Part shown: positions 1-64,000 of the stretch, piece after piece
Layout of the letters: each line of letters begins with the position of its first letter
How positions within the stretch are numbered: position 1 is the first letter of the stretch
DNA from: an uncultured Clostridia bacterium
GTDB lineage: Bacteria; Bacillota; Clostridia; TANB77; CAG-465
Direction of reading: 5' to 3'
Assembly: GCA_947628005.1 (NCBI GenBank)
Contig: CANQYI010000003.1
Span: 62,001 to 126,000, forward strand
DNA: 64,000 bases
The notes under the pieces: model-generated
What the model was told of the DNA's origin: nothing
Database searches by the model: none
Seen by the model: the letters and a program-made list of their open reading frames with translations, nothing else
Position numbers and translations under genes: made by a program

Positions 1-140
1 ATGATTGTACGAAATCAACGGTAGCTTTCACTACTGACTCCGGGGTAGTCTTCAAAATAATCTTACTAAAATTAGCTTACAGCCCACGACTAATTCTCTC
101 TTGTAGCAGTGTTTATTTTTACTCGTCCCATCAACATCAA
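1..140 (-). promoter_or_regulatory. Partial T-box riboswitch leader (stem I region), gene lies left of the window; specifier may be GCU (Ala)
   Basis: Minus strand reads GATGGGACGAGTA...GCTACAAGAGAGAATTAG...GGGCTGTAAGCTAATT...GAAGACTACCCCGGAGTC...GTGAAAGCTACCG: AGTA, AGAGAG, CGGAG and GAA motifs in T-box stem I order. Confidence 0.75.
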
Positions 141-176
141 ATATATTATATTATATATTATATTAAAAATCAAGTT

Positions 177-1058
177 TTATTTTACAACTGCAGATAAAAC
201 TTCTACAAATTTACCATTTCTATATTCTAATATGTCATATTTTGCTTCAAATTCTTTTGTCTCTATTAAAACTAATTCCTTTGATGAATCGTTATTTAAA
301 TCTGCAATGAATGCTACAGAATAAATAGGCCAATCAGATGATTTCTTTAAATTTCTAATATAATTATATTTTATTATTGAAGAATGATTACTGTTGTCAA
401 CAAATATTACAGCAGTATATGCCCCTGAAGATTCACCAGCTTCATTACTTGCAACAATTACTTTTCCATATACAGCATCTGAAATCATTACTTCATATAC
501 ATTTTCTATTTTAACACTAGTATTTAATAATCTATAAATTCCTAGTGCCTTTTTTACTGCTTTATAATCTTCATCAGTTGCCTCTTTAGAACTAATGCTT
601 GGTATACTATTTATGGTATTTTTTGAAACAGCAAAATATTCGTCAACAAGATTTGCCCTTGTAGTTGTAGTGTATACAGAAGTTGTTCCTGCTTTCTGTG
701 TTACTTCATTTAATTCATATGTTCCTAACTTTCCATTTTTACTAAATAGGTCTATTTCCAATCCATTTTTATTTACACTCTTCAAATAATATCTTTCTGC
801 AGACACCCAATTACCATTATATGTAGCACCTACTACAAGATTATTTACTACAATCGGAGTAGAATTTTTAGCTATATCATCACTAGCACTTGTAGCATCA
901 AAATTAACTTTTTCTTTTACTATATTATTATTTGCTAGTATAAGTATTGCAAGAGCAATAATTATAACTAATATAATTGCTAAAATAATAATTAGTGATT
1001 TTTCTCCTCTTTTTCTTACTAATTTACTTTTTGAATAATTTTCCATTAATATACCCAC
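177..1058 (-). CDS. Hypothetical protein with one N-terminal TM segment
   Basis: ORF 293 aa; hydrophobic IIILAIILVIIIALAILILA near N-terminus. Confidence 0.7.
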   Translation of the reverse strand: MGILMENYSKSKLVRKRGEKSLIIILAIILVIIIALAILILANNNIVKEKVNFDATSASDDIAKNSTPIVVNNLVVGATYNGNWVSAERYYLKSVNKNGLEIDLFSKNGKLGTYELNEVTQKAGTTSVYTTTTRANLVDEYFAVSKNTINSIPSISSKEATDEDYKAVKKALGIYRLLNTSVKIENVYEVMISDAVYGKVIVASNEAGESSGAYTAVIFVDNSNHSSIIKYNYIRNLKKSSDWPIYSVAFIADLNNDSSKELVLIETKEFEAKYDILEYRNGKFVEVLSAVVK

Positions 1059-1636
1059 TTTCCACTATCAAAAGAAAATACACAGCCACAATACTTTTGC
1101 ATATAGATACCTTTTTCCCTTGCCATCTTTTGCCCTTGCCTAAAGTACTGTCTATAATCAACGTATATAAATTTTATTTTATATTTATCTTCTAATAATT
1201 TTCCTACCTTCTTTATTATATCATGCTTCTGATATGGACTAATTGAAAGTGTCGTAGTCACAGCATCATATCCATTTTCAAGTGCATATAAGAACACTTT
1301 ATTAAGTCTTAAATAATAACAGTATTCACATCTAGATTCAAATTCCTTTTTATTTAATACCTTATCTACAACATCCTTTATGTAGCCATCTAGACTATAT
1401 TCATCTAATATAACATAATCTGTATCTTCCATTTTACAAAGTGTTTCAAAAGCTTCTTTTCTTCTTTCATATTCAACTTTTGGATGAATATTTGGATTAT
1501 AAAAGCATGCTGTAAAATCTACTTTTTGTCTAGTATTATCTTCAGTTAAGAGTCCATTGTTTTTCAAATCGTAATTAATATAAGTAAAACACGGACCACA
1601 ACAAGCATGAACTAATAATTTATTTATCTTATTCAT
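1046..1636 (-). CDS. queH: Epoxyqueuosine reductase QueH (DUF208)
   Basis: HACCGPC N-terminus, CEYCYYLRL and YCGCVFS motifs. Confidence 0.9.
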   Translation of the reverse strand: MNKINKLLVHACCGPCFTYINYDLKNNGLLTEDNTRQKVDFTACFYNPNIHPKVEYERRKEAFETLCKMEDTDYVILDEYSLDGYIKDVVDKVLNKKEFESRCEYCYYLRLNKVFLYALENGYDAVTTTLSISPYQKHDIIKKVGKLLEDKYKIKFIYVDYRQYFRQGQKMAREKGIYMQKYCGCVFSFDSGKWVY

Positions 1637-1646
1637 AATATAAAAG

Positions 1647-2654
1647 CTACTCCTCTTTGTTTTTAATATTTAAATGTTCATAGGCCAGTTTAGTAACAAC
1701 TCTACCTCTTTGTGTTCTAGTTAAAAATCCTATTTGCATTAAGTATGGTTCATATACATCTTCTATTGTGTCTTTATCTTCTCCTATTGTTGCTGCTAAA
1801 GTATCTAGTCCCACAGGTCCACCATTAAAGTTTAATATTACAGTCTCTAACATTTCTCTATCTATTTGATCAAGTCCTAATTCATCTATTTCTAATTTTT
1901 CTAGAGCCATTTTTGAAAGTTCATAAGTTATAATTTTACTATTTTCAAATTCAGCAAAATCTCTTACTCTTTTTAATAGCCTGTTAGCAATTCTTGGAGT
2001 TCCTCTTGATCTAGATCCAATTTCTAAAGCAGCATCCTTTTCTATTTCATACCCCAGTATATGAGCACTTCTATCAACTATCTTTCCTAAATCTTTTTGA
2101 TTATAAAGTTCTAGTTTTTCTATTATTCCAAATCTATCTCTTAAAGGAGATGACAGAGATCCTATTTTAGTTGTAGCGCCAACAAGTGTAAATTTAGGTA
2201 AATCTATTCTTATGGATTTTGCTGTAGGCCCTTTACCTATAACAATGTCTAAGCTAAAGTCTTCCAATGCAGGATACAAAATTTCTTCAACAGATTTGCT
2301 AAGTCTATGAATTTCATCTATAAATAATATATCATTTTCTTCTAAATTACTAAGTATTGCAGCCAAATCCCCTGGCTTTTCTATCGCAGGACCTGAAGTA
2401 ATTTTTATATTGCTATTCATTTCATTTGCAATTATTGTTGCAAGTGTAGTTTTTCCAAGTCCTGGTGGACCATAAAGTAAAACATGGTCTAGTTGTTCTT
2501 TTCTTTTCAATGCAGATGAAATACATATTTTTAAATTTTCTTTTACTTTATCTTGTCCAACATATTCACTAAATCTTTTGGGTCTAAGACTTATTTCTTG
2601 CATTTGTTCATTATATTCTAATGTATCTGGATTAACTATTCTATCTTCATTCAT
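1647..2654 (-). CDS. ruvB: Holliday junction branch migration helicase RuvB
   Basis: [37 protein letters not shown]; start set to MNEDRIV downstream of an RBS. Confidence 0.97.
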
Positions 2655-2791
2655 AAAATTCCTCTTTTTTATCAAATAAAATTATATCAAACATAAAATT
2701 TTTAGTCAATGTTTATTATAATTATTTAATATAATTTACACATTCATAAATCTATATTAATAAATCATATAATTTTCTAAGGTGATCATGT

Positions 2792-2890
2792 GTGAAAATT
2801 TCTAAATATAAAGGAACAAATCTTAATATATTAAAAGCAACTATATATCTAATCATTGTATTTATACTCATCTACCTCATATCTAAGTAA
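2792..2890 (+). CDS. Small single-TM protein (32 aa, MKISKYKGTNLNILKATIYLIIVFILIYLISK)
   Basis: GTG start ~5 nt after AAGGTGATC; hydrophobic C-terminal half; below the 60-aa cutoff of the ORF track. Confidence 0.5.
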   Translation: MKISKYKGTNLNILKATIYLIIVFILIYLISK

Positions 2891-2926
2891 TATTTAAATA
2901 TATTTTTCTATTACGAGGTGAAAAAA

Positions 2927-3721
2927 TTGACAACTATTTATTTTAAAAGTAAAAGAAGTTTAATTGTATATACAATACTTTTTTGTATAATTCCTACAAC
3001 GTTTTTTGCACTTATTTTATGGCATAATTTTAATACACATAAAAATAATTTACCAATTAAAGATAACTCATTTTGTGAAGAAGAACCAAAAGTTGAAGAA
3101 GATAATTCAAGAGAAGAGTTTATAAAAACACAATATAAATTAAAAAAATTAATTGCACTAACCTTTGACGATGGTCCAGGAAGATATACTGAAAATTTAG
3201 TTGATGAATTAAAAAAGCGTAATGTAAAAGCAACATTTTTTATTTTAGGAGAAAATGCAATATCAAGACAAAGTACTATAAAATATATAGTTGATAATGG
3301 TAACGAAATTGGAATTCACAGTTATGTACATAAGCTATTTACAAGAATTACAAACGAAGAAATTGAAGAACAAATTGATAAAACAAAGAATGTTTTATAC
3401 TCTGCAACAAATCAAGATATTTCTCTTATAAGGGTTCCTTACGGTTCAATAAATGATAGAGTAAATTTGTTACTAGAAAATAATCAACTTACTAATGTTT
3501 TATGGGATGTCGACTCTAAAGATTGGAAATTTAGAAATACAAACAAAATATATAATTATACATTAAAAAGGGTATCTGGAAATGATATTATACTTATGCA
3601 CGACATTTATAAAACAAGCGTTGAAGCGGCATTAAAATTAGTAGATACTTTAACATCTGAATGTTACACCTTTGTTACTGTAAGTGAGCTTTTAAATTTA
3701 AGGCAAATAGATGAAAAATAA
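2927..3721 (+). CDS. Polysaccharide deacetylase (NodB/CE4 family), membrane anchored
   Basis: LTFDDGPG, HSYVH motifs; GAGGTG likely the RBS and TTG at 2927 the start (track starts at the GTG at 2918). Confidence 0.9.
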   Translation: MTTIYFKSKRSLIVYTILFCIIPTTFFALILWHNFNTHKNNLPIKDNSFCEEEPKVEEDNSREEFIKTQYKLKKLIALTFDDGPGRYTENLVDELKKRNVKATFFILGENAISRQSTIKYIVDNGNEIGIHSYVHKLFTRITNEEIEEQIDKTKNVLYSATNQDISLIRVPYGSINDRVNLLLENNQLTNVLWDVDSKDWKFRNTNKIYNYTLKRVSGNDIILMHDIYKTSVEAALKLVDTLTSECYTFVTVSELLNLRQIDEK

Positions 3722-3748
3722 AAGGAAAATTTTCCTTTTATTTTTAAA
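3718..3748. terminator. Intrinsic terminator (bidirectional)
   Basis: aaaaGGAAAATTTTCCttttattttt between convergent genes. Confidence 0.7.
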
Positions 3749-3938
3749 CATTATCTTCATTTTTTCTTGTAAAGTAATAAGTTATTATTGCGCCAACGAT
3801 TGCCATAAATGATTCTGTACTAATTACTCCTTTAAAAGTCAATATACAAGTAGTTAGCACTACACATATACTAAGAATTGTTTTTACTTTGAATAAGTCT
3901 GCTATGTTAGACAATAATCTTTTTTGTGCATCTTTCAT
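3744..3938 (-). CDS. Small holin-like membrane protein
   Basis: 64 aa with two hydrophobic segments; next to an integrase. Confidence 0.45.
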   Translation of the reverse strand: MKDAQKRLLSNIADLFKVKTILSICVVLTTCILTFKGVISTESFMAIVGAIITYYFTRKNEDNV

Positions 3939-4058
3939 TTCTTGCCTCCTATTATATATAATATTTTATTATATTTAATATTGTGTCGTTCTTGTTTTTA
4001 AAAAATATTAAAATATAATTATATACTGTTATATAGGAATATCATTTAACATAATCTA

Positions 4059-4087
4059 TTGAAAAAGCTTCCATTTTATGGTAAAAT
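4059..4087 (+). promoter_or_regulatory. Sigma-A-type promoter of the integrase gene
   Basis: TTGAAA - 17 nt - TAAAAT. Confidence 0.65.
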
Positions 4088-4102
4088 TTATTATGTAATT
4101 TT

Positions 4103-4140
4103 CACTTCTAATTTTCTTAGAAGTGATTTTTATTATTTTA
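4103..4140 (+). terminator. Hairpin plus U tract in the integrase leader (possible attenuator)
   Basis: CACTTCTAA-TTTTC-TTAGAAGTG followed by attttt attatttt, between promoter and RBS. Confidence 0.65.
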
Positions 4141-4159
4141 GAAGAAAGGAGTTTTTATT

Positions 4160-5356
4160 ATGAATAACACAAAAGAAAATTATCATATGATGTTTACATC
4201 TTACCCTGATCTAGTAAATATAAATCAATTACAAGATATGTTGGGAATTGGTCCAAATCTAGCTTATAAGCTAGTAAAGCAAAATGATGTACAATCAATA
4301 AAAGTTGGAAGAGAATATAAGATACCAAAATCAAGTATAATACTATACCTAAGAGAAAACTTAAATTACGAAAAAGATAATGACGACAATAAATTATTTA
4401 CAAAATACTTAAGAGATTGGATAAAATCCATACAAAATACAGTTGAAGAAAATACATATGATTCTTATAAAATAATTATAAATAAGACATGTGAATTTTT
4501 TAGTGATAAAAATATTAAACTTAATGATTTAAAGCCTCTTGATATAAAAAATTTTTACAATTCTTTGTATCAGAAAGGCTTGTCTTCTAATACAGTTTTA
4601 CACTATCATACTGTAATTAGAAGTGCACTACAAAATGCTTTAAAGTTGGATTTAATTTTAAGTAATCCTGCTGACAGACTAGAAAGGCCAAAAAAAGAAC
4701 AGTATATTGGAAAATATTATACTGAAACTGAATTAAACACATTATTTGAAATAGTAAAAAATGACCCTTTAAAGCTAGTAATATATCTTGCTAGCTTTTA
4801 TGGTTTAAGAAGAAGTGAAGTTATTGGTCTAAGGTGGGACGCGTTTGATTTTGATAGTAAAACAATCACAATTAAACACAAAGCAATAGAAACAAGAAAA
4901 GGTAGTAAAAGAGTTATCTTACTTAAAGATAAAACTAAAAATCAATCTAGTTACAGAACATTACCACTAGTTGATGAAATAATTGAACTATTAAAAGAAC
5001 AAAGAACACAAATTGAAAATAATCAAAAAAAATATGGCTCAAGATATAATAAAAATTATTTAGATTATGTCTGTGTAGATCATAAAGGAAAATTATTTAG
5101 ACCAGAGTATGTTACGGACCATTTTGCCATAATAATGAAAAAAAATAAAGCTCATATAAAAAGAATTAATTTTCATGGTCTAAGACATTCCTGTGCCAGT
5201 CTACTTCTTGCTAAAGGAATACAGATGAAAGAAATACAAGACTGGTTAGGTCACTCTACCTTTTCTACTACCGCTAATACCTATGCACATTTAGAGAAAA
5301 ATACAAAAACAAAATCTGCAAATGTTTTATCTACAACTTTAACATTTACAGATTAA
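4160..5356 (+). CDS. Site-specific tyrosine recombinase with N-terminal HTH_17/excisionase-like domain
   Basis: N-term NINQLQDMLGIGPNLAYKLVKQNDVQSIKVGREYKIPKSSI; core GLRRSEVIGLRW, HGLRHSCASLLLAKG, WLGHSTFSTTANTYAH. Confidence 0.92.
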   Translation: MNNTKENYHMMFTSYPDLVNINQLQDMLGIGPNLAYKLVKQNDVQSIKVGREYKIPKSSIILYLRENLNYEKDNDDNKLFTKYLRDWIKSIQNTVEENTYDSYKIIINKTCEFFSDKNIKLNDLKPLDIKNFYNSLYQKGLSSNTVLHYHTVIRSALQNALKLDLILSNPADRLERPKKEQYIGKYYTETELNTLFEIVKNDPLKLVIYLASFYGLRRSEVIGLRWDAFDFDSKTITIKHKAIETRKGSKRVILLKDKTKNQSSYRTLPLVDEIIELLKEQRTQIENNQKKYGSRYNKNYLDYVCVDHKGKLFRPEYVTDHFAIIMKKNKAHIKRINFHGLRHSCASLLLAKGIQMKEIQDWLGHSTFSTTANTYAHLEKNTKTKSANVLSTTLTFTD

Positions 5357-5362
5357 ATTTTG

Positions 5363-5449
5363 AAAAAAATCATTCATTTGCTGAATGATTTTTTACTTAT
5401 ATATTAATTTATATTCTTTTCTTTTTGCAATTTCTGTATAGCTGTTATT
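5363..5449 (+). repeat. Direct repeat copy A, containing the post-integrase terminator AATCATTCA-tttgc-TGAATGATT
   Basis: Near-identical to 5955-6039. Confidence 0.85.
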
Positions 5450-5910
5450 CATTTTGCAAAGATAAGAAATCAAATATATATGGGTCCTTTATTGTATAAT
5501 TAACTAAATCACTATCTAATGCTGGTAGTGTATTTTAAAAATTGTTATTTGATGCACCAATTCTTAAGTGATAACCATTATCAATTTGAATAGATAACAT
5601 ATTTCTACCCTAACCATTTTTTTAAATTGCTTCTACATATATTTTTCTTATTTCTTTATCTTTTATTTTTTCCATAAGAACAATATTGTGTCCCAAAGGA
5701 ACTTGTGCAACAAGTTGTTGCACTTCTTCATAATCTTTATATTCAAGATAAAACTTTTTCATATATTTTAAATTTCTTACTGAAAAACCTGTTGAATTTG
5801 GAAATTCCATTTTTAAATCTTTAGAAACTTCATCAATAAACTTATCTCCATACTCATTTAATTCTTTTATAATTTCATTAGATAATTCTTCGCTAGGTGT
5901 TATTTTACAA
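5450..5910 (-). pseudogene. Decayed DUF1016/YhcG-family (PDDEXK) nuclease fragment
   Basis: Minus-strand translation: PSEELSNEIIKELNEYGDKFIDEVSKDLKMEFPNSTGFSVRNLKYMKKF...VQQLVAQVPLGHNIVLMEKIKDKEIRKIYVEAI*KNG*GRNMLSIQIDNG...NNF*NTLPALDSDLVNYTIKDPYIFDFLS; three in-frame stops. Confidence 0.85.
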
Positions 5911-5920
5911 GGAGTTTAAA

Positions 5921-5959
5921 TGAATGTAACAGATCATTTCACTTTAATAATGAATAAAA
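5921..5959 (+). pseudogene. Remnant of a second integrase 3' region fused to terminator copy B
   Basis: Translates NVTDHFTLIMNK versus YVTDHFAIIMKK of the intact integrase (5104-5144). Confidence 0.65.
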
Positions 5960-6039
5960 AAATCATTCATTTGCTGAATGATTTTTACTTATATTAATTT
6001 ATATTCTTTTCTTTTTTCAATTTCTGTATAGCTGCTATT
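5955..6039 (+). repeat. Direct repeat copy B
   Basis: Matches 5363-5449 apart from a few substitutions and short indels. Confidence 0.85.
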
Positions 6040-6191
6040 TCAAACATTTCACAGCGGTTTAACGAAATTAGTTAATGGCTCCTTAACGATACTTATATGC
6101 GAAAAAAGAACCTACTTTAAGTTTTCCGAATCTCAACTGTTAAAATTAAATTAACATAATAAAATTAATATTGCAAGAGTTTTTATCCATT

Positions 6192-8546
6192 TCAATCTCG
6201 ACTTCCGCCAATAATTTTATAACCTGCTATTTTATATCCCTTTAATCTCCTATTATACATTTTTTCTAGTACTTTCATATTATCTAAATAATCATATACA
6301 ATTACTTTTTCCTTATCTTTATGCTCTCTGTGAAGTCTACCTACATATTGTATAATTCTACCTTTCCATGAAACAGGCATTGTTAAAAATAATGTATCTA
6401 ATCTATTATCATCAAATCCTTCTCCTATTGAACTACTTGTTGCTAAAATAATTCTTGGTTTATGCTCTTTATCCGCTTCTGTTAGTAAATCTTGCATTTC
6501 CTTTGTTTTCTTTTTGCCCATATTGCCTTTATATATTACAACTGGCACATTCAAATCTTCTAAACTATCTTTTAGAATTTTTAAATGCTCTATTCTTTCA
6601 GTTAAAACAATTGGTATTCTTCCTTCTAAAACACTTTTCTTTATATCTTCTATTATCATACTATTTCTAAAAACATTTTTGCACATGTCATTTAATATTT
6701 CTGAAATCTGTATCTTATCCTTTTCTTCCATTGGAATATATTTATAACTAGTTTTTTTAACAATTACTTCGTGCTCCATTTCTCTATTTTGTTTTAGTTC
6801 ACGATTAGATACTCTTGCTCTTATATCTCCACATTGCATATAAATTATTTTATGCCACCCATCTTTTCTTGTTGGTGTAGCTGTTAATCCATATACATAT
6901 TTAGCCCTAACTTGTTTTAATACATTTTCAAAGCTAAATGCTGCCACATGATGACACTCATCTACTATTACCAATCCATATCCTTTTATTAATTCTTCAA
7001 AATTATCTTTTTTAAACAACGATTGAAAACTTGCTATATCTAAATTTCCATTTAATTTTTCTTTACCACTACCTATTTGTCCTATTTCTTTTTTATCAAT
7101 ACCTAGAAAATAAGCTAATCTTTCTTTCCATTGCTCTAGTAAATTGTTTCTATTAACTATTACTAAAGCATTTGTTTTTAATTCTGAAATTATTTTTGCT
7201 CCTATCACTGTTTTTCCGAAACCTGTTGTTGCACAAAGTACACCTGTTTCATGTTGTAATAATTCATTTTTTACTTTTTCTTGTTTTTTATCTAGTTTTC
7301 CTATAAACTCATAATCAGTCTTTGTGCCTTCTTCCCTTGTATCTTTAATTATTAATTTAACATTACTTTTTTCACATATTGCTCTAATTTTATCCATGCA
7401 ACCTCTTGGTAAAATTAAAAATCTTTCATCTTCCTCAAAACAAGCTATAATTCTAGGTGTTGTCTTATAATATATTGGCATTCTTAATTTTTGCAATTCA
7501 TAAAACTTAGGATTAGTAAAACTTGCCAATCTCTTCAAATATGTTACTTCGTTTGGTAATAATTTTAACTTTTTTATATAAATTTGATGGTCAAATATAC
7601 ATTCAATATTATTAGTAAATATAATATCTTTTAGATTTTCTTTTTTAGGAATTTCATCATCTGATATTTCTTCTGTTTCTGGTTCATTATAATCATCTTC
7701 TTTATATTTATTAACAAATTCATATACTTCATCCAAACTCATTCTTTTTATACTTGTCAAAATATCTATTGGATTTTTCTCAGGCTCAAAATACTTATTT
7801 ACAAAAACTGTATTTCCTTCTTTTGAACTTTCTCCTTGATATGGTAATGCTATTAAATTACCGAATCCACCTTTAGGCATAGTATCTTGATTTGGAAATA
7901 GTCTATCATAAGAGCTTAAATCCAATGAAGCTTTTTCCATTGTCTTCGTTAATAGTATATTTCCCATTTTTCTTACAACATTTGCAGGTATACTTTCTTC
8001 AAAGAATATCCATATATGACAACCATTTCCAGAACGTGATTTTTCTACATAAATAGGTATATTTAATTCATCAGATGTATTCCAAAATGCAGTAACATCT
8101 TGTTCATAAGTTTTCTTGTCAAAATCTATTGCTAAAAAATTGCATGTGTCTCCTGGTAATAAAGGATATATTCCAATCGTAATTTCACCTTTTAAATGTT
8201 TTAATATAATTTCATCTGTTAATGATTCTAACACTCTATTAGGACATTCACTACATTTAATTCGTGGTTTATCACATTTATATGTACTGAATTCATTTTT
8301 ACATACAGGTGAGTAACCTGACTTTCCTGTTTTATTGCTTGTCCATCTTTTAGCATATAAATCTGTTCTTCCTTTAAATATATCCCTAAATATTTTTACT
8401 TTTTCTTCATTTGAAATAACTTTTTGCTCTTTTGGTATTTCTTTTTCTTCAATCTTTCCATATATCTTTTCTTTGAGTTCCTTATTTTCTTTTTCTAATT
8501 TTAAAATAATTTGTATTAATTCTTCTTTTTCTAGGCTTTCTAGCAA
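6192..8546 (-). CDS. TOTE-type AEP primase fused to SF2 DEAD/DEAH helicase
   Basis: N-term AEP-like FLAIDFDKK...VEKSRSGNGCHIWIFFEE; helicase ATTGFGKTVIGA, DECHHVAA, GLTATPTRKDG, ATSSSIGEGFD, QYVGRLHR; TTG start after AAAGGTGGTG. Confidence 0.85.
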   Translation of the reverse strand: MLESLEKEELIQIILKLEKENKELKEKIYGKIEEKEIPKEQKVISNEEKVKIFRDIFKGRTDLYAKRWTSNKTGKSGYSPVCKNEFSTYKCDKPRIKCSECPNRVLESLTDEIILKHLKGEITIGIYPLLPGDTCNFLAIDFDKKTYEQDVTAFWNTSDELNIPIYVEKSRSGNGCHIWIFFEESIPANVVRKMGNILLTKTMEKASLDLSSYDRLFPNQDTMPKGGFGNLIALPYQGESSKEGNTVFVNKYFEPEKNPIDILTSIKRMSLDEVYEFVNKYKEDDYNEPETEEISDDEIPKKENLKDIIFTNNIECIFDHQIYIKKLKLLPNEVTYLKRLASFTNPKFYELQKLRMPIYYKTTPRIIACFEEDERFLILPRGCMDKIRAICEKSNVKLIIKDTREEGTKTDYEFIGKLDKKQEKVKNELLQHETGVLCATTGFGKTVIGAKIISELKTNALVIVNRNNLLEQWKERLAYFLGIDKKEIGQIGSGKEKLNGNLDIASFQSLFKKDNFEELIKGYGLVIVDECHHVAAFSFENVLKQVRAKYVYGLTATPTRKDGWHKIIYMQCGDIRARVSNRELKQNREMEHEVIVKKTSYKYIPMEEKDKIQISEILNDMCKNVFRNSMIIEDIKKSVLEGRIPIVLTERIEHLKILKDSLEDLNVPVVIYKGNMGKKKTKEMQDLLTEADKEHKPRIILATSSSIGEGFDDNRLDTLFLTMPVSWKGRIIQYVGRLHREHKDKEKVIVYDYLDNMKVLEKMYNRRLKGYKIAGYKIIGGSRD

Positions 8547-8629
8547 AGTTATTTCACCACCTTTATAATTTTTAGTTTACTCATTATTTTACATTAATTT
8601 AATTCTTACCTTATACACGCCTTATCATC

Positions 8630-9898
8630 CTATTTCAATTTATATACCACATTTTTTGAAAATCCTGTCTTTTCTATTATATCTTTTTCTAGCATTTCAT
8701 TTAAAACATTAATTGTAGCACTTTTTCCTAAATTTAATATTTTTTCAAAGATTTCTCTTGTGCCTTGAATATTTTGCTTTAGATATTCTATAATTAACAT
8801 ATATTCAGTTTTTAAATTTAATTTTGGTAATATAACAAGGAAACTATTAGGTGCAACTTTTATTTCTGGACTTGTTATTGATGTTCTATATTCTTCATAC
8901 ATTCTTGGTATTCCTGTCCCATACGCTTCTACAAAATTTAATCTATGAAATATATTTACAAGATTTGGATTTCTAGATGATGAACTTCCAAGTTTTATAT
9001 CTTCTATTGTTAATCCACTAACTAGCCCACCTAAACTTAAAAATTCTATCTTATCATTAAATATATGAATTAGGTTACTCCCATTTATTTCATAATCTCT
9101 GTGTGTAATAATGTTACATAACAATTCTCTTAAACTATTTTTTGGATATTCATATTTATCAATTCTTTCCATTCCATCTATTTTACTACTCATACGATTA
9201 TTTAGCATTAAATATTCATATACATTTTCTAATTGGCTTAATATACTTTCGTCAGAAAATTCTTTACTGTCTAGAAATTCTGATTTTGTATTATCTTTAT
9301 ATCTAGCTACTTTTATAGAATATGGACATTGATCTGAAATCAATAATGCTAAATTTGTATATTTATTATCTGAATTAATAAGTCCCAGATTCTTCTTTTC
9401 TATATCTCCAAAAGCAATATTCTTATTTTTAAATATTTTGTTAGCATAGGTAAAAGTTAAATCTTGATTAATACTAATATTCTTCTCAAATGAAATTCCT
9501 GATGACTCTATTATCATTTCTCTTATTGTTTCTTTTGTAGCATGTTGCACAGTTGCTCCTAATCTAACAAATACTCCATCAGTAGTCATTCCTTTAGATT
9601 TTATATAATAAGGTTTATTAGTTCCTCTTAAAACTTCTATAACAATTATTTCTTTATTTTCTTCAATTTCAATTCTACTTGACACGAGAAAATTTACTGA
9701 TGGTTCTATACTATCATTTATTTTACTACTTAATCTATCTAAATCTTCTTTTGCATTTTTAAGTCCCACAACTTTAGCATTATCATCATATCCCAAAATA
9801 ATTGTTCCTCCAGTAGTATTACAAAAAGCAATTATTTCTTTAACAATTGAATCTGTTAGCTCTCGTTTAAATTCTAAATTGTTATTTTCTGTTATCAA
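8630..9898 (-). CDS. AlbA_2 (Schlafen-type) domain plus C-terminal ATPase-like protein
   Basis: LEFKRELTDSIVKEIIAFCNTTGGTIILGYDD; NSLRELLCNIITHRDYEINGSNLIHIFNDKIEFLS. GAGGTG precedes TTG at 9898 (track starts at 9985). Confidence 0.85.
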   Translation of the reverse strand: MITENNNLEFKRELTDSIVKEIIAFCNTTGGTIILGYDDNAKVVGLKNAKEDLDRLSSKINDSIEPSVNFLVSSRIEIEENKEIIVIEVLRGTNKPYYIKSKGMTTDGVFVRLGATVQHATKETIREMIIESSGISFEKNISINQDLTFTYANKIFKNKNIAFGDIEKKNLGLINSDNKYTNLALLISDQCPYSIKVARYKDNTKSEFLDSKEFSDESILSQLENVYEYLMLNNRMSSKIDGMERIDKYEYPKNSLRELLCNIITHRDYEINGSNLIHIFNDKIEFLSLGGLVSGLTIEDIKLGSSSSRNPNLVNIFHRLNFVEAYGTGIPRMYEEYRTSITSPEIKVAPNSFLVILPKLNLKTEYMLIIEYLKQNIQGTREIFEKILNLGKSATINVLNEMLEKDIIEKTGFSKNVVYKLK

Positions 9899-9966
9899 AA
9901 AAATCACCTCTTTCTTTTTCGTTATTATATCAACTTTTATATTTTTTATCAATATTTTTGACCACA

Positions 9967-9984
9967 TTTGTTTTCTTTCGTCCA
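9967..9984 (-). repeat. 18-bp direct repeat, copy 1
   Basis: tttgttttctttcgtcca, identical at 10055-10072. Confidence 0.85.
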
Positions 9985-10054
9985 AATTTAATTATATTAC
10001 ACATTTATAGTAAAACAAAAATTGTTGATATTTCAATGATTTTCAAATTTTATT

Positions 10055-10072
10055 TTTGTTTTCTTTCGTCCA
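10055..10072 (-). repeat. 18-bp direct repeat, copy 2
   Basis: Identical to 9967-9984. Confidence 0.85.
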
Positions 10073-10279
10073 TAAATTATATTAATTGTAAATAACCACT
10101 TGCTTTCATCTATTTGATTTAACTTTGTTCCTATTCTCTATTAGAAAATCAAATTTTTTCTCACATTCTTCATCTCAATAAAACTTACTTCTAAAATTTA
10201 TTCTTTTTATATCAAAATCTCCACTTTTTCTCTTTTTTAATATTATTGATTCAATAAATTAGGATGATTTTTTCAAAAG

Positions 10280-10314
10280 AAAAAATCAACCAGTTTAACT
10301 GATTGATTTTTATA
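10280..10314 (-). terminator. Intrinsic terminator downstream of tRNA-Gln
   Basis: AAAATCAACCAGTTTAACTGATTGATTTT hairpin with A/T flanks. Confidence 0.65.
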
Positions 10315-10349
10315 TCTTCTGTTCTATAAAGTTCGAACAGAAACTTCGC

Positions 10350-10425
10350 TGGCTGGGGTAGCTGGATTCGAACCAGCGAAATGCCAGATTCAGAGTCTGG
10401 TGCCTTACCGCTTGGCTATACCCCA
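10350..10425 (-). tRNA. tRNA-Gln (anticodon CTG), CCA encoded
   Basis: TGGGGTATAGCCAAGCGGTAAGGCACCAGACTCTGAATCTGGCATTTCGCTGGTTCGAATCCAGCTACCCCAGCCA; loop CT-CTG-AA. Confidence 0.93.
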
Positions 10426-10469
10426 AAGATGAAAAAATTATATCATAAAAATTATATTTATTCAATACA

Positions 10470-11717
10470 TTAATCTATTTTATTTCTTGCTCTAAAATTT
10501 TCTTTATTGTACAATTTATTTTCTAACAAATTTGCATTAATTACACTACTATCACCATAAGCATTTCTAATTTTATCAATTGTTTTCTCTAATTTTTCTT
10601 GTTTTACATCTTTAGCTAAGTTTACATCCTCTGTTTTATCAAAGATAGAAATTTGTTTTTGAGGTACATAATCTTCGTCAACAAAATTAGATAAAGCTAT
10701 TGATATCATTCTTATTGGATTTTCAATTTTCCAAAAAGAAAGTATTAATTCTAAAGCCTCTTTAATTATCTGTTTATTTAAATTTATTGGAGTTTCTAAA
10801 GTAATTTGCTTTGAAGTAACTTTTAAATTTATATCTTTTATTGATACTTGTACAGTCATTGCTTTTTTGTTTATTTTTCTAATTCTAGCTCCTATTTCCT
10901 GACTTATAATACTTACTCCAAACTTTATCTCTTCTAATCCAACTAAGTTTTTTTCAAAAGTTATATCATGACTTATAGATTTTAATTCTCTTACATCATA
11001 TATTGAAGCTACCTGTAAATTATCATTACCATTTGCATATTCATATAAACTTTCTCCAATTTTTCCTAACTTTTTTGATATATAATCTTTATTTGAATTT
11101 GCTAAATCCCCTATAGTATAAATTCCCATAGAATTTAGTGCTTTGCTTGTAGCTTTGCCACAATATAAAAGTTCTGAAACCTTTAGTGGATACACAATAT
11201 CTTTATAATTTTTACGATTTATTATTGTAACAGCATCTGGTTTTTTATAATCACTACCAAGTTTAGCAAAAATTTTATTAAAAGACACACCTACAGAAAT
11301 AGTAATTCCCAACTTTTCCTTTACTTCTTTTCTAAGTTTATTTGCTATTTCTTCTCCTGTACCAAATAATTTTTGACTAGATGTAACATCTAACCAAGCC
11401 TCATCTATGCCAAATGGTTCAACTAAATCTGTATATTTTCTATATATTTCATTTATTTTTCGAGAATATTTAATATACTCACTATAATGTGGAGCAACTA
11501 AAACTAAATTTGGACATTTATTTTTTGATTTATATACAGTTTCTGCAGTATTTATATTAAATTTCTTTGCTAATTCATTTTTAGCAAGTATTACTCCATG
11601 TCTTTTTTCTGGATCTCCACACACAGCCATTGGTACAGTTTTTAATTTTGGATTTAATACCATTTCTACGGATGCAAAAAAGCAATTACAATCAGAGTGC
11701 AATATTACTCTATCCAT
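10470..11717 (-). CDS. dinB: DNA polymerase IV / Y-family polymerase
   Basis: LHSDCNCFFASVE, EPFGIDEAWLDVT, ISVGVSFNKIFAKLGSDYKKPD. Confidence 0.93.
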   Translation of the reverse strand: MDRVILHSDCNCFFASVEMVLNPKLKTVPMAVCGDPEKRHGVILAKNELAKKFNINTAETVYKSKNKCPNLVLVAPHYSEYIKYSRKINEIYRKYTDLVEPFGIDEAWLDVTSSQKLFGTGEEIANKLRKEVKEKLGITISVGVSFNKIFAKLGSDYKKPDAVTIINRKNYKDIVYPLKVSELLYCGKATSKALNSMGIYTIGDLANSNKDYISKKLGKIGESLYEYANGNDNLQVASIYDVRELKSISHDITFEKNLVGLEEIKFGVSIISQEIGARIRKINKKAMTVQVSIKDINLKVTSKQITLETPINLNKQIIKEALELILSFWKIENPIRMISIALSNFVDEDYVPQKQISIFDKTEDVNLAKDVKQEKLEKTIDKIRNAYGDSSVINANLLENKLYNKENFRARNKID

Positions 11718-11774
11718 ACTTACTCCTTTTATAAACATTTGTTCTTATTATACTATATTAATCTGTATATGTCA

Positions 11775-11815
11775 ATAAAAAAATAGTTAAATTAAACTAT
11801 TTAACTATTTTTTAT
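11775..11815 (-). terminator. Intrinsic terminator
   Basis: AAAAAATAGTTAAAT-taaact-ATTTAACTATTTTTT. Confidence 0.6.
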
Positions 11816-13530
11816 TTTACTTTTATAACTTTATACTTACCAAATCCTTGATTTTCAAGTTCAAAGTCCTTAGACTTTTCACTTTTATTTAAATTAACAA
11901 AATTTATAATTTCATTTTTTAATTCATCATCATCAGTAATAATATTTTCTATTATATTATTCATAAGACCATTTGCAATATCTTCTTTTTCTATAAACTG
12001 TCCAATGCATATGTTTTCCTTTTTAATTATGCTTCTTAGTCTTACCTTATTTGTTAAATATGATTTTTTCTTTATTACTTGTTGATATAAGTTTGGTAAT
12101 TCATATTTCTTCTCTAACGTATCAATATAAATTTTTAAATTCTTTTTATCGAATTTTCTATAATTTTCATTTATATAAAGCAAAGCTTCTCTAAGTAAAT
12201 TTATTTGTTTTTGTTTTTCTTTTATCTTGATATTTTCATCATGAGTATTATATATATAACCAACATGTTCTCTTAAAGATTCTTCAAGTCTAATTATATA
12301 CTGTTTAATTAAATCTTCCTTTGATTCCTCTAAAAGTGTAATATAGTACTGTCTAAACTCAGAAATTTGTCTTATTTTAGTTGTGTTTAATTCAAATAAT
12401 TCAAGATACTTTTTAAAATTGAATTTCTTTAGTAAATTTTCGTTTAATTCATCTATTACATCATATATTTCTATATCATCCTTTACAGATAATTCAAAAT
12501 CAAATAGAATATTTTGTATATAGTCCTTAAACTTACAATTTTGCAAATAAGATGGTAATTGTTTCTTTGAATTAATATCATTTAATATGTTTTCTAATAT
12601 TGTCATACCATCATATGAATATAGGCTTATTAAGTCTTCTCTTATTTTTGAATATAAAGCCTGATTTTCTATTTCTATTTTTTCATACTCTTTAATAATA
12701 CTTCTATAATATTTTTTATGTATAAAATCAATACAATTTAATAAATGTGTCTTTGATACATCTTCTTTAAGAACAATTTCTTTAATTTTGTCATAAAAAC
12801 TTGTAAGTTTTACATCAATATAATCGCAACAATCAATAAATATCTGTTCATATGATTTTAAATACTCAATAGAATATTTGCTATCATCAGAAGAGCTTAA
12901 ATCTTTAGCAAATATATTTTTTCTATTTTTTGCATATTGATTTTCAAGTGATATAGTATTAAATATATCTAAAATTTCTTGCTTTTTATCTAAAGGAATT
13001 TGATTTTTTTCCTTATATAATGAAATTATATCAAGTAAAGAAATCATACCCTCTTTATAGTTATCAAGCTTAGAAATCATATAATTTATTGCATACACTC
13101 TCTTGTTATCTCTTGAAATTTTTTCTACTTTTGTTTTTATATCAAGTAAAATATTATCTGGATTTACTCTAATATGAATACTATTCTTTAACACATCAAT
13201 AGAATAAATTAGAGATACTATTTTTTTAACTATTTCAAGAGCTTCTTTTCTGCTATTCTCAAGTTCTAACATCTCTTGCTCTTTAATTGAAAGCAAACTT
13301 ACAATTTTACTTTCAACATTATTAACTTGCATGTAAAAAGAAGTAGATAAAACACCTTCACATTTTACAGATAAAATATCAGATAAATACTGCAATAATT
13401 CATATCTTAGCGTATCTAACTTATATCTACTAGTCAAAGTTAAATTGTTTTGAGATAGTATTTTATCAATCTTTCTTTTAATTTCATAAAAATGATTAAT
13501 ATTAACTTGTACTCCCAGTAAAACTTCCAT
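11812..13530 (-). CDS. Large coiled-coil hypothetical protein
   Basis: 572-aa ORF rich in E/K/I/L heptad-like segments; no recognised domain. Confidence 0.75.
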   Translation of the reverse strand: MEVLLGVQVNINHFYEIKRKIDKILSQNNLTLTSRYKLDTLRYELLQYLSDILSVKCEGVLSTSFYMQVNNVESKIVSLLSIKEQEMLELENSRKEALEIVKKIVSLIYSIDVLKNSIHIRVNPDNILLDIKTKVEKISRDNKRVYAINYMISKLDNYKEGMISLLDIISLYKEKNQIPLDKKQEILDIFNTISLENQYAKNRKNIFAKDLSSSDDSKYSIEYLKSYEQIFIDCCDYIDVKLTSFYDKIKEIVLKEDVSKTHLLNCIDFIHKKYYRSIIKEYEKIEIENQALYSKIREDLISLYSYDGMTILENILNDINSKKQLPSYLQNCKFKDYIQNILFDFELSVKDDIEIYDVIDELNENLLKKFNFKKYLELFELNTTKIRQISEFRQYYITLLEESKEDLIKQYIIRLEESLREHVGYIYNTHDENIKIKEKQKQINLLREALLYINENYRKFDKKNLKIYIDTLEKKYELPNLYQQVIKKKSYLTNKVRLRSIIKKENICIGQFIEKEDIANGLMNNIIENIITDDDELKNEIINFVNLNKSEKSKDFELENQGFGKYKVIKVK

Positions 13531-13637
13531 GTTTAACTCCTTACAATATTAATCAACCTCAAGTGCATTATATCATGAAATTTACAAATAGTCAATATTT
13601 ATGTTAATTTATGTACTAACTTATTTAATAAAATAAG

Positions 13638-13665
13638 AAAAAGTAGGAATAAAACATCCCTACTT
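13638..13665 (-). terminator. Intrinsic terminator overlapping the stop region
   Basis: AAGTAGG-gatgttttatt-CCTACTT TTTC on minus strand. Confidence 0.6.
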
Positions 13666-14733
13666 AACTTTTTTTGCAGTAAAAATATCATATGTAACCA
13701 TATCTTTTACCTGATATGTACCACTATTAGAAAGAGTAAAAGCATAATCTACTCTCTTATTCTTTGCCTCTGTCTCTTTACCATCCATATATACTTCATC
13801 AATAGTAAGCTCTAAATATAGTCCATCTACATAACCTGCGGCGTAAGTTTTTATTTTGTTATCGCAGTTATATGTGCCAAAATATACATTATCCATACTT
13901 TTTGAACTATCTTTATATAGATAAAATTTATTATCTTTGTCTTCAATTACTAAATAACCTTTTTTTCCTAAGTCCCACTCTCCAACTAATTTTGATTTAG
14001 CATCTTTAGAACTTAATTCGTCTTTAGTATTATCTAATTTTAAAGTGTTATATATTTTTTTTACTCTAAATATTTCATCGTAGTAATCATCTTCCTCTGC
14101 TGTAAATGTGAAAGAATAGTAATTGTAGTCATCTGCTAAAAATAGCTGAGATGATATTGTTTTTTCACCTAGAAATTCTTCCATATATTTAATTTTAATC
14201 CATGTATTTTGATTTATTTCAACTTCCGATTTATCAGAAAGTATTGTATAATGATTCTTATAGTCTTTAATAAGACTATCTGCAAACTGTTCTGTTGTCA
14301 TATATATATTAGATGTTGAATATGTAATTTCTATTGTCATATCATCTTTTTTTAATACCTTTTTATTTTCATCCGAATTTAACTTATCTTTTGACCAATC
14401 ACTGTAGTAGTTTAAATACAAATCTTCTATATTAAGTGTTTCTTCTGGTTCATCAAAATAGCTGTAATCATAATCGTAATCATAATCAAAAATATCAAAA
14501 TTTTTATATATTAAAAATAAATATAAACATACAAATAGTATTGTACATATAATTCCAAAAATACCAGTTAATAAACCTGCAATTCCCATATTTTTTCTTG
14601 TTGTTTTTATACCTAAAATTCCAAATATTATTGCTATAATACCTGAAATTAAAGATATAACTACACTAAAAGAAAGCAAAATAGAAATTATTCCAAAAAT
14701 TAAAGCTATTATAGAATACCCTTTGTTATTCAT
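13660..14733 (-). CDS. DUF4190-like membrane protein with extracellular domain
   Basis: N-term GYSIIALIFGIISILLSFSVV...IAIIFGILGIKTTRKN. Confidence 0.65.
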   Translation of the reverse strand: MNNKGYSIIALIFGIISILLSFSVVISLISGIIAIIFGILGIKTTRKNMGIAGLLTGIFGIICTILFVCLYLFLIYKNFDIFDYDYDYDYSYFDEPEETLNIEDLYLNYYSDWSKDKLNSDENKKVLKKDDMTIEITYSTSNIYMTTEQFADSLIKDYKNHYTILSDKSEVEINQNTWIKIKYMEEFLGEKTISSQLFLADDYNYYSFTFTAEEDDYYDEIFRVKKIYNTLKLDNTKDELSSKDAKSKLVGEWDLGKKGYLVIEDKDNKFYLYKDSSKSMDNVYFGTYNCDNKIKTYAAGYVDGLYLELTIDEVYMDGKETEAKNKRVDYAFTLSNSGTYQVKDMVTYDIFTAKKVK

Positions 14734-14745
14734 TTCAATCTCCTC

Positions 14746-15804
14746 CTATTTTTTTACATAGACCGTTTGTGTAGGATAAGCCAAAGATATTTTTTCAGAT
14801 TGTGCTACATTTAGTATGATATAATTTACCTTTTCTTTTTGATCTAAATACTCATTATAATCTTTAGCATTTATATAAAGATAAATATATATATTTATAC
14901 AATCTGACTTTATATCACTCATGTGTATATTTATTGTCTCGTTTTCTACACCTGAAATTTTCATTAGTTCTAATTTTAAATCTTCTATAAATTTGTTAAT
15001 CTTTACCAAAGATGTTTCTAAAGTTATTCCTAAATCTAAATCATACCTTCTTTTTCCACCAGTTCTTGACCAATTTAGCACATAAGATTCTGCTATTTTT
15101 GAACTTGGAATTGACACGACAGATCTATCATTTGTCCTAACTACAGTACTTCTAAAAGTGATATCTTCAACTGTTCCCTTAAAACTATCTGTTTCTATAT
15201 AGTCCCCTACTACAAAAGGTTTTTCAGTTATTATTACAAAACTAGAAATTAAACTTTTTACAATATCTTGTGCTGCAAGCGCAATAACAGCACTTCCAAT
15301 TCCTAGTCCTGCAACAAGCCCATTTAAATTATATCCTAATTCTGCAATTACTATAAACGCAGTTATTATATATATTATTAAAATTATTATTTTATCAAAA
15401 AAACTTATCAAAGTCCTATTATTATCATTTGAAATTCCTTTAAAAAATTTAAAACTTTTTTTATTAGAAAATAAATTAATAAATGCTTTAGATATAAGTA
15501 ATATACACATTATTCTAAAGATTTTATGAAGTATAAAAGAAAATTCATCTGATAATTTAAGAGTATATGTTGCTAAAAATACACCAAATACGCAAAAAAA
15601 TATTTTTAATGGTTTATACGCACTACTCTCTTTTACTTTTTTATTATTGTTAGTTATTTTATGAACGATTCCTATTATGAGTGAAGATAATGGAACACTG
15701 AATACTAAAAACACTAATATAATTATTAAAAATTCTATAAAAGAAACTACACTATAATTAAAAGGACTTAAAATCTTATCATACAAATTGGGAAATAAAT
15801 TCAT
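14746..15804 (-). CDS. MscS-family mechanosensitive channel
   Basis: GLVAGLGIGSAVIALAAQDIVKSLISSFVIITEKPFVVGDYIE...TVEDITFRSTVVRTNDRSVVSIPSSKI. Confidence 0.92.
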   Translation of the reverse strand: MNLFPNLYDKILSPFNYSVVSFIEFLIIILVFLVFSVPLSSLIIGIVHKITNNNKKVKESSAYKPLKIFFCVFGVFLATYTLKLSDEFSFILHKIFRIMCILLISKAFINLFSNKKSFKFFKGISNDNNRTLISFFDKIIILIIYIITAFIVIAELGYNLNGLVAGLGIGSAVIALAAQDIVKSLISSFVIITEKPFVVGDYIETDSFKGTVEDITFRSTVVRTNDRSVVSIPSSKIAESYVLNWSRTGGKRRYDLDLGITLETSLVKINKFIEDLKLELMKISGVENETINIHMSDIKSDCINIYIYLYINAKDYNEYLDQKEKVNYIILNVAQSEKISLAYPTQTVYVKK

Positions 15805-15824
15805 ATATTTTACACCTCTAAATT

Positions 15825-16562
15825 TTATTCATCAAACTCATACATTAATATATTAACTAAACTAATTGCCGCTGTATCTGCCCTTAAAATTCTTTGTCCC
15901 AAGCTAACACTTGATACATTTTTAAGTTGTAATAATTGATTTTTTTCACTCGTATCAAATCCACCTTCCGGACCAATAATACACGCAATTTTCTTTCTTT
16001 TATCATTTAATTTTGAGTTTATTACCTCTTTCAATTTCTTATTTTCTTTTTCATAAGCAAATATTGAAAAATCAAATTCTTCTAGTTTTTCATTTAATTC
16101 ATTAAAAGATATTATATCATTTACTTTCACAATATCAGTTCTTCCGCATTGTTTACATGCTTCATTTGCAATAATTTGTAGCTTTGTAACCCTCTTTTTA
16201 CGAACTTCTTTATCATCTAATTTTACTATAACATTTTTTGAAATAAATGGTACAATATTTTTAACTCCAAGTTCCGTACATTTTTGAATAACATAATCTA
16301 ATTTTTCATTTTTTAACATAGCGATAAATAGTGTAAGTTCTATATTGGGCTCTCCAATTTTTTCAGCATCTCTTAATTTCTTTAATACTATTGTATCTCT
16401 AGTAATTTTTTGTATGCTACATATATAATTATTTATATTTATTTCATCATTAATATTATATCTTAGAACTTGTATATGTTTTACTTCTCTTCCAAATATT
16501 TCAAAACAATCATCATTTATATAACGTATATATTTTGATTCAACAATAAATCTTTTTGCCAT
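15825..16562 (-). CDS. rsmE: 16S rRNA (uracil1498-N3)-methyltransferase RsmE
   Basis: KCTELGVKNIVPF, CIIGPEGGF, SLGQRILRADTAAI. Confidence 0.93.
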   Translation of the reverse strand: MAKRFIVESKYIRYINDDCFEIFGREVKHIQVLRYNINDEININNYICSIQKITRDTIVLKKLRDAEKIGEPNIELTLFIAMLKNEKLDYVIQKCTELGVKNIVPFISKNVIVKLDDKEVRKKRVTKLQIIANEACKQCGRTDIVKVNDIISFNELNEKLEEFDFSIFAYEKENKKLKEVINSKLNDKRKKIACIIGPEGGFDTSEKNQLLQLKNVSSVSLGQRILRADTAAISLVNILMYEFDE

Positions 16563-16621
16563 AAAATCACCATATAAACTTTTCCAAATAAATTATATAT
16601 TTAATTTAAAATATTGTCAAT

Positions 16622-16660
16622 AAAAAAGCAATATGCATTTATTGCACATTGCTTTTTATC
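16622..16660 (-). terminator. Intrinsic terminator of dnaJ
   Basis: AAAAAGCAAT...ATTGCTTTTT. Confidence 0.65.
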
Positions 16661-17810
16661 TTCCAAAAATATTTTTCTTTTTTATATTTACTTCTTCACC
16701 CATTATTGAAGCAAAATCTTTTAACAATTGTTTTTGTTTATCATTTAATCTTTTTGGTATATCAACATTTACTGTAAATTCTAGATTTCCTTTTGATCTA
16801 CTATGTATATTTTGTATTCCCTTATCTTTTATTCTAAACACAGTTCCACTTTGAGTACCTTCTGGAATTGAATACTGTATGTCTCCTTCTAGACTTGGCA
16901 CTGTTATTGTTCCACCAAGTGTAAGTATTGTAAACGGAACTGATATATCACATAATATGTCAAATCCTCTCCTTGTAAATATTTTATGTTTTGATACATT
17001 TACAACTACAAATAAATCTCCATTTGGTCCACCTTTTTTGCCTATGTCTCCTTCTCCTCTGTATGAAATTGCTTGACCATTATCTATACCTGCTGGAATA
17101 TCTACCATAATTTTTTTAGTTTTCTTTACAGTTCCTTTTCCATAACATTTTTCACAAGGAGTTGCTATTATTTTTCCTTCTCCATTACATTTATCACATA
17201 TTTTTACAGTTGAGAAAGAACCCATAATAGTATTTTGTGTTGTTTGGATTTTTCCTTTTCCACCACACTTATCACAAGTTACTGGTTGTGTTCCAGGCTT
17301 TGCTCCTGTTCCATGACAATTATCGCATGCTTCATGTCTTGCTATATTTATTTCCTTTTTAACACCAAAAGCTGCTTCTTCAAAAGTGATATTCATGTTA
17401 TATCTTAAATCAGCACCCTTTGTTGGGCCTTGTTTTTTGTGAGATGAACCAAATCCACCTCCAAAAACACTTCCTAGTATGTCATCTAAATCAATATCTA
17501 TTCCACCATTAAATCCAGAAAAGTCAAATCCTCCAAAACCTGAATATGCTCCATATCCGCCTCCTGAGCCAAAACCTGCTTGTTCAAAATTAGAGCCAAA
17601 TCTATCATATTGTGCTCTTTTAGTTTTATCAGAAAGCACACTATATGCTTCATTTACTTCTTTAAACTTAGCTTCTGCTTCTTGTTTATTATCAGGATTT
17701 GCATCTGGATGATATTTTTTTGCAAGTTTTCTATAAGCTCTCTTTATTTCATCATCAGTAGCATCTTTAGAAACATCTAATATTTTATAATAATCCTTTG
17801 ACTCTGCCAC
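16656..17810 (-). CDS. dnaJ: Chaperone DnaJ
   Basis: J domain, G-rich linker, four CxxCxGxG repeats. Confidence 0.97.
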
Positions 17811-17883
17811 AAGTTTTCCTCCTATATCAAAATTTTAAGAGTGGTATTTTTTTTAAGGAAATTACCACCCCTAAAATTAAAAA

Positions 17884-19731
<1,848 letters not shown>

Positions 19732-19777
19732 TTATTTATTAGTTACTTATGTTTTAAGCATAAGTAATTTACAAAAT

Positions 19778-20326
19778 TTAATTTGCTACTTTTACCATAG
19801 CATGACGAATTACTTTATCGCCAACTCTATATCCTTTTCTTAAGACTTCGACTACTTGTTTCTCTGCAAAATTTTTATCTTCTACATGCATAACTGCTTC
19901 ATGCAAATTTGGATCAAAATCTTGATGTAAAGCCTCTATTTCTTCAAGTCCCATCTTATCTAATGCCTCTTTTAACTGAGAATAAATCATGTCTATGCCA
20001 TCTTTAAAAGATTCATCTTTTGTCTTTGTCTCAAGTGCTTTTTCAAAATTATCTAATATTGGAAGAATTCCAATTAATACATCTGATAATACATTTGAAT
20101 ACATATTATCTTTTTCTTTTGAAATTCTCTTTTTAAAGTTATCAAATTCTGCCATATTTCTCTTTAGATGATCAAAATATTCATCTGCCTTTTTCTTTTG
20201 TTCTATTAAATCGTTATTAAGTTTAGCAATAAACTCATCTTTATCTATTTCAGTTTCATTTAAATTTTCATCAGTTTGAGTTTCTACTTCTTCTTTTACT
20301 TCTTTAGTACTTCCCTCTTTATTCAT
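19778..20326 (-). CDS. grpE: Nucleotide exchange factor GrpE
   Basis: EFDNFKKRISKEK, C-term VLRKGYRVGDKVIRHAMVKVA. Confidence 0.95.
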   Translation of the reverse strand: MNKEGSTKEVKEEVETQTDENLNETEIDKDEFIAKLNNDLIEQKKKADEYFDHLKRNMAEFDNFKKRISKEKDNMYSNVLSDVLIGILPILDNFEKALETKTKDESFKDGIDMIYSQLKEALDKMGLEEIEALHQDFDPNLHEAVMHVEDKNFAEKQVVEVLRKGYRVGDKVIRHAMVKVAN

Positions 20327-21347
20327 TTTCTCCCTCCTTTTTCTTAGCTAATAAATTTTTAAATTTATTATTTATATACTTTAATGTAGAAATTGTTTTA
20401 GAATAATCTATTCTCTTTGGTGTGACAACTGATATACTACCTTTATTACCATCTCCTACATCAATATTTAATGATATTATGGTGTAATCCTTAAGCATTA
20501 TTTCTTTAGATTCAGATCCTATAACAATTCCTAATTCGTTGTCTTGTATTTTTTTTATCGTGGTATCTATTACATCTTTAGTAGATAATATATTCACAAA
20601 ATTTTTAGCCTTTTCTAAATCAGAAAATTCTGGAAGACTTAAAATAGATTCTATATTACTATTTAATTTTTTATTTCCTTTTGAGAACTCGTATTTTATA
20701 CTTTCACATATCTGCTCTAAAATAGTAGAAAATTTACTAAGCTCTTTTGAAATAACATTATTTAAAACATTCTGTAAATTTTCAAGTGGAGTGCCTACCA
20801 AATTTTTATTCAAAGTGTCTGTCAATTCATCAATCATATCTTCTTCTACTGTGTCAGTCAACTTTGCAAAACAATCTTTTACAACTCCGTTATTTGAAAG
20901 TAAAATTACTAAAAGTAATTTATCTGATATCTTTACTATTTTAATATGTTCTAATAAATCTTGATTGTTTAGAGTCAAAACAGTTGGTCTTAACAAAAGT
21001 TTTGAAACAACACCTGCCGCCTCTTCTAATAAATTTTCTGTATTACCAAATCCAGATATACTATTATTTATATAATCAATATCTAGCATTGAAAGTTCTT
21101 TTTCTTTCATCAAATTATCTACATAATATCTATATCCTTTTGTTGATGGTACTCTTCCTGCTGATACGTGTGGTTGCTCTAAAAATCCTTCTTCCTCTAA
21201 AATTTTCATTTCATTTCTAATTGTTGCAGGACTATATTCTAAATTATACTTTTGAACTATAGTTTTTGAGCCAACTGGTTCAGCAGAAGCTATATAATCT
21301 TCAACAACTGATGATAATATTTTTCTTTTTCTTTCGTCTAATTCCAT
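20319..21347 (-). CDS. hrcA: Heat-inducible transcription repressor HrcA
   Basis: MELDERKRKILSSVVEDYIASAEPVGSKTI; start moved to the ATG at 21347 after GGTGG, because the track start runs through CIRCE. Confidence 0.96.
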   Translation of the reverse strand: MELDERKRKILSSVVEDYIASAEPVGSKTIVQKYNLEYSPATIRNEMKILEEEGFLEQPHVSAGRVPSTKGYRYYVDNLMKEKELSMLDIDYINNSISGFGNTENLLEEAAGVVSKLLLRPTVLTLNNQDLLEHIKIVKISDKLLLVILLSNNGVVKDCFAKLTDTVEEDMIDELTDTLNKNLVGTPLENLQNVLNNVISKELSKFSTILEQICESIKYEFSKGNKKLNSNIESILSLPEFSDLEKAKNFVNILSTKDVIDTTIKKIQDNELGIVIGSESKEIMLKDYTIISLNIDVGDGNKGSISVVTPKRIDYSKTISTLKYINNKFKNLLAKKKEGENE

Positions 21348-21358
21348 ACTACCACCTT

Positions 21359-21385
21359 TTAGCACTTGAACACTTTGAGTGCTAA
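21359..21385 (-). promoter_or_regulatory. CIRCE operator
   Basis: TTAGCACTT-N9-GAGTGCTAA, one mismatch to the canonical inverted repeat. Confidence 0.93.
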
Positions 21386-21427
21386 CTGTATATATAATAC
21401 AACTTTTTTTTGCTGATGTCAACACTT

Positions 21428-21512
21428 TTTATAAATAAAATAAAATTAAATTAAAAATAAAATAAAAACAAAAAATAAAAATAAAAAATAATAATAATAT
21501 TATTAATATAAA
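21428..21512. repeat. Low-complexity A/T tract
   Basis: Runs of AAATAAAATAAAATTAAATTAAA... and ATAATAATAATATTATTAAT. Confidence 0.75.
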
Positions 21513-21558
21513 AATGCACACCAAAATCTACCCTGATTTTGATGTGCCTATTTTTAAT
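21513..21558 (-). terminator. Intrinsic terminator
   Basis: GCACACCAAAATC-taccct-GATTTTGATGTGC. Confidence 0.65.
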
Positions 21559-21569
21559 AATTTAGACTA

Positions 21570-22256
21570 TTATTGTTTTATTTCTACACCGCCAAATAAA
21601 CAGAATCCACTTACATATATTGTATGTACATCGTCACCTTTTGTTTTAGGTGTTTTATTACTTATTCCTCCAAAAATAGAAGTTGATTTTACTTCAACAT
21701 TTACATTTTCTGGAACTAATATATCTATATGCCCAAAAATACTTGTTGTACTTATAACAACATCCTTTTCAATTACTGCTTGACTTAAATTTACATTTTC
21801 TCCGCCAAACACTGCATATACTTCTGCTCCTTCAAAGTTTTTATTTGGATACATTACTTTTTCACTAGAAAATGAAGCTGTATATTCCATTGGCTTTGGT
21901 GATGTTGATTTTATACTTTTTATTTTTTTAGAAGTTTTTGAACGAATTGTTTCTCTAAATATAATGCTAAATCCAATAATTATAAGTACTGCTGGTAATA
22001 CTAATTTTATTACCATTACAAAAGATATTATATCTCTTGCACACAATAGTAAAATAACTCCTACTACAAGTCCAATTAAATTTCCAATTTTAGATTCATC
22101 AGTAAGCACTCCAACAAAACATGGAATAATTATAAGTAAAGTCCACCAACCATCAAAAAATATGTTTATATTTGTAATTTCTAAAACATTAAGTGCAAAT
22201 ATTGTTCCTAATGCAATTAAAATTAATCCCCATACAATGTTTCCTAATTTTCTCAT
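21570..22256 (-). CDS. LiaF/DUF5668-like membrane protein
   Basis: N-terminal TM repeats, C-term EGAEVYAVFGGENVNLSQAVIEKDVVISTTSIFGHIDILVPENVNVEVKSTSIFGG. Confidence 0.75.
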   Translation of the reverse strand: MRKLGNIVWGLILIALGTIFALNVLEITNINIFFDGWWTLLIIIPCFVGVLTDESKIGNLIGLVVGVILLLCARDIISFVMVIKLVLPAVLIIIGFSIIFRETIRSKTSKKIKSIKSTSPKPMEYTASFSSEKVMYPNKNFEGAEVYAVFGGENVNLSQAVIEKDVVISTTSIFGHIDILVPENVNVEVKSTSIFGGISNKTPKTKGDDVHTIYVSGFCLFGGVEIKQ

Positions 22257-22261
22257 TTAAA

Positions 22262-23116
22262 TCACCTTTTTTCCTTTCTTTTAGATGCAATATTAACCAG
22301 GTTGTCCATCAAAGCTGCTACTGTAGTAATTCCCACTCCTCCAGGAACAGGAGTTATATATTTTACTTTTTTGGATACCTCTTTTGTATCAACATCTCCT
22401 ACTATCTTCTTTTCAATTCTATTTATTCCTACATCTATTACAATTGCATCCTTTTTTACCATATCTTTTGTTATTAAATTTGGTACTCCAGTTGCTACTA
22501 CTAAAATATCAGCTTTGCTTGTATAAGATTTTAAATCTTTTGTCTTAGAATGACACATGGTAACAGTAGCATTTTTCTTTAAAAGCAATTGTGCAATTGG
22601 TTTACCAACTATAACGCTTCTTCCAACAACTACAGCATTTAAGCCTTCAATATTAACGCCTAGTGAATCTAATATCCACATTATTCCCTTCGGAGTGCAT
22701 GGAATTATCTCTTCTTCATGATTAATAATAAGTTTTCCTAAATTTGTTGGATGAAAACCATCTACATCTTTTTTACAAGATATTGCCTCCAATATTTTAG
22801 GCTCGTCCAAATGTTTAAATAGAGGAAGTTGAACAAGTATTCCATCCACACTTGTATCATTATTTAGTCTATCTATAATTTCTAATACTTTTTTAGTAGT
22901 TGTTGTCTCATCTAGAATATATTCAACTTCTTGAATTCCTAATTCTTCGCACATACTTCTTTTTTTACCAACATAAATCTTTGATGCTTCATCGTCATTT
23001 GCCAGTATTACTGCAAGTTTAGGATAAATTCCTACTTTGTTTAACTTTTGTACATTACTTTTTATTTTTTCTTTTTTACGCTCTACTATCTTCTTTACGT
23101 CTATTATACTATCCAT
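22262..23116 (-). CDS. folD: Bifunctional methylenetetrahydrofolate dehydrogenase/cyclohydrolase FolD
   Basis: VGRSVIVGKPIAQLLL, KDVDGFHPTNLG, TPVPGGVGITTVAALMDN. Confidence 0.95.
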   Translation of the reverse strand: MDSIIDVKKIVERKKEKIKSNVQKLNKVGIYPKLAVILANDDEASKIYVGKKRSMCEELGIQEVEYILDETTTTKKVLEIIDRLNNDTSVDGILVQLPLFKHLDEPKILEAISCKKDVDGFHPTNLGKLIINHEEEIIPCTPKGIMWILDSLGVNIEGLNAVVVGRSVIVGKPIAQLLLKKNATVTMCHSKTKDLKSYTSKADILVVATGVPNLITKDMVKKDAIVIDVGINRIEKKIVGDVDTKEVSKKVKYITPVPGGVGITTVAALMDNLVNIASKRKEKR

Positions 23117-23121
23117 TCATT

Positions 23122-23913
23122 TTATCCTCCCTCTTCTAAACTATCTATTATGTCCTTATAATATTTTGCTGCAGTTATTGGAGCCACCTTGGCAGGAAGA
23201 GCTAGTAACCACTTTACATTTATATTTTTTTCTTTTGCATACGCAAAGTCAACTCCACCTGGCGCAGATGCAAGATCTATTATACATACATCTTTTTTTA
23301 ATATATCTATTATTTTACTATCAAGTACCATATGTGGAATCGTGTTAAATATTATATCAATTTTGGGTATTACTTTATATGTATTTTCTAGCTCTACACT
23401 ATTATACCCCATTGCCTTTATCATTGCAATATCTTTTTTCTTTCTAGCTTCACAATATACATTTGCGCCAATAGCATTTAACATTTTAGCCAGTACTTTT
23501 CCTATTCTTCCATAACCTAAAACTAAAACATTAGAAGAATGTATAGTAATTTGAGTAGCTTCCATAGCTCCTTGTATTGCACCTTCTGCAGTTGGTATTG
23601 CATTTAATATAGCTAAATCTTCACTATCTAGTAAATCTACATAATTTATGCCTTTACTTGATAATTTTTCTCTTATTACGTTTGATATGGACCCTGCATA
23701 AAGTACCTTATCAGTATTTTCCATAACATCCATTAAGTCATCACATTTTAGTGTGTCTCCATTTATTTTTATATTATCTTTTGAAAATGGTGTTGGTCCA
23801 ATTATAACATCTGCATCCTTATAATTTGATACCAAGATATTTGAAGATTCTTTATAAAGTTCTTTTAATTTTAAATTTCTTTGGTCATTTCCTAAAACGC
23901 AGTATTTTTTCAT
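23122..23913 (-). CDS. Dipicolinate synthase subunit A-like (SpoVFA/DpaA)
   Basis: IPTAEGAIQGAMEATQITIHSSNVLVLGYGRIGKVLA, DLASAPGGVDF, LPAKVAPITAAKY. Confidence 0.8.
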   Translation of the reverse strand: MKKYCVLGNDQRNLKLKELYKESSNILVSNYKDADVIIGPTPFSKDNIKINGDTLKCDDLMDVMENTDKVLYAGSISNVIREKLSSKGINYVDLLDSEDLAILNAIPTAEGAIQGAMEATQITIHSSNVLVLGYGRIGKVLAKMLNAIGANVYCEARKKKDIAMIKAMGYNSVELENTYKVIPKIDIIFNTIPHMVLDSKIIDILKKDVCIIDLASAPGGVDFAYAKEKNINVKWLLALPAKVAPITAAKYYKDIIDSLEEGG

Positions 23914-23972
23914 TATATCCCTCCAATTTTAATATTTATTAATATATATTATAAATTGGATTTAAATATAAC

Positions 23973-25133
23973 TTATACATTAAGACTTTTAATTAATTTA
24001 TATGCTACTTTATCTAGTTTTGATTTATCAGAAAGTTTTATTTTTTTCTTTGTAATATTTATAAAATCTTCTATATTATAAATTTTATATCTTTCTATTT
24101 TTTCATTTTTAGCTATATATTCCGTTAACTGTATTACAAAATCTTTATAATTTTCAATCTTATTTTTAATTATTTTATTTGTTATAGATGGTATAATATC
24201 TTCAAAAAATACTTTTCTTACATTCATATTTGATGTAATTTCAATATCTAAATATTCAAGTAATTTTGTTATATCTTCTGTTTTTATATTAAGCAGTAAA
24301 TTAAAATAAAATTCTTCTTCCTTACTATTTATATAGTATCTATACCCATCTAATTTTTCTATAGCTTTTATAGTATCGTAGTATCCCATTTCAATGACAT
24401 CTTTTAAAGCTCTATTGTCAAAATTTAATATATTAACAAGTGGATCTACTGGTTCTATCATAATCAAATTTAAATTTTTCATTTTTGCTAGTTTAGAGTA
24501 ATTTCTTATTCTATTTCTTTTAAATGTTCTAACTGCAACTATTTTGTTACAACCAGATTTTGCAAGCATTTCAACAGGGCAATTATCATATACTCCACCA
24601 TCTAAATATTTCTTTTCTTTTATAGTAGCTCTTTTAAAAACTGGTAATGAAGATGTTGCCATTAAATAGTCCACAAGTTTTCCTTTTGGTATATCTTCTA
24701 TAAATAATTCCTCACCTTTTTTATCAGACAAATTCATTGTAACAAGTCCAAATCTAATCTTTGATTTTCTTAGCTTTTTTTCATCTACATTCTTTTCTAT
24801 AAAACTTCTTATTTTTGTAGTATCCATTCCCTTATTTTTTACAGCATCCTTAAATTTTACTGATAAATATTTTATTGTTTCTAAAGATATATTTGAATTA
24901 AATAAATCTTTCATCTTTTTATCTTCTAAATCAAGTATATCGGAAAAATTTATATTAGCCCATAAATCATATAATTTATCTATATCACCTTGAACTACCA
25001 TAGCAGCATTTAGTGCTCCTATTGAAGTTCCTGCAATTGCATCTATATTATAACCTTTTTCAAATAGTGCCTTTACTGCACCTACGTGATAAGCGCCTTT
25101 TGCGCCTCCACCTTCTAGTGCCACTCCTAACAC
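23973..25133 (-). CDS. Patatin-like phospholipase
   Basis: GVALEGGGAKGAYHVGAV, GTSIGALNAA, DGGVYDNCP; GTG start at 25133 after GGGGGAG. Confidence 0.9.
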   Translation of the reverse strand: MLGVALEGGGAKGAYHVGAVKALFEKGYNIDAIAGTSIGALNAAMVVQGDIDKLYDLWANINFSDILDLEDKKMKDLFNSNISLETIKYLSVKFKDAVKNKGMDTTKIRSFIEKNVDEKKLRKSKIRFGLVTMNLSDKKGEELFIEDIPKGKLVDYLMATSSLPVFKRATIKEKKYLDGGVYDNCPVEMLAKSGCNKIVAVRTFKRNRIRNYSKLAKMKNLNLIMIEPVDPLVNILNFDNRALKDVIEMGYYDTIKAIEKLDGYRYYINSKEEEFYFNLLLNIKTEDITKLLEYLDIEITSNMNVRKVFFEDIIPSITNKIIKNKIENYKDFVIQLTEYIAKNEKIERYKIYNIEDFINITKKKIKLSDKSKLDKVAYKLIKSLNV

Positions 25134-25222
25134 AAAATCTCCCCCTTTTATAATTACTATTATATACAATTAATATATAAAAGTCAAAATTTTACTAAAA
25201 AGTATTGTCATTTATTTTTCTA

Positions 25223-26822
25223 TCAAACAAGTGGAGATAACATATCTACTATTTCTTCTAATAATCTTTTATATATTGGTCGCTTTTTCCAAGATTCAAG
25301 TTCCACTTGTATTGAATCTTTAAAAATTTTTTCAAAGTCAGCTTTAATTTTTGCCTCTTCTTTTGTATTATTCATATATAACATGCATTCATAATTTAAA
25401 TGTAAACTTCTAAAATCTAAATTTGCAGTGCCAATTAAAGCAGTATCATCATCTAATACCATCATTTTGGAATGAATAAATCCGAGGAGTAAACTCATAT
25501 ATTTTTACACCTGCTTCTAAAAGTTCTTCATAATGAGATCTCGTAATTATCTGAACCATTTTTTTATCTGGAATATGTGGTACTACAATTCTAACATCAA
25601 CACCACTTCTTGCTATATTTAACATAGTATTATACATTGTTTCTCCCAAAATTAAATAGGGTGTTGATATATAAATATATTTTTTAGCACTATTTATTGT
25701 TTGTATATAAATATTTTCGCAGGGATCTTTTTTGTTATATGGTCCATCAGCATAAGCCATTACAAATCCATTATTTGCACTCTGTTCCATATTGAAATTC
25801 TTTTGCATATTACTCTCACTATATCTCTTATAATCTTGTTTTTTGTTTGTAATTATTTCTAAATTTCTTAGTATCATCATTTGAAATGAAAAAGCTATTT
25901 GACCTACAAGTCTAACTCCTGTGTCTTTCCAATACCCGTACTTTTCTTCAATATTTGCATACTCATCAGCTATATTTACTCCCCCAACATATGCAATATT
26001 TGAATCTATTACAACAATTTTTCTATGATTTCTAAAATTAATATACGAACTTACATTAAAACTGATTTTATTAAATATATACACATTTATACCAAAGCTC
26101 TTCATATCTTTTACAAAATTTTTAGGCTTTGTAAGAAAAGAGCCCAGTGAATCTATACTTATATGAACTTCAACACCTTTTTTGGCTTTTTCTTTTAGTA
26201 TTTCAAGAATATCAGACCAAAGTTTTCCTTCTGACAAAATATAAAATTCAATATATATGGATTCTTTTGCTTTTTTTAAATCTTTTTTTAAGCTGTCAAA
26301 AAATGCTTCTCCAGAATCTAGGTATCTTACATTATCATTATAATATATTGGGAATCCAGATATATTTATCATATATTTTAATTGCTTTATTTTTGTTTTA
26401 TCATAATTATTTGCGATTTCAAAATCTTTGATTATTTCTGAAGATTTGTTAAGATAAATTTTTGATGAATCTTCTATATTTTGAATTTTTTTACATGCCT
26501 TATCACTAAATCTACTGTTTCCCCATAAAAAATATAAAATTACGGCACCTATTCCAAAAAATGCTATAAGTAAAATCCAAGATATTTCATATGCTGCATC
26601 TTCATGTCTATAGAGTAGATATATTATAGTAAATATCTTAGATATAGTATTTACTATTCTAAATATACTTGAAAATATATTTACATGTATGTATGAAAAT
26701 ATTACTAAAATCACATAACCTATTATAAATATAATTAATGTAATTAATTTAACTACAGAAATTGAAATTTTTTTATTTGCTTTAGGAGTATTTTCTATTT
26801 TTGTTAAATTGTTTTCTTCCAT
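25223..26822 (-). pseudogene. cls: Cardiolipin synthase (two PLD domains), split by an apparent +1 frameshift near 25484
   Basis: Frame 1 ends VKIYEFTP|RIYSFQNDGIR*; frame 2 continues GFIHSKMMVLDDDTALIGTANLDFRS. Confidence 0.85.
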
Positions 26823-26877
26823 AAAGACACCTTTCTATTTTTATTATTATTTTTAATAATAACTTTAATTTTTATAC

Positions 26878-26912
26878 AAAAAAATACATTACAAAATTGT
26901 AATGTATTTTAA
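26878..26912 (-). terminator. Intrinsic terminator of tgt
   Basis: AATACATTACAAAATTGTAATGTATTTT. Confidence 0.7.
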
Positions 26913-26915
26913 AAA

Positions 26916-29091
<2,176 letters not shown>

Positions 29092-29152
29092 TTTCTTACT
29101 CCTTTTTACAAACAAATTATAGCATAAAAATGTATAAAAAGCAAAATAATTA

Positions 29153-30781
29153 TTATACAATCTTAAATTGATTACGTAATTCTAAAGCATAATTTTTAGT
29201 CATTTCATTAACAATTCCTGAAGATATTTTTGCTATTTCTTCTATACTTTTATCACTATCTAATAATCCAACTTGTGTTTTTGTTGAATTCTTATCACTA
29301 GATTTTGAAATATAATAGTGATAATCACTAGCCGCAGCAATAATTGAAGAATGAGTTACACAAATGATTTGATGAGATTTTGATATTTTATTTAGTTTTA
29401 ATGCAACAGATTTAGACGCTTTACCACTTATACCTGTATCTACTTCATCAAATATGCAAGTATCTACCAAATCTTTTTCTGATAGTACAGATTTTATACT
29501 AAGCATTATTCTTGAAATTTCTCCACCAGAGGCAATTTTTACTAAAGGCTTAAAATCTTCTCCTACATTTGTACATACTAAAAATTCAACCTTATTCAAT
29601 CCATTTATATTAAATTCCTCTTCATTTTCTATGTTTATTTTAAACTTTGCATTCTTCATTTCTAGTTCTTCTAATTCTTTATTTATTCTCTTTTCTAATA
29701 TTACTGCCTTATTTCTTCTTATCTTATCTATATTTATTGCTTTTTCATTCATTATTTGATTTAAATTGTCTAGTTTTAATTTTAAATCTTGAGTATAATT
29801 TTCAAGATTTTTTATAGATTCTATTTTTTCTCGTATTTCATTTCTATACTTTAATATTTCTTCTACATCATTTCCATATTTTCTTTTTAAATTATATATT
29901 AAATCCAATCTCTCAAATACGTTATTTGCTTCTTGCTCATCAAAATAATTATCATAATTTAGGCCATCTAAGTCTTTCTTTATTTCTTCTAAATCATAAT
30001 ATACACTTTGTAATTCACTATATTTTTTTGAATAATTTATATCTAAATCTTCAATTTTAGATAATGATTTTAAAACTTCGTTTATGCTATCTAATGTAGT
30101 ATCATTTAAAATCATACTAGAATTATTTAGTGCTGAAGAAATTTTTTCCATATTCTGTATTTTTTTCTTAGTTTCTTCTAGATATTCTTCTTCATCAATT
30201 TTTAAATTTGCATCATCAATTTCATTTAATTGATATTCTAACAAATCTAATGTTCTTTGTTTTTCCTTATCATCTCCATAATTTAATTTAAGTTCAGCTT
30301 TTAAAGTCATATATTCATTATAAAGTGACTTATATTCTTCTTTTTCTTCTTTTAACTCATCAGAGAAACTATCTAAATAATCAATATGTGTTGTTACATC
30401 CATGATTTTTTGATTATCATTTTGTCCATGTATATCAATATGATTTTTCATAAATTCTCTAAGTTCAGATACTGTTACAAATCTTCCATTTATTTTGCAC
30501 AAATTTTTACCATTTGAATATATTTCTCTAGATACAATTACATTTGAATCTTCAGAATACAAACTATTTGGTAGATAAAGACATGCTTCAACAAAGGAAT
30601 AATCTTTATCTTTTCTTATCATTTCTTTTGAAAATCTATCTCCACAAATTATTGATAATGCGTCTATAATTAGCGTTTTACCTGCACCAGTTTCACCTGT
30701 AAGTACATTAAATCCTTCATTGAGATTAACAGTTATCTCATCTATTATTCCTATATTTTTTATATGTAATGAAGTTATCAT
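29153..30781 (-). CDS. recN: DNA repair protein RecN
   Basis: [44 protein letters not shown]. Confidence 0.95.
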
Positions 30782-30867
30782 ATAAATACCTCTTTTCCAA
30801 ACCTTTGTTTGTATTATATATTAATTAAATTATATTGTCAATACATTTGTTCGTTTTTTTAGAAAAA

Positions 30868-30898
30868 TAATAACACGGTGTAAAATACCGTGTTTTGA
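30868..30898 (-). terminator. Intrinsic terminator
   Basis: AACACGGTgtaaaatACCGTGTT. Confidence 0.65.
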
Positions 30899-30904
30899 GA
30901 GTTA

Positions 30905-31123
30905 TTAAAGTCCAGCACTTTCTTTTTCATTTAAATCTCCTATATAATGATAGCTACTACATGCTGTACCGTCTTCTGATTCTGCATGTCTTTTTCCATT
31001 ACATGTACAAACTTGAATTGTTTCTAGACGACAAGTACAATCTTTTACACAGTTATGTGCACAATCAACTACATTACATCTTATTGCTGGTTCTCTTTTT
31101 ACTTTATTAGACATTTTTATCAA
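30905..31123 (-). CDS. DUF1540-like cysteine-rich protein
   Basis: CNVVDCAHNCVKDCTCRLETIQVCTC. Confidence 0.75.
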   Translation of the reverse strand: MIKMSNKVKREPAIRCNVVDCAHNCVKDCTCRLETIQVCTCNGKRHAESEDGTACSSYHYIGDLNEKESAGL

Positions 31124-31180
31124 CTCCTACATAATATTATTTACAAATTTACAAATAATATATGTGGAAATTAATAGCTA

Positions 31181-31843
31181 TTAAATATCTTCTATTTGCC
31201 AATCTATTGGCTCTAAACCATTTTCCTCTAAAAATTTATTTGCTTTTGAAAAATGTGAACAACCTTCAAATCCATATTTTACAGAAAATGGACTTGGATG
31301 TGAAGAAGTTAAAATTAAATGATTTTTATTAGTAATAAGACTTGCTTTGGATTTTGCAAATTTTCCCCACAACATAAATACAACTGGTGTTTCTTTTTCA
31401 TTTATAGCTTTTATTACATTGTCAGTAAAAGTTTCCCATCCTTTATTTTGATGAGATCCTGGTTTATCTTTTTCTACAGTTAATGTACTATTTAACAGTA
31501 ACACACCTTGACGTGCCCACTTTAATAAAAATCCATTATTAGGAATTTTTAATCCCAAATCTCTATTCAATTCTTTATATATGTTTTGCAAAGAAGGAGG
31601 AATTTTTACATTTTTTGATACTGAAAATGCAAGTCCATGAGCTTCACCTACTCCATGATATGGGTCTTGTCCTAAAATAACTACTTTTATATTTTCGTAC
31701 GGTGTTATCTCCATACTAAGTAAAATTTGTTTTCTTTCAGGGAATATTACCTTTGTTTTATATTCATTGTCTATAAATTTTTTTAAATTAATGTAATATT
31801 CTTTCTTTGACTCTTCTTCTAAAAATTGTTTAAAATAACTCAT
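31181..31843 (-). CDS. ung: Uracil-DNA glycosylase
   Basis: VVILGQDPYHGVGEAHGLAFSV, SSHPSPFS. Confidence 0.97.
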   Translation of the reverse strand: MSYFKQFLEEESKKEYYINLKKFIDNEYKTKVIFPERKQILLSMEITPYENIKVVILGQDPYHGVGEAHGLAFSVSKNVKIPPSLQNIYKELNRDLGLKIPNNGFLLKWARQGVLLLNSTLTVEKDKPGSHQNKGWETFTDNVIKAINEKETPVVFMLWGKFAKSKASLITNKNHLILTSSHPSPFSVKYGFEGCSHFSKANKFLEENGLEPIDWQIEDI

Positions 31844-31847
31844 ATTA

Positions 31848-32504
31848 TTACCTCTTTATAGCAATTAATAAATTAATTCTTTTTTTGGCCTCTTTTAAAG
31901 TAGTGCCATCTCCATGTCCTGGATAAATAATTGTAGTATCATCAAATAATGAAAAGATTTTTTTTAGTGATTCTTTCATGCTTTCAAACGAAGAAGTTAT
32001 GAGGTCACATCTTCCATAAGAATTATAAAATATTGTATCACCTGTAAACAAGGAATTTGTTGTCTCTTCATAAATGCACATTGATCCCACTGTGTGTCCA
32101 GGAGTGTGTATAAATTTAAATTTCATATCTTCTACTACTAAATCCTTATTATCTTCTATTGTAGAAATTTTATTAGTATCTACTATCGGTAATTTCACAT
32201 TTAATATATCTGCACAACTTATTTTATAATCACTAAATCCTGGTAAATCTTTAACATTTACTAAAATTTTTGCATTTGTATATTCCTCTAATTTATTTAG
32301 TGCTAATATATGATCTGCATGAGAGTGTGTTATAAATATATATTTTACAGTTAAATCATTTTCTTTCAAAAAATCTATTATTTTTTGAGATTCATCTGCT
32401 GGATCAACTACAACAGCAGTTTTGTTATCATTATATATTATATATGAATTAGTTATATGGTCTAAATTTGAAATTCTAAGTTTTATATTTTTTATTTTAA
32501 TCAT
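31848..32504 (-). CDS. Metallo-beta-lactamase fold hydrolase
   Basis: ITHSHADHILAL, TPGHTVGSMC, GDTIF, YPGHGDGT. Confidence 0.9.
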   Translation of the reverse strand: MIKIKNIKLRISNLDHITNSYIIYNDNKTAVVVDPADESQKIIDFLKENDLTVKYIFITHSHADHILALNKLEEYTNAKILVNVKDLPGFSDYKISCADILNVKLPIVDTNKISTIEDNKDLVVEDMKFKFIHTPGHTVGSMCIYEETTNSLFTGDTIFYNSYGRCDLITSSFESMKESLKKIFSLFDDTTIIYPGHGDGTTLKEAKKRINLLIAIKR

Positions 32505-34660
32505 TATTTTAACCTTCTTATATCGAATACACTATCTATTTTCCTTAAATTTTTTATTAAATTTTGTAATTGTTTAGAATCAGAGATATCTACATTTATT
32601 TGTATAATTACCTCGTTTGAATCATTTATTTTAGAATTTATCTCTTGTAAATTAATTTTTAATTCTTTTAGCTTCAATATTACATCTGAAACTATCTTAT
32701 CTGTATTATTAGCAAAAATATTTATTTTACAAGAAAAATCTGCTTTTATTTGTTGTTTCCACTCTACATTAATTTTTCTATTTATTGAATCTAAGTTTTT
32801 TAGATTTGTACAATCTTTTCTATGAATTGATACACCGTTAGAATAAGTTATATAACCAACGATATCATCTCCTGGTATTGGCATACAACACTTTGCAAAT
32901 TTTACTAAACAATTATCAATATTTTCTACTTTTACCAAGTCATTATTTCTATTTTTGTTTTTATTGTTCTTTATATTTTTATTTATAATTTCTTCTTTTG
33001 GAATATTTTTTTCAACGAATGTTTCTACTAATTTGTTTACGATTTTTACAGGTGAAATACTTCCAAACCCTATATTTTCATAAGCCTCTTCCAATGTATT
33101 AAAATTAAATTTCTTTAATGCAGGTTTTAGTATATCTTCTTTTAATAAACTTTCTTTTGAATACTTTTGCTTCTTTAATTCCTTTTCAAAGCTTTCTTTT
33201 CCCTTTATAATATTTTCTTCTTTACCTTGCTTTTTTAAAAAAGCTGATATTTTATTTTTCGCACTAGAAGTTTTTACATATTTTAGCCAATCAACATTTG
33301 GTCCATTAGAATTTTTTGATGTAATAATTTCTACTATATCAGTATTTTTTAAATTTGTATATATTGGTACTATTCTTGAATTAATTTTTGCCCCAACCAT
33401 TTTTTCTGCAACTTTTTGATGTATTAAATATGCAAAATCTATTGGAGTGGAGCCCTTTGGAAGCGCTTTTATTTCTCCTTTTGGTGTAAATACAAATACC
33501 TCATCTCCAAAAAGTTCTGTTTTCATTTTATCTATATTAGATGTTGTATCTTCAAGTTCTTGTTGCAATTCCAATGCTTTTCTTATCCAAAGTAATTTTT
33601 TATCAGCATCATTAACTTTAGAAGTTTTCTCTTTATATGAAAAATGTGCTGCTATTCCCTCTTCAGCTACTCTATGCATATCCCACGTTCTAATCTGTAT
33701 TTCAAATGGTTTTGCGCCCTCTCCAAATACAGTTGTGTGCAAAGATTGATACATATTAGTTTTTGGAACTGCAATATAATCTTTAAATCTTCCTGGCATT
33801 GGCTTATACATATCATGAACTATACCTAATGCGCTATAACAATCTTTTATAGAACTAACAATTATTCTAATTGCAAGTAAATCGAACAAATCATCAGCTC
33901 TACATCCCTTTGCCTTCATTTTCTTATAAATACTATAAAAGTGTTTTGGTCTACCATAGACTGTTGCTTCTATATTTTCTTTTTCTAATGCTTGTTTTAT
34001 TTCGTCTATTCTGTTATTAATATAATTTTGTCGTGCTACCTTTTTTTGATCTATCTCTTTTTTTATTTCTTGATATTCACCGGGATAAAGTATTCTAAAT
34101 GAAATATCTTCAAGTTCTGTTTTTATTTGTGACATTCCTAGTCTATGTGCTATAGGTGCATAGATATCTAAACATTCTTTAGCCATTTCCTTACCTGTTT
34201 TATCATCTACTTCTTCAATATTTTTCATGTTGTATAATCTGTCTGCAAGTTTTATAATAACTGTTCTTGTATCTTTTGCTATAGCTATAAACATTCTTCT
34301 TAATATATCGTTATCAACTTCATTGCTATGTTTAAAGTTAAAGTATGATAATTTTGAAATAGTATTTACCATGTCTACTATTTCACTAGATGAATTTTTT
34401 ATCATTTCTTGTTCATCATACTCAGGGTATTTTATAACCTCATGTAAAAGTGCCGCATAAATTGCGCTATCATCTAGTTTCAAATTTGCAACATAACAGG
34501 CTACTCCAAGAGTATGTTCTAATACTGTCTTTTTACTAATTCTTAATTTATCTTTATATATATAATTTGCATAAGAAGCTATTTTTTCTAGTTCATCTTT
34601 TTTATATTTAATACTATTTTTTTCCATTACATCAGTTAATATGTCTACTATATCGTTCAT
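32504..34660 (-). CDS. RelA/SpoT (p)ppGpp synthetase/hydrolase
   Basis: HD, synthetase (GRPKHFYSIYKKM), TGS and ACT regions. Confidence 0.96.
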   Translation of the reverse strand: MNDIVDILTDVMEKNSIKYKKDELEKIASYANYIYKDKLRISKKTVLEHTLGVACYVANLKLDDSAIYAALLHEVIKYPEYDEQEMIKNSSSEIVDMVNTISKLSYFNFKHSNEVDNDILRRMFIAIAKDTRTVIIKLADRLYNMKNIEEVDDKTGKEMAKECLDIYAPIAHRLGMSQIKTELEDISFRILYPGEYQEIKKEIDQKKVARQNYINNRIDEIKQALEKENIEATVYGRPKHFYSIYKKMKAKGCRADDLFDLLAIRIIVSSIKDCYSALGIVHDMYKPMPGRFKDYIAVPKTNMYQSLHTTVFGEGAKPFEIQIRTWDMHRVAEEGIAAHFSYKEKTSKVNDADKKLLWIRKALELQQELEDTTSNIDKMKTELFGDEVFVFTPKGEIKALPKGSTPIDFAYLIHQKVAEKMVGAKINSRIVPIYTNLKNTDIVEIITSKNSNGPNVDWLKYVKTSSAKNKISAFLKKQGKEENIIKGKESFEKELKKQKYSKESLLKEDILKPALKKFNFNTLEEAYENIGFGSISPVKIVNKLVETFVEKNIPKEEIINKNIKNNKNKNRNNDLVKVENIDNCLVKFAKCCMPIPGDDIVGYITYSNGVSIHRKDCTNLKNLDSINRKINVEWKQQIKADFSCKINIFANNTDKIVSDVILKLKELKINLQEINSKINDSNEVIIQINVDISDSKQLQNLIKNLRKIDSVFDIRRLK

Positions 34661-34678
34661 GAAAGCACTTCCTTTATA

Positions 34679-36367
34679 TTAATTTAATGACTTTTTAAAA
34701 TCCTGTATTATTAATTCTATTGTTTTTGGAGTATTATAAGTATTAACGCTGACTGTACAAATTACATCTATTTTATCTCCTATTTTTATTTCATCTCTTC
34801 TATCGCCTTGAGAAAATGCTACTGCATCTATTAATTTTGATGAGTCCTTTAAAGTAAATTTTAAATGCTTATCATCTTTTATTGTTCTTATTGCTTGAAC
34901 TTTAAGGCCTCTATACAAAAATATAGGCGAAGGATTTGATTGTCCACATGGTTTTATTTTTTTTATATCTTTTAGTATTTGAGCATTTAAATCTTTTAAT
35001 GTTATTTCCAAATCTATATCTAATACTTGCTCAGAGAATATATTTGAATACTCTGATGCAACACTTTCAAAGCTATTAGTAAAGTCGTCTATTTTTTCTT
35101 CTTTAAGGCTAAGTCCTGCTGCTAATTCATGTCCACCAAATTGTATTAGGTCACTGCTACATTTACTTAGTGCATCATATAACGAAAATCCTGCTGGGCA
35201 TCTTCCTGAGCCTCTGATAGCACCATTTTCTTTTGTTAATAATATAACTGGCTTATAGTATATGTTTACTAGTCTTGATGCAACTATTCCAATGACTCCA
35301 CTATGCCATGACTCACCATATAATACAAATGAATTTTTTGTCTGTAATTTTCTTTCTTCAATTTGACTTATTGCCTCATCAAATATTTGCTTTTCTATTT
35401 GTTGTCTTTTTATATTCATTTGGTCTAGCTCAACAGCAAGTTTATTTGCCTTTTGTTCATCTTGTTCAAGTAATAATTTTACTGCAACTTTAGCATTTCC
35501 CATTCTTCCACACGCATTTATTCTTGGTGCAAGTCCAAATGAAACCATAAAGCTATCTATTTCTTTAAAATTTATTATACTAAGTAAAGCCTTTAGTCCA
35601 ACATTATCTGTATTTTTCATTTTTTCTAAGCCATACTTAGATATTATTCTATTTTCATCTAATAGGTCAACAATATCTGATATTGTTCCGATAGCTACTA
35701 TGTCTAAATAGTCCAAATAACTCTCTTTTTTTAGATCATAAATCTTTGCTAGAGCTTCTATACATTTAAATGCTACACCAACTCCCGCATGCATCTTAAA
35801 TTTAAAATTATCATCCTTTTGTTTTGGATTTACAATACAATATGAATTTGGTAATTTGTCAGAACATTCATGATGGTCTGTTATACAAGTATCTATTCCA
35901 AAAGTTTTAGCATATTCTACTTCATCAATTGCAGTAATTCCACAATCTACAGTAATTATTAATTTTACTCCAATAGATGCAATATATTCTATTGCAGATT
36001 TATTTATTCCATAACCTTCTACTAATCTATCTGGTAAATAATATGTTACATCAGCACCAAGATTAGTTAAAAATTTATACATTATAACAATGCTCGTAAT
36101 TCCATCAACATCATAATCTCCATAGATACATATTTTTTCTTTATTTTCTATTGCTTTTTTTACTCTATTAGTAAATTTATCCATATCTTTTATCAAGAAT
36201 GGATCTCGCAAGTCATCTAAAGTACCATTTAAATATGTATCTATCATATCTTCATCAATATTTCTAAAAGCTAATAGTTTAGCAAGAATTTCTGAAATTT
36301 GATATTTTTGCATAAGTTTATTAATATAGTTTTTATCATATTCTTTTAATTTCCATATTTTTTGCAT
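34679..36367 (-). CDS. recJ: Single-stranded-DNA exonuclease RecJ
   Basis: ICIYGDYDVDGITS, CITDHHE, GGHELAAGLSL. Confidence 0.96.
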   Translation of the reverse strand: MQKIWKLKEYDKNYINKLMQKYQISEILAKLLAFRNIDEDMIDTYLNGTLDDLRDPFLIKDMDKFTNRVKKAIENKEKICIYGDYDVDGITSIVIMYKFLTNLGADVTYYLPDRLVEGYGINKSAIEYIASIGVKLIITVDCGITAIDEVEYAKTFGIDTCITDHHECSDKLPNSYCIVNPKQKDDNFKFKMHAGVGVAFKCIEALAKIYDLKKESYLDYLDIVAIGTISDIVDLLDENRIISKYGLEKMKNTDNVGLKALLSIINFKEIDSFMVSFGLAPRINACGRMGNAKVAVKLLLEQDEQKANKLAVELDQMNIKRQQIEKQIFDEAISQIEERKLQTKNSFVLYGESWHSGVIGIVASRLVNIYYKPVILLTKENGAIRGSGRCPAGFSLYDALSKCSSDLIQFGGHELAAGLSLKEEKIDDFTNSFESVASEYSNIFSEQVLDIDLEITLKDLNAQILKDIKKIKPCGQSNPSPIFLYRGLKVQAIRTIKDDKHLKFTLKDSSKLIDAVAFSQGDRRDEIKIGDKIDVICTVSVNTYNTPKTIELIIQDFKKSLN

Positions 36368-36444
36368 TTTTCCTCCCCAATAAATTTTAATACTATCAAA
36401 TATATTGTACTACACATTTGTGTAAAAATAAAGAATTTTTGATA

Positions 36445-36478
36445 AAAAAATCCTCAAGGAATTTCTCCTTGAGGTTAA
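36445..36478 (-). terminator. Intrinsic terminator
   Basis: Minus: CCTCAAGGAGAAATTCCTTGAGGATTTTTTT. Confidence 0.8.
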
Positions 36479-36481
36479 ATA

Positions 36482-36844
36482 TCAATTAGATAATACGTTT
36501 CTTACCAGTATCAAAAGCTTATCAAAATTTACATGTGTTGCCATTTTATATTCATAGTCCTTGATGGAAGACTCATGTTCATACACATATTTAAAGCCTT
36601 TTTTAACAAGCCTTACCATTATTTTGGTAAAACCTGTGCAGGAAGAATTATCTAACGAATTCTGGTGCAATCTTTCATTGACAGTATTCAAAATTACATC
36701 GAAATTTTTTTCATCATCTGTAAACGGAATATACTTTGGTTTCTCACCTAACCGTTTAACTCTGCATAGTATATAAGTGTCGTTTTCTACATAAAAATTA
36801 AAGATCGACCCCTTCTTCAACTCTTGTTTTACACATTCATACAT
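36482..36844 (-). CDS. Orphan hypothetical protein, 120 aa
   Basis: Isolated ORF with a terminator and upstream gap; no recognised family. Confidence 0.6.
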   Translation of the reverse strand: MYECVKQELKKGSIFNFYVENDTYILCRVKRLGEKPKYIPFTDDEKNFDVILNTVNERLHQNSLDNSSCTGFTKIMVRLVKKGFKYVYEHESSIKDYEYKMATHVNFDKLLILVRNVLSN

Positions 36845-36899
36845 TAGTAATCCTCCCTTAAAAAATAATACAATTGTAATTATACCATAATATTATTTT

Positions 36900-37520
36900 T
36901 TAGTCAATTTTAAACATATATTTTTTTATTATATTTACATAAAAAATTAAATATATGTATCCAAAAGCTAGTCCTGCAAGAATATCGCTTGGGTAATGTA
37001 CACCAAGATATACTCTAGTTAATGCAATAAGTATAATTAAAATTGACATCAATACTACAAGTGCTTTTTTTAACTTTTTACTTTTTATATTAACATATAA
37101 AATATACATCAAAAATCCATAAAAAATCATAGAAATCATTGAATGTGCACTAGGAAAGCTATACCCTGTCTCATCAATTAGCATATAGCCTATAGGTCTT
37201 TGTCTTGCTACTATGAATTTTATTATTTGGTTTATTACAACTCCAAAAAATACATCTAAGCTCAAAAATAATCCAAACTTTTTATTCTTAAAAATTATTA
37301 ATAACAAAAATATTATTATAAGTAAGACATAAGGTGAGCATAAATTTGTTATTATTAAAACTACAGTTGTAAGCACCGGATTTCTCATATTTTCAAATAC
37401 TCTTAATATATAATCGTCAACTTTACTTATTCCAAATATTAAAAAGATTGCTAACATAATGGAAAATAAAATCATTGGAATTATTAAAAATAAGTTTCTC
37501 TTTGTAAAAATACTTTTCAT
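36900..37520 (-). CDS. PAP2-family phosphatase
   Basis: KFIVARQRP, PSAHSM, RVYLGVHYPSDILAG. Confidence 0.93.
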   Translation of the reverse strand: MKSIFTKRNLFLIIPMILFSIMLAIFLIFGISKVDDYILRVFENMRNPVLTTVVLIITNLCSPYVLLIIIFLLLIIFKNKKFGLFLSLDVFFGVVINQIIKFIVARQRPIGYMLIDETGYSFPSAHSMISMIFYGFLMYILYVNIKSKKLKKALVVLMSILIILIALTRVYLGVHYPSDILAGLAFGYIYLIFYVNIIKKYMFKID

Positions 37521-37596
37521 AAAAAAACCTCTATGTGCTAAAATATATCATAAAAATATATTTTTTTCAACACATAGAGTTAATATTTTATCTACT

Positions 37597-38334
37597 TTAA
37601 TCCACAAAGTCTGGCATAAATTCAATATCATTTAGTATTTTATTTGAATTGTCGTACAAAATTTCATGTAAAGAATCTTTTCCAATAATTTTTGTAATCT
37701 TTTTAATAGCTTTATCAAACTTACTATAAACTTTAACATCATCATGAGCATCAGTGCCAATTAAATGTACCATATTGTTTTTTAACAAATTTATAACATT
37801 TGATTTAGCCTTTGAACCATAATACCCACAAATACTTGTAACATTTATTTGTAAAAGTGCTCCAAGTTCAATAGCCTGCTTCAATACATCAAAATTTTTA
37901 GTTGTAAATTCATATCTTTCTGGGTGTGCTATTATTGGTCTATAACCAGATTTTACTATATCTGCAATGATATTTGTAAAGTTCATAACACTCCCACTCA
38001 TTGGAAATTCAATTAACATATACCTAGAATCATTAAGGGTTAATATTCTAGTATTTTCCTTTAATATGTTTGTAACATTAGGTGTAAAATATACTTCATT
38101 TCCAACATAAACTTCAATGTTAATTCCGTTAGCTTTTAGATAATCATTCAACTGTTTAACTTTAGATCTCATAACTTCTTTTTTAGTTTCATGATTTATC
38201 TCTATAAAATGTGAAGTTGCAAAAATTCCTGTATAGCCACATTCATAGGCTTTTTTTGCCATTTGCAATGACATCTCAATACTTTTAGAGCCGTCATCAA
38301 CTTGTGGTATTATATGACAATGTAAATCTATCAA
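37597..38334 (-). CDS. CpsB/CapC PHP-type tyrosine phosphatase
   Basis: MIDLHCHIIPQVDDGSKSIEMSLQMA, IAHPERY, GTDAHDD. Confidence 0.92.
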   Translation of the reverse strand: MIDLHCHIIPQVDDGSKSIEMSLQMAKKAYECGYTGIFATSHFIEINHETKKEVMRSKVKQLNDYLKANGINIEVYVGNEVYFTPNVTNILKENTRILTLNDSRYMLIEFPMSGSVMNFTNIIADIVKSGYRPIIAHPERYEFTTKNFDVLKQAIELGALLQINVTSICGYYGSKAKSNVINLLKNNMVHLIGTDAHDDVKVYSKFDKAIKKITKIIGKDSLHEILYDNSNKILNDIEFMPDFVD

Positions 38335-38344
38335 ATTATATCAC

Positions 38345-39199
38345 CTATCTCTTTACAGCTCTTTTTGTAGTTGTTTTACGTTTTGGTTCTACTATTTTAG
38401 ATACTTTTTCTAATACTTCATCCCTGTTTACATTACTCTTTTCAGGGCGACTTTCTGGCACTTCTCTAGAAGAATCAGGTGAAAATTCAGATGATTCTGA
38501 ATATTTTGAATAATATTTTACATATTCTTTTCTCTTATCAGAAGGCATTTTGTTTAAAACAACACCAGCTATTCTTCCACCAACATTTTCAATAGCTTTT
38601 TTAGTACTTAATAATATAGATTTTTTTGTCTCTCCAACTGCTGCTACTAAAGCTACATAGTCAACTTTCTTACATAGAATTAAGGCATCCGTAACAATAC
38701 TTACTGGTGGTGCATCAAATATAATTACATCAAAACTATTTTTAGCTATTGCTAAGAAATTATCTAAATTACTTGTAGACAATAACTCAGATGGATTAAA
38801 CGGTACTGGTCCAGATGTTATTAAAAATAAATTTTTAATATTTGTACTTTCAATTGATTTCATTAATATTTGTGCTTCTGTTTCAATATCTCCTTCAGCT
38901 AAATCCATATTTTGTAAATATTCAGAAAATCCAATTGTATTTAATTTTTTAAATATTTTATGCTGTCTACCCTTTCTTAAATCTGCATCAACAAGTAAAA
39001 CTTTTTGATTTGATTGTGCAAAAGCTACAGCAAGATTTGCAGCTGTCCAACTCTTTCCCTCTCCTGGAGTAGAACTAGTCATAAGTATTACCTTATTTTT
39101 TTTATTTCTACATAAAAAAGTTAAATTTGTTCTAAGCAATCTAACTGATTCTGAAATTGGGTGCTTAGGTGATTCATGTACTATTAAATCTCTTTTCAT
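38345..39199 (-). CDS. CpsD/CapB-family tyrosine autokinase
   Basis: SSTPGEGKSWTAANLAVAFAQ, VLLVDADLRK, tyrosine-containing tail YVKYYSKYS. Confidence 0.92.
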   Translation of the reverse strand: MKRDLIVHESPKHPISESVRLLRTNLTFLCRNKKNKVILMTSSTPGEGKSWTAANLAVAFAQSNQKVLLVDADLRKGRQHKIFKKLNTIGFSEYLQNMDLAEGDIETEAQILMKSIESTNIKNLFLITSGPVPFNPSELLSTSNLDNFLAIAKNSFDVIIFDAPPVSIVTDALILCKKVDYVALVAAVGETKKSILLSTKKAIENVGGRIAGVVLNKMPSDKRKEYVKYYSKYSESSEFSPDSSREVPESRPEKSNVNRDEVLEKVSKIVEPKRKTTTKRAVKR

Positions 39200-39224
39200 A
39201 GTTTATCTCCTTTTTTTGTATATA

Positions 39225-39929
39225 TTATTTTTCTTCGTACTTTGGTATAACAGCAAGTACTGGCAAACCAGTTACTTTTTCTACATCGTCTTCATTATTT
39301 ACGCTGTTATTAAAATAAAATTTAATAAATAATATTAAAAATGCAAGTATTATTGCAGCAAATGTAAATATAACGCAAGTCTTTAATAAATTAATATTAT
39401 ATGGAACATTATCAACTTCTGCTACGTCAATAACAGATACGTTATTAATATTAAAAACATCTGCTACTTTATCAGCAAAAGCATCTGCTAAATGATTTGC
39501 AATTTTAGCTGCAACTTCTGGGACTTCATTAGAAACAGTTATAAGTAATAATTCTGTATTTTGTTTTGATTGAACATTTATGTTTGATATAAAGCGTTCA
39601 ATACTCATATTAAGTTTAAGTTCATCAATAACATCTTTTGCAACTGCTCTTGATTTTATAATTTCTCCATAAGTAGATACTAACTTCTGATTTAAGTTAA
39701 TATCATTTTGTGTTATACTAGCAGTGTTATTATTTGTTGCTGTTTCACCATCTGTATCTGAGCTATTTCCTTGTGCAAGTACAAGTGAAGTAGAAGCTCT
39801 ATACATCGGTGTAACAAGGAAATTTTGATAAATAATTCCTAAAACAAGTCCAATTATAGCAAATATAACTATAAGCATTTTTCCTTTCCAAAATGAGTAA
39901 ATCAATTCTTTTAAATCTATTTCTTCCAT
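39225..39929 (-). CDS. Wzz/CpsC-family chain length regulator / kinase activator
   Basis: Two TM helices, IDLKELIYSFWKGK, DDVEKVTGLPVLAVIPKYEE. Confidence 0.9.
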   Translation of the reverse strand: MEEIDLKELIYSFWKGKMLIVIFAIIGLVLGIIYQNFLVTPMYRASTSLVLAQGNSSDTDGETATNNNTASITQNDINLNQKLVSTYGEIIKSRAVAKDVIDELKLNMSIERFISNINVQSKQNTELLLITVSNEVPEVAAKIANHLADAFADKVADVFNINNVSVIDVAEVDNVPYNINLLKTCVIFTFAAIILAFLILFIKFYFNNSVNNEDDVEKVTGLPVLAVIPKYEEK

Positions 39930-40149
39930 TTTAACACCTCATAAAATTGCATACACGTATATTATATCATAAAAAGCAAAAAAAGCCAAGCTTTTTAAAT
40001 AAACTTATGTAAATTATATTTAAAAATTTCGACTTATTTTGCTACATTTTATTTTAAATATACAATAATTTTAATTCTTATATTTAATTCTTATATCACT
40101 AATTTATAATAACATATATTTTAAGATTTAACAATACCTAAATAAAATA

Positions 40150-40980
40150 TTATTTTCTATCATCTGTCTTTTTTAAAAGATTAGCTACAAATAATAACAC
40201 AACCGCTATAACAATAAAAATTATTGATGTCTTTGTAAAATAATTTAATATTTCATTTATAAAATTTATTATAATATCTGAAATATTTCTATTATAGATA
40301 TTTATATCATTTATATGCATTTTCCAAGCTACAAATATTTTAGGAGCAAATAAAACTATGCCTGAAGAAAGTAATGTTACCCCAACATAATTTAAAACTT
40401 TCATTATGCTTTTAATATTTATTATAATTAAAAGGAATAACAATACTCCAGCACATACATACAAAAATACATTTGCTAGGTCTACTATATTACTGATTTT
40501 TTCCAAATTTATATTTACTTTAGATATTAAATCTATTGGAAAAACTTCAGTTGCATATAAATCTGAGATTTTTGAAACAAGTGTATCTATTGCTTTCTTT
40601 TCATTAGAATTTAGCTTTCTATTATTTTTGTCTAAATAGCTATTAATATTTTCATTCAATCTTCTTTCTATATCATCTTTATTTATAGTATATTTAGTAT
40701 TATTATAAATACTTTCTACACAATTTTTTGTTTCAGTTTTTATATCTTCTACAGTAATTATGTCCTTTATAACACTTTCATCAAGTCCTGATTGTTCCAT
40801 GTAATTAGAGAAATTATCATTTAAAGTATTATATGTATTTTCATAAAAATTTGTATTATCAAAAATTTTTAGTACGTTATCACTGTTTAAAATTTTTCCT
40901 TTAACGCAAGTTATTAAAACTAATGCTACTAGAACAATTACTAGTAAAAATGTTAGTATATATGATATTAACTTTTTCAT
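40150..40980 (-). CDS. Membrane protein of unknown function
   Basis: N-terminal TM, central soluble domain, C-terminal TM cluster; next to sortase. Confidence 0.65.
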   Translation of the reverse strand: MKKLISYILTFLLVIVLVALVLITCVKGKILNSDNVLKIFDNTNFYENTYNTLNDNFSNYMEQSGLDESVIKDIITVEDIKTETKNCVESIYNNTKYTINKDDIERRLNENINSYLDKNNRKLNSNEKKAIDTLVSKISDLYATEVFPIDLISKVNINLEKISNIVDLANVFLYVCAGVLLFLLIIINIKSIMKVLNYVGVTLLSSGIVLFAPKIFVAWKMHINDINIYNRNISDIIINFINEILNYFTKTSIIFIVIAVVLLFVANLLKKTDDRK

Positions 40981-40990
40981 TTTCTTCCTC

Positions 40991-41635
40991 CTATAAAGCT
41001 TCCCACTCAACTAACTCAGAATATATTACATATCTATTTGTTGTGTATCCTAGTGCATCGAATGGATAACATGTAAATATCATTAAAATTTCTTTTTCAT
41101 CTTGAATTGGAAGTTTTTCCTTTTCAGTTTCCTTTATAACTTGCATATCATAAGCCTTATATTTAAAAATACCATAGTCAGTTTTAACTTCAATAATATC
41201 TCCTATATTTACTTTAGATAGATTTCTAAATTTATTTGCTGAATTATGAGCACACATTATTACAGAGCCACCTGCTCCTGGCATATAACTACTTGTTGAA
41301 TGACCTATACCATTTTTTAAAACACTTACCGCATCGCCATAAAATACTGGTAAATTTATGTTTGCACTTTCAATTGTCATAGTTCCATATTGTTGTCCAT
41401 AATATGGACGACTTTTTATTACACTCTTTCCAGTATCTAATACTTGCATTACAACTTCTTTTTCTTTTGTAGTATCACTTTGTCCTGTTGATATTGTATT
41501 TATTAAAGAAACTGCCATGTTAATTTCCTTTTTAGATAAAGTGTATACTCCAAAAATAATTATTAGAGCAAATATAAAAGCAACTATTATTTGAGTAATA
41601 GTTGCCTTAATTGCTTTTAAAAAATTATTTTGCAT
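40991..41635 (-). CDS. Class D-like sortase
   Basis: MTIESANINLPVFYGD, CAHNSANKFRNL, MIFTCYPFDALGYTTNRYVIYSEL. Confidence 0.88.
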   Translation of the reverse strand: MQNNFLKAIKATITQIIVAFIFALIIIFGVYTLSKKEINMAVSLINTISTGQSDTTKEKEVVMQVLDTGKSVIKSRPYYGQQYGTMTIESANINLPVFYGDAVSVLKNGIGHSTSSYMPGAGGSVIMCAHNSANKFRNLSKVNIGDIIEVKTDYGIFKYKAYDMQVIKETEKEKLPIQDEKEILMIFTCYPFDALGYTTNRYVIYSELVEWEAL

Positions 41636-42167
41636 TTACTAATTTTCCTTTTTTAGCTACAGCAAACACGGCAATTGCTGCTACAGCTATCATAGCTAAT
41701 GCAATATAAACTATAGTATTAGATCCAGTAAATGGTAGTTTACCACTTAAATCAACTGCATCTATTTTTTCACCATATTGGAAAATATCCATAGTCTTAT
41801 CAGCTGAATTGTAAGAAATTGTTACTCCTACAACACTACCAGCTTCATTTAATAAAGCTATTACTTCTTGTTTAGCAGTTGCTGGCATAGCTTCTAGGCC
41901 AGTAGAGCTAGCTTTATTAGTTACATCAATAGCTTCTTTAACTTTAGATAAAATAAATTGTCCTTCTTCAGCATTTATTTCATTTTCCTTAAAGAAATCT
42001 TCAATTTTTTGTACATCTGCACTTGATAAAGTAACACTTTTTCCTGCAATAACATGCTCTTGTCTTGCGAAAGAAATAATATCTTCTGCAGTAGCTGCGT
42101 TAACACAAGGAGTTACTACTAAAACTAATGCAAATATAGCGACAAAAACAAATTTTAATTTTTTCAT
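41625..42167 (-). CDS. Small secreted LPFTG-anchored protein
   Basis: Signal peptide; C-terminal LPFTG, hydrophobic helix, basic tail. Confidence 0.88.
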   Translation of the reverse strand: MKKLKFVFVAIFALVLVVTPCVNAATAEDIISFARQEHVIAGKSVTLSSADVQKIEDFFKENEINAEEGQFILSKVKEAIDVTNKASSTGLEAMPATAKQEVIALLNEAGSVVGVTISYNSADKTMDIFQYGEKIDAVDLSGKLPFTGSNTIVYIALAMIAVAAIAVFAVAKKGKLVNAK

Positions 42168-42304
42168 AATTTTTGTGCTCCTTTCCTATGGACTTATTCT
42201 ATCATAGTTATACCTGTTTGTCAAATAAATCTATATATTTTTTAATATTTTTTAATATTTTTAAAAACTCTGTATTATATTTAAATTTTATTAAAGTTAC
42301 TAAC

Positions 42305-42366
42305 TAATACTAATAAGAGCTTACCATTTCTGGTAAGCCCTTAAAAAATTTGTTCTCTTATTAGTT
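42305..42366 (-). terminator. Nested inverted repeat (terminator/structured 3' UTR)
   Basis: Outer ctaataagag...ctcttattag; inner CTTACCA-tttc-TGGTAAG. Confidence 0.6.
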
Positions 42367-42403
42367 AATTACTCAAAAATTATCATATTAATATTAACAT
42401 TTT

Positions 42404-43558
42404 TTATTTTATAATCTTATCTATATATTTTCTTGCATTTCCATCATTTTCAACATAAATTTTTTTGAATTTTTTCATTTTGATTTTTTCTTGTTCAAAA
42501 TCACAATTAACTATTTTTTCTAATAATTCATCTTCTGTTTTACAAATTCCGTTTGGTAAGTATTCTTCTAAATCAACATAAAATCCTCTTTTTTCTTCGT
42601 ATTCTTCATAATCATAAGCATAACTGTATATTGGTCTTTCTAATATTGAATAGTCAAACATTAAACTTGAATAATCTGAAATCAATATATCAGATATTTT
42701 CATTAATTCATTTAAATTTGGATAATCTGAAACATTAATTATAAAATCATCTGTTTTTATTCCTAATACTTTGTTTACTTCATAATGTGCCCTAAATAAA
42801 ACGACATATTTATTAGATAATTTTTCTCTCCATTTTTCTATGTTAATTGGTGGTGCAATAAAACATCCATCTTTATCTATATAAAATTCTCTAAATGTAG
42901 GTGCATACATAATTACTTTTTTGTCTTTTGGGATGTTTAATTTTTCTCTTATTTTTATTATTTCTTCTTCAGTTGTTACAAAAAGTTCATCATTTCTAGG
43001 AAGTCCTGCTAAAACAACTCTTTCTTTTGGTATTCTAAATACTCTAGGCATAACTTCTAAATCTAGTTTATTTTGGGCATACATTATATCATATTTTGAA
43101 ACATTAAAATCAAATGCTTTTATATGTGCATCATCACCCGTCATTTTTATTATGCTTCCATGCCATGTATTAATATATAATGTCTTTTTGTTTTTAAATT
43201 TTAATCCTCTTTCGATTGATGAATTAGTTATCCAATATTTTGCCTTTAATGCAATAATGAAATAATGTAATGTATCAGTTTTTATTTTTTCTGCTCCCTC
43301 TATCTCAAATTTTTCTGGATTATGAAAAGCCCAATATATTTTATATTTTTTATATTTTTCTTGTGTTTTCATATATTCAAATATGACTCTCGTACTGTCA
43401 TCATACTTTTGTCCACCAAAAGAATTCATCAAAATAATATCATCTTCTACTTTTATAAATATTCTTAATATGCTAAGAAAAAAATTAAAAGAAAAATAAT
43501 ATATTTTATATATAAAAGTATTTGTTTTTAAAATAGTCTTTATTCTATTTTTTATCAT
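42404..43558 (-). CDS. CDP-glycerol glycerophosphotransferase (TagF-like), paralog 1
   Basis: YWITNSSIERGLKFKNKKTLYINTWHG, VLFRAHYEVN, SDYSSLMFDYSI. Confidence 0.9.
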   Translation of the reverse strand: MIKNRIKTILKTNTFIYKIYYFSFNFFLSILRIFIKVEDDIILMNSFGGQKYDDSTRVIFEYMKTQEKYKKYKIYWAFHNPEKFEIEGAEKIKTDTLHYFIIALKAKYWITNSSIERGLKFKNKKTLYINTWHGSIIKMTGDDAHIKAFDFNVSKYDIMYAQNKLDLEVMPRVFRIPKERVVLAGLPRNDELFVTTEEEIIKIREKLNIPKDKKVIMYAPTFREFYIDKDGCFIAPPINIEKWREKLSNKYVVLFRAHYEVNKVLGIKTDDFIINVSDYPNLNELMKISDILISDYSSLMFDYSILERPIYSYAYDYEEYEEKRGFYVDLEEYLPNGICKTEDELLEKIVNCDFEQEKIKMKKFKKIYVENDGNARKYIDKIIK

Positions 43559-43621
43559 TTTAATTTCCTCATAAACTCCTATATTTTTTAATTTTATATT
43601 GTTATATAATTAGCAAATTTA

Positions 43622-45148
43622 TTATTTTAAATCCATAAGAACATCATCCCATGGCTCTTTTCTTACTTGATCCAATGCTTCTTTTATTTTTGTAGATGAT
43701 ATACTTTTTGTATATGGGAAATAAACAATTTTTATTCCTTCTTTTTTTAATTCTTCTTCATATTTATTCCATTTTTCTGTTCCATACCAATCATCGCCAA
43801 CAAATAATATAGAAGCTCCTAACTTTTTACATGCATTAAGTTTATCCATATCATATTGTGGAACTACTGCATCAACATATTTACAAGCTCTTACAATTTC
43901 TATTCTATCTTCAAATGGAATCAAAGCTTTTTTTCCTTTATAAGCTACTAACTCATCTACTGTAACACCAACAACAAGTCTGTCACACATTGCTTTTGCA
44001 TTTTTTAATAAATTCAAATGTCCTATATGAAATAAATCAAATACTCCTGTAGTATACCCAATAATTTCATTCCTCATTGTGTTTTTTTTTAATGTTTCTG
44101 GCTCATTTATATTTAAAAATTGCTCTGCACACCATAATTGCCATTTTTGATTACCTGTTAATTGTTTCATAGGTATATTTTCTTTAAATTCTTCTCTTGT
44201 TGGACCTTCCCAATTTTTAAATATTGCATCAACAGGTCTTGGCATTGGTATTTTAAATGGTACTTCTAAACTAGGATATTTGTATGCAAATAATTCTCTA
44301 ATATCATATTTAGGTTCTCCATTACGAACTCTATTTAAGTCTAATTTATTTTTCATTATCATTTTTGCATATGGATCAAAATATGGCATTCCAGCTGTAT
44401 TAAATGCATTTAAATATGAACTTGAGCTTTCAATAGAAAATACATCATCCATAAAACTCATATAATCTATTTTATTATTATCTAATCTGTACTTTTCAAA
44501 TAATTCAAATACAGAATTATCTGGATTTTTAAGTACTAAATTAGGGTCTAAAAATGTATATCTATTTTTGAATGCATCAAAACTCCATTCTTCAGCAAGT
44601 AATTGGTTCATTCCACCAAAAATTAAATCTGCACTTTCTCCAACAATAATTAATTCGTCCCCATTTTTCTTTGCAGTTATTGCTGCTTTATATATTTGTG
44701 GTTCAATTGAATGAACTGGTGCTCCTTTTGTTTGCATAACTATCGGTGTATATTTTTTGTAATCATCAAATGAAATATCAATGTAATGATGATTCAATTT
44801 TAGTAATTTACAATAACTTTCTGCTCTTTCATTATCCATATTATATACATCTGATAATTCTGTAGAAAATGTATACGCATTGCTTCCCTCTTTCAAATAA
44901 GTAGCTAATATTGCGCTATCCATACCTCCAGATAATAATATTCCTATTTTATTATATTTTTTATATAATTCGTCAAATTCTGATTGAATGAATTTATCAA
45001 TTTCCTTATAATTTGAAACAGCAACACGTTTTTCCTTTTCTACTGCTTCAATATTTTTATGTTTCATCCCCTCATAAAAGTCAACATCATTTTTGTATAT
45101 GTATCTATATGCCATATATGAACTTAAACAAAAATTTTTATTAATCAT
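43622..45148 (-). CDS. Asparagine-synthetase-like domain fused to TagD-like glycerol-3-phosphate cytidylyltransferase
   Basis: GILLSGGMDSAILATYL, VGESADLIFGGM; then GYTTGVFDLFHIGHLNLLKNAKAMCDRLVVGVTVDE, FVGDDWYG, SISSTKIKEAL in one continuous frame; start ATG after GGGAGG. Confidence 0.92.
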   Translation of the reverse strand: MINKNFCLSSYMAYRYIYKNDVDFYEGMKHKNIEAVEKEKRVAVSNYKEIDKFIQSEFDELYKKYNKIGILLSGGMDSAILATYLKEGSNAYTFSTELSDVYNMDNERAESYCKLLKLNHHYIDISFDDYKKYTPIVMQTKGAPVHSIEPQIYKAAITAKKNGDELIIVGESADLIFGGMNQLLAEEWSFDAFKNRYTFLDPNLVLKNPDNSVFELFEKYRLDNNKIDYMSFMDDVFSIESSSSYLNAFNTAGMPYFDPYAKMIMKNKLDLNRVRNGEPKYDIRELFAYKYPSLEVPFKIPMPRPVDAIFKNWEGPTREEFKENIPMKQLTGNQKWQLWCAEQFLNINEPETLKKNTMRNEIIGYTTGVFDLFHIGHLNLLKNAKAMCDRLVVGVTVDELVAYKGKKALIPFEDRIEIVRACKYVDAVVPQYDMDKLNACKKLGASILFVGDDWYGTEKWNKYEEELKKEGIKIVYFPYTKSISSTKIKEALDQVRKEPWDDVLMDLK

Positions 45149-45235
45149 TTCTTTTCCTCCCAATATATACCATTAAATTATATCACAATATTAAGTTTTT
45201 TTCAATATTTTTAGCAAAATATCGCTTTCATATTT

Positions 45236-46210
45236 TTAATTTCCATATATTGTATTATATAAGTCAAGTTTTGCCTTCTCAATATCACTTACAAAATAAT
45301 AAATTCCATCTATCATTTGGTCACTTGCGTATTCTTGTGTAGGTACTTGTTTAGACATAATATTAGATAAGTAACTAGACTTATTTGAATAAACTTCACT
45401 AAGTAAAGTAGCATATTTTAAAGTGTTGATATTTGTTGTAACTTGAGAAAGTAAATCATTTGACATTCCTAATATATCTTTCATGTCTAAAGAAAATATC
45501 TTATAAAGCAAAGCTTCCATTACATCTCTTTGTCTGCTTGCTCTCGTAAAATCGTTTCCTATCGTTCTATTTCTTGAATGTTTTAAAGCTTCTGTTCCAT
45601 TTAATAAAACTTTTCCACTATTTTGCAAACGTTCATCATTAATTCCAATATATCTTTTTTCTTCAGGTGTAAGAGAAAGTTCTATTCCACCAACTTTATC
45701 AATAACATTTACTAGTCCATTAAAATCAATAGTTGTATATTCTGTTAAATTTAAATTAAAGTTAGTATTTATAGTTTTTATACTTAATGCTTCTTGACCA
45801 TAAGCATAAGCATGATTTATTTTAGTCTTCCCATAACCCGGAACTTCTACATAAGTATCTCTTGGTATACTTATTAACTTTATATTCTTTTTTATTGTAT
45901 TTATAGATACTATCATAATTGTATCAGAACGTCCAGCTTCCATATTACTTATATCACGTGAATCTGATCCAAATAATACAAAATTTATTATATCATCAAA
46001 TTCATCTTCTGTTACTTCATTATCTAATGTATCATTCAAATCATTTAATAAATCATTATTTACTGATAAATCTTCTTTATCTATGTCATTTTTTTTAACA
46101 TTTTTTAATATTCTGTAATAATAAATTCCAAGTAAGCCTAACGCAACTAATATTATTAAAATTGCTACTATTAAAATTATACTTCTTTTCTTACTCATTT
46201 TTTTCTCCAA
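45236..46210 (-). CDS. LytR-CpsA-Psr family protein
   Basis: FGSDSRDISNMEAGRSDTIMIVSINTIKKNIKLISIPRDTYVEVPG; RASRQRDVMEAL. Confidence 0.93.
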   Translation of the reverse strand: MEKKMSKKRSIILIVAILIILVALGLLGIYYYRILKNVKKNDIDKEDLSVNNDLLNDLNDTLDNEVTEDEFDDIINFVLFGSDSRDISNMEAGRSDTIMIVSINTIKKNIKLISIPRDTYVEVPGYGKTKINHAYAYGQEALSIKTINTNFNLNLTEYTTIDFNGLVNVIDKVGGIELSLTPEEKRYIGINDERLQNSGKVLLNGTEALKHSRNRTIGNDFTRASRQRDVMEALLYKIFSLDMKDILGMSNDLLSQVTTNINTLKYATLLSEVYSNKSSYLSNIMSKQVPTQEYASDQMIDGIYYFVSDIEKAKLDLYNTIYGN

Positions 46211-46222
46211 TCTAAAAGAATT

Positions 46223-47773
46223 TTAAATACATTTATTTTTTTGCTTAAATATCTTTAACTTAATATTAGACATTATTTTCTTTATTAGTTTTATATAATA
46301 TTTGAACTCATTTTTATTTTTAAAAATTAAACAGTAAAATAAATTAGGAATGATTAAACATATAATTAACTTTATAATAAAGTTAATTATTGTAACTTCT
46401 TTAAACAATTTACAAATAATATATGTAATAAATAAGGCAATTAAACCAACTATTGTGTATATACCGTATTGCTTTAGATACTTGCTTAATTTTTGTTTTA
46501 AAGCATACTTATATAATACATATGGCTCTATCCAAAAACAAGTTGTTATTGTACTAATTATTGTTCCCATAAATACTCCAGCCACATTAAATTTTTTTAC
46601 TAGTAAAATGGAAACTACAATATTAATTACCGACTCAATTATTGGCTTATATCTATCTTGCCAATATAATCCTAATGCATCTTTATATGTTAATACAGTC
46701 TTTCTCATACCTGTAATATAAAAACTCATTACAATACAAATTACAGTTAAAACGTCAAATATATATTCTTTACCTAACCATAATGATATGAAATCATTAA
46801 ATAATATAAATAACCCAATTGCTGCAAATGAAAAAATCCAAAAATTTAAGAAAAATACTTTTTTAAACACATCATAAACTTTATCTTCAGTTTCAACTGC
46901 TGCTAAATTACCTATTCCCGCAGTAATTGATGAAAATACTTGTGAAAGTATAATTGTAATTGAATTAGTTATAAGGTAATAATTAGAATAAATTCCTACC
47001 TCATTTAATCCAACATATTTAGATATTATAAGATTATCTGTAGAATTTACTACTACACCACCTATCTTATGCAATGTCATTGCAGATACATTCTTTGCTA
47101 TGCTTTTTTTTGTTATTTTATCCAATTTGTTTACATTTTTTTCTTTTAAATAAGGATACATTTTATCAGCTTTTCTAGATACCATAATATTTTCTAACAA
47201 TGTCATTATAATTTGTAACACTAAGAAAACTATGTAATTTCTAGTTATAAGTAAACCAATTATTTGCGAAACATTTAACAAAAAATAGAATGTATATCTA
47301 TAAACAGTAGCTATATATTTTTTTTGATCAGATGTTATTAATACTCTTTTATATGAATAAAAATAAGATATAGAAGAATTTGCTACAAATAAAATGTAAA
47401 TTAAATTAATATTTGGAATATTCGGCATATCGTTAATTAAATGTGGTAAAAGTGGTGTTAAAAGTACTCCTATTACAAATATAATTATTCCAATAACCCT
47501 ATAAGCTATTTTATATAGTTGCATTAAACTCTTTATTTTTTCATTGTCTTTTTCAGCTAATGGTTTATACAAATTATATGTTATAGCTGTTCCTACACCT
47601 AATTCAGCGAGTGTTAACATTGATAAAATGTTAGAGAACAGTCCACTAAGTCCTAAATATTCAGAAGTTAGAATTCTTACGAAAACTAGTCTTGAAAGTA
47701 AACTTATTAAAATTCCTACAATTTGTCCACCAAAAGCAAAGAGTAAATTTTTTATTGAACTTTCTGTACGCAT
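46223..47773 (-). CDS. Polysaccharide flippase (Wzx-like)
   Basis: ~12-14 TM segments; RILTSEYLGLSGLFSNILSMLTLAELGVGTAI. Confidence 0.9.
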   Translation of the reverse strand: MRTESSIKNLLFAFGGQIVGILISLLSRLVFVRILTSEYLGLSGLFSNILSMLTLAELGVGTAITYNLYKPLAEKDNEKIKSLMQLYKIAYRVIGIIIFVIGVLLTPLLPHLINDMPNIPNINLIYILFVANSSISYFYSYKRVLITSDQKKYIATVYRYTFYFLLNVSQIIGLLITRNYIVFLVLQIIMTLLENIMVSRKADKMYPYLKEKNVNKLDKITKKSIAKNVSAMTLHKIGGVVVNSTDNLIISKYVGLNEVGIYSNYYLITNSITIILSQVFSSITAGIGNLAAVETEDKVYDVFKKVFFLNFWIFSFAAIGLFILFNDFISLWLGKEYIFDVLTVICIVMSFYITGMRKTVLTYKDALGLYWQDRYKPIIESVINIVVSILLVKKFNVAGVFMGTIISTITTCFWIEPYVLYKYALKQKLSKYLKQYGIYTIVGLIALFITYIICKLFKEVTIINFIIKLIICLIIPNLFYCLIFKNKNEFKYYIKLIKKIMSNIKLKIFKQKNKCI

Positions 47774-47813
47774 TTTTTATCCTTTCCTTAAAAATAAATA
47801 TTTTAAACTTATA

Positions 47814-48806
47814 TTACCTTGTATAATTTTTAAATATACCTAAAATTATATAGGTCAATCTTTTTGATATTTTAAACATACAAAATTGTATTTTCTTTTT
47901 CTTTCCTTTTAAAATTCTATTTGCATATATAAAGTGCGTATTTTTTATTTTATCAAATAATTCTTCTGTATATTTGCTATAATATAATTCCTTTTCTCTT
48001 GCTCTTACTAAATGCCATAATAGTCCTATATACATACTTAATGTACCCAAATCAACATATTCCTTATTGTAATCTTTTTCTATTAAAAATTTTTCTCGTT
48101 GTTTACAAATGAATATTCCTTGCTTAAGTAATTCTAAGTTCATTGTATTAACAGCGCTTCCTTTTCTAACAAAATAATAATATATTATTTGATCAGTTGT
48201 TACAATTAAATTTATTTTATCAAACAAAAGATACATAATACCCAAATCTTCAAAAATCTTTACTATCGGCAATCTGATATTATAAAATAGCTCTTTTTTA
48301 AATAATTTATTACATAAATGATTGGTTAACTCTCTATCTTCTAATAATTTATGCATTGCAACTTCCTTATTAAATATCTGTACTTTTTTTTGAATATTAG
48401 GATTTTTATTAATAGTTTCATTTTCTGTAAATCTCTTATAAGCCCCTACAGCTATGTCAGCATTATTTTCTTCTAATAGCTTTATTAAAGTTTCATACAT
48501 ATTATTTTCTATATAATCATCTGGGTCAACAAAGCCAATATAATCTCCGTTAGCTATATCTAATGCCGCATTTCGAGCTGAACTTACACCTGAATTTGAT
48601 TGATTTATAATCTTTATTCTCTTATCTTGTGAAGCATATTTTTTGCAAATATTTAAGCAATTATCTTTTGAGCCATCATTTACCAATATAATTTCTAAAT
48701 TCTTATATGTTTGATTAATAATAGATAAAATACATTTATCTAAATACTTTTCTACCATATATATAGGAACAATTACACTAATTAATTTATCTTCCATAAA
48801 ATACAT
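47814..48806 (-). CDS. Glycosyltransferase family 2
   Basis: ISVIVPIYMVEKYLDKCILSIINQTYKNLEIILVNDGSKDN. Confidence 0.94.
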   Translation of the reverse strand: MYFMEDKLISVIVPIYMVEKYLDKCILSIINQTYKNLEIILVNDGSKDNCLNICKKYASQDKRIKIINQSNSGVSSARNAALDIANGDYIGFVDPDDYIENNMYETLIKLLEENNADIAVGAYKRFTENETINKNPNIQKKVQIFNKEVAMHKLLEDRELTNHLCNKLFKKELFYNIRLPIVKIFEDLGIMYLLFDKINLIVTTDQIIYYYFVRKGSAVNTMNLELLKQGIFICKQREKFLIEKDYNKEYVDLGTLSMYIGLLWHLVRAREKELYYSKYTEELFDKIKNTHFIYANRILKGKKKKIQFCMFKISKRLTYIILGIFKNYTR

Positions 48807-48862
48807 TCCAATATCTTTATATTAGAATCTCCTTTCCTAATTTACTATACATTTATATACTT

Positions 48863-50113
48863 TTATTCTATTAACTTTTCTTTATTTCCATCATTACTTT
48901 TATTTAATACATAACACGAATTAATTAATAAGAGTGGTAAGACATTATATCTATGTCTTGTTGCAGTTCCACTATTTGCAGTTCCCAAAGAAAAGACTAA
49001 TGTAACAGCTAAAAATGAGCTAAATATTATAGATAAGCCAATTTTTTTTCTCTTTATCATAACAAAAAATAAATATAAATATACAACTGAATCCAATAAA
49101 AAATTGCACATATCTGCAATACCCCTAAAATCCCATGGCATAGGTGAAAATAAAAAGTAGACAAATTTAAAAGGTGAATATAAAAATAATTGATATATAT
49201 TTGTTATTTTCATATTAGTCAAATAAGCAGAACCACCTTTTGCCTTTGAAACAGATTCATACAAAGTATCAAAATCAGTAAATTTTTTAAATCTCGTATC
49301 AAAATTAGTAAAGAAATATCCACCTAATACTATCAATAATATAATAAGTATTACCAATTTGTAACTATTTCTTCCTATTAAATCAATTTTTCCTTTTTTT
49401 CTATCATACATAAAATAGAATATTAAATAAGTGAAAAATACAAATATTAATGCTGAGTGAAATAAAGAAGCTAATAAAGAATATAATAATGCTAAAATCA
49501 TATATTTACTTTTTTTATCATAATGCCAATAAATAGCTTTTTCAATTGAAATAGTAGTTAATAAAGTAATTAAAGTATCCCTTCTTAAAATAGAATTCAA
49601 GAAAATTACATTTGGCATAAAACAAATTAAATATATGCCTATATTTTTGCTACGTTTATCTAAATTTAATTTATTTAATATCTTGATTATATATATAATT
49701 GATATCATAGAAGTAATAACTGTTGTAAATTGTGCTCCTAATCTATTAGTTCCTATAAAAATAAAAAAGATATATAATAATTTAGTATAAAATTCACCAT
49801 ATACAGTATCTGTTATAGAAAGATTACCATTATATAAATTTAAAGCTGTATTATAAAACCCTTCATCATCTGCTCCTGCGTGCGGAATCCTGAAAAAGTA
49901 TAAATCAATTATCATACATATAAATCTAATAGCAAATGCTAATAATAATATTTGTTTATATTTTTTTACATTTTTATTATTAAAAATGTAAAAAAGTAGA
50001 AGTATAGATGACATTCCTACAAATATTACTGATAAAATTATATAACTAACACCTATAGTTTTTAATGTAAGGCACAAAATAATTATAAAACAAAAAAATA
50101 CAAGGGTTACCAT
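48863..50113 (-). CDS. Polysaccharide polymerase-like membrane protein (Wzy/EpsG type)
   Basis: Multi-TM protein in EPS cluster; RBS before ATG at 50113. Confidence 0.7.
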   Translation of the reverse strand: MVTLVFFCFIIILCLTLKTIGVSYIILSVIFVGMSSILLLFYIFNNKNVKKYKQILLLAFAIRFICMIIDLYFFRIPHAGADDEGFYNTALNLYNGNLSITDTVYGEFYTKLLYIFFIFIGTNRLGAQFTTVITSMISIIYIIKILNKLNLDKRSKNIGIYLICFMPNVIFLNSILRRDTLITLLTTISIEKAIYWHYDKKSKYMILALLYSLLASLFHSALIFVFFTYLIFYFMYDRKKGKIDLIGRNSYKLVILIILLIVLGGYFFTNFDTRFKKFTDFDTLYESVSKAKGGSAYLTNMKITNIYQLFLYSPFKFVYFLFSPMPWDFRGIADMCNFLLDSVVYLYLFFVMIKRKKIGLSIIFSSFLAVTLVFSLGTANSGTATRHRYNVLPLLLINSCYVLNKSNDGNKEKLIE

Positions 50114-50175
50114 AAATTTTTCACTTCTCCTATTAATATCAATTATAAATATCACTTTATTTACTAAATATATAT

Positions 50176-51279
50176 TTATACACTTTTTTCAAATTGCAAA
50201 TAAAAATTAGTTATTTTAATTATATTATCATTTATATCAAAACCACTATCTATTACTTTATTTAACATATTTTTTCTTTCATAAATTTTATTTTCAAAAA
50301 TAAATGTAGCCCATTTTTTTGCTTCATCATCTAATGAAAAATATGTTAATAAATCACTAATTTTTGCTTCTTTAGCTACAACATCTTTGCTTGTAATACA
50401 TCTTAATCCAGAAGCTTGTGCTTCTATTAAAACTATTCCTAATCCTTCAAATCTTGAAGGTAGAACGAAATAATCCATAGCTTGCATAAGATCATTAACA
50501 TCATTTCTATCTTCTAACATGATCACTTTATCATTCAACTTATTTTTATCTATATATTGTATAACTTGATTTTTTAAATTCCCTTTTCCTATTAAAAGTA
50601 ACTTTGAATTTTCATTTAACTTTATAAATTCATTAAATATTTTTAATAAAAACAAGGGATTCTTTTGATAAGATAATCTTGCGACATTACCTATTACAAA
50701 ACAATCTTTATCAATTTTAAGATTTTTCCTTATTTCATTTCTAATTTTTTCATTATAAATAAATTTATTTGTATCTATAAAATTATTTATTACTTCGAAT
50801 TTTGAATTTTTTCCAAATAGAAATATTCCTGCTTGTTTAGAACACGCAAATTTATAGTTCGCATTTTTATTTATTTTAGTTCTTAAGTATCTTTTATAAA
50901 TATTAACAAATACATTTTTCCCATATTTATTATTATGGCTGTGCGCTATTCTTACTGGTATTCCCGCTTTATTTGCTCTTTCCAAAATAAGTCCTGAAAC
51001 TTGATTTATGTGCGAATGAATTATATTATATTTGGACTTATTCTCAATTAAAAAATTATCTAAATTTTTTATATATTTTCTTTGACCAACTTTTTGTAAA
51101 GCATCTATATAATAAATTTTTCCACCCAACTTTTCTATTTCTTCTTCAAAAACACCTTTTCTATTTACTAAAAAATCAAATTGTATTTTCTCTCTATCAA
51201 TATTTCTATATAAATTCATTAAAAAATTTTCAGTTCCACCTTGTTGCATGCTTCCGACTACATGTAAAACTCTAATCAT
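50176..51279 (-). CDS. Glycosyltransferase family 4/1
   Basis: VLHVVGSMQQGGTENFLMNLYR, LPSRFEGLGIVLIEAQASGL. Confidence 0.93.
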   Translation of the reverse strand: MIRVLHVVGSMQQGGTENFLMNLYRNIDREKIQFDFLVNRKGVFEEEIEKLGGKIYYIDALQKVGQRKYIKNLDNFLIENKSKYNIIHSHINQVSGLILERANKAGIPVRIAHSHNNKYGKNVFVNIYKRYLRTKINKNANYKFACSKQAGIFLFGKNSKFEVINNFIDTNKFIYNEKIRNEIRKNLKIDKDCFVIGNVARLSYQKNPLFLLKIFNEFIKLNENSKLLLIGKGNLKNQVIQYIDKNKLNDKVIMLEDRNDVNDLMQAMDYFVLPSRFEGLGIVLIEAQASGLRCITSKDVVAKEAKISDLLTYFSLDDEAKKWATFIFENKIYERKNMLNKVIDSGFDINDNIIKITNFYLQFEKSV

Positions 51280-51289
51280 TTTTTCTCCT

Positions 51290-52087
51290 CTAACACAATA
51301 TATCATAAATATCTTTAATTGAATCTACTACATATGTAGGATTAAACTCTGTAACTTCTAAATCTTCTTTTTTGGTTTCACCTGTAAGAACACAAATCGA
51401 AGTAATACCTGCATTTATTCCACAAGCAATATCTGTATATAATCTATCACCTATAATTGCTATTTTGTTCAAAGGTACATCATACATCTTTGAAACAATA
51501 TCTACCATTTCTCTTTTAGGTTTTCCTATATATAAAGGTTCTCTATTTGTTGCTACTTTTAACATATTACATATAGATCCACAATCTGGTATAAACATTT
51601 TGTCTTTTATAGGACACACTAAGTCTGGATTAGTCGCTATATATTTAATTCCTTTATTTAATAAATAACAAGCATCTTGTATTTTTTTATAGTTTAATTC
51701 TGTATCAAATCCTACTACCAAATAATCAATATCTTCATTTACATCTTCACATATATAAAATCCTTGTGATTTTAATTCATCTTTTAAGGATTTTGTTCCT
51801 ACTACGTATAAACTTGCATTTTTCTTTTTATCATTCAAATAAATGGAAGTTGCTTGTGCAGATGTAAACATATTTTTTTCAGTAGCTTTAAATCCTAATC
51901 TATGCAATTTCTCTAAATAACTATTCACATTTTTTGATGAATTATTTGTTAGAAAAATATATTTTTTATTCTGCTTATTTAATAAATCTATAAATTCTAT
52001 GCTACCTTTAAAAACTTCATCTTCTAAATATAGAGTTCCATCCATATCTAGTAAAAACATTTCTATATCTTTAATATTTTCATTCAT
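51290..52087 (-). CDS. HAD-IIA (NagD/AraL-like) phosphatase
   Basis: MFLLDMDGTLYLEDEVFKGS, FLTNNSSK, GKPKREM, IGDRLYTDIACGINAG. Confidence 0.9.
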   Translation of the reverse strand: MNENIKDIEMFLLDMDGTLYLEDEVFKGSIEFIDLLNKQNKKYIFLTNNSSKNVNSYLEKLHRLGFKATEKNMFTSAQATSIYLNDKKKNASLYVVGTKSLKDELKSQGFYICEDVNEDIDYLVVGFDTELNYKKIQDACYLLNKGIKYIATNPDLVCPIKDKMFIPDCGSICNMLKVATNREPLYIGKPKREMVDIVSKMYDVPLNKIAIIGDRLYTDIACGINAGITSICVLTGETKKEDLEVTEFNPTYVVDSIKDIYDILC

Positions 52088-52097
52088 AAAATTCACC

Positions 52098-52805
52098 TTA
52101 AAATAGTTCTTCTGCATGTTTTAAATCTTCATGATTATCAATTTCAACCCAGTTATACTTTATATCTAATGAATGAAATTCTTCTTCTTTTAATAACATA
52201 TCTAGTGCAACTTCAGTCCATGAATTTAGATTTTTATCTACGTTTATAATTTTATCAATTATTGAAAACAATTTTTTACCTGATTGCTTTGAAAGTTTAT
52301 ATACATCTATGGAAACACCATAGGCATCCTCTTTAGTAATAGCTTTACTTATATTTGTTATTACATTACCATTTTTTACTATTTTCATTGATTCTTCAAT
52401 ATATATACCATCATCGCATACTATTAAATTTTCAAAATCATTTTCTAATAACTCTTTAATTATTGCTTCTTCATAATATACATCAGCATTCATAAGTATA
52501 AAGTTATCATCTTTTACATATTCTTTAGTTAAATAAAGAGAATACATATTGTTTGTACTTTCATACACTTTATTTTCAACTATATTTACACCTTTATATA
52601 TTTCATTTATATAATTTTTTAATTTGTCTGATTTATATCCAGTAACCACTATAATATCTTTTAATTCTATTCCATTTCTAATTAAATTAGATAATTGTTT
52701 TTCTATAATTTTTACATTATTTACTTCTACCATACATTTAGGTAAATTATCAGTTATTGGTCTTAATCTACTTCCATAACCTGCTGCAAGTATAATTGCT
52801 TTCAT
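52098..52805 (-). CDS. Sugar/polyol-phosphate nucleotidyltransferase
   Basis: MKAIILAAGYGSRLRPITDNLPKCMVEV. Confidence 0.9.
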   Translation of the reverse strand: MKAIILAAGYGSRLRPITDNLPKCMVEVNNVKIIEKQLSNLIRNGIELKDIIVVTGYKSDKLKNYINEIYKGVNIVENKVYESTNNMYSLYLTKEYVKDDNFILMNADVYYEEAIIKELLENDFENLIVCDDGIYIEESMKIVKNGNVITNISKAITKEDAYGVSIDVYKLSKQSGKKLFSIIDKIINVDKNLNSWTEVALDMLLKEEEFHSLDIKYNWVEIDNHEDLKHAEELF

Positions 52806-53866
52806 TTTAGTTCCTCCTGAATTATATTATAAATTTGCTTTAATTTTTTAATGAGTTCATCATCTTTTATTTCATTTAAAATAGTATATCTATCTTTTCT
52901 ACTTTCTTTTGCGTGTTTCCAGCAATTAATAAACTCATCATAACTTAAATTTAAACTTTCTGGTTTTACATCTATTTCATATTTTTTTAGTAAATTTAAT
53001 AGAGTCATATAATCTCTTCCTTGTAAATATGCAGTTACTATTGAACCTAAGGCAACTTGTTTACCATGTAAATTATTTTTCATATATAATCTATCAATAG
53101 TATGACTAAATAGATGTTCTGCACCGGAACAAGGTCTGCTTGTCCCAGCTATATACATTGCAATTCCACTTAAAACTATTGCTTCTGCTAATTGCTTTAT
53201 GAAATCTTTATTTTTAATTTCTACATCTGTTTTAGATATATTATTTATTACATTGAATGCTATATCTGATATAGAAAGAGCAAAGTCATTTATTTGATCT
53301 TTATTATTTTGTTCTGCAAGTTTCCAATCATATATAGCAGTATAATTTGATAAAATATCTCCTATTCCTGCTTTCATTAGTTCAATAGGTGAGTTCATAA
53401 TTATATTAGTATCTACAAATATAGCTACTGGTAATTTAGTTCCTATACTTTTAGTAAACCCATTTTTCATTTTTAATACAGCAATTGGAGAACATAGTCC
53501 ATCATTTGCTAAAGTAGTAGGAACACTAAAAAAGTTCTTTTTACTTATAAAACTAGCAAATTTACAAACATCTTGAACTTTTCCTCCACCAATTCCTAAC
53601 AAAGAATCATAATCTTTAATAAGTAGGTGTTCTCCTATAGATTGAGCTTCACCAAAAGTAGAGTCACTTATTATTTTTTCTTCAACTTCAATATTTTTTT
53701 CTTTTAATTTTTCATATACCTTGATTCCATAATTTTTAAAAATATATTCGTCTGAAACAATTAGAATTTTTTTTATATTTTTAAATTTTTCTAATATAAT
53801 CTCATCTACATTTTCTACAATTCCATCCTCAATTTTACATATTAGAGGTAAAAAATCACTATGCAT
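52802..53866 (-). CDS. Glycerol-1-phosphate dehydrogenase-like (AraM/EgsA) protein
   Basis: GIGGGKVQDVCKFAS, FSVPTTLANDGLCSPIAVL, GIGDILSNYTAIYDWKLA, GTSRPCSGAEHLFSHTID. Confidence 0.85.
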   Translation of the reverse strand: MHSDFLPLICKIEDGIVENVDEIILEKFKNIKKILIVSDEYIFKNYGIKVYEKLKEKNIEVEEKIISDSTFGEAQSIGEHLLIKDYDSLLGIGGGKVQDVCKFASFISKKNFFSVPTTLANDGLCSPIAVLKMKNGFTKSIGTKLPVAIFVDTNIIMNSPIELMKAGIGDILSNYTAIYDWKLAEQNNKDQINDFALSISDIAFNVINNISKTDVEIKNKDFIKQLAEAIVLSGIAMYIAGTSRPCSGAEHLFSHTIDRLYMKNNLHGKQVALGSIVTAYLQGRDYMTLLNLLKKYEIDVKPESLNLSYDEFINCWKHAKESRKDRYTILNEIKDDELIKKLKQIYNIIQEELK

Positions 53867-53880
53867 ATTTAATCTCCATT

Positions 53881-55029
53881 CTATTTTATTAAATTATCTA
53901 TATATTTCCTAGCATTTCCATCATTTTGAACGTACTTTGACGAAAATTCTGCTATTTTGTGCTTTTGGCTTTCAAAATCACAATTTAGTATACTTTCAAG
54001 CAACTCTTCTTGTGTTGCACATATTCCATTAGGTAACTCTTTTTCTATATCAAAGTACATTCCTCGTTTTTGCGTATATTCTTCTAAATCATAAGCATAA
54101 CTGTATATTGGACGTTTTAATATTGAATAATCAAACATTATACTTGAATAATCGGATATTAAAATATCTGAAATTTTCATCAAATCATTAAGATTACTAT
54201 AATCTGACATATTATATATAAATTCATCATTTTTTATTCCAAGCACTTTATTTACCTCATAATGAGCTCTAAATAATACTACATAGTCACTTGATAACTT
54301 ACTTTTCCACATTTCTATATCTATAGGTGGAGCAATAATACATCCATCACCATCTCTTTTATATTCTCTAAATGTTGGGGCATAAAGAATTACTTTTTTA
54401 TCTTTAGGAATATTTAGTTTGTTTCTAATACTTTCTATTTCTTTACTACTAACATTAAATAATTCATCATTTCTAGGTAAACCTACTAAAGCAAAACATT
54501 CTTTAGGATACTCAAAAGCTCTAGAAAATACATATATATCATACTGGCTTTGTGCATACATTACATCTGGCTTTGTTGTGCTAAATCTAAAAGCGGTAAT
54601 AGGTGCATCGATTCCCATTTTTTTAATTGGTGTACCGTGCCATGTATTTATATATATTGTTTTTTTGTTTTTAAATTTCAATCCTCTTTCTACAGAAGAA
54701 TTTGTTATCCAGTATTTAGCCTTTAATGCTATAATAAAATATTTTAAAGTATTACATTTTATCTTTTCTGCTCCACCTATATCAAATTTTTCTGGTTGAT
54801 GAAAAGCCCAATATATTTTATATTTTTTATATTTTTCTTGAGTTTTCATGTATTCAAATATTACTTTTGGACTATCATTATAATTTCTTCCTGCAAAAGA
54901 GTTTATCAAAATAATATTATCATCTACTTTTATAAATAAGCCAATAAACTTAAATATTGTACTAAATACAAAATAATATATTTTATAAATTACTCTATTA
55001 CCTTTTAAAATGTTTTTTATTTTATCCAT
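53881..55029 (-). CDS. CDP-glycerol glycerophosphotransferase (TagF-like), paralog 2
   Basis: INTWHGTPIKKMGIDAPITAF, VLFRAHYEVN, SDYSSIMFDYSI. Confidence 0.92.
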   Translation of the reverse strand: MDKIKNILKGNRVIYKIYYFVFSTIFKFIGLFIKVDDNIILINSFAGRNYNDSPKVIFEYMKTQEKYKKYKIYWAFHQPEKFDIGGAEKIKCNTLKYFIIALKAKYWITNSSVERGLKFKNKKTIYINTWHGTPIKKMGIDAPITAFRFSTTKPDVMYAQSQYDIYVFSRAFEYPKECFALVGLPRNDELFNVSSKEIESIRNKLNIPKDKKVILYAPTFREYKRDGDGCIIAPPIDIEMWKSKLSSDYVVLFRAHYEVNKVLGIKNDEFIYNMSDYSNLNDLMKISDILISDYSSIMFDYSILKRPIYSYAYDLEEYTQKRGMYFDIEKELPNGICATQEELLESILNCDFESQKHKIAEFSSKYVQNDGNARKYIDNLIK

Positions 55030-55083
55030 TGTTATATACTTCTCCCATAATTATATTTACTGCATTATTTTACTTTCATATTT

Positions 55084-56193
55084 TTATAAAATATTGTATA
55101 TCTTTTTCATTTCTTTTAATATATTAGTAAGTGCATATTTACTAGCTTCTTGTTTATTCGTTTCAATATTTAAATTGTCTTTATTTTTATACACTAATTC
55201 AACTGATTTACTAAAATTATTCTTATCATCTAAGTTTACTAGATAACCATTTTTCCCATTTACTACTAAATCTCTGTTTCCTCTACAATCAGTGACAACA
55301 ATAGGTATTCCAGCATACATTGCTTCTAATATATTGACTGGAAGTCCTTCTTGGCGTGATGAAGAAACAGCTACATCAGAAATTTTTAATAAATTTATTA
55401 TATCTTTTCTAAATCCTAAAATATGAATTTGCTTTTCTAAATTTAACTCCTTTATTAGTTGTTCACATTTACCATTCAAGCTGTCTTTTCCTGGTAATAA
55501 TAAGTGCATATCGTTATATTTTTTTAGTGTAAGTTCCAATGCTTCTATTAACCAAATTTGTCTTTTTCTTTCAGACAATTCAGCTGGGTAAATTAAAATA
55601 AAATCATTTTCTTTTAAACCTAATGATTTTCTTAATTTAATTTTTTCTTCTTGTGTCATTTCAAAATTAAATTTTCCTTCATCAATTCCTACACCAGGAA
55701 CATATTGAATATCTTTACATTTCTTGAATTTACTTTTAGCACGCTCATAATCTTCTTTATTTATTGTAATTATTGTATCAGTATATTTAGATAAATATTT
55801 TTCAACAGGATAATAAACCATCCAATTAACAAGAGGTGCTCCACTAAAAAAATGAAAGCCATGAGCTGTATATATAACCCTTGTCCCATTTTTTCTTGCA
55901 TTTTTTGCAGCAATTCTTGTTACTACACTTCCCATAGGTGTATGACAATGTATAATTTCAAATTTTTCTTTATCTATTATATTTTTTAATTGCTTTATTG
56001 CTTTTAAATTATTTATTTTTAAAGGACTTCTTTCAATGCATACTTTATGTTTCACATCACAGTATGGTATTTCTTCATCTCCATTTACTGCAACATGTAC
56101 TTCATAACCATTATCTTTAAAACATTTTAAATAAGGAATATGAAATGCATTTATATGATTTGCTATTGTTGCAACAAATAACACTTTCTTCAT
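55084..56193 (-). CDS. Glycosyltransferase family 4
   Basis: VIYTAHGFHFFSGAP, SSSRQEGLPVNILEAMYAGIPIVVTDCRGNRDLV. Confidence 0.94.
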   Translation of the reverse strand: MKKVLFVATIANHINAFHIPYLKCFKDNGYEVHVAVNGDEEIPYCDVKHKVCIERSPLKINNLKAIKQLKNIIDKEKFEIIHCHTPMGSVVTRIAAKNARKNGTRVIYTAHGFHFFSGAPLVNWMVYYPVEKYLSKYTDTIITINKEDYERAKSKFKKCKDIQYVPGVGIDEGKFNFEMTQEEKIKLRKSLGLKENDFILIYPAELSERKRQIWLIEALELTLKKYNDMHLLLPGKDSLNGKCEQLIKELNLEKQIHILGFRKDIINLLKISDVAVSSSRQEGLPVNILEAMYAGIPIVVTDCRGNRDLVVNGKNGYLVNLDDKNNFSKSVELVYKNKDNLNIETNKQEASKYALTNILKEMKKIYNIL

Positions 56194-56216
56194 TTTTCAC
56201 CTCGATTAATCAAAAT

Positions 56217-56852
56217 TTACAATTTTTTATTAGCGGGAATTCCTACATATTTTCCACTTTCTAAGATATTTTTTACTACAACTGCTCCAGCACCAATTAT
56301 GCAATTACTTGTAATATTAATATTATTTTTTATTGTTGCACCAATTCCTATATGAGTATACTCTCCTATATGAACTGTTCCACCTAACGAAGAATTTGGC
56401 GATATATGAACATAATCTTCAATTATATTGTCATGTTCAACAATAGCACCTGTATTTATAATACAATGTTTACCAATTTTAGTATTTGCATTGATTACAG
56501 CATTTGCCATAACTACTGTTCCTTCCTCAATTTTAGTTTGTATTGAAACAATAGAATTGGGATGAATTAGAGTTATATATGGTAATTTATATTGATTTGC
56601 AATTTTATTTCTTATATAATTATTACCAATAGCTATAATAAATTTAATATTTTTATCTTTTTCATAAAATGTTAAACAGTCTGAAATTTTTCCAATCACA
56701 TTAAATTTTTTATCATTATAATTTATAATATTTGTATTTATTGCTAAACTATCGTCTAAGAAGCCTATTAAAGTATTTCCACTTTTTATAACAATATCTG
56801 CAATGACTTTAGAATGTCCTCCTGCACCTATTATAATTATTTTATGACACAT
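56217..56852 (-). CDS. PglD/NeuD-family acetyltransferase
   Basis: IIIGAGGHSKVIADI, hexapeptide repeats, GIPANK. Confidence 0.92.
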   Translation of the reverse strand: MCHKIIIIGAGGHSKVIADIVIKSGNTLIGFLDDSLAINTNIINYNDKKFNVIGKISDCLTFYEKDKNIKFIIAIGNNYIRNKIANQYKLPYITLIHPNSIVSIQTKIEEGTVVMANAVINANTKIGKHCIINTGAIVEHDNIIEDYVHISPNSSLGGTVHIGEYTHIGIGATIKNNINITSNCIIGAGAVVVKNILESGKYVGIPANKKL

Positions 56853-56918
56853 TTATTTTTTCCTCCCACTATTATCAAGTTTATATCACTTACTTGTTTA
56901 AAACCTATTAGTATAAAC

Positions 56919-57569
56919 TTACATCATATCTACAGTTTGTGTCCTTTCTTCTTGTATCTCCTCTACATCATTACCCAAAAAGTAATCAGCTGTAACAAAT
57001 CCTTCTTGTGAAATTCCTTCCCTTTTAAATAAAATCTTTATAGTATTAAAAAAAATTTTTACATCTTTTAGAAAAGATACATTTCTAGAATATTCTACAT
57101 CTAACTTAAATTTTTCTTGCCATGATAATAGATTTCTTCCACTACATTGAGCAAGTCCAGTTATACCAGGTCGAACATCATGTCTATGTCTTTGTTCTTC
57201 ATTATATCTTTCTAAATATTCAACTAGTAAAGGACGAGGCCCTATTAAAGACATATCACCTTTTAATACGTTAAATAATTGTGGTAATTCATCTAAAGAC
57301 AAGCTTCTTAAAGTTTTTCCAAATTTAGTTAATCTTTTTGAATCGGGCAGTAATTTACCAGATTCATCTTTTTCATCAGTCATACTTCTAAATTTATATA
57401 ATGTAAAGATTTTTTCATCTTTACCTAATCTTTCCTGTTTAAATATAACTGGACTTCCAAGTATTATTCTAACTAATATAGCAGTTATAAGCATAATTGG
57501 CGAAAGTATAATAAGTACAAATAAAGATATTATAACATCAAATAATCTTTTTATATATTTTCTATACAT
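56919..57569 (-). CDS. Initiating polyprenyl-phosphate sugar transferase (PglC/EpsL type)
   Basis: [63 protein letters not shown]. Confidence 0.95.
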
Positions 57570-57587
57570 AAAGCAAAACCCCTATTA

Positions 57588-58712
57588 CTAAAATAAATTT
57601 TTAATTATCTTTATTACTCTTTCTTGTTCTTCTTTTGTCATTTTGGTATCAGAAGGTAGACATATTCCTCTTTCAAATAAATCTTCTGATACTGCATTAT
57701 CTTTTACTTTTATAAAATCATATTTTTCAAAAATAGGTTGCATATGCATTGGTTTCCAAACATGTCTTGATTCAATATTTTCTTTTTCTAAAGCTTCTAT
57801 TATGTCTATAGGCTTAACTTTAGAGTTTGGATTTAAAGTAATAACTGATAACCAGTGATTACTTCTTACATTTTCTTGTTCTGGTATCATTTCAATATCT
57901 GTAATACCTTTAAAGGCTTCCTTATAATTATCGTATATTTTTTGTTTCTTTGAAATTCTATCATTTAAAACTTTTAATTGTCCTCTACCTATTCCTGCAA
58001 CTATATTACTCATTCTATAGTTGTATCCTATTTCTGAATGTTGATAGTATCTTGCCTTATCTCTTGCTTGCGTAGACCAAAATCTAACTTTTTTTATTTT
58101 TTCTTCATCATTTGATACAAGCATTCCTCCACCACTAGTTGTTATAATTTTATTACCATTAAATGAGTATATTCCATATTTTCCAAAAGTTCCTGTATGT
58201 TTTCCTTTATAAGTTGTTCCTAAACTTTCGGCAGCATCTTCTACCAATGGTACATTATATTCATTGCATATTTTAATTATTTCATCCATGTTAGCAGAAT
58301 TTCCATATAAATGCACAACTATAACAGCTTTCACATTTGGATATTTTTCAAATGCTTTTCTTAAAGCTACTGGATCCATATTCCATGTTTGATAATCACT
58401 ATCAATAAATACAGGAGTAGCCTTCTCATATAAAATTGGATTTACTGTAGCTGAAAAAGTTAAATCTTGGCAAAATATTATATCATTTTCTTTTATTTCT
58501 AAAGCTTTTAAAGCCATATGTATTGCTGCTGTTCCAGCAGATAAAGCTGCTGCACTTTTTACATTTACATATTCTGATATTTCTTTTTCAAAATTATCTA
58601 CATTTTCACCTAAAGGTGCTATCCAATTTTTATCAAATGCATCTTTTACAAACTCTCTTTCATAACCTTCATCTGACATATGTGGAGATGCTAAAAATAT
58701 TTTTTTACCCAT
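57588..58712 (-). CDS. DegT/DnrJ/EryC1 aminotransferase (PglE-like)
   Basis: IFLASPHMSDEGYE, VEDAAESLGTTYKGKHTGTFG, SFNGNKIITTSGGG. Confidence 0.94.
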   Translation of the reverse strand: MGKKIFLASPHMSDEGYEREFVKDAFDKNWIAPLGENVDNFEKEISEYVNVKSAAALSAGTAAIHMALKALEIKENDIIFCQDLTFSATVNPILYEKATPVFIDSDYQTWNMDPVALRKAFEKYPNVKAVIVVHLYGNSANMDEIIKICNEYNVPLVEDAAESLGTTYKGKHTGTFGKYGIYSFNGNKIITTSGGGMLVSNDEEKIKKVRFWSTQARDKARYYQHSEIGYNYRMSNIVAGIGRGQLKVLNDRISKKQKIYDNYKEAFKGITDIEMIPEQENVRSNHWLSVITLNPNSKVKPIDIIEALEKENIESRHVWKPMHMQPIFEKYDFIKVKDNAVSEDLFERGICLPSDTKMTKEEQERVIKIIKNLF

Positions 58713-60612
58713 TATTTCTACCTTCCTTAATTTTATTAACTTCAAAATTTTCTTTGTATGTAGGAACTACTCTCCTTATACTTTCTTTTACATCACTAAG
58801 ATTAGCTTTTTCTTTATCTAGTAACTTTCTTAATACTTCTAATTTTTCTTTTATTTGGTTTTGAGTAATATCAGATGGTTGTTCAATATATATTTTTTCA
58901 TGCTTTGTTTTTTCTAATGTGTCATCTGACATTAAAAGTTCCTCATAAAGTTTTTCACCTGGTCTTAGCCCACAAAATTCTATTTTTATATCAACATCTG
59001 GCTCTAGTCCTGCAAGTTTAATTAAATTTTTTGCTAAATCATATATTTTTACTGGCTTACCCATATCTAAAACAAATATCTCTCCACCTTTTGCAAAAGT
59101 CATAGCTTGTAAAACAAGAGAAACAGCTTCAGGTATAGTCATAAAAAATCTAGTTATTTCTTTATGTGTTACAGTAACAGGTCCACCTTTTGCTATTTGT
59201 TTCTTAAATAAAGGTACTACTGAGCCATTACTTCCTAATACATTACCAAATCTAACGGCTGCATATTCAGTTTTACTTACCTTATCTTTAGCTTGTACCA
59301 TCATTTCACATATTCTCTTAGTAGCTCCCATTATATTTGTTGGATTTACTGCCTTATCTGTTGATATTTGTATATATTTTTTTACATTATATTTATCACT
59401 AACTTCTATTAAATTATGTGTTCCAAATACATTATTTTTTATAGCTTCTAAAGGACTACCTTCCATAAGTGGAACATGTTTATGAGCTGCAGCATGAAAT
59501 ACTAAATATGGTCTATATTTTTCAAAAACTAATTCCAAACTTTTTTTATCTCTTATGCTAGCAATTACAGGAATTATTTCAATATTTTTATAATCTGATT
59601 TAAGCTCTAATTCTATATCGTATAAACTATTTTCATAAATATCTAATATTATAAGTTTTTGAGGCTCGTAATTTGCTATTTGTCTGCATAGTTCAGATCC
59701 TATTGAGCCACCGCCACCTGTTACCAAAATAACTTTATCTTTAATTAAGCTAGAAATATTCCTGTTATCTAGTATTATTGGATCTCTACACAAAACATCT
59801 TCAAGATTGATATCCCTTAAATTTTCTATTACATTCTTACCTTTTATTAATTGTTCTGTACTAGGCAAGATTTTTATTTTGGCTCCTGTATTTTGGCATA
59901 TCTCTAATATTTCTTTTTTATCATCTGGTAATACATTAGTTATTGTAAAAAATATAGTATTAACATTATTTTTTTTGCATATTTCTTCTATTTTTGTTCT
60001 ATCTCCTATTATTCTAACCCCTGAAATAGAATATCCCAATTTATCTACATTATCGTCTATAATTCCAACAATATTATATTCATTTTCTAATCTATTTTTA
60101 ATAATTTTTATAATATCTCTTGCTGGAACTCCTGCGCCAATAATTAATAAATTTTTTATATTGTTACTTTGGTTTAAACTCTTTGGTTTCAAATCCCAAT
60201 TTCTACTTAATATAAATCTAATACATAAACGATAGCTTACTAAAAAGAATGAAGCAAGTATTGCAACTAAAATTAAAGCTTTTACAGACATATATGATAT
60301 ACTAAATATTTGCATAAGCGAACTTTGAAGTAAAAATGAACAGAAACAAGCAAATATATATATTAAATAGTCATACCCATTTTCATATCTTATAATATTT
60401 CTATACACATCAAAAATTACTAGTACTATTTCATATATAACAACACCAATTGCAGCAGCTTTTATTGTCATTATAAAAATTTCCATATTAAAATACTGAT
60501 TCATTATATACTGTGATGCTATATGTGAAAACAAAATCATTACAATATCACAAAAAAACATTATAAACATTTTATTTTTTTTCATCTTTAATAATAAACT
60601 CAATTTTATCAC
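58705..60612 (-). CDS. Membrane-bound UDP-sugar 4,6-dehydratase (PglF/CapD-like)
   Basis: N-terminal TM region; VTGGGGSIGSELCRQI, YIQISTDKAVNPTNIMGATKR, GEIFVLDMGKPVKI, GLRPGEKLYEELL. Confidence 0.95.
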   Translation of the reverse strand: MIKLSLLLKMKKNKMFIMFFCDIVMILFSHIASQYIMNQYFNMEIFIMTIKAAAIGVVIYEIVLVIFDVYRNIIRYENGYDYLIYIFACFCSFLLQSSLMQIFSISYMSVKALILVAILASFFLVSYRLCIRFILSRNWDLKPKSLNQSNNIKNLLIIGAGVPARDIIKIIKNRLENEYNIVGIIDDNVDKLGYSISGVRIIGDRTKIEEICKKNNVNTIFFTITNVLPDDKKEILEICQNTGAKIKILPSTEQLIKGKNVIENLRDINLEDVLCRDPIILDNRNISSLIKDKVILVTGGGGSIGSELCRQIANYEPQKLIILDIYENSLYDIELELKSDYKNIEIIPVIASIRDKKSLELVFEKYRPYLVFHAAAHKHVPLMEGSPLEAIKNNVFGTHNLIEVSDKYNVKKYIQISTDKAVNPTNIMGATKRICEMMVQAKDKVSKTEYAAVRFGNVLGSNGSVVPLFKKQIAKGGPVTVTHKEITRFFMTIPEAVSLVLQAMTFAKGGEIFVLDMGKPVKIYDLAKNLIKLAGLEPDVDIKIEFCGLRPGEKLYEELLMSDDTLEKTKHEKIYIEQPSDITQNQIKEKLEVLRKLLDKEKANLSDVKESIRRVVPTYKENFEVNKIKEGRNNG

Positions 60613-60721
60613 CCTTTTCTGTTTAGGTAAATTATACTAAAAAATTGCATAAAAGTCAATATTTATGTAAAATTAAATGTTATTTTTTATTTATTTTTGT
60701 CAAATTATTTTATAGCATTAA

Positions 60722-60750
60722 AAAATTGAGATAAAAAAATCTCAACTAAG
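60722..60750 (-). terminator. Intrinsic terminator
   Basis: TTGAGATaaaaaaATCTCAA. Confidence 0.55.
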
Positions 60751-60784
60751 TTAATATAAATAAGCCAATTTAATTTCTAAAATA

Positions 60785-61225
60785 TCAATTTGAACTTTTT
60801 TCCTTATTAAAAGTCAAAATAGCTAAATATACAATACATCCAAACACTGCACCTAAAACATCTATCATTACATCTGTAACCATACATGCTCTGCCTGGTA
60901 CAAAATATTGATGTATCTCATCTGTAATTGCATAAATAGTACATACTAATAAGGAATATAAAAAAGACTTAGTATTTTTTATATTATAAGCCTTGAATAA
61001 ATTAATATATATAACTCCACCAATCAAGTAAATTGTAAAATGAGCTAGTTTTCTAATTACCGTATGAAGAGTATCTGCTTGTCCACTAAGACTTGGGAAA
61101 ATATTTAAAATAATATTTACAATACTACCACTAGTATTACTTGAGCTCTCCCCTACTTGACTAGAAAAGTAAAATACAATAATCATCCAAATTATTCCTA
61201 ATACAAAAAATATCTTTTTCTTCAT
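60785..61225 (-). CDS. VanZ-like family protein
   Basis: KLAHFTIYLIGGVIY, AITDEIHQYFVPGRACMVTDVMIDVLGA. Confidence 0.92.
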   Translation of the reverse strand: MKKKIFFVLGIIWMIIVFYFSSQVGESSSNTSGSIVNIILNIFPSLSGQADTLHTVIRKLAHFTIYLIGGVIYINLFKAYNIKNTKSFLYSLLVCTIYAITDEIHQYFVPGRACMVTDVMIDVLGAVFGCIVYLAILTFNKEKSSN

Positions 61226-61359
61226 TTTTACTCCTAATAAGCAATATAATTATACAATAATTTATAAAGAAATGCAACACTTTTTATGTAAATTTATAAT
61301 ATTTTATAATATTTAAAATATAAAATATTAAATTTTTAAAATTTACATATATAAAAAAA

Positions 61360-61386
61360 AATAGTAGGCTACTAACCTACTACTTA
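61360..61386 (-). terminator. Intrinsic terminator at nrdR 3' end
   Basis: TAGTAGGctactaaCCTACTA. Confidence 0.6.
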
Positions 61387-61829
61387 AAAAGTTTATTTAA
61401 TTCTTTTTTAAACTCATTTATATCTTTAAACTCTCGATATACTGATGCAAATCTAACATAAGCAATTTTATCAATATTTTTTAATTTTTCAATTACCATA
61501 TCTCCAAGTTCTGAAGATTTAACTTCCTTTTCCATAGAATTATTTAGCTCAGTTTCTATTTCATCTACTAATTTTTCAATAGTTTCAACAGATACAGGCC
61601 TCTTTTCACACGCTCTTAGCATACCATTGATTATTTTATTTCTATCAAATGGCTGTCTTAATCCATTCTTCTTTATTATTACAATTGGAGTATATTCTAT
61701 TTTTTCATATGTTGTAAACCTTGCTTTGCAATTTAAGCATTCTCTTCTTCTTCTTATTGTATTAGATTCATTAACATTTCTAGAATCTACTACTTTACTT
61801 TCTTCACATCCACATTTTAAGCAATACAA
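61380..61829 (-). CDS. nrdR: Transcriptional repressor NrdR
   Basis: [12 protein letters not shown]...[20 protein letters not shown]-cone. Confidence 0.96.
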
Positions 61830-61851
61830 AAATAATACCTCCTTATTATTA

Positions 61852-62406
61852 CTAAAATTCGTGCAACTTTATATTTCCTGTCTCTAAGCTTTCTTTGCAT
61901 TCAATAGCCCTTTGATTTGTACTTCCTCTAAAAATAGTGTTTTCATTTTTTAAACTTTCTACAAATCTTCCATCCATAAGTATATCAGTATTATTTAAAA
62001 GATCCAAATAACCATTTTGTTCATTTGCATTACTTACTAAATTTTCAAATTTATAACCTGTATATACCATAAAATCATATGGCTTTTCAGATTTTAAATC
62101 ATCAATAAGTTTGTTTACCACTTTCGCCTGTTCAAATGGCTCCCCTCCACTTATTGTAACACCTCTAATAAGCGGATTTTTTTTGATATCATTTTCTAAA
62201 TCTTTTATACTTACAAGTTTACCGGCACTATAATCATGCGTTTCTGGATTATGACATCCTGGGCAATGATGTGGACATCCCTGTGTAAAAACTACATATC
62301 TTATACCAGGGCCATCAACTATTGATTCCCTTTGTACACCAGCAATTCTTAACATATCATCATTACACTTATAGCACTGTTTTTGATTTTCTTCCATATC
62401 ATTCAC
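61852..62406 (-). CDS. nrdG: Anaerobic RNR-activating radical SAM protein NrdG
   Basis: [36 protein letters not shown]. Confidence 0.95.
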
Positions 62407-62434
62407 CCTCTAAATACAAGTTATGAATAAAGTA

Positions 62435-62725
62435 TTAGTTTTTAGCACAAGAACATGGTTCCATTTGAAAATGTTTTACTCTATCTTTTACTTCTGCTTT
62501 TTTAGCATCATTAAATCTATCAACTGTTCCTACTAGATAACCAGTTATTCTTCTTATTCTTTCAAATGGCACTTTTTCAAAAGTATATTTCATATCTACT
62601 TCATCACCATCTATTGCCAAATCTAAAGTTGCAATTGTTTCCTCAGGGAACTTGTCCTGTAAATAATCTACATAAGCATTTATTTCCTCTTGTTTCATTT
62701 CTCCACCTGTTACATTTATTTTCAT
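62435..62725 (-). CDS. Small free-standing glycyl-radical-loop protein (NrdD C-terminal-like)
   Basis: Contains FERIRRITGYLVGTVDRFNDAKKAEVKDRVKHF, identical to the NrdD C-terminus; AGGAGG RBS before MKINVTGG. Confidence 0.85.
   Translation of the reverse strand: MKINVTGGEMKQEEINAYVDYLQDKFPEETIATLDLAIDGDEVDMKYTFEKVPFERIRRITGYLVGTVDRFNDAKKAEVKDRVKHFQMEPCSCAKN
62468..62566 (-). repeat. 99-bp direct repeat, copy 1 (glycyl-radical-loop coding)
   Basis: 97/99 nt identical to 62776-62874. Confidence 0.95.
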
Positions 62726-62757
62726 ATAAATCAACCTCCTAAAATTTTATATAAAAA

Positions 62758-63993
62758 TTATTCTTTTGTTGTATCAAAATGTTTTACTCTATCTTTTACT
62801 TCTGCCTTTTTAGCATCATTAAATCTATCAACTGTTCCTACTAGGTAACCAGTTATTCTTCTTATTCTTTCAAAATGAACATCATGATCTTCTTCTCTTC
62901 TTCCACATCTTGGACAAACTTCACCAATTATTCCTGTATAACCACAAACTGGATCACGGTCAACTGGATGGTTTATAGAGCCATATCCAATTCCAGATTC
63001 TTTCATACAACGAACAATTTGTTCAAAAGCTTCCAAATTCTTAGTTGGATCTCCATCAAGTTCTACGTAACTTATGTGTCCACCATTTGTTAGATTATGG
63101 AAAGGAGCTTCTATCTTTATCTTATCAAATGCATTTATTTTATAATATACTGGTACATGGAATGAATTTGTATAGTAATCTCTATCTGTTACTCCTTCAA
63201 TCTTACCATATTTTTTACGATCCATACGAACGAATCTACCTGATAGTCCTTCAGCAGGAGTTGCAATTAAAGTATAGTTAAATCCTGTCTTTTGAGCTTC
63301 AGCATCCATTCTATCTCTCATATGTTTTACAATTTTATAACCTAGTTCACGTGCTTCTTCACTTTCGCCGTGGTGTTTACCAACCAAAGCCTTAAGTGTT
63401 TCAGCAAGTCCAATAAATCCTAAAGTTAAGCTTCCATGTTTTAATACTTCACCAACTTCATCGTTAGGTTTTAATTTTTCTGAATCTAACCAAACACCTT
63501 GTTGCATTAGGAATGGATAATTCATTGCTCTCTTTTTAGCTTGAATTTTATATCTAGCCATTAATTGTTCAATTACTAAATCAATTTCTTCATCTAATAG
63601 TTTGAAGAATTTATCTACATCTCCTTTTGCTCTTATACCAAGTCTTGGTAAATTAACAGATGTAAAGCTTAAATTTCCTCTTCCACAAGTAACTTGTCTT
63701 GTTGGATCATATACATTAGACATTACTCTTGTACGACATCCCATGTATGCTACTTCTGTGTTATAATCACCTGGTTTATAAAATGGTAAATTAAATGGTG
63801 CATCAATAAATGAGAAGTTAGGGAACAATCTTTTAGCTGATACTTTACAAGCAAGTTTAAATATATCATAATTTGGTTCACCAGGATTATAGTTTATTCC
63901 ATCTTTTATTTTCAAAATCTGTATTGGGAATATTGGAGTTTCACCATTTCCAAGTCCAGCATCTGTTGCATTAAGTAAATTAATCATTACCAT
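62758..63993 (-). CDS. nrdD: Anaerobic ribonucleoside-triphosphate reductase NrdD, 5' part beyond the window
   Basis: DPVCGYTGIIGEVCPRCGRREE, RRITGYLVG near C-terminus. Confidence 0.95.
   Translation of the reverse strand: MVMINLLNATDAGLGNGETPIFPIQILKIKDGINYNPGEPNYDIFKLACKVSAKRLFPNFSFIDAPFNLPFYKPGDYNTEVAYMGCRTRVMSNVYDPTRQVTCGRGNLSFTSVNLPRLGIRAKGDVDKFFKLLDEEIDLVIEQLMARYKIQAKKRAMNYPFLMQQGVWLDSEKLKPNDEVGEVLKHGSLTLGFIGLAETLKALVGKHHGESEEARELGYKIVKHMRDRMDAEAQKTGFNYTLIATPAEGLSGRFVRMDRKKYGKIEGVTDRDYYTNSFHVPVYYKINAFDKIKIEAPFHNLTNGGHISYVELDGDPTKNLEAFEQIVRCMKESGIGYGSINHPVDRDPVCGYTGIIGEVCPRCGRREEDHDVHFERIRRITGYLVGTVDRFNDAKKAEVKDRVKHFDTTKE
62776..62874 (-). repeat. 99-bp direct repeat, copy 2 (nrdD 3' end)
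   Basis: 97/99 nt identical to 62468-62566; both differences synonymous. Confidence 0.95.
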
Positions 63994-64000
63994 TCTTGCT

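Follow-up and report, generated by a model that had tools for sequence, protein, structure and literature searches.

A small free-standing glycyl-radical protein encoded between nrdD and nrdG, a probable trans-acting radical domain of class III ribonucleotide reductase

Near the right end of the window (the whole 64,000-nucleotide stretch of DNA that was analysed), four genes follow one another on a single strand: first nrdD, then the small gene, nrdG, and nrdR. Their positions, and those of the features within them, are as follows:

61380..61829, minus strand: nrdR, transcriptional repressor of nrd genes (TIGR00244, 3.2e-60)
61852..62406, minus strand: nrdG, radical-SAM activase of NrdD (TIGR02491, 2.7e-43)
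62435..62725, minus strand: small glycyl-radical protein, which would act in trans as the radical domain of NrdD; found in all 24 genus genomes and in many lineages beyond
62468..62566, minus strand: shared glycyl-radical block, residues 54-86, FERIRRITGYLVGTVDRFNDAKKAEVKDRVKHF, from identity to the nrdD end
62540..62542, minus strand: codon for Gly62, predicted to be the radical glycine from alignment to P. copri NrdD Gly711
62564..62725, minus strand: N-terminal domain, residues 1-54, found in this family alone, predicted to be beta-alpha-beta-beta (AlphaFold2)
62735..62740, minus strand: AGGAGG ribosome-binding site of the small gene, nine bases 5' of the ATG (sequence)
62758..63999, minus strand: 3' part of nrdD, open frame of 786 aa that extends past the window (PF13597, 1.1e-145; TIGR02487)
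62776..62874, minus strand: the shared block as it occurs at the nrdD end (sequence comparison)

The small ORF encodes 96 aa, with its ATG at 62725 and its stop at 62437-62435, and lies 32 bp beyond the nrdD stop. The original prediction of a stand-alone glycyl-radical ORF between nrdD and nrdG is thus borne out at exactly these positions, and the ORF has its own ribosome site. A chance similarity or an erroneous ORF was ruled out by the conserved family to which the protein belongs, and because the gene has a start and a ribosome site that are its own. When the whole nrdD gene was read beyond the window edge, it proved to be full length with a RITGYL of its own.

Residues 54-86 of the small protein are identical to the NrdD C-terminus at 33 of 33 amino acids, RITGYL included, and at 97 of 99 nucleotides; the identity had been predicted correctly, but the block is C-terminal and not central, as had been supposed. 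The edges of the match between nrdD and the small gene are sharp on both sides, which at this level of identity indicates that the DNA was copied recently. Pfam and NCBIfam matches of the small protein are limited to the last ~32 residues of the NrdD models, and the block aligns with residues 707-740 of P. copri NrdD (PDB 8p23), placing Gly62 on Gly711, the radical glycine of that enzyme (PMC11226230). The protein thus carries an NrdD-type RxxGYL loop with its glycine aligned to the NrdD radical glycine, and both motif and glycine are invariant across 94 diverse members of the family. Among the nine genus genomes with both copies of the block, mean identity is 94.8% within a genome vs. 88.5% between genomes (permutation p = 1e-5), and the two copies are therefore being homogenised; such homogenisation could also offer a route for regaining a lost loop.

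The structural zinc site that precedes the loop in NrdD is absent from the small protein, which has no CxxC, just as had been noted earlier; the zinc hairpin remains on NrdD, including the truncated NrdDs described below. The C-terminal tail, CSCAKN, encoded within 62435-62464, is present as predicted, but only 15 of the 94 family members have at least two tail cysteines. Within the genus, a cysteine-pair tail occurs in the 12 members with a single NrdD and is missing from the 12 with a second NrdD, which form one clade. The pair might serve as a redox tail or simply be inherited; an essential role is not supported, since those 12 and most of the family are without it.

AlphaFold2, supplied with the 94 sequences, predicted a beta-alpha-beta-beta N-domain with a pLDDT of 82-88 over residues 1-50, followed by a poorly ordered radical loop of low confidence (~64-75); a modelled helix at residues 73-80 corresponds to helix 723-730 of the P. 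copri enzyme. The N-terminal domain alone had no recognised relative in Pfam or PDB profile searches, and a fold search of the model against PDB and BFVD gave no match below E 0.001. The weak matches to a beta-alpha-beta-beta fold like that of ribosome hibernation factors were judged not credible. The glycyl-radical domain of NrdD is mobile by cryo-EM and undetectable in some states (PMC11226230), making an exchangeable domain supplied in trans plausible.

The small protein was found in all 24 genomes of the genus (the window's and 23 others), and wherever the neighbourhood was read, its gene sits between nrdD and nrdG. A search for the same architecture beside nrdD and nrdG in other genomes, as originally proposed, also retrieved it from further lineages, and its absence outside this genome, which would have spoken against the idea, was not observed; the family is widespread. 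Relatives across the class take three forms: ~96 aa and beside nrdDG, ~96 aa and unlinked, and, immediately 3' of a truncated nrdD, a "mini" version with the sequence VGEGVxFERIRRITGYL that is 50-70 aa long. Cultured organisms with the unlinked form include Ruminococcus sp. FMBCY1 (complete chromosome), four R. flavefaciens strains (FD-1 etc.), and Sporobacter termitidis, each having one intact NrdD and no PF02867 match; a spare part would matter in just such a setting, where there are a single intact NrdD and an unlinked small protein but no class I or II reductase. The split operon is also found in another class of the phylum (G752 and L298).

Several variants were seen alongside these forms. 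In that other class, N-domain paralogs that have no radical loop occur (L294, L295, L297, L300, L302, and L304), most of them ending in FERIRR...(D/K)RAVNN and none lying near nrd genes; G585 and G662 have both such a paralog and a loop-bearing protein. Given the paralog without GYL, the N-terminal domain may have another role too. Genome G313 has three mini RxxGYL ORFs, L054 and G313:C12:170216-170332 among them; L054 lies beside a DNA adenine methylase-like gene, and this neighbour suggests that a mobile element carries a spare mini copy. Finally, in L209 (G122:C144:8900-9838), from a genome with 8% contamination, the C-terminal part of an NrdD has ~90 inserted residues that separate the zinc hairpin from a FERIRRVTGYL loop; it may be re-fused or an intermediate.

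Nine of the 24 genus genomes, the window's included, have an NrdD that ends in RITGYL plus a tail. In the other 15, NrdD stops around the radical glycine (e.g., ...SERILRIRR* or ...FERIKRITKN*), and all genus NrdDs, truncated or not, keep both the zinc hairpin and the MGCR loop with the radical cysteine. None of the 24 genomes yielded a class I or class II reductase. A second, full-length NrdD is present in 12 of the 15 genomes with a truncated one and is missing from G009, G015, and G022; in the twelve it is of another type, ~735 aa long (e.g., L210, G014:C7:57300-60400). Two other families (f62 and f67) were then sampled with one genome per genus, completeness of at least 90%, and a selection blind to the small protein. 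A truncated NrdD was present in 18 of 51 and 9 of 50 of these genomes (27/101), and a separate RxxGYL ORF accompanied it in 27 of 27 cases vs. 11 of the 71 genomes with intact NrdD only (Fisher p = 1.2e-15). Stops lie between the truncated nrdD and the small ORF even where the two share a frame. An assembly frameshift that split NrdD was ruled out by the independent end points, the stops, the fresh starts, and the unlinked position of small genes elsewhere.

In 19 genomes, the truncated NrdD and the small protein are the only reductase detected, there being neither another NrdD nor a PF02867 match: the three genus members just named and G260, G279, G297, G329, G435, G441, G830, G836, G847, G848, G850, G852, G859, G869, G902, and G909. 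Some of these cases are metagenome bins that are 88-98% complete; G830 is 100% complete in 3 contigs. Free-living cells of course require a ribonucleotide reductase, and the split enzymes of these genomes should therefore work. The window genome is not among the 19; its NrdD is full length and not split between two chains, and the small gene is thus not strictly needed there.

A maximum-likelihood tree was built from 60 NrdD cores from which the C-terminus had been removed. The intact or truncated label requires 10 changes on this tree, at least eight of them on well-supported branches. Relic RIRR or RIKR ends on truncated NrdDs suggest, from sequence, that the loop was lost, the direction of each change being unproven. 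Truncated NrdDs have a dN/dS of 0.02-0.07 in most pairs and 0.125 in the most distant one, and purifying selection on them is as strong as on intact NrdD. For the small N-domain, the dN contrast between genomes with an intact NrdD and those with a split one is only slight (ratio 1.95 vs. 1.65) and is not relied on here.

A scan of viral contigs gave ~60 with full-length relatives of the small protein, several of them on contigs of 200-250 kb. Six (L226, L249, L251, L261, L263, and L269) encode an NrdD that has no glycyl loop together with a separate RxxGYL protein, and in at least two of them (L249:2140-4264 and L261:2163-4291) the end of the loop-less nrdD overlaps the start of the small gene. 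Five of the six viral loop-less NrdDs were placed in the tree, where they form their own clade, and phage-type exonucleases and other phage families are encoded close by on viral contigs. These pairs probably represent a phage-borne split class III reductase.

We conclude, with a probability of about 0.85, that the small protein is a trans-acting glycyl-radical domain of NrdD, acting as a spare part where NrdD is intact and as a required subunit where NrdD is truncated. The original idea of a free-standing domain that would serve NrdD gains weight, at the level of genome content, from the 27/27 co-occurrence, often with no other reductase in the genome. Mechanistically, the small protein would dock on NrdD in place of the enzyme's own C-terminal glycyl-radical loop, with its RITGYL loop inserted into the NrdD barrel; NrdG would put the radical on Gly62, which would hand it to the active-site cysteine in the MGCR loop of NrdD. 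With an intact NrdD, as in the window, the small protein most likely would revive enzyme that has been cut by O2 at the radical glycine. The NrdD loop is permanently gone from sister genomes, other Clostridia, and some phages, where the small protein would be the needed second subunit; a truncated NrdD, ending near the O2 cut, resembles a permanently cleaved enzyme. We think it very probable that class III reductase can be an obligatory two-component enzyme whose radical domain is a detachable, swappable subunit, first a GrcA-like spare part and then essential wherever NrdD gave up its loop, a step repeated often in Bacillota and taken in phages as well.

Whether the small protein of the window genome is specifically an O2-repair part, replacing the C-terminal piece of an O2-cleaved NrdD, is a narrower question, on which we lean towards yes. 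NrdD glycyl radicals are cleaved by O2 (PMC12288474), and the natural truncation points adjoin the glycine at which O2 cuts; the segment before the glycine (FERIRRI) is duplicated in the small protein, as YfiD duplicates a strand of pyruvate formate-lyase (PMC8683613). Intact NrdD and small protein also occur together both in the window and in the cultured Ruminococcus and Sporobacter that have no other reductase, but the operon placement in the window would suit a constitutive subunit equally well. The small protein might instead chiefly regulate NrdG, occupying or titrating the activase as a substrate mimic; it does carry the activase's target loop, nrdG is adjacent, and a loop-less N-domain paralog exists in another bacterial class. 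This reading is not needed and is unlikely, as it explains neither the repeated loss of NrdD's only radical glycine with a separate loop always there, nor the genomes where nothing but the small protein could donate the radical.

Gene decay or misassembly as the source of the truncated NrdDs, with the small gene serving something else, is a thought prompted by the many genomes that are metagenome bins and by the second NrdD or class I/II reductase in some split genomes. It is very improbable, because most truncated pairs are under the strong constraint given above, and because truncated NrdDs retain their catalytic motifs and recur on long contigs with downstream small genes that are separate ORFs beyond intervening stops. 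The near-identity of the two blocks and their concerted evolution would also be expected if the small gene were a functionless passive duplicate of the nrdD end, its similarity kept by gene conversion, but we give this almost no credence: the gene has its own start and ribosome site and a conserved N-domain peculiar to the family, it is present throughout the genus, spread across classes, and carried by phages, and dN/dS is low.

The nearest known system is GrcA (YfiD) of E. coli, a small free-standing glycyl-radical protein that restores oxygen-cleaved pyruvate formate-lyase (PFL). YfiD replaces PFL from the glycine onward, duplicates the preceding strand, and needs PFL residues 696-733 for activation; phage T4 Y06I is its counterpart, and spare parts have been validated for PFL only, other glycyl-radical enzymes being a matter of speculation and an open question (PMC8683613). 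The protein described here resembles GrcA/YfiD and Y06I in being a small stand-alone protein with its own N-part and a C-terminal copy of the enzyme's loop and pre-glycine segment, and in occurring in both bacteria and phages. Its size and architecture also agree with those of GrcA, at 96 aa with one RITGYL block and no catalytic barrel. However, its loop is of the NrdD type (RITGYL) and that of GrcA of the PFL type, partner enzyme and activase differ, its N-part is predicted to be folded whereas that of YfiD is disordered, and its NrdD partner is permanently devoid of a loop in many genomes. Membership of the PFL GrcA family was ruled out, as no Gly_radical/PFL or GrcA model in Pfam or NCBIfam was matched. 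The small protein instead represents a family of its own, founded on the radical loop of NrdD, and is GrcA/YfiD-like in its presumed mode of action.

Compared with the C-terminal domain of class III reductases (NrdD, PF13597/TIGR02487; PDB 8p23 and 1h78), it shares the 33-residue loop and the next helix, but has neither zinc hairpin nor catalytic barrel, and the loop is encoded apart from NrdD, preceded either by an N-terminal domain peculiar to it or by a short leader. The split class II reductase of Pseudomonas aeruginosa (NrdJa/NrdJb) likewise divides a single-chain reductase between two gene products; class, split point, and chemistry differ, the radical there coming from adenosylcobalamin, whereas the proposed NrdD split would remove the radical-carrying residue itself. 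Class I enzymes (NrdA plus NrdB) also have catalytic and radical-bearing subunits on separate chains, but the metal/tyrosyl radical of NrdB is ~30 A away, and here the glycyl would enter the catalytic barrel directly. In the open-licence literature searched, no description was found of a spare part for NrdD or of a class III reductase in two pieces. The NrdD spare part is a strong candidate, and the two-component class III reductase would be its more novel consequence.

For annotation, NrdDs that have no glycine are probably not pseudogenes, and nor are the accompanying ORFs of 50-100 aa that match the NrdD C-terminus. The truncated NrdDs amount to natural "knock-outs" that seem to leave the spare part as the only radical carrier, and a natural split would be a clean system for radical transfer between chains. 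It may also illustrate a possible route from dispensable repair protein to essential subunit, and phages may have a new way of supplying nucleotides. The deoxyribonucleotide synthesis of many anaerobes depends on class III ribonucleotide reductase; if the proposal is true, in some of them all of it would hang on a protein of 50-100 residues.

Follow-up and report, generated by a model that had tools for sequence, protein, structure and literature searches.

The small gene that lies next to nrdD, the gene for class III ribonucleotide reductase, in this uncultured Clostridia bacterium very probably encodes a trans-acting glycyl-radical part of that reductase, which would be a spare where NrdD has its own radical loop and an obligate part where NrdD is loop-less. 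We put the probability of this reading at roughly 85%. The window (the whole stretch of DNA analysed, 64,000 nucleotides) carries on its minus strand, in this order, nrdD, the small gene, nrdG, a probable nrdR and a terminator-like hairpin. The C-terminal part of nrdD (62758-64000; Pfam NRDD, E = 1.1e-145; NCBIfam PRK07111, E = 2e-212) runs past the window edge, and its open frame in the genome spans 786 aa. The small gene (62435-62725) encodes 96 aa from an ATG at 62725, with conservation, alignments and a structure model as further evidence for it, and is preceded by a Shine-Dalgarno sequence (AGGAGG, 62735-62740). It is followed by the gene for the radical-SAM activase NrdG (61852-62406; TIGR02491, E = 2.7e-43, above cut-off), by the probable nrdR regulator gene at the cluster end (61380-61829; an open frame assigned from sequence, without a profile search) and by the hairpin (61359-61385). 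An Rfam search gave no match near these genes, and promoter-like sites did not exceed their frequency in shuffled sequences.

A repeat search of the window identified one 99-nt family with two copies, one in the small gene (62468-62566) and one in nrdD (62776-62874), spaced 308 nt start to start and identical at 97 of 99 bases (98%). This is far beyond chance and confirmed that the repeat is real. The two mismatches, AAA/AAG (Lys) and TAT/TAC (Tyr), are both synonymous on the minus strand, as the sequence-only reading had claimed, and the open frame runs through the repeat in both genes. The repeat encodes the glycyl-radical loop (RRITGYLVG...RVKH) of class III ribonucleotide reductase. Both copies aligned with the C-terminal end of Pfam NRDD (PF13597 positions 533-562), the small ORF scoring over the cut-off (E = 8e-8). 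The loop of NrdD is FERIRRITGYLVGTVDRFNDAKKAEVKDRVKHF, with the predicted radical glycine codon at 62848-62850; that of the small protein has its predicted radical glycine, Gly62, encoded at 62540-62542. The flanking sequences had also been described as unrelated, with repeat edges at the loop, and this was borne out. Beyond the loop the two proteins have nothing in common, and the coincidence of repeat edges and loop therefore poses no separate puzzle.

The small protein consists of its own N-terminal domain of ~53 residues and the complete loop at its C-terminal end. Among Pfam and NCBIfam models only those for NrdD matched it; the GrcA and Gly_radical profiles of these collections did not, and the N-terminal domain had no match in Pfam. 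The RxxGY radical motif at the end of the NRDD profile, by which an NrdD glycyl-radical domain is recognised, is present, and the radical glycine and its neighbouring residues were invariant in 67 aligned sequences. The zinc ribbon stays on NrdD, and the small protein carries an unrelated N-domain instead. AlphaFold predicted this domain to fold as beta-alpha-beta-beta (pLDDT ~83) and the loop, modelled alone, to be disordered (pLDDT 53-58). Fold comparison gave no significant match of the N-domain to solved structures; a weak likeness to ribosome hibernation factors (E 0.1-0.5) was disregarded. Many small proteins end in cysteine-rich tails (CSC, SCC or CC; window 62438-62467, alignment A4), as do the loop-less NrdDs of families f56 and f60, and these tails might help to reduce the active site.

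The same linked loop pair was seen in relatives of the same genus, where its near-identity could be examined further. Across 11 of these genomes with linked copies, the two loops of one genome differed on average at 4.7 of 99 nt, as against 12.3 of 99 nt between the NrdD loops of different genomes, a pairing never reached in 100,000 shuffles (permutation p about 1e-5). The higher within-genome identity expected under concerted evolution was thus observed for linked copies. Unlinked copies differed within the genome by 24.7 nt (seven genomes), similar to the between-genome level. An eighth unlinked genome, G434 (L106, L112), was an exception, its loops differing at only 3 of 99 nt, possibly through recent ectopic conversion or transfer. 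In two genomes of family f73 the copies are adjacent yet differ at 17 and 23 nt, and adjacency therefore does not always bring conversion. In this family (L111:1090-3821 and L110), the small protein adjoining nrdD has a longer, different N-terminus, and it and NrdD even have a C-terminal tail in common (HSLNSEMESL/HSLNSEMETL). Taken as a whole, these data support gene conversion between linked copies as the origin of the near-identical loops in the window. The sequence-only reading had proposed such an origin; its further suggestion, that identity answers a functional need, did not hold, since near-identity comes from linkage and unlinked copies diverge. Function needs only the conserved motif, not identical loop DNA.

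Each of the 28 genomes examined in the genus (that of the window and 27 others) carries the small gene. A class search identified the combination of N-domain and loop in other families also, and a phylum search identified the small gene in 14 of 399 genomes, some of them outside the class. A scan of named genomes found at least 391 relatives, and the best 80, which were examined, include Ruminococcus bicirculans 80/3, Anaeromassilibacillus, Longibaculum muris and Sporobacter termitidis. No nrdD was recognised within several kilobases around the small gene in 71 of these best 80 loci, and ten of the 80 have a divergent Crp-like regulator gene upstream (family assigned from sequence). An alignment of diverse N-domains was too variable for collection scans. 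The small protein stands alone, and its gene is often unlinked to nrdD. One genome, G289, has three loop-only genes (L095, L096 and L097), one in the nrdD operon and two adjoining genes of mobile or phage-like look; the protein encoded in L095 is identical to that of the viral-collection locus L237.

Concerted evolution of linked, near-identical copies would also be seen if the small gene were a functionless, pseudogene-like by-product, left when the nrdD end was duplicated and kept alike by gene conversion. Such a by-product is very improbable, given that the N-domain is under purifying selection (pairwise dN/dS 0-0.20), that every member of the genus has the gene, and that in many families it is found far from nrdD with its own Shine-Dalgarno sequence. 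A Shine-Dalgarno-like site lay upstream of the chosen start in 23 of 24 small genes examined.

The sequence-only reading missed a larger point, which is that the small protein can evidently replace the loop of NrdD, because many NrdDs have lost theirs. In 17 genomes of the genus, NrdD stops right after the zinc ribbon, and a separate gene encodes the loop. One such protein terminates in ...CPCCGRKEFEEVEKVSERILRIRR, without the GYL loop, and leftover ends in the genus include ERIKRITKN and SERILRIRR, each directly before the stop codon. NrdD likewise ends after the zinc ribbon in a neighbouring genus (G033), and several other families also combine a loop-less NrdD with a separately encoded loop. 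In family f56 the protein ends ...SERVARIKA (G276) or ...TERVERIKL (G417), while a relative, G391, retains the full loop; in family f6 it ends ...FERIPRL (G263). The small gene and nrdD are on different contigs in G276, G417 and G263. A second layout was observed in families f56 (genus g155), f60 and f53, where the loop-less nrdD is followed by a gene of 50-70 aa that encodes barely more than the loop, and mostly then by nrdG. In a 56-row tree of the NrdD core, built without the loop columns, loop presence switched at least 6 times on well-supported branches, and 10 times by parsimony.

Loss of the loop has left the catalytic core intact. Both active-site cysteines and the zinc-ribbon cysteines were present in 30 of 30 loop-less NrdDs, and about 230 of the 246 columns invariant in looped NrdDs were retained in all or all but one of them. 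The loop-less NrdDs are under purifying selection (pairwise dN/dS 0.03-0.08), as is the N-domain of the small protein. Loop-less nrdD shares an operon with nrdG in L004, L006, L008 and others, in L090-L094, L097 and L098, and in L397. Separately, NrdD-like proteins of ~665-760 aa with neither zinc ribbon nor radical loop are encoded in L133, L134, L150 and L152, adjoining a looped NrdD in the last two; these are possibly inactive or regulatory paralogues.

Ten genomes encode a loop-less NrdD and a separate loop gene, and no other ribonucleotide reductase, those of class I and II included, was found in them. Four are 88-96% complete (G009, G015, G022 and G033) and six are 99-100% complete (G404, G304, G261, G245, G276 and G417). 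That the loop-less NrdD is the sole ribonucleotide reductase identified in these genomes supports, at the genomic level, replacement of the lost loop by the separate protein. An even sample of 122 class members, each at least 98% complete, was consistent with this: among the matches listed, only two loop-less NrdDs were more than fragments, and the genomes that encode them, G158 and G197, each carry a separate loop gene. Fourteen loop-less genomes of the genus encode a second, looped NrdD of another subtype. So does R. bicirculans 80/3, in whose closed genome the loop-less nrdD is followed by nrdG and the small gene lies >1 Mb away. The split enzyme may therefore not be essential in these organisms.

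The closed genome shows that metagenome assembly did not create the split. Many of the genomes analysed were probably assembled from metagenomes, and one truncation, that of the G337 NrdD, was indeed only an apparent loss caused by a contig end, as would be expected if the repeat and the truncated NrdDs were artefacts of assembly or binning. It is highly unlikely that they are, since the pattern recurs, with conserved replacement tails, over many genomes and families, and R. bicirculans 80/3 contradicts an artefact in general.

The frequent position of the loop gene directly after nrdD could also mean that recoding or splicing joins the loop to NrdD, giving a single polypeptide in loop-less genomes. 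This we find hardly credible. Gaps between nrdD and the loop gene range from -11 to 543 nt, and the loop gene may be on another contig (G276, G417, G263) or, in R. bicirculans, more than a megabase off. Every copy examined starts on its own, nearly always behind a Shine-Dalgarno sequence, and these separate sites argue against translational fusion.

The small protein might instead be an inhibitor or decoy whose loop fills the NrdD barrel or the NrdG pocket and damps ribonucleotide reduction. It bears the loop on which NrdG acts, its gene accompanies those of both enzymes, and the NrdD of the window has a loop of its own, all of which would suit a decoy. Genomes with a loop-less NrdD as sole reductase would, however, be left without any radical source, and a decoy has no obvious need for an invariant radical glycine and invariant neighbours. 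An inhibitory role thus seems unlikely, and a radical-bearing part of the reductase remains the preferred reading.

Genes for such parts were also identified in a viral collection, for which the best 80 of 343 matches were inspected. About 100 loci have a stand-alone loop gene with no nrdD recognised within up to 4 kb on each side, and about 25 have a looped nrdD. Six contigs carry a loop-less nrdD together with a loop gene, some of them with nrdG as well. Some loci overlap, so these are counts of loci and not of independent viruses, and prophages may be among the contigs. In the isolated Eggerthella phage EL753P1 (L153:3900-4200), nrdD is loop-less and the loop sequence downstream of it is broken by an in-frame stop and a frame change, which may reflect a genuine break, recoding or an error in sequencing. 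ATTTGACC is repeated near the broken loop sequence. Two short fecal contigs labelled 'Bacteriophage sp.' (L155 and L156) were not counted as phage evidence, as they look bacterial, and L156 nearly matches the R. bicirculans gene.

As a mechanism for the trans-acting part, we propose that the N-domain of the small protein would dock on NrdD and that its loop would enter the NrdD barrel at the site of NrdD's own loop. NrdG would place the radical on Gly62, which would then oxidise the active-site cysteine of NrdD. These steps, from docking through activation by NrdG to transfer of the radical, are inferred by analogy with known systems, as is rescue after oxygen damage. The glycyl-radical domain of Prevotella copri NrdD is mobile (PMC11226230), which would make loop exchange easier. 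Since the NrdD of the window retains its loop, the small protein would be a spare there, for example after oxygen has cut NrdD at the radical glycine, as proposed by likeness to YfiD/GrcA and pyruvate formate-lyase. Relatives with a truncated, loop-less NrdD would depend on the small protein as an obligate radical subunit. It is probable, though less so than the trans-acting role itself, that the class III enzyme exists there as an obligate two-polypeptide enzyme with its sole glycyl radical on a separate protein of 50-100 aa, that a spare-part stage gave rise to this state several times, and that phages carry the part and so keep host dNTP synthesis going.

The closest known systems are the pyruvate formate-lyase spare parts YfiD/GrcA of E. 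coli and Y06I of phage T4, likewise small proteins made of the partner's loop and an N-terminal part. There, too, a phage version exists, and there a lost loop is replaced, as is proposed for the small protein described here. YfiD binds oxygen-cleaved pyruvate formate-lyase with the aid of its N-terminal half, and takes up the radical well only when bound (PMC8683613). The present protein differs in that its partner is class III ribonucleotide reductase, with matches to NrdD profiles and none to GrcA or Gly_radical, and in that the partner's own loop has been permanently lost in several lineages. A folded N-domain is also predicted for it, in contrast to the N-terminal part of YfiD, which has been described as disordered (PMC8683613). 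P. copri NrdD (PDB 8p23) has the same radical loop (phmmer E = 5e-6) and the same kind of activase, but holds zinc ribbon and loop in one mobile C-terminal domain (PMC11226230), which here are on different polypeptides. The class II NrdJa/NrdJb of Pseudomonas aeruginosa is likewise a reductase in two polypeptides (PMC4520616, PMC9669993), but its split does not part a protein radical from the catalytic barrel, and class II uses adenosylcobalamin. Phage nrdD also occurs in more than one piece, through introns, homing endonucleases and the fragmented gene of phiAS4; introns or fragmentation of unexplained origin, rather than a stand-alone radical loop with a conserved N-terminus, have been given as the cause (PMC3653736).

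The spare-part concept is thus already known, and the obligate split is the more novel element. The 2021 study of YfiD had spare parts validated for pyruvate formate-lyase only and asked about other glycyl-radical enzymes (PMC8683613); in the open-access text searched, we found no account of one for NrdD. The small protein is a concrete and widespread spare-part candidate for an essential DNA-precursor enzyme of anaerobes, and by removing the loop from the enzyme in some lineages nature has provided a genetic test of its function. A cultured organism with a closed genome, R. bicirculans 80/3, is at hand for biochemistry, and there are viral-collection contigs bearing the part. The split may well provide a glycyl-radical enzyme naturally built from two components, one that would let radical formation, docking and catalysis be studied separately.
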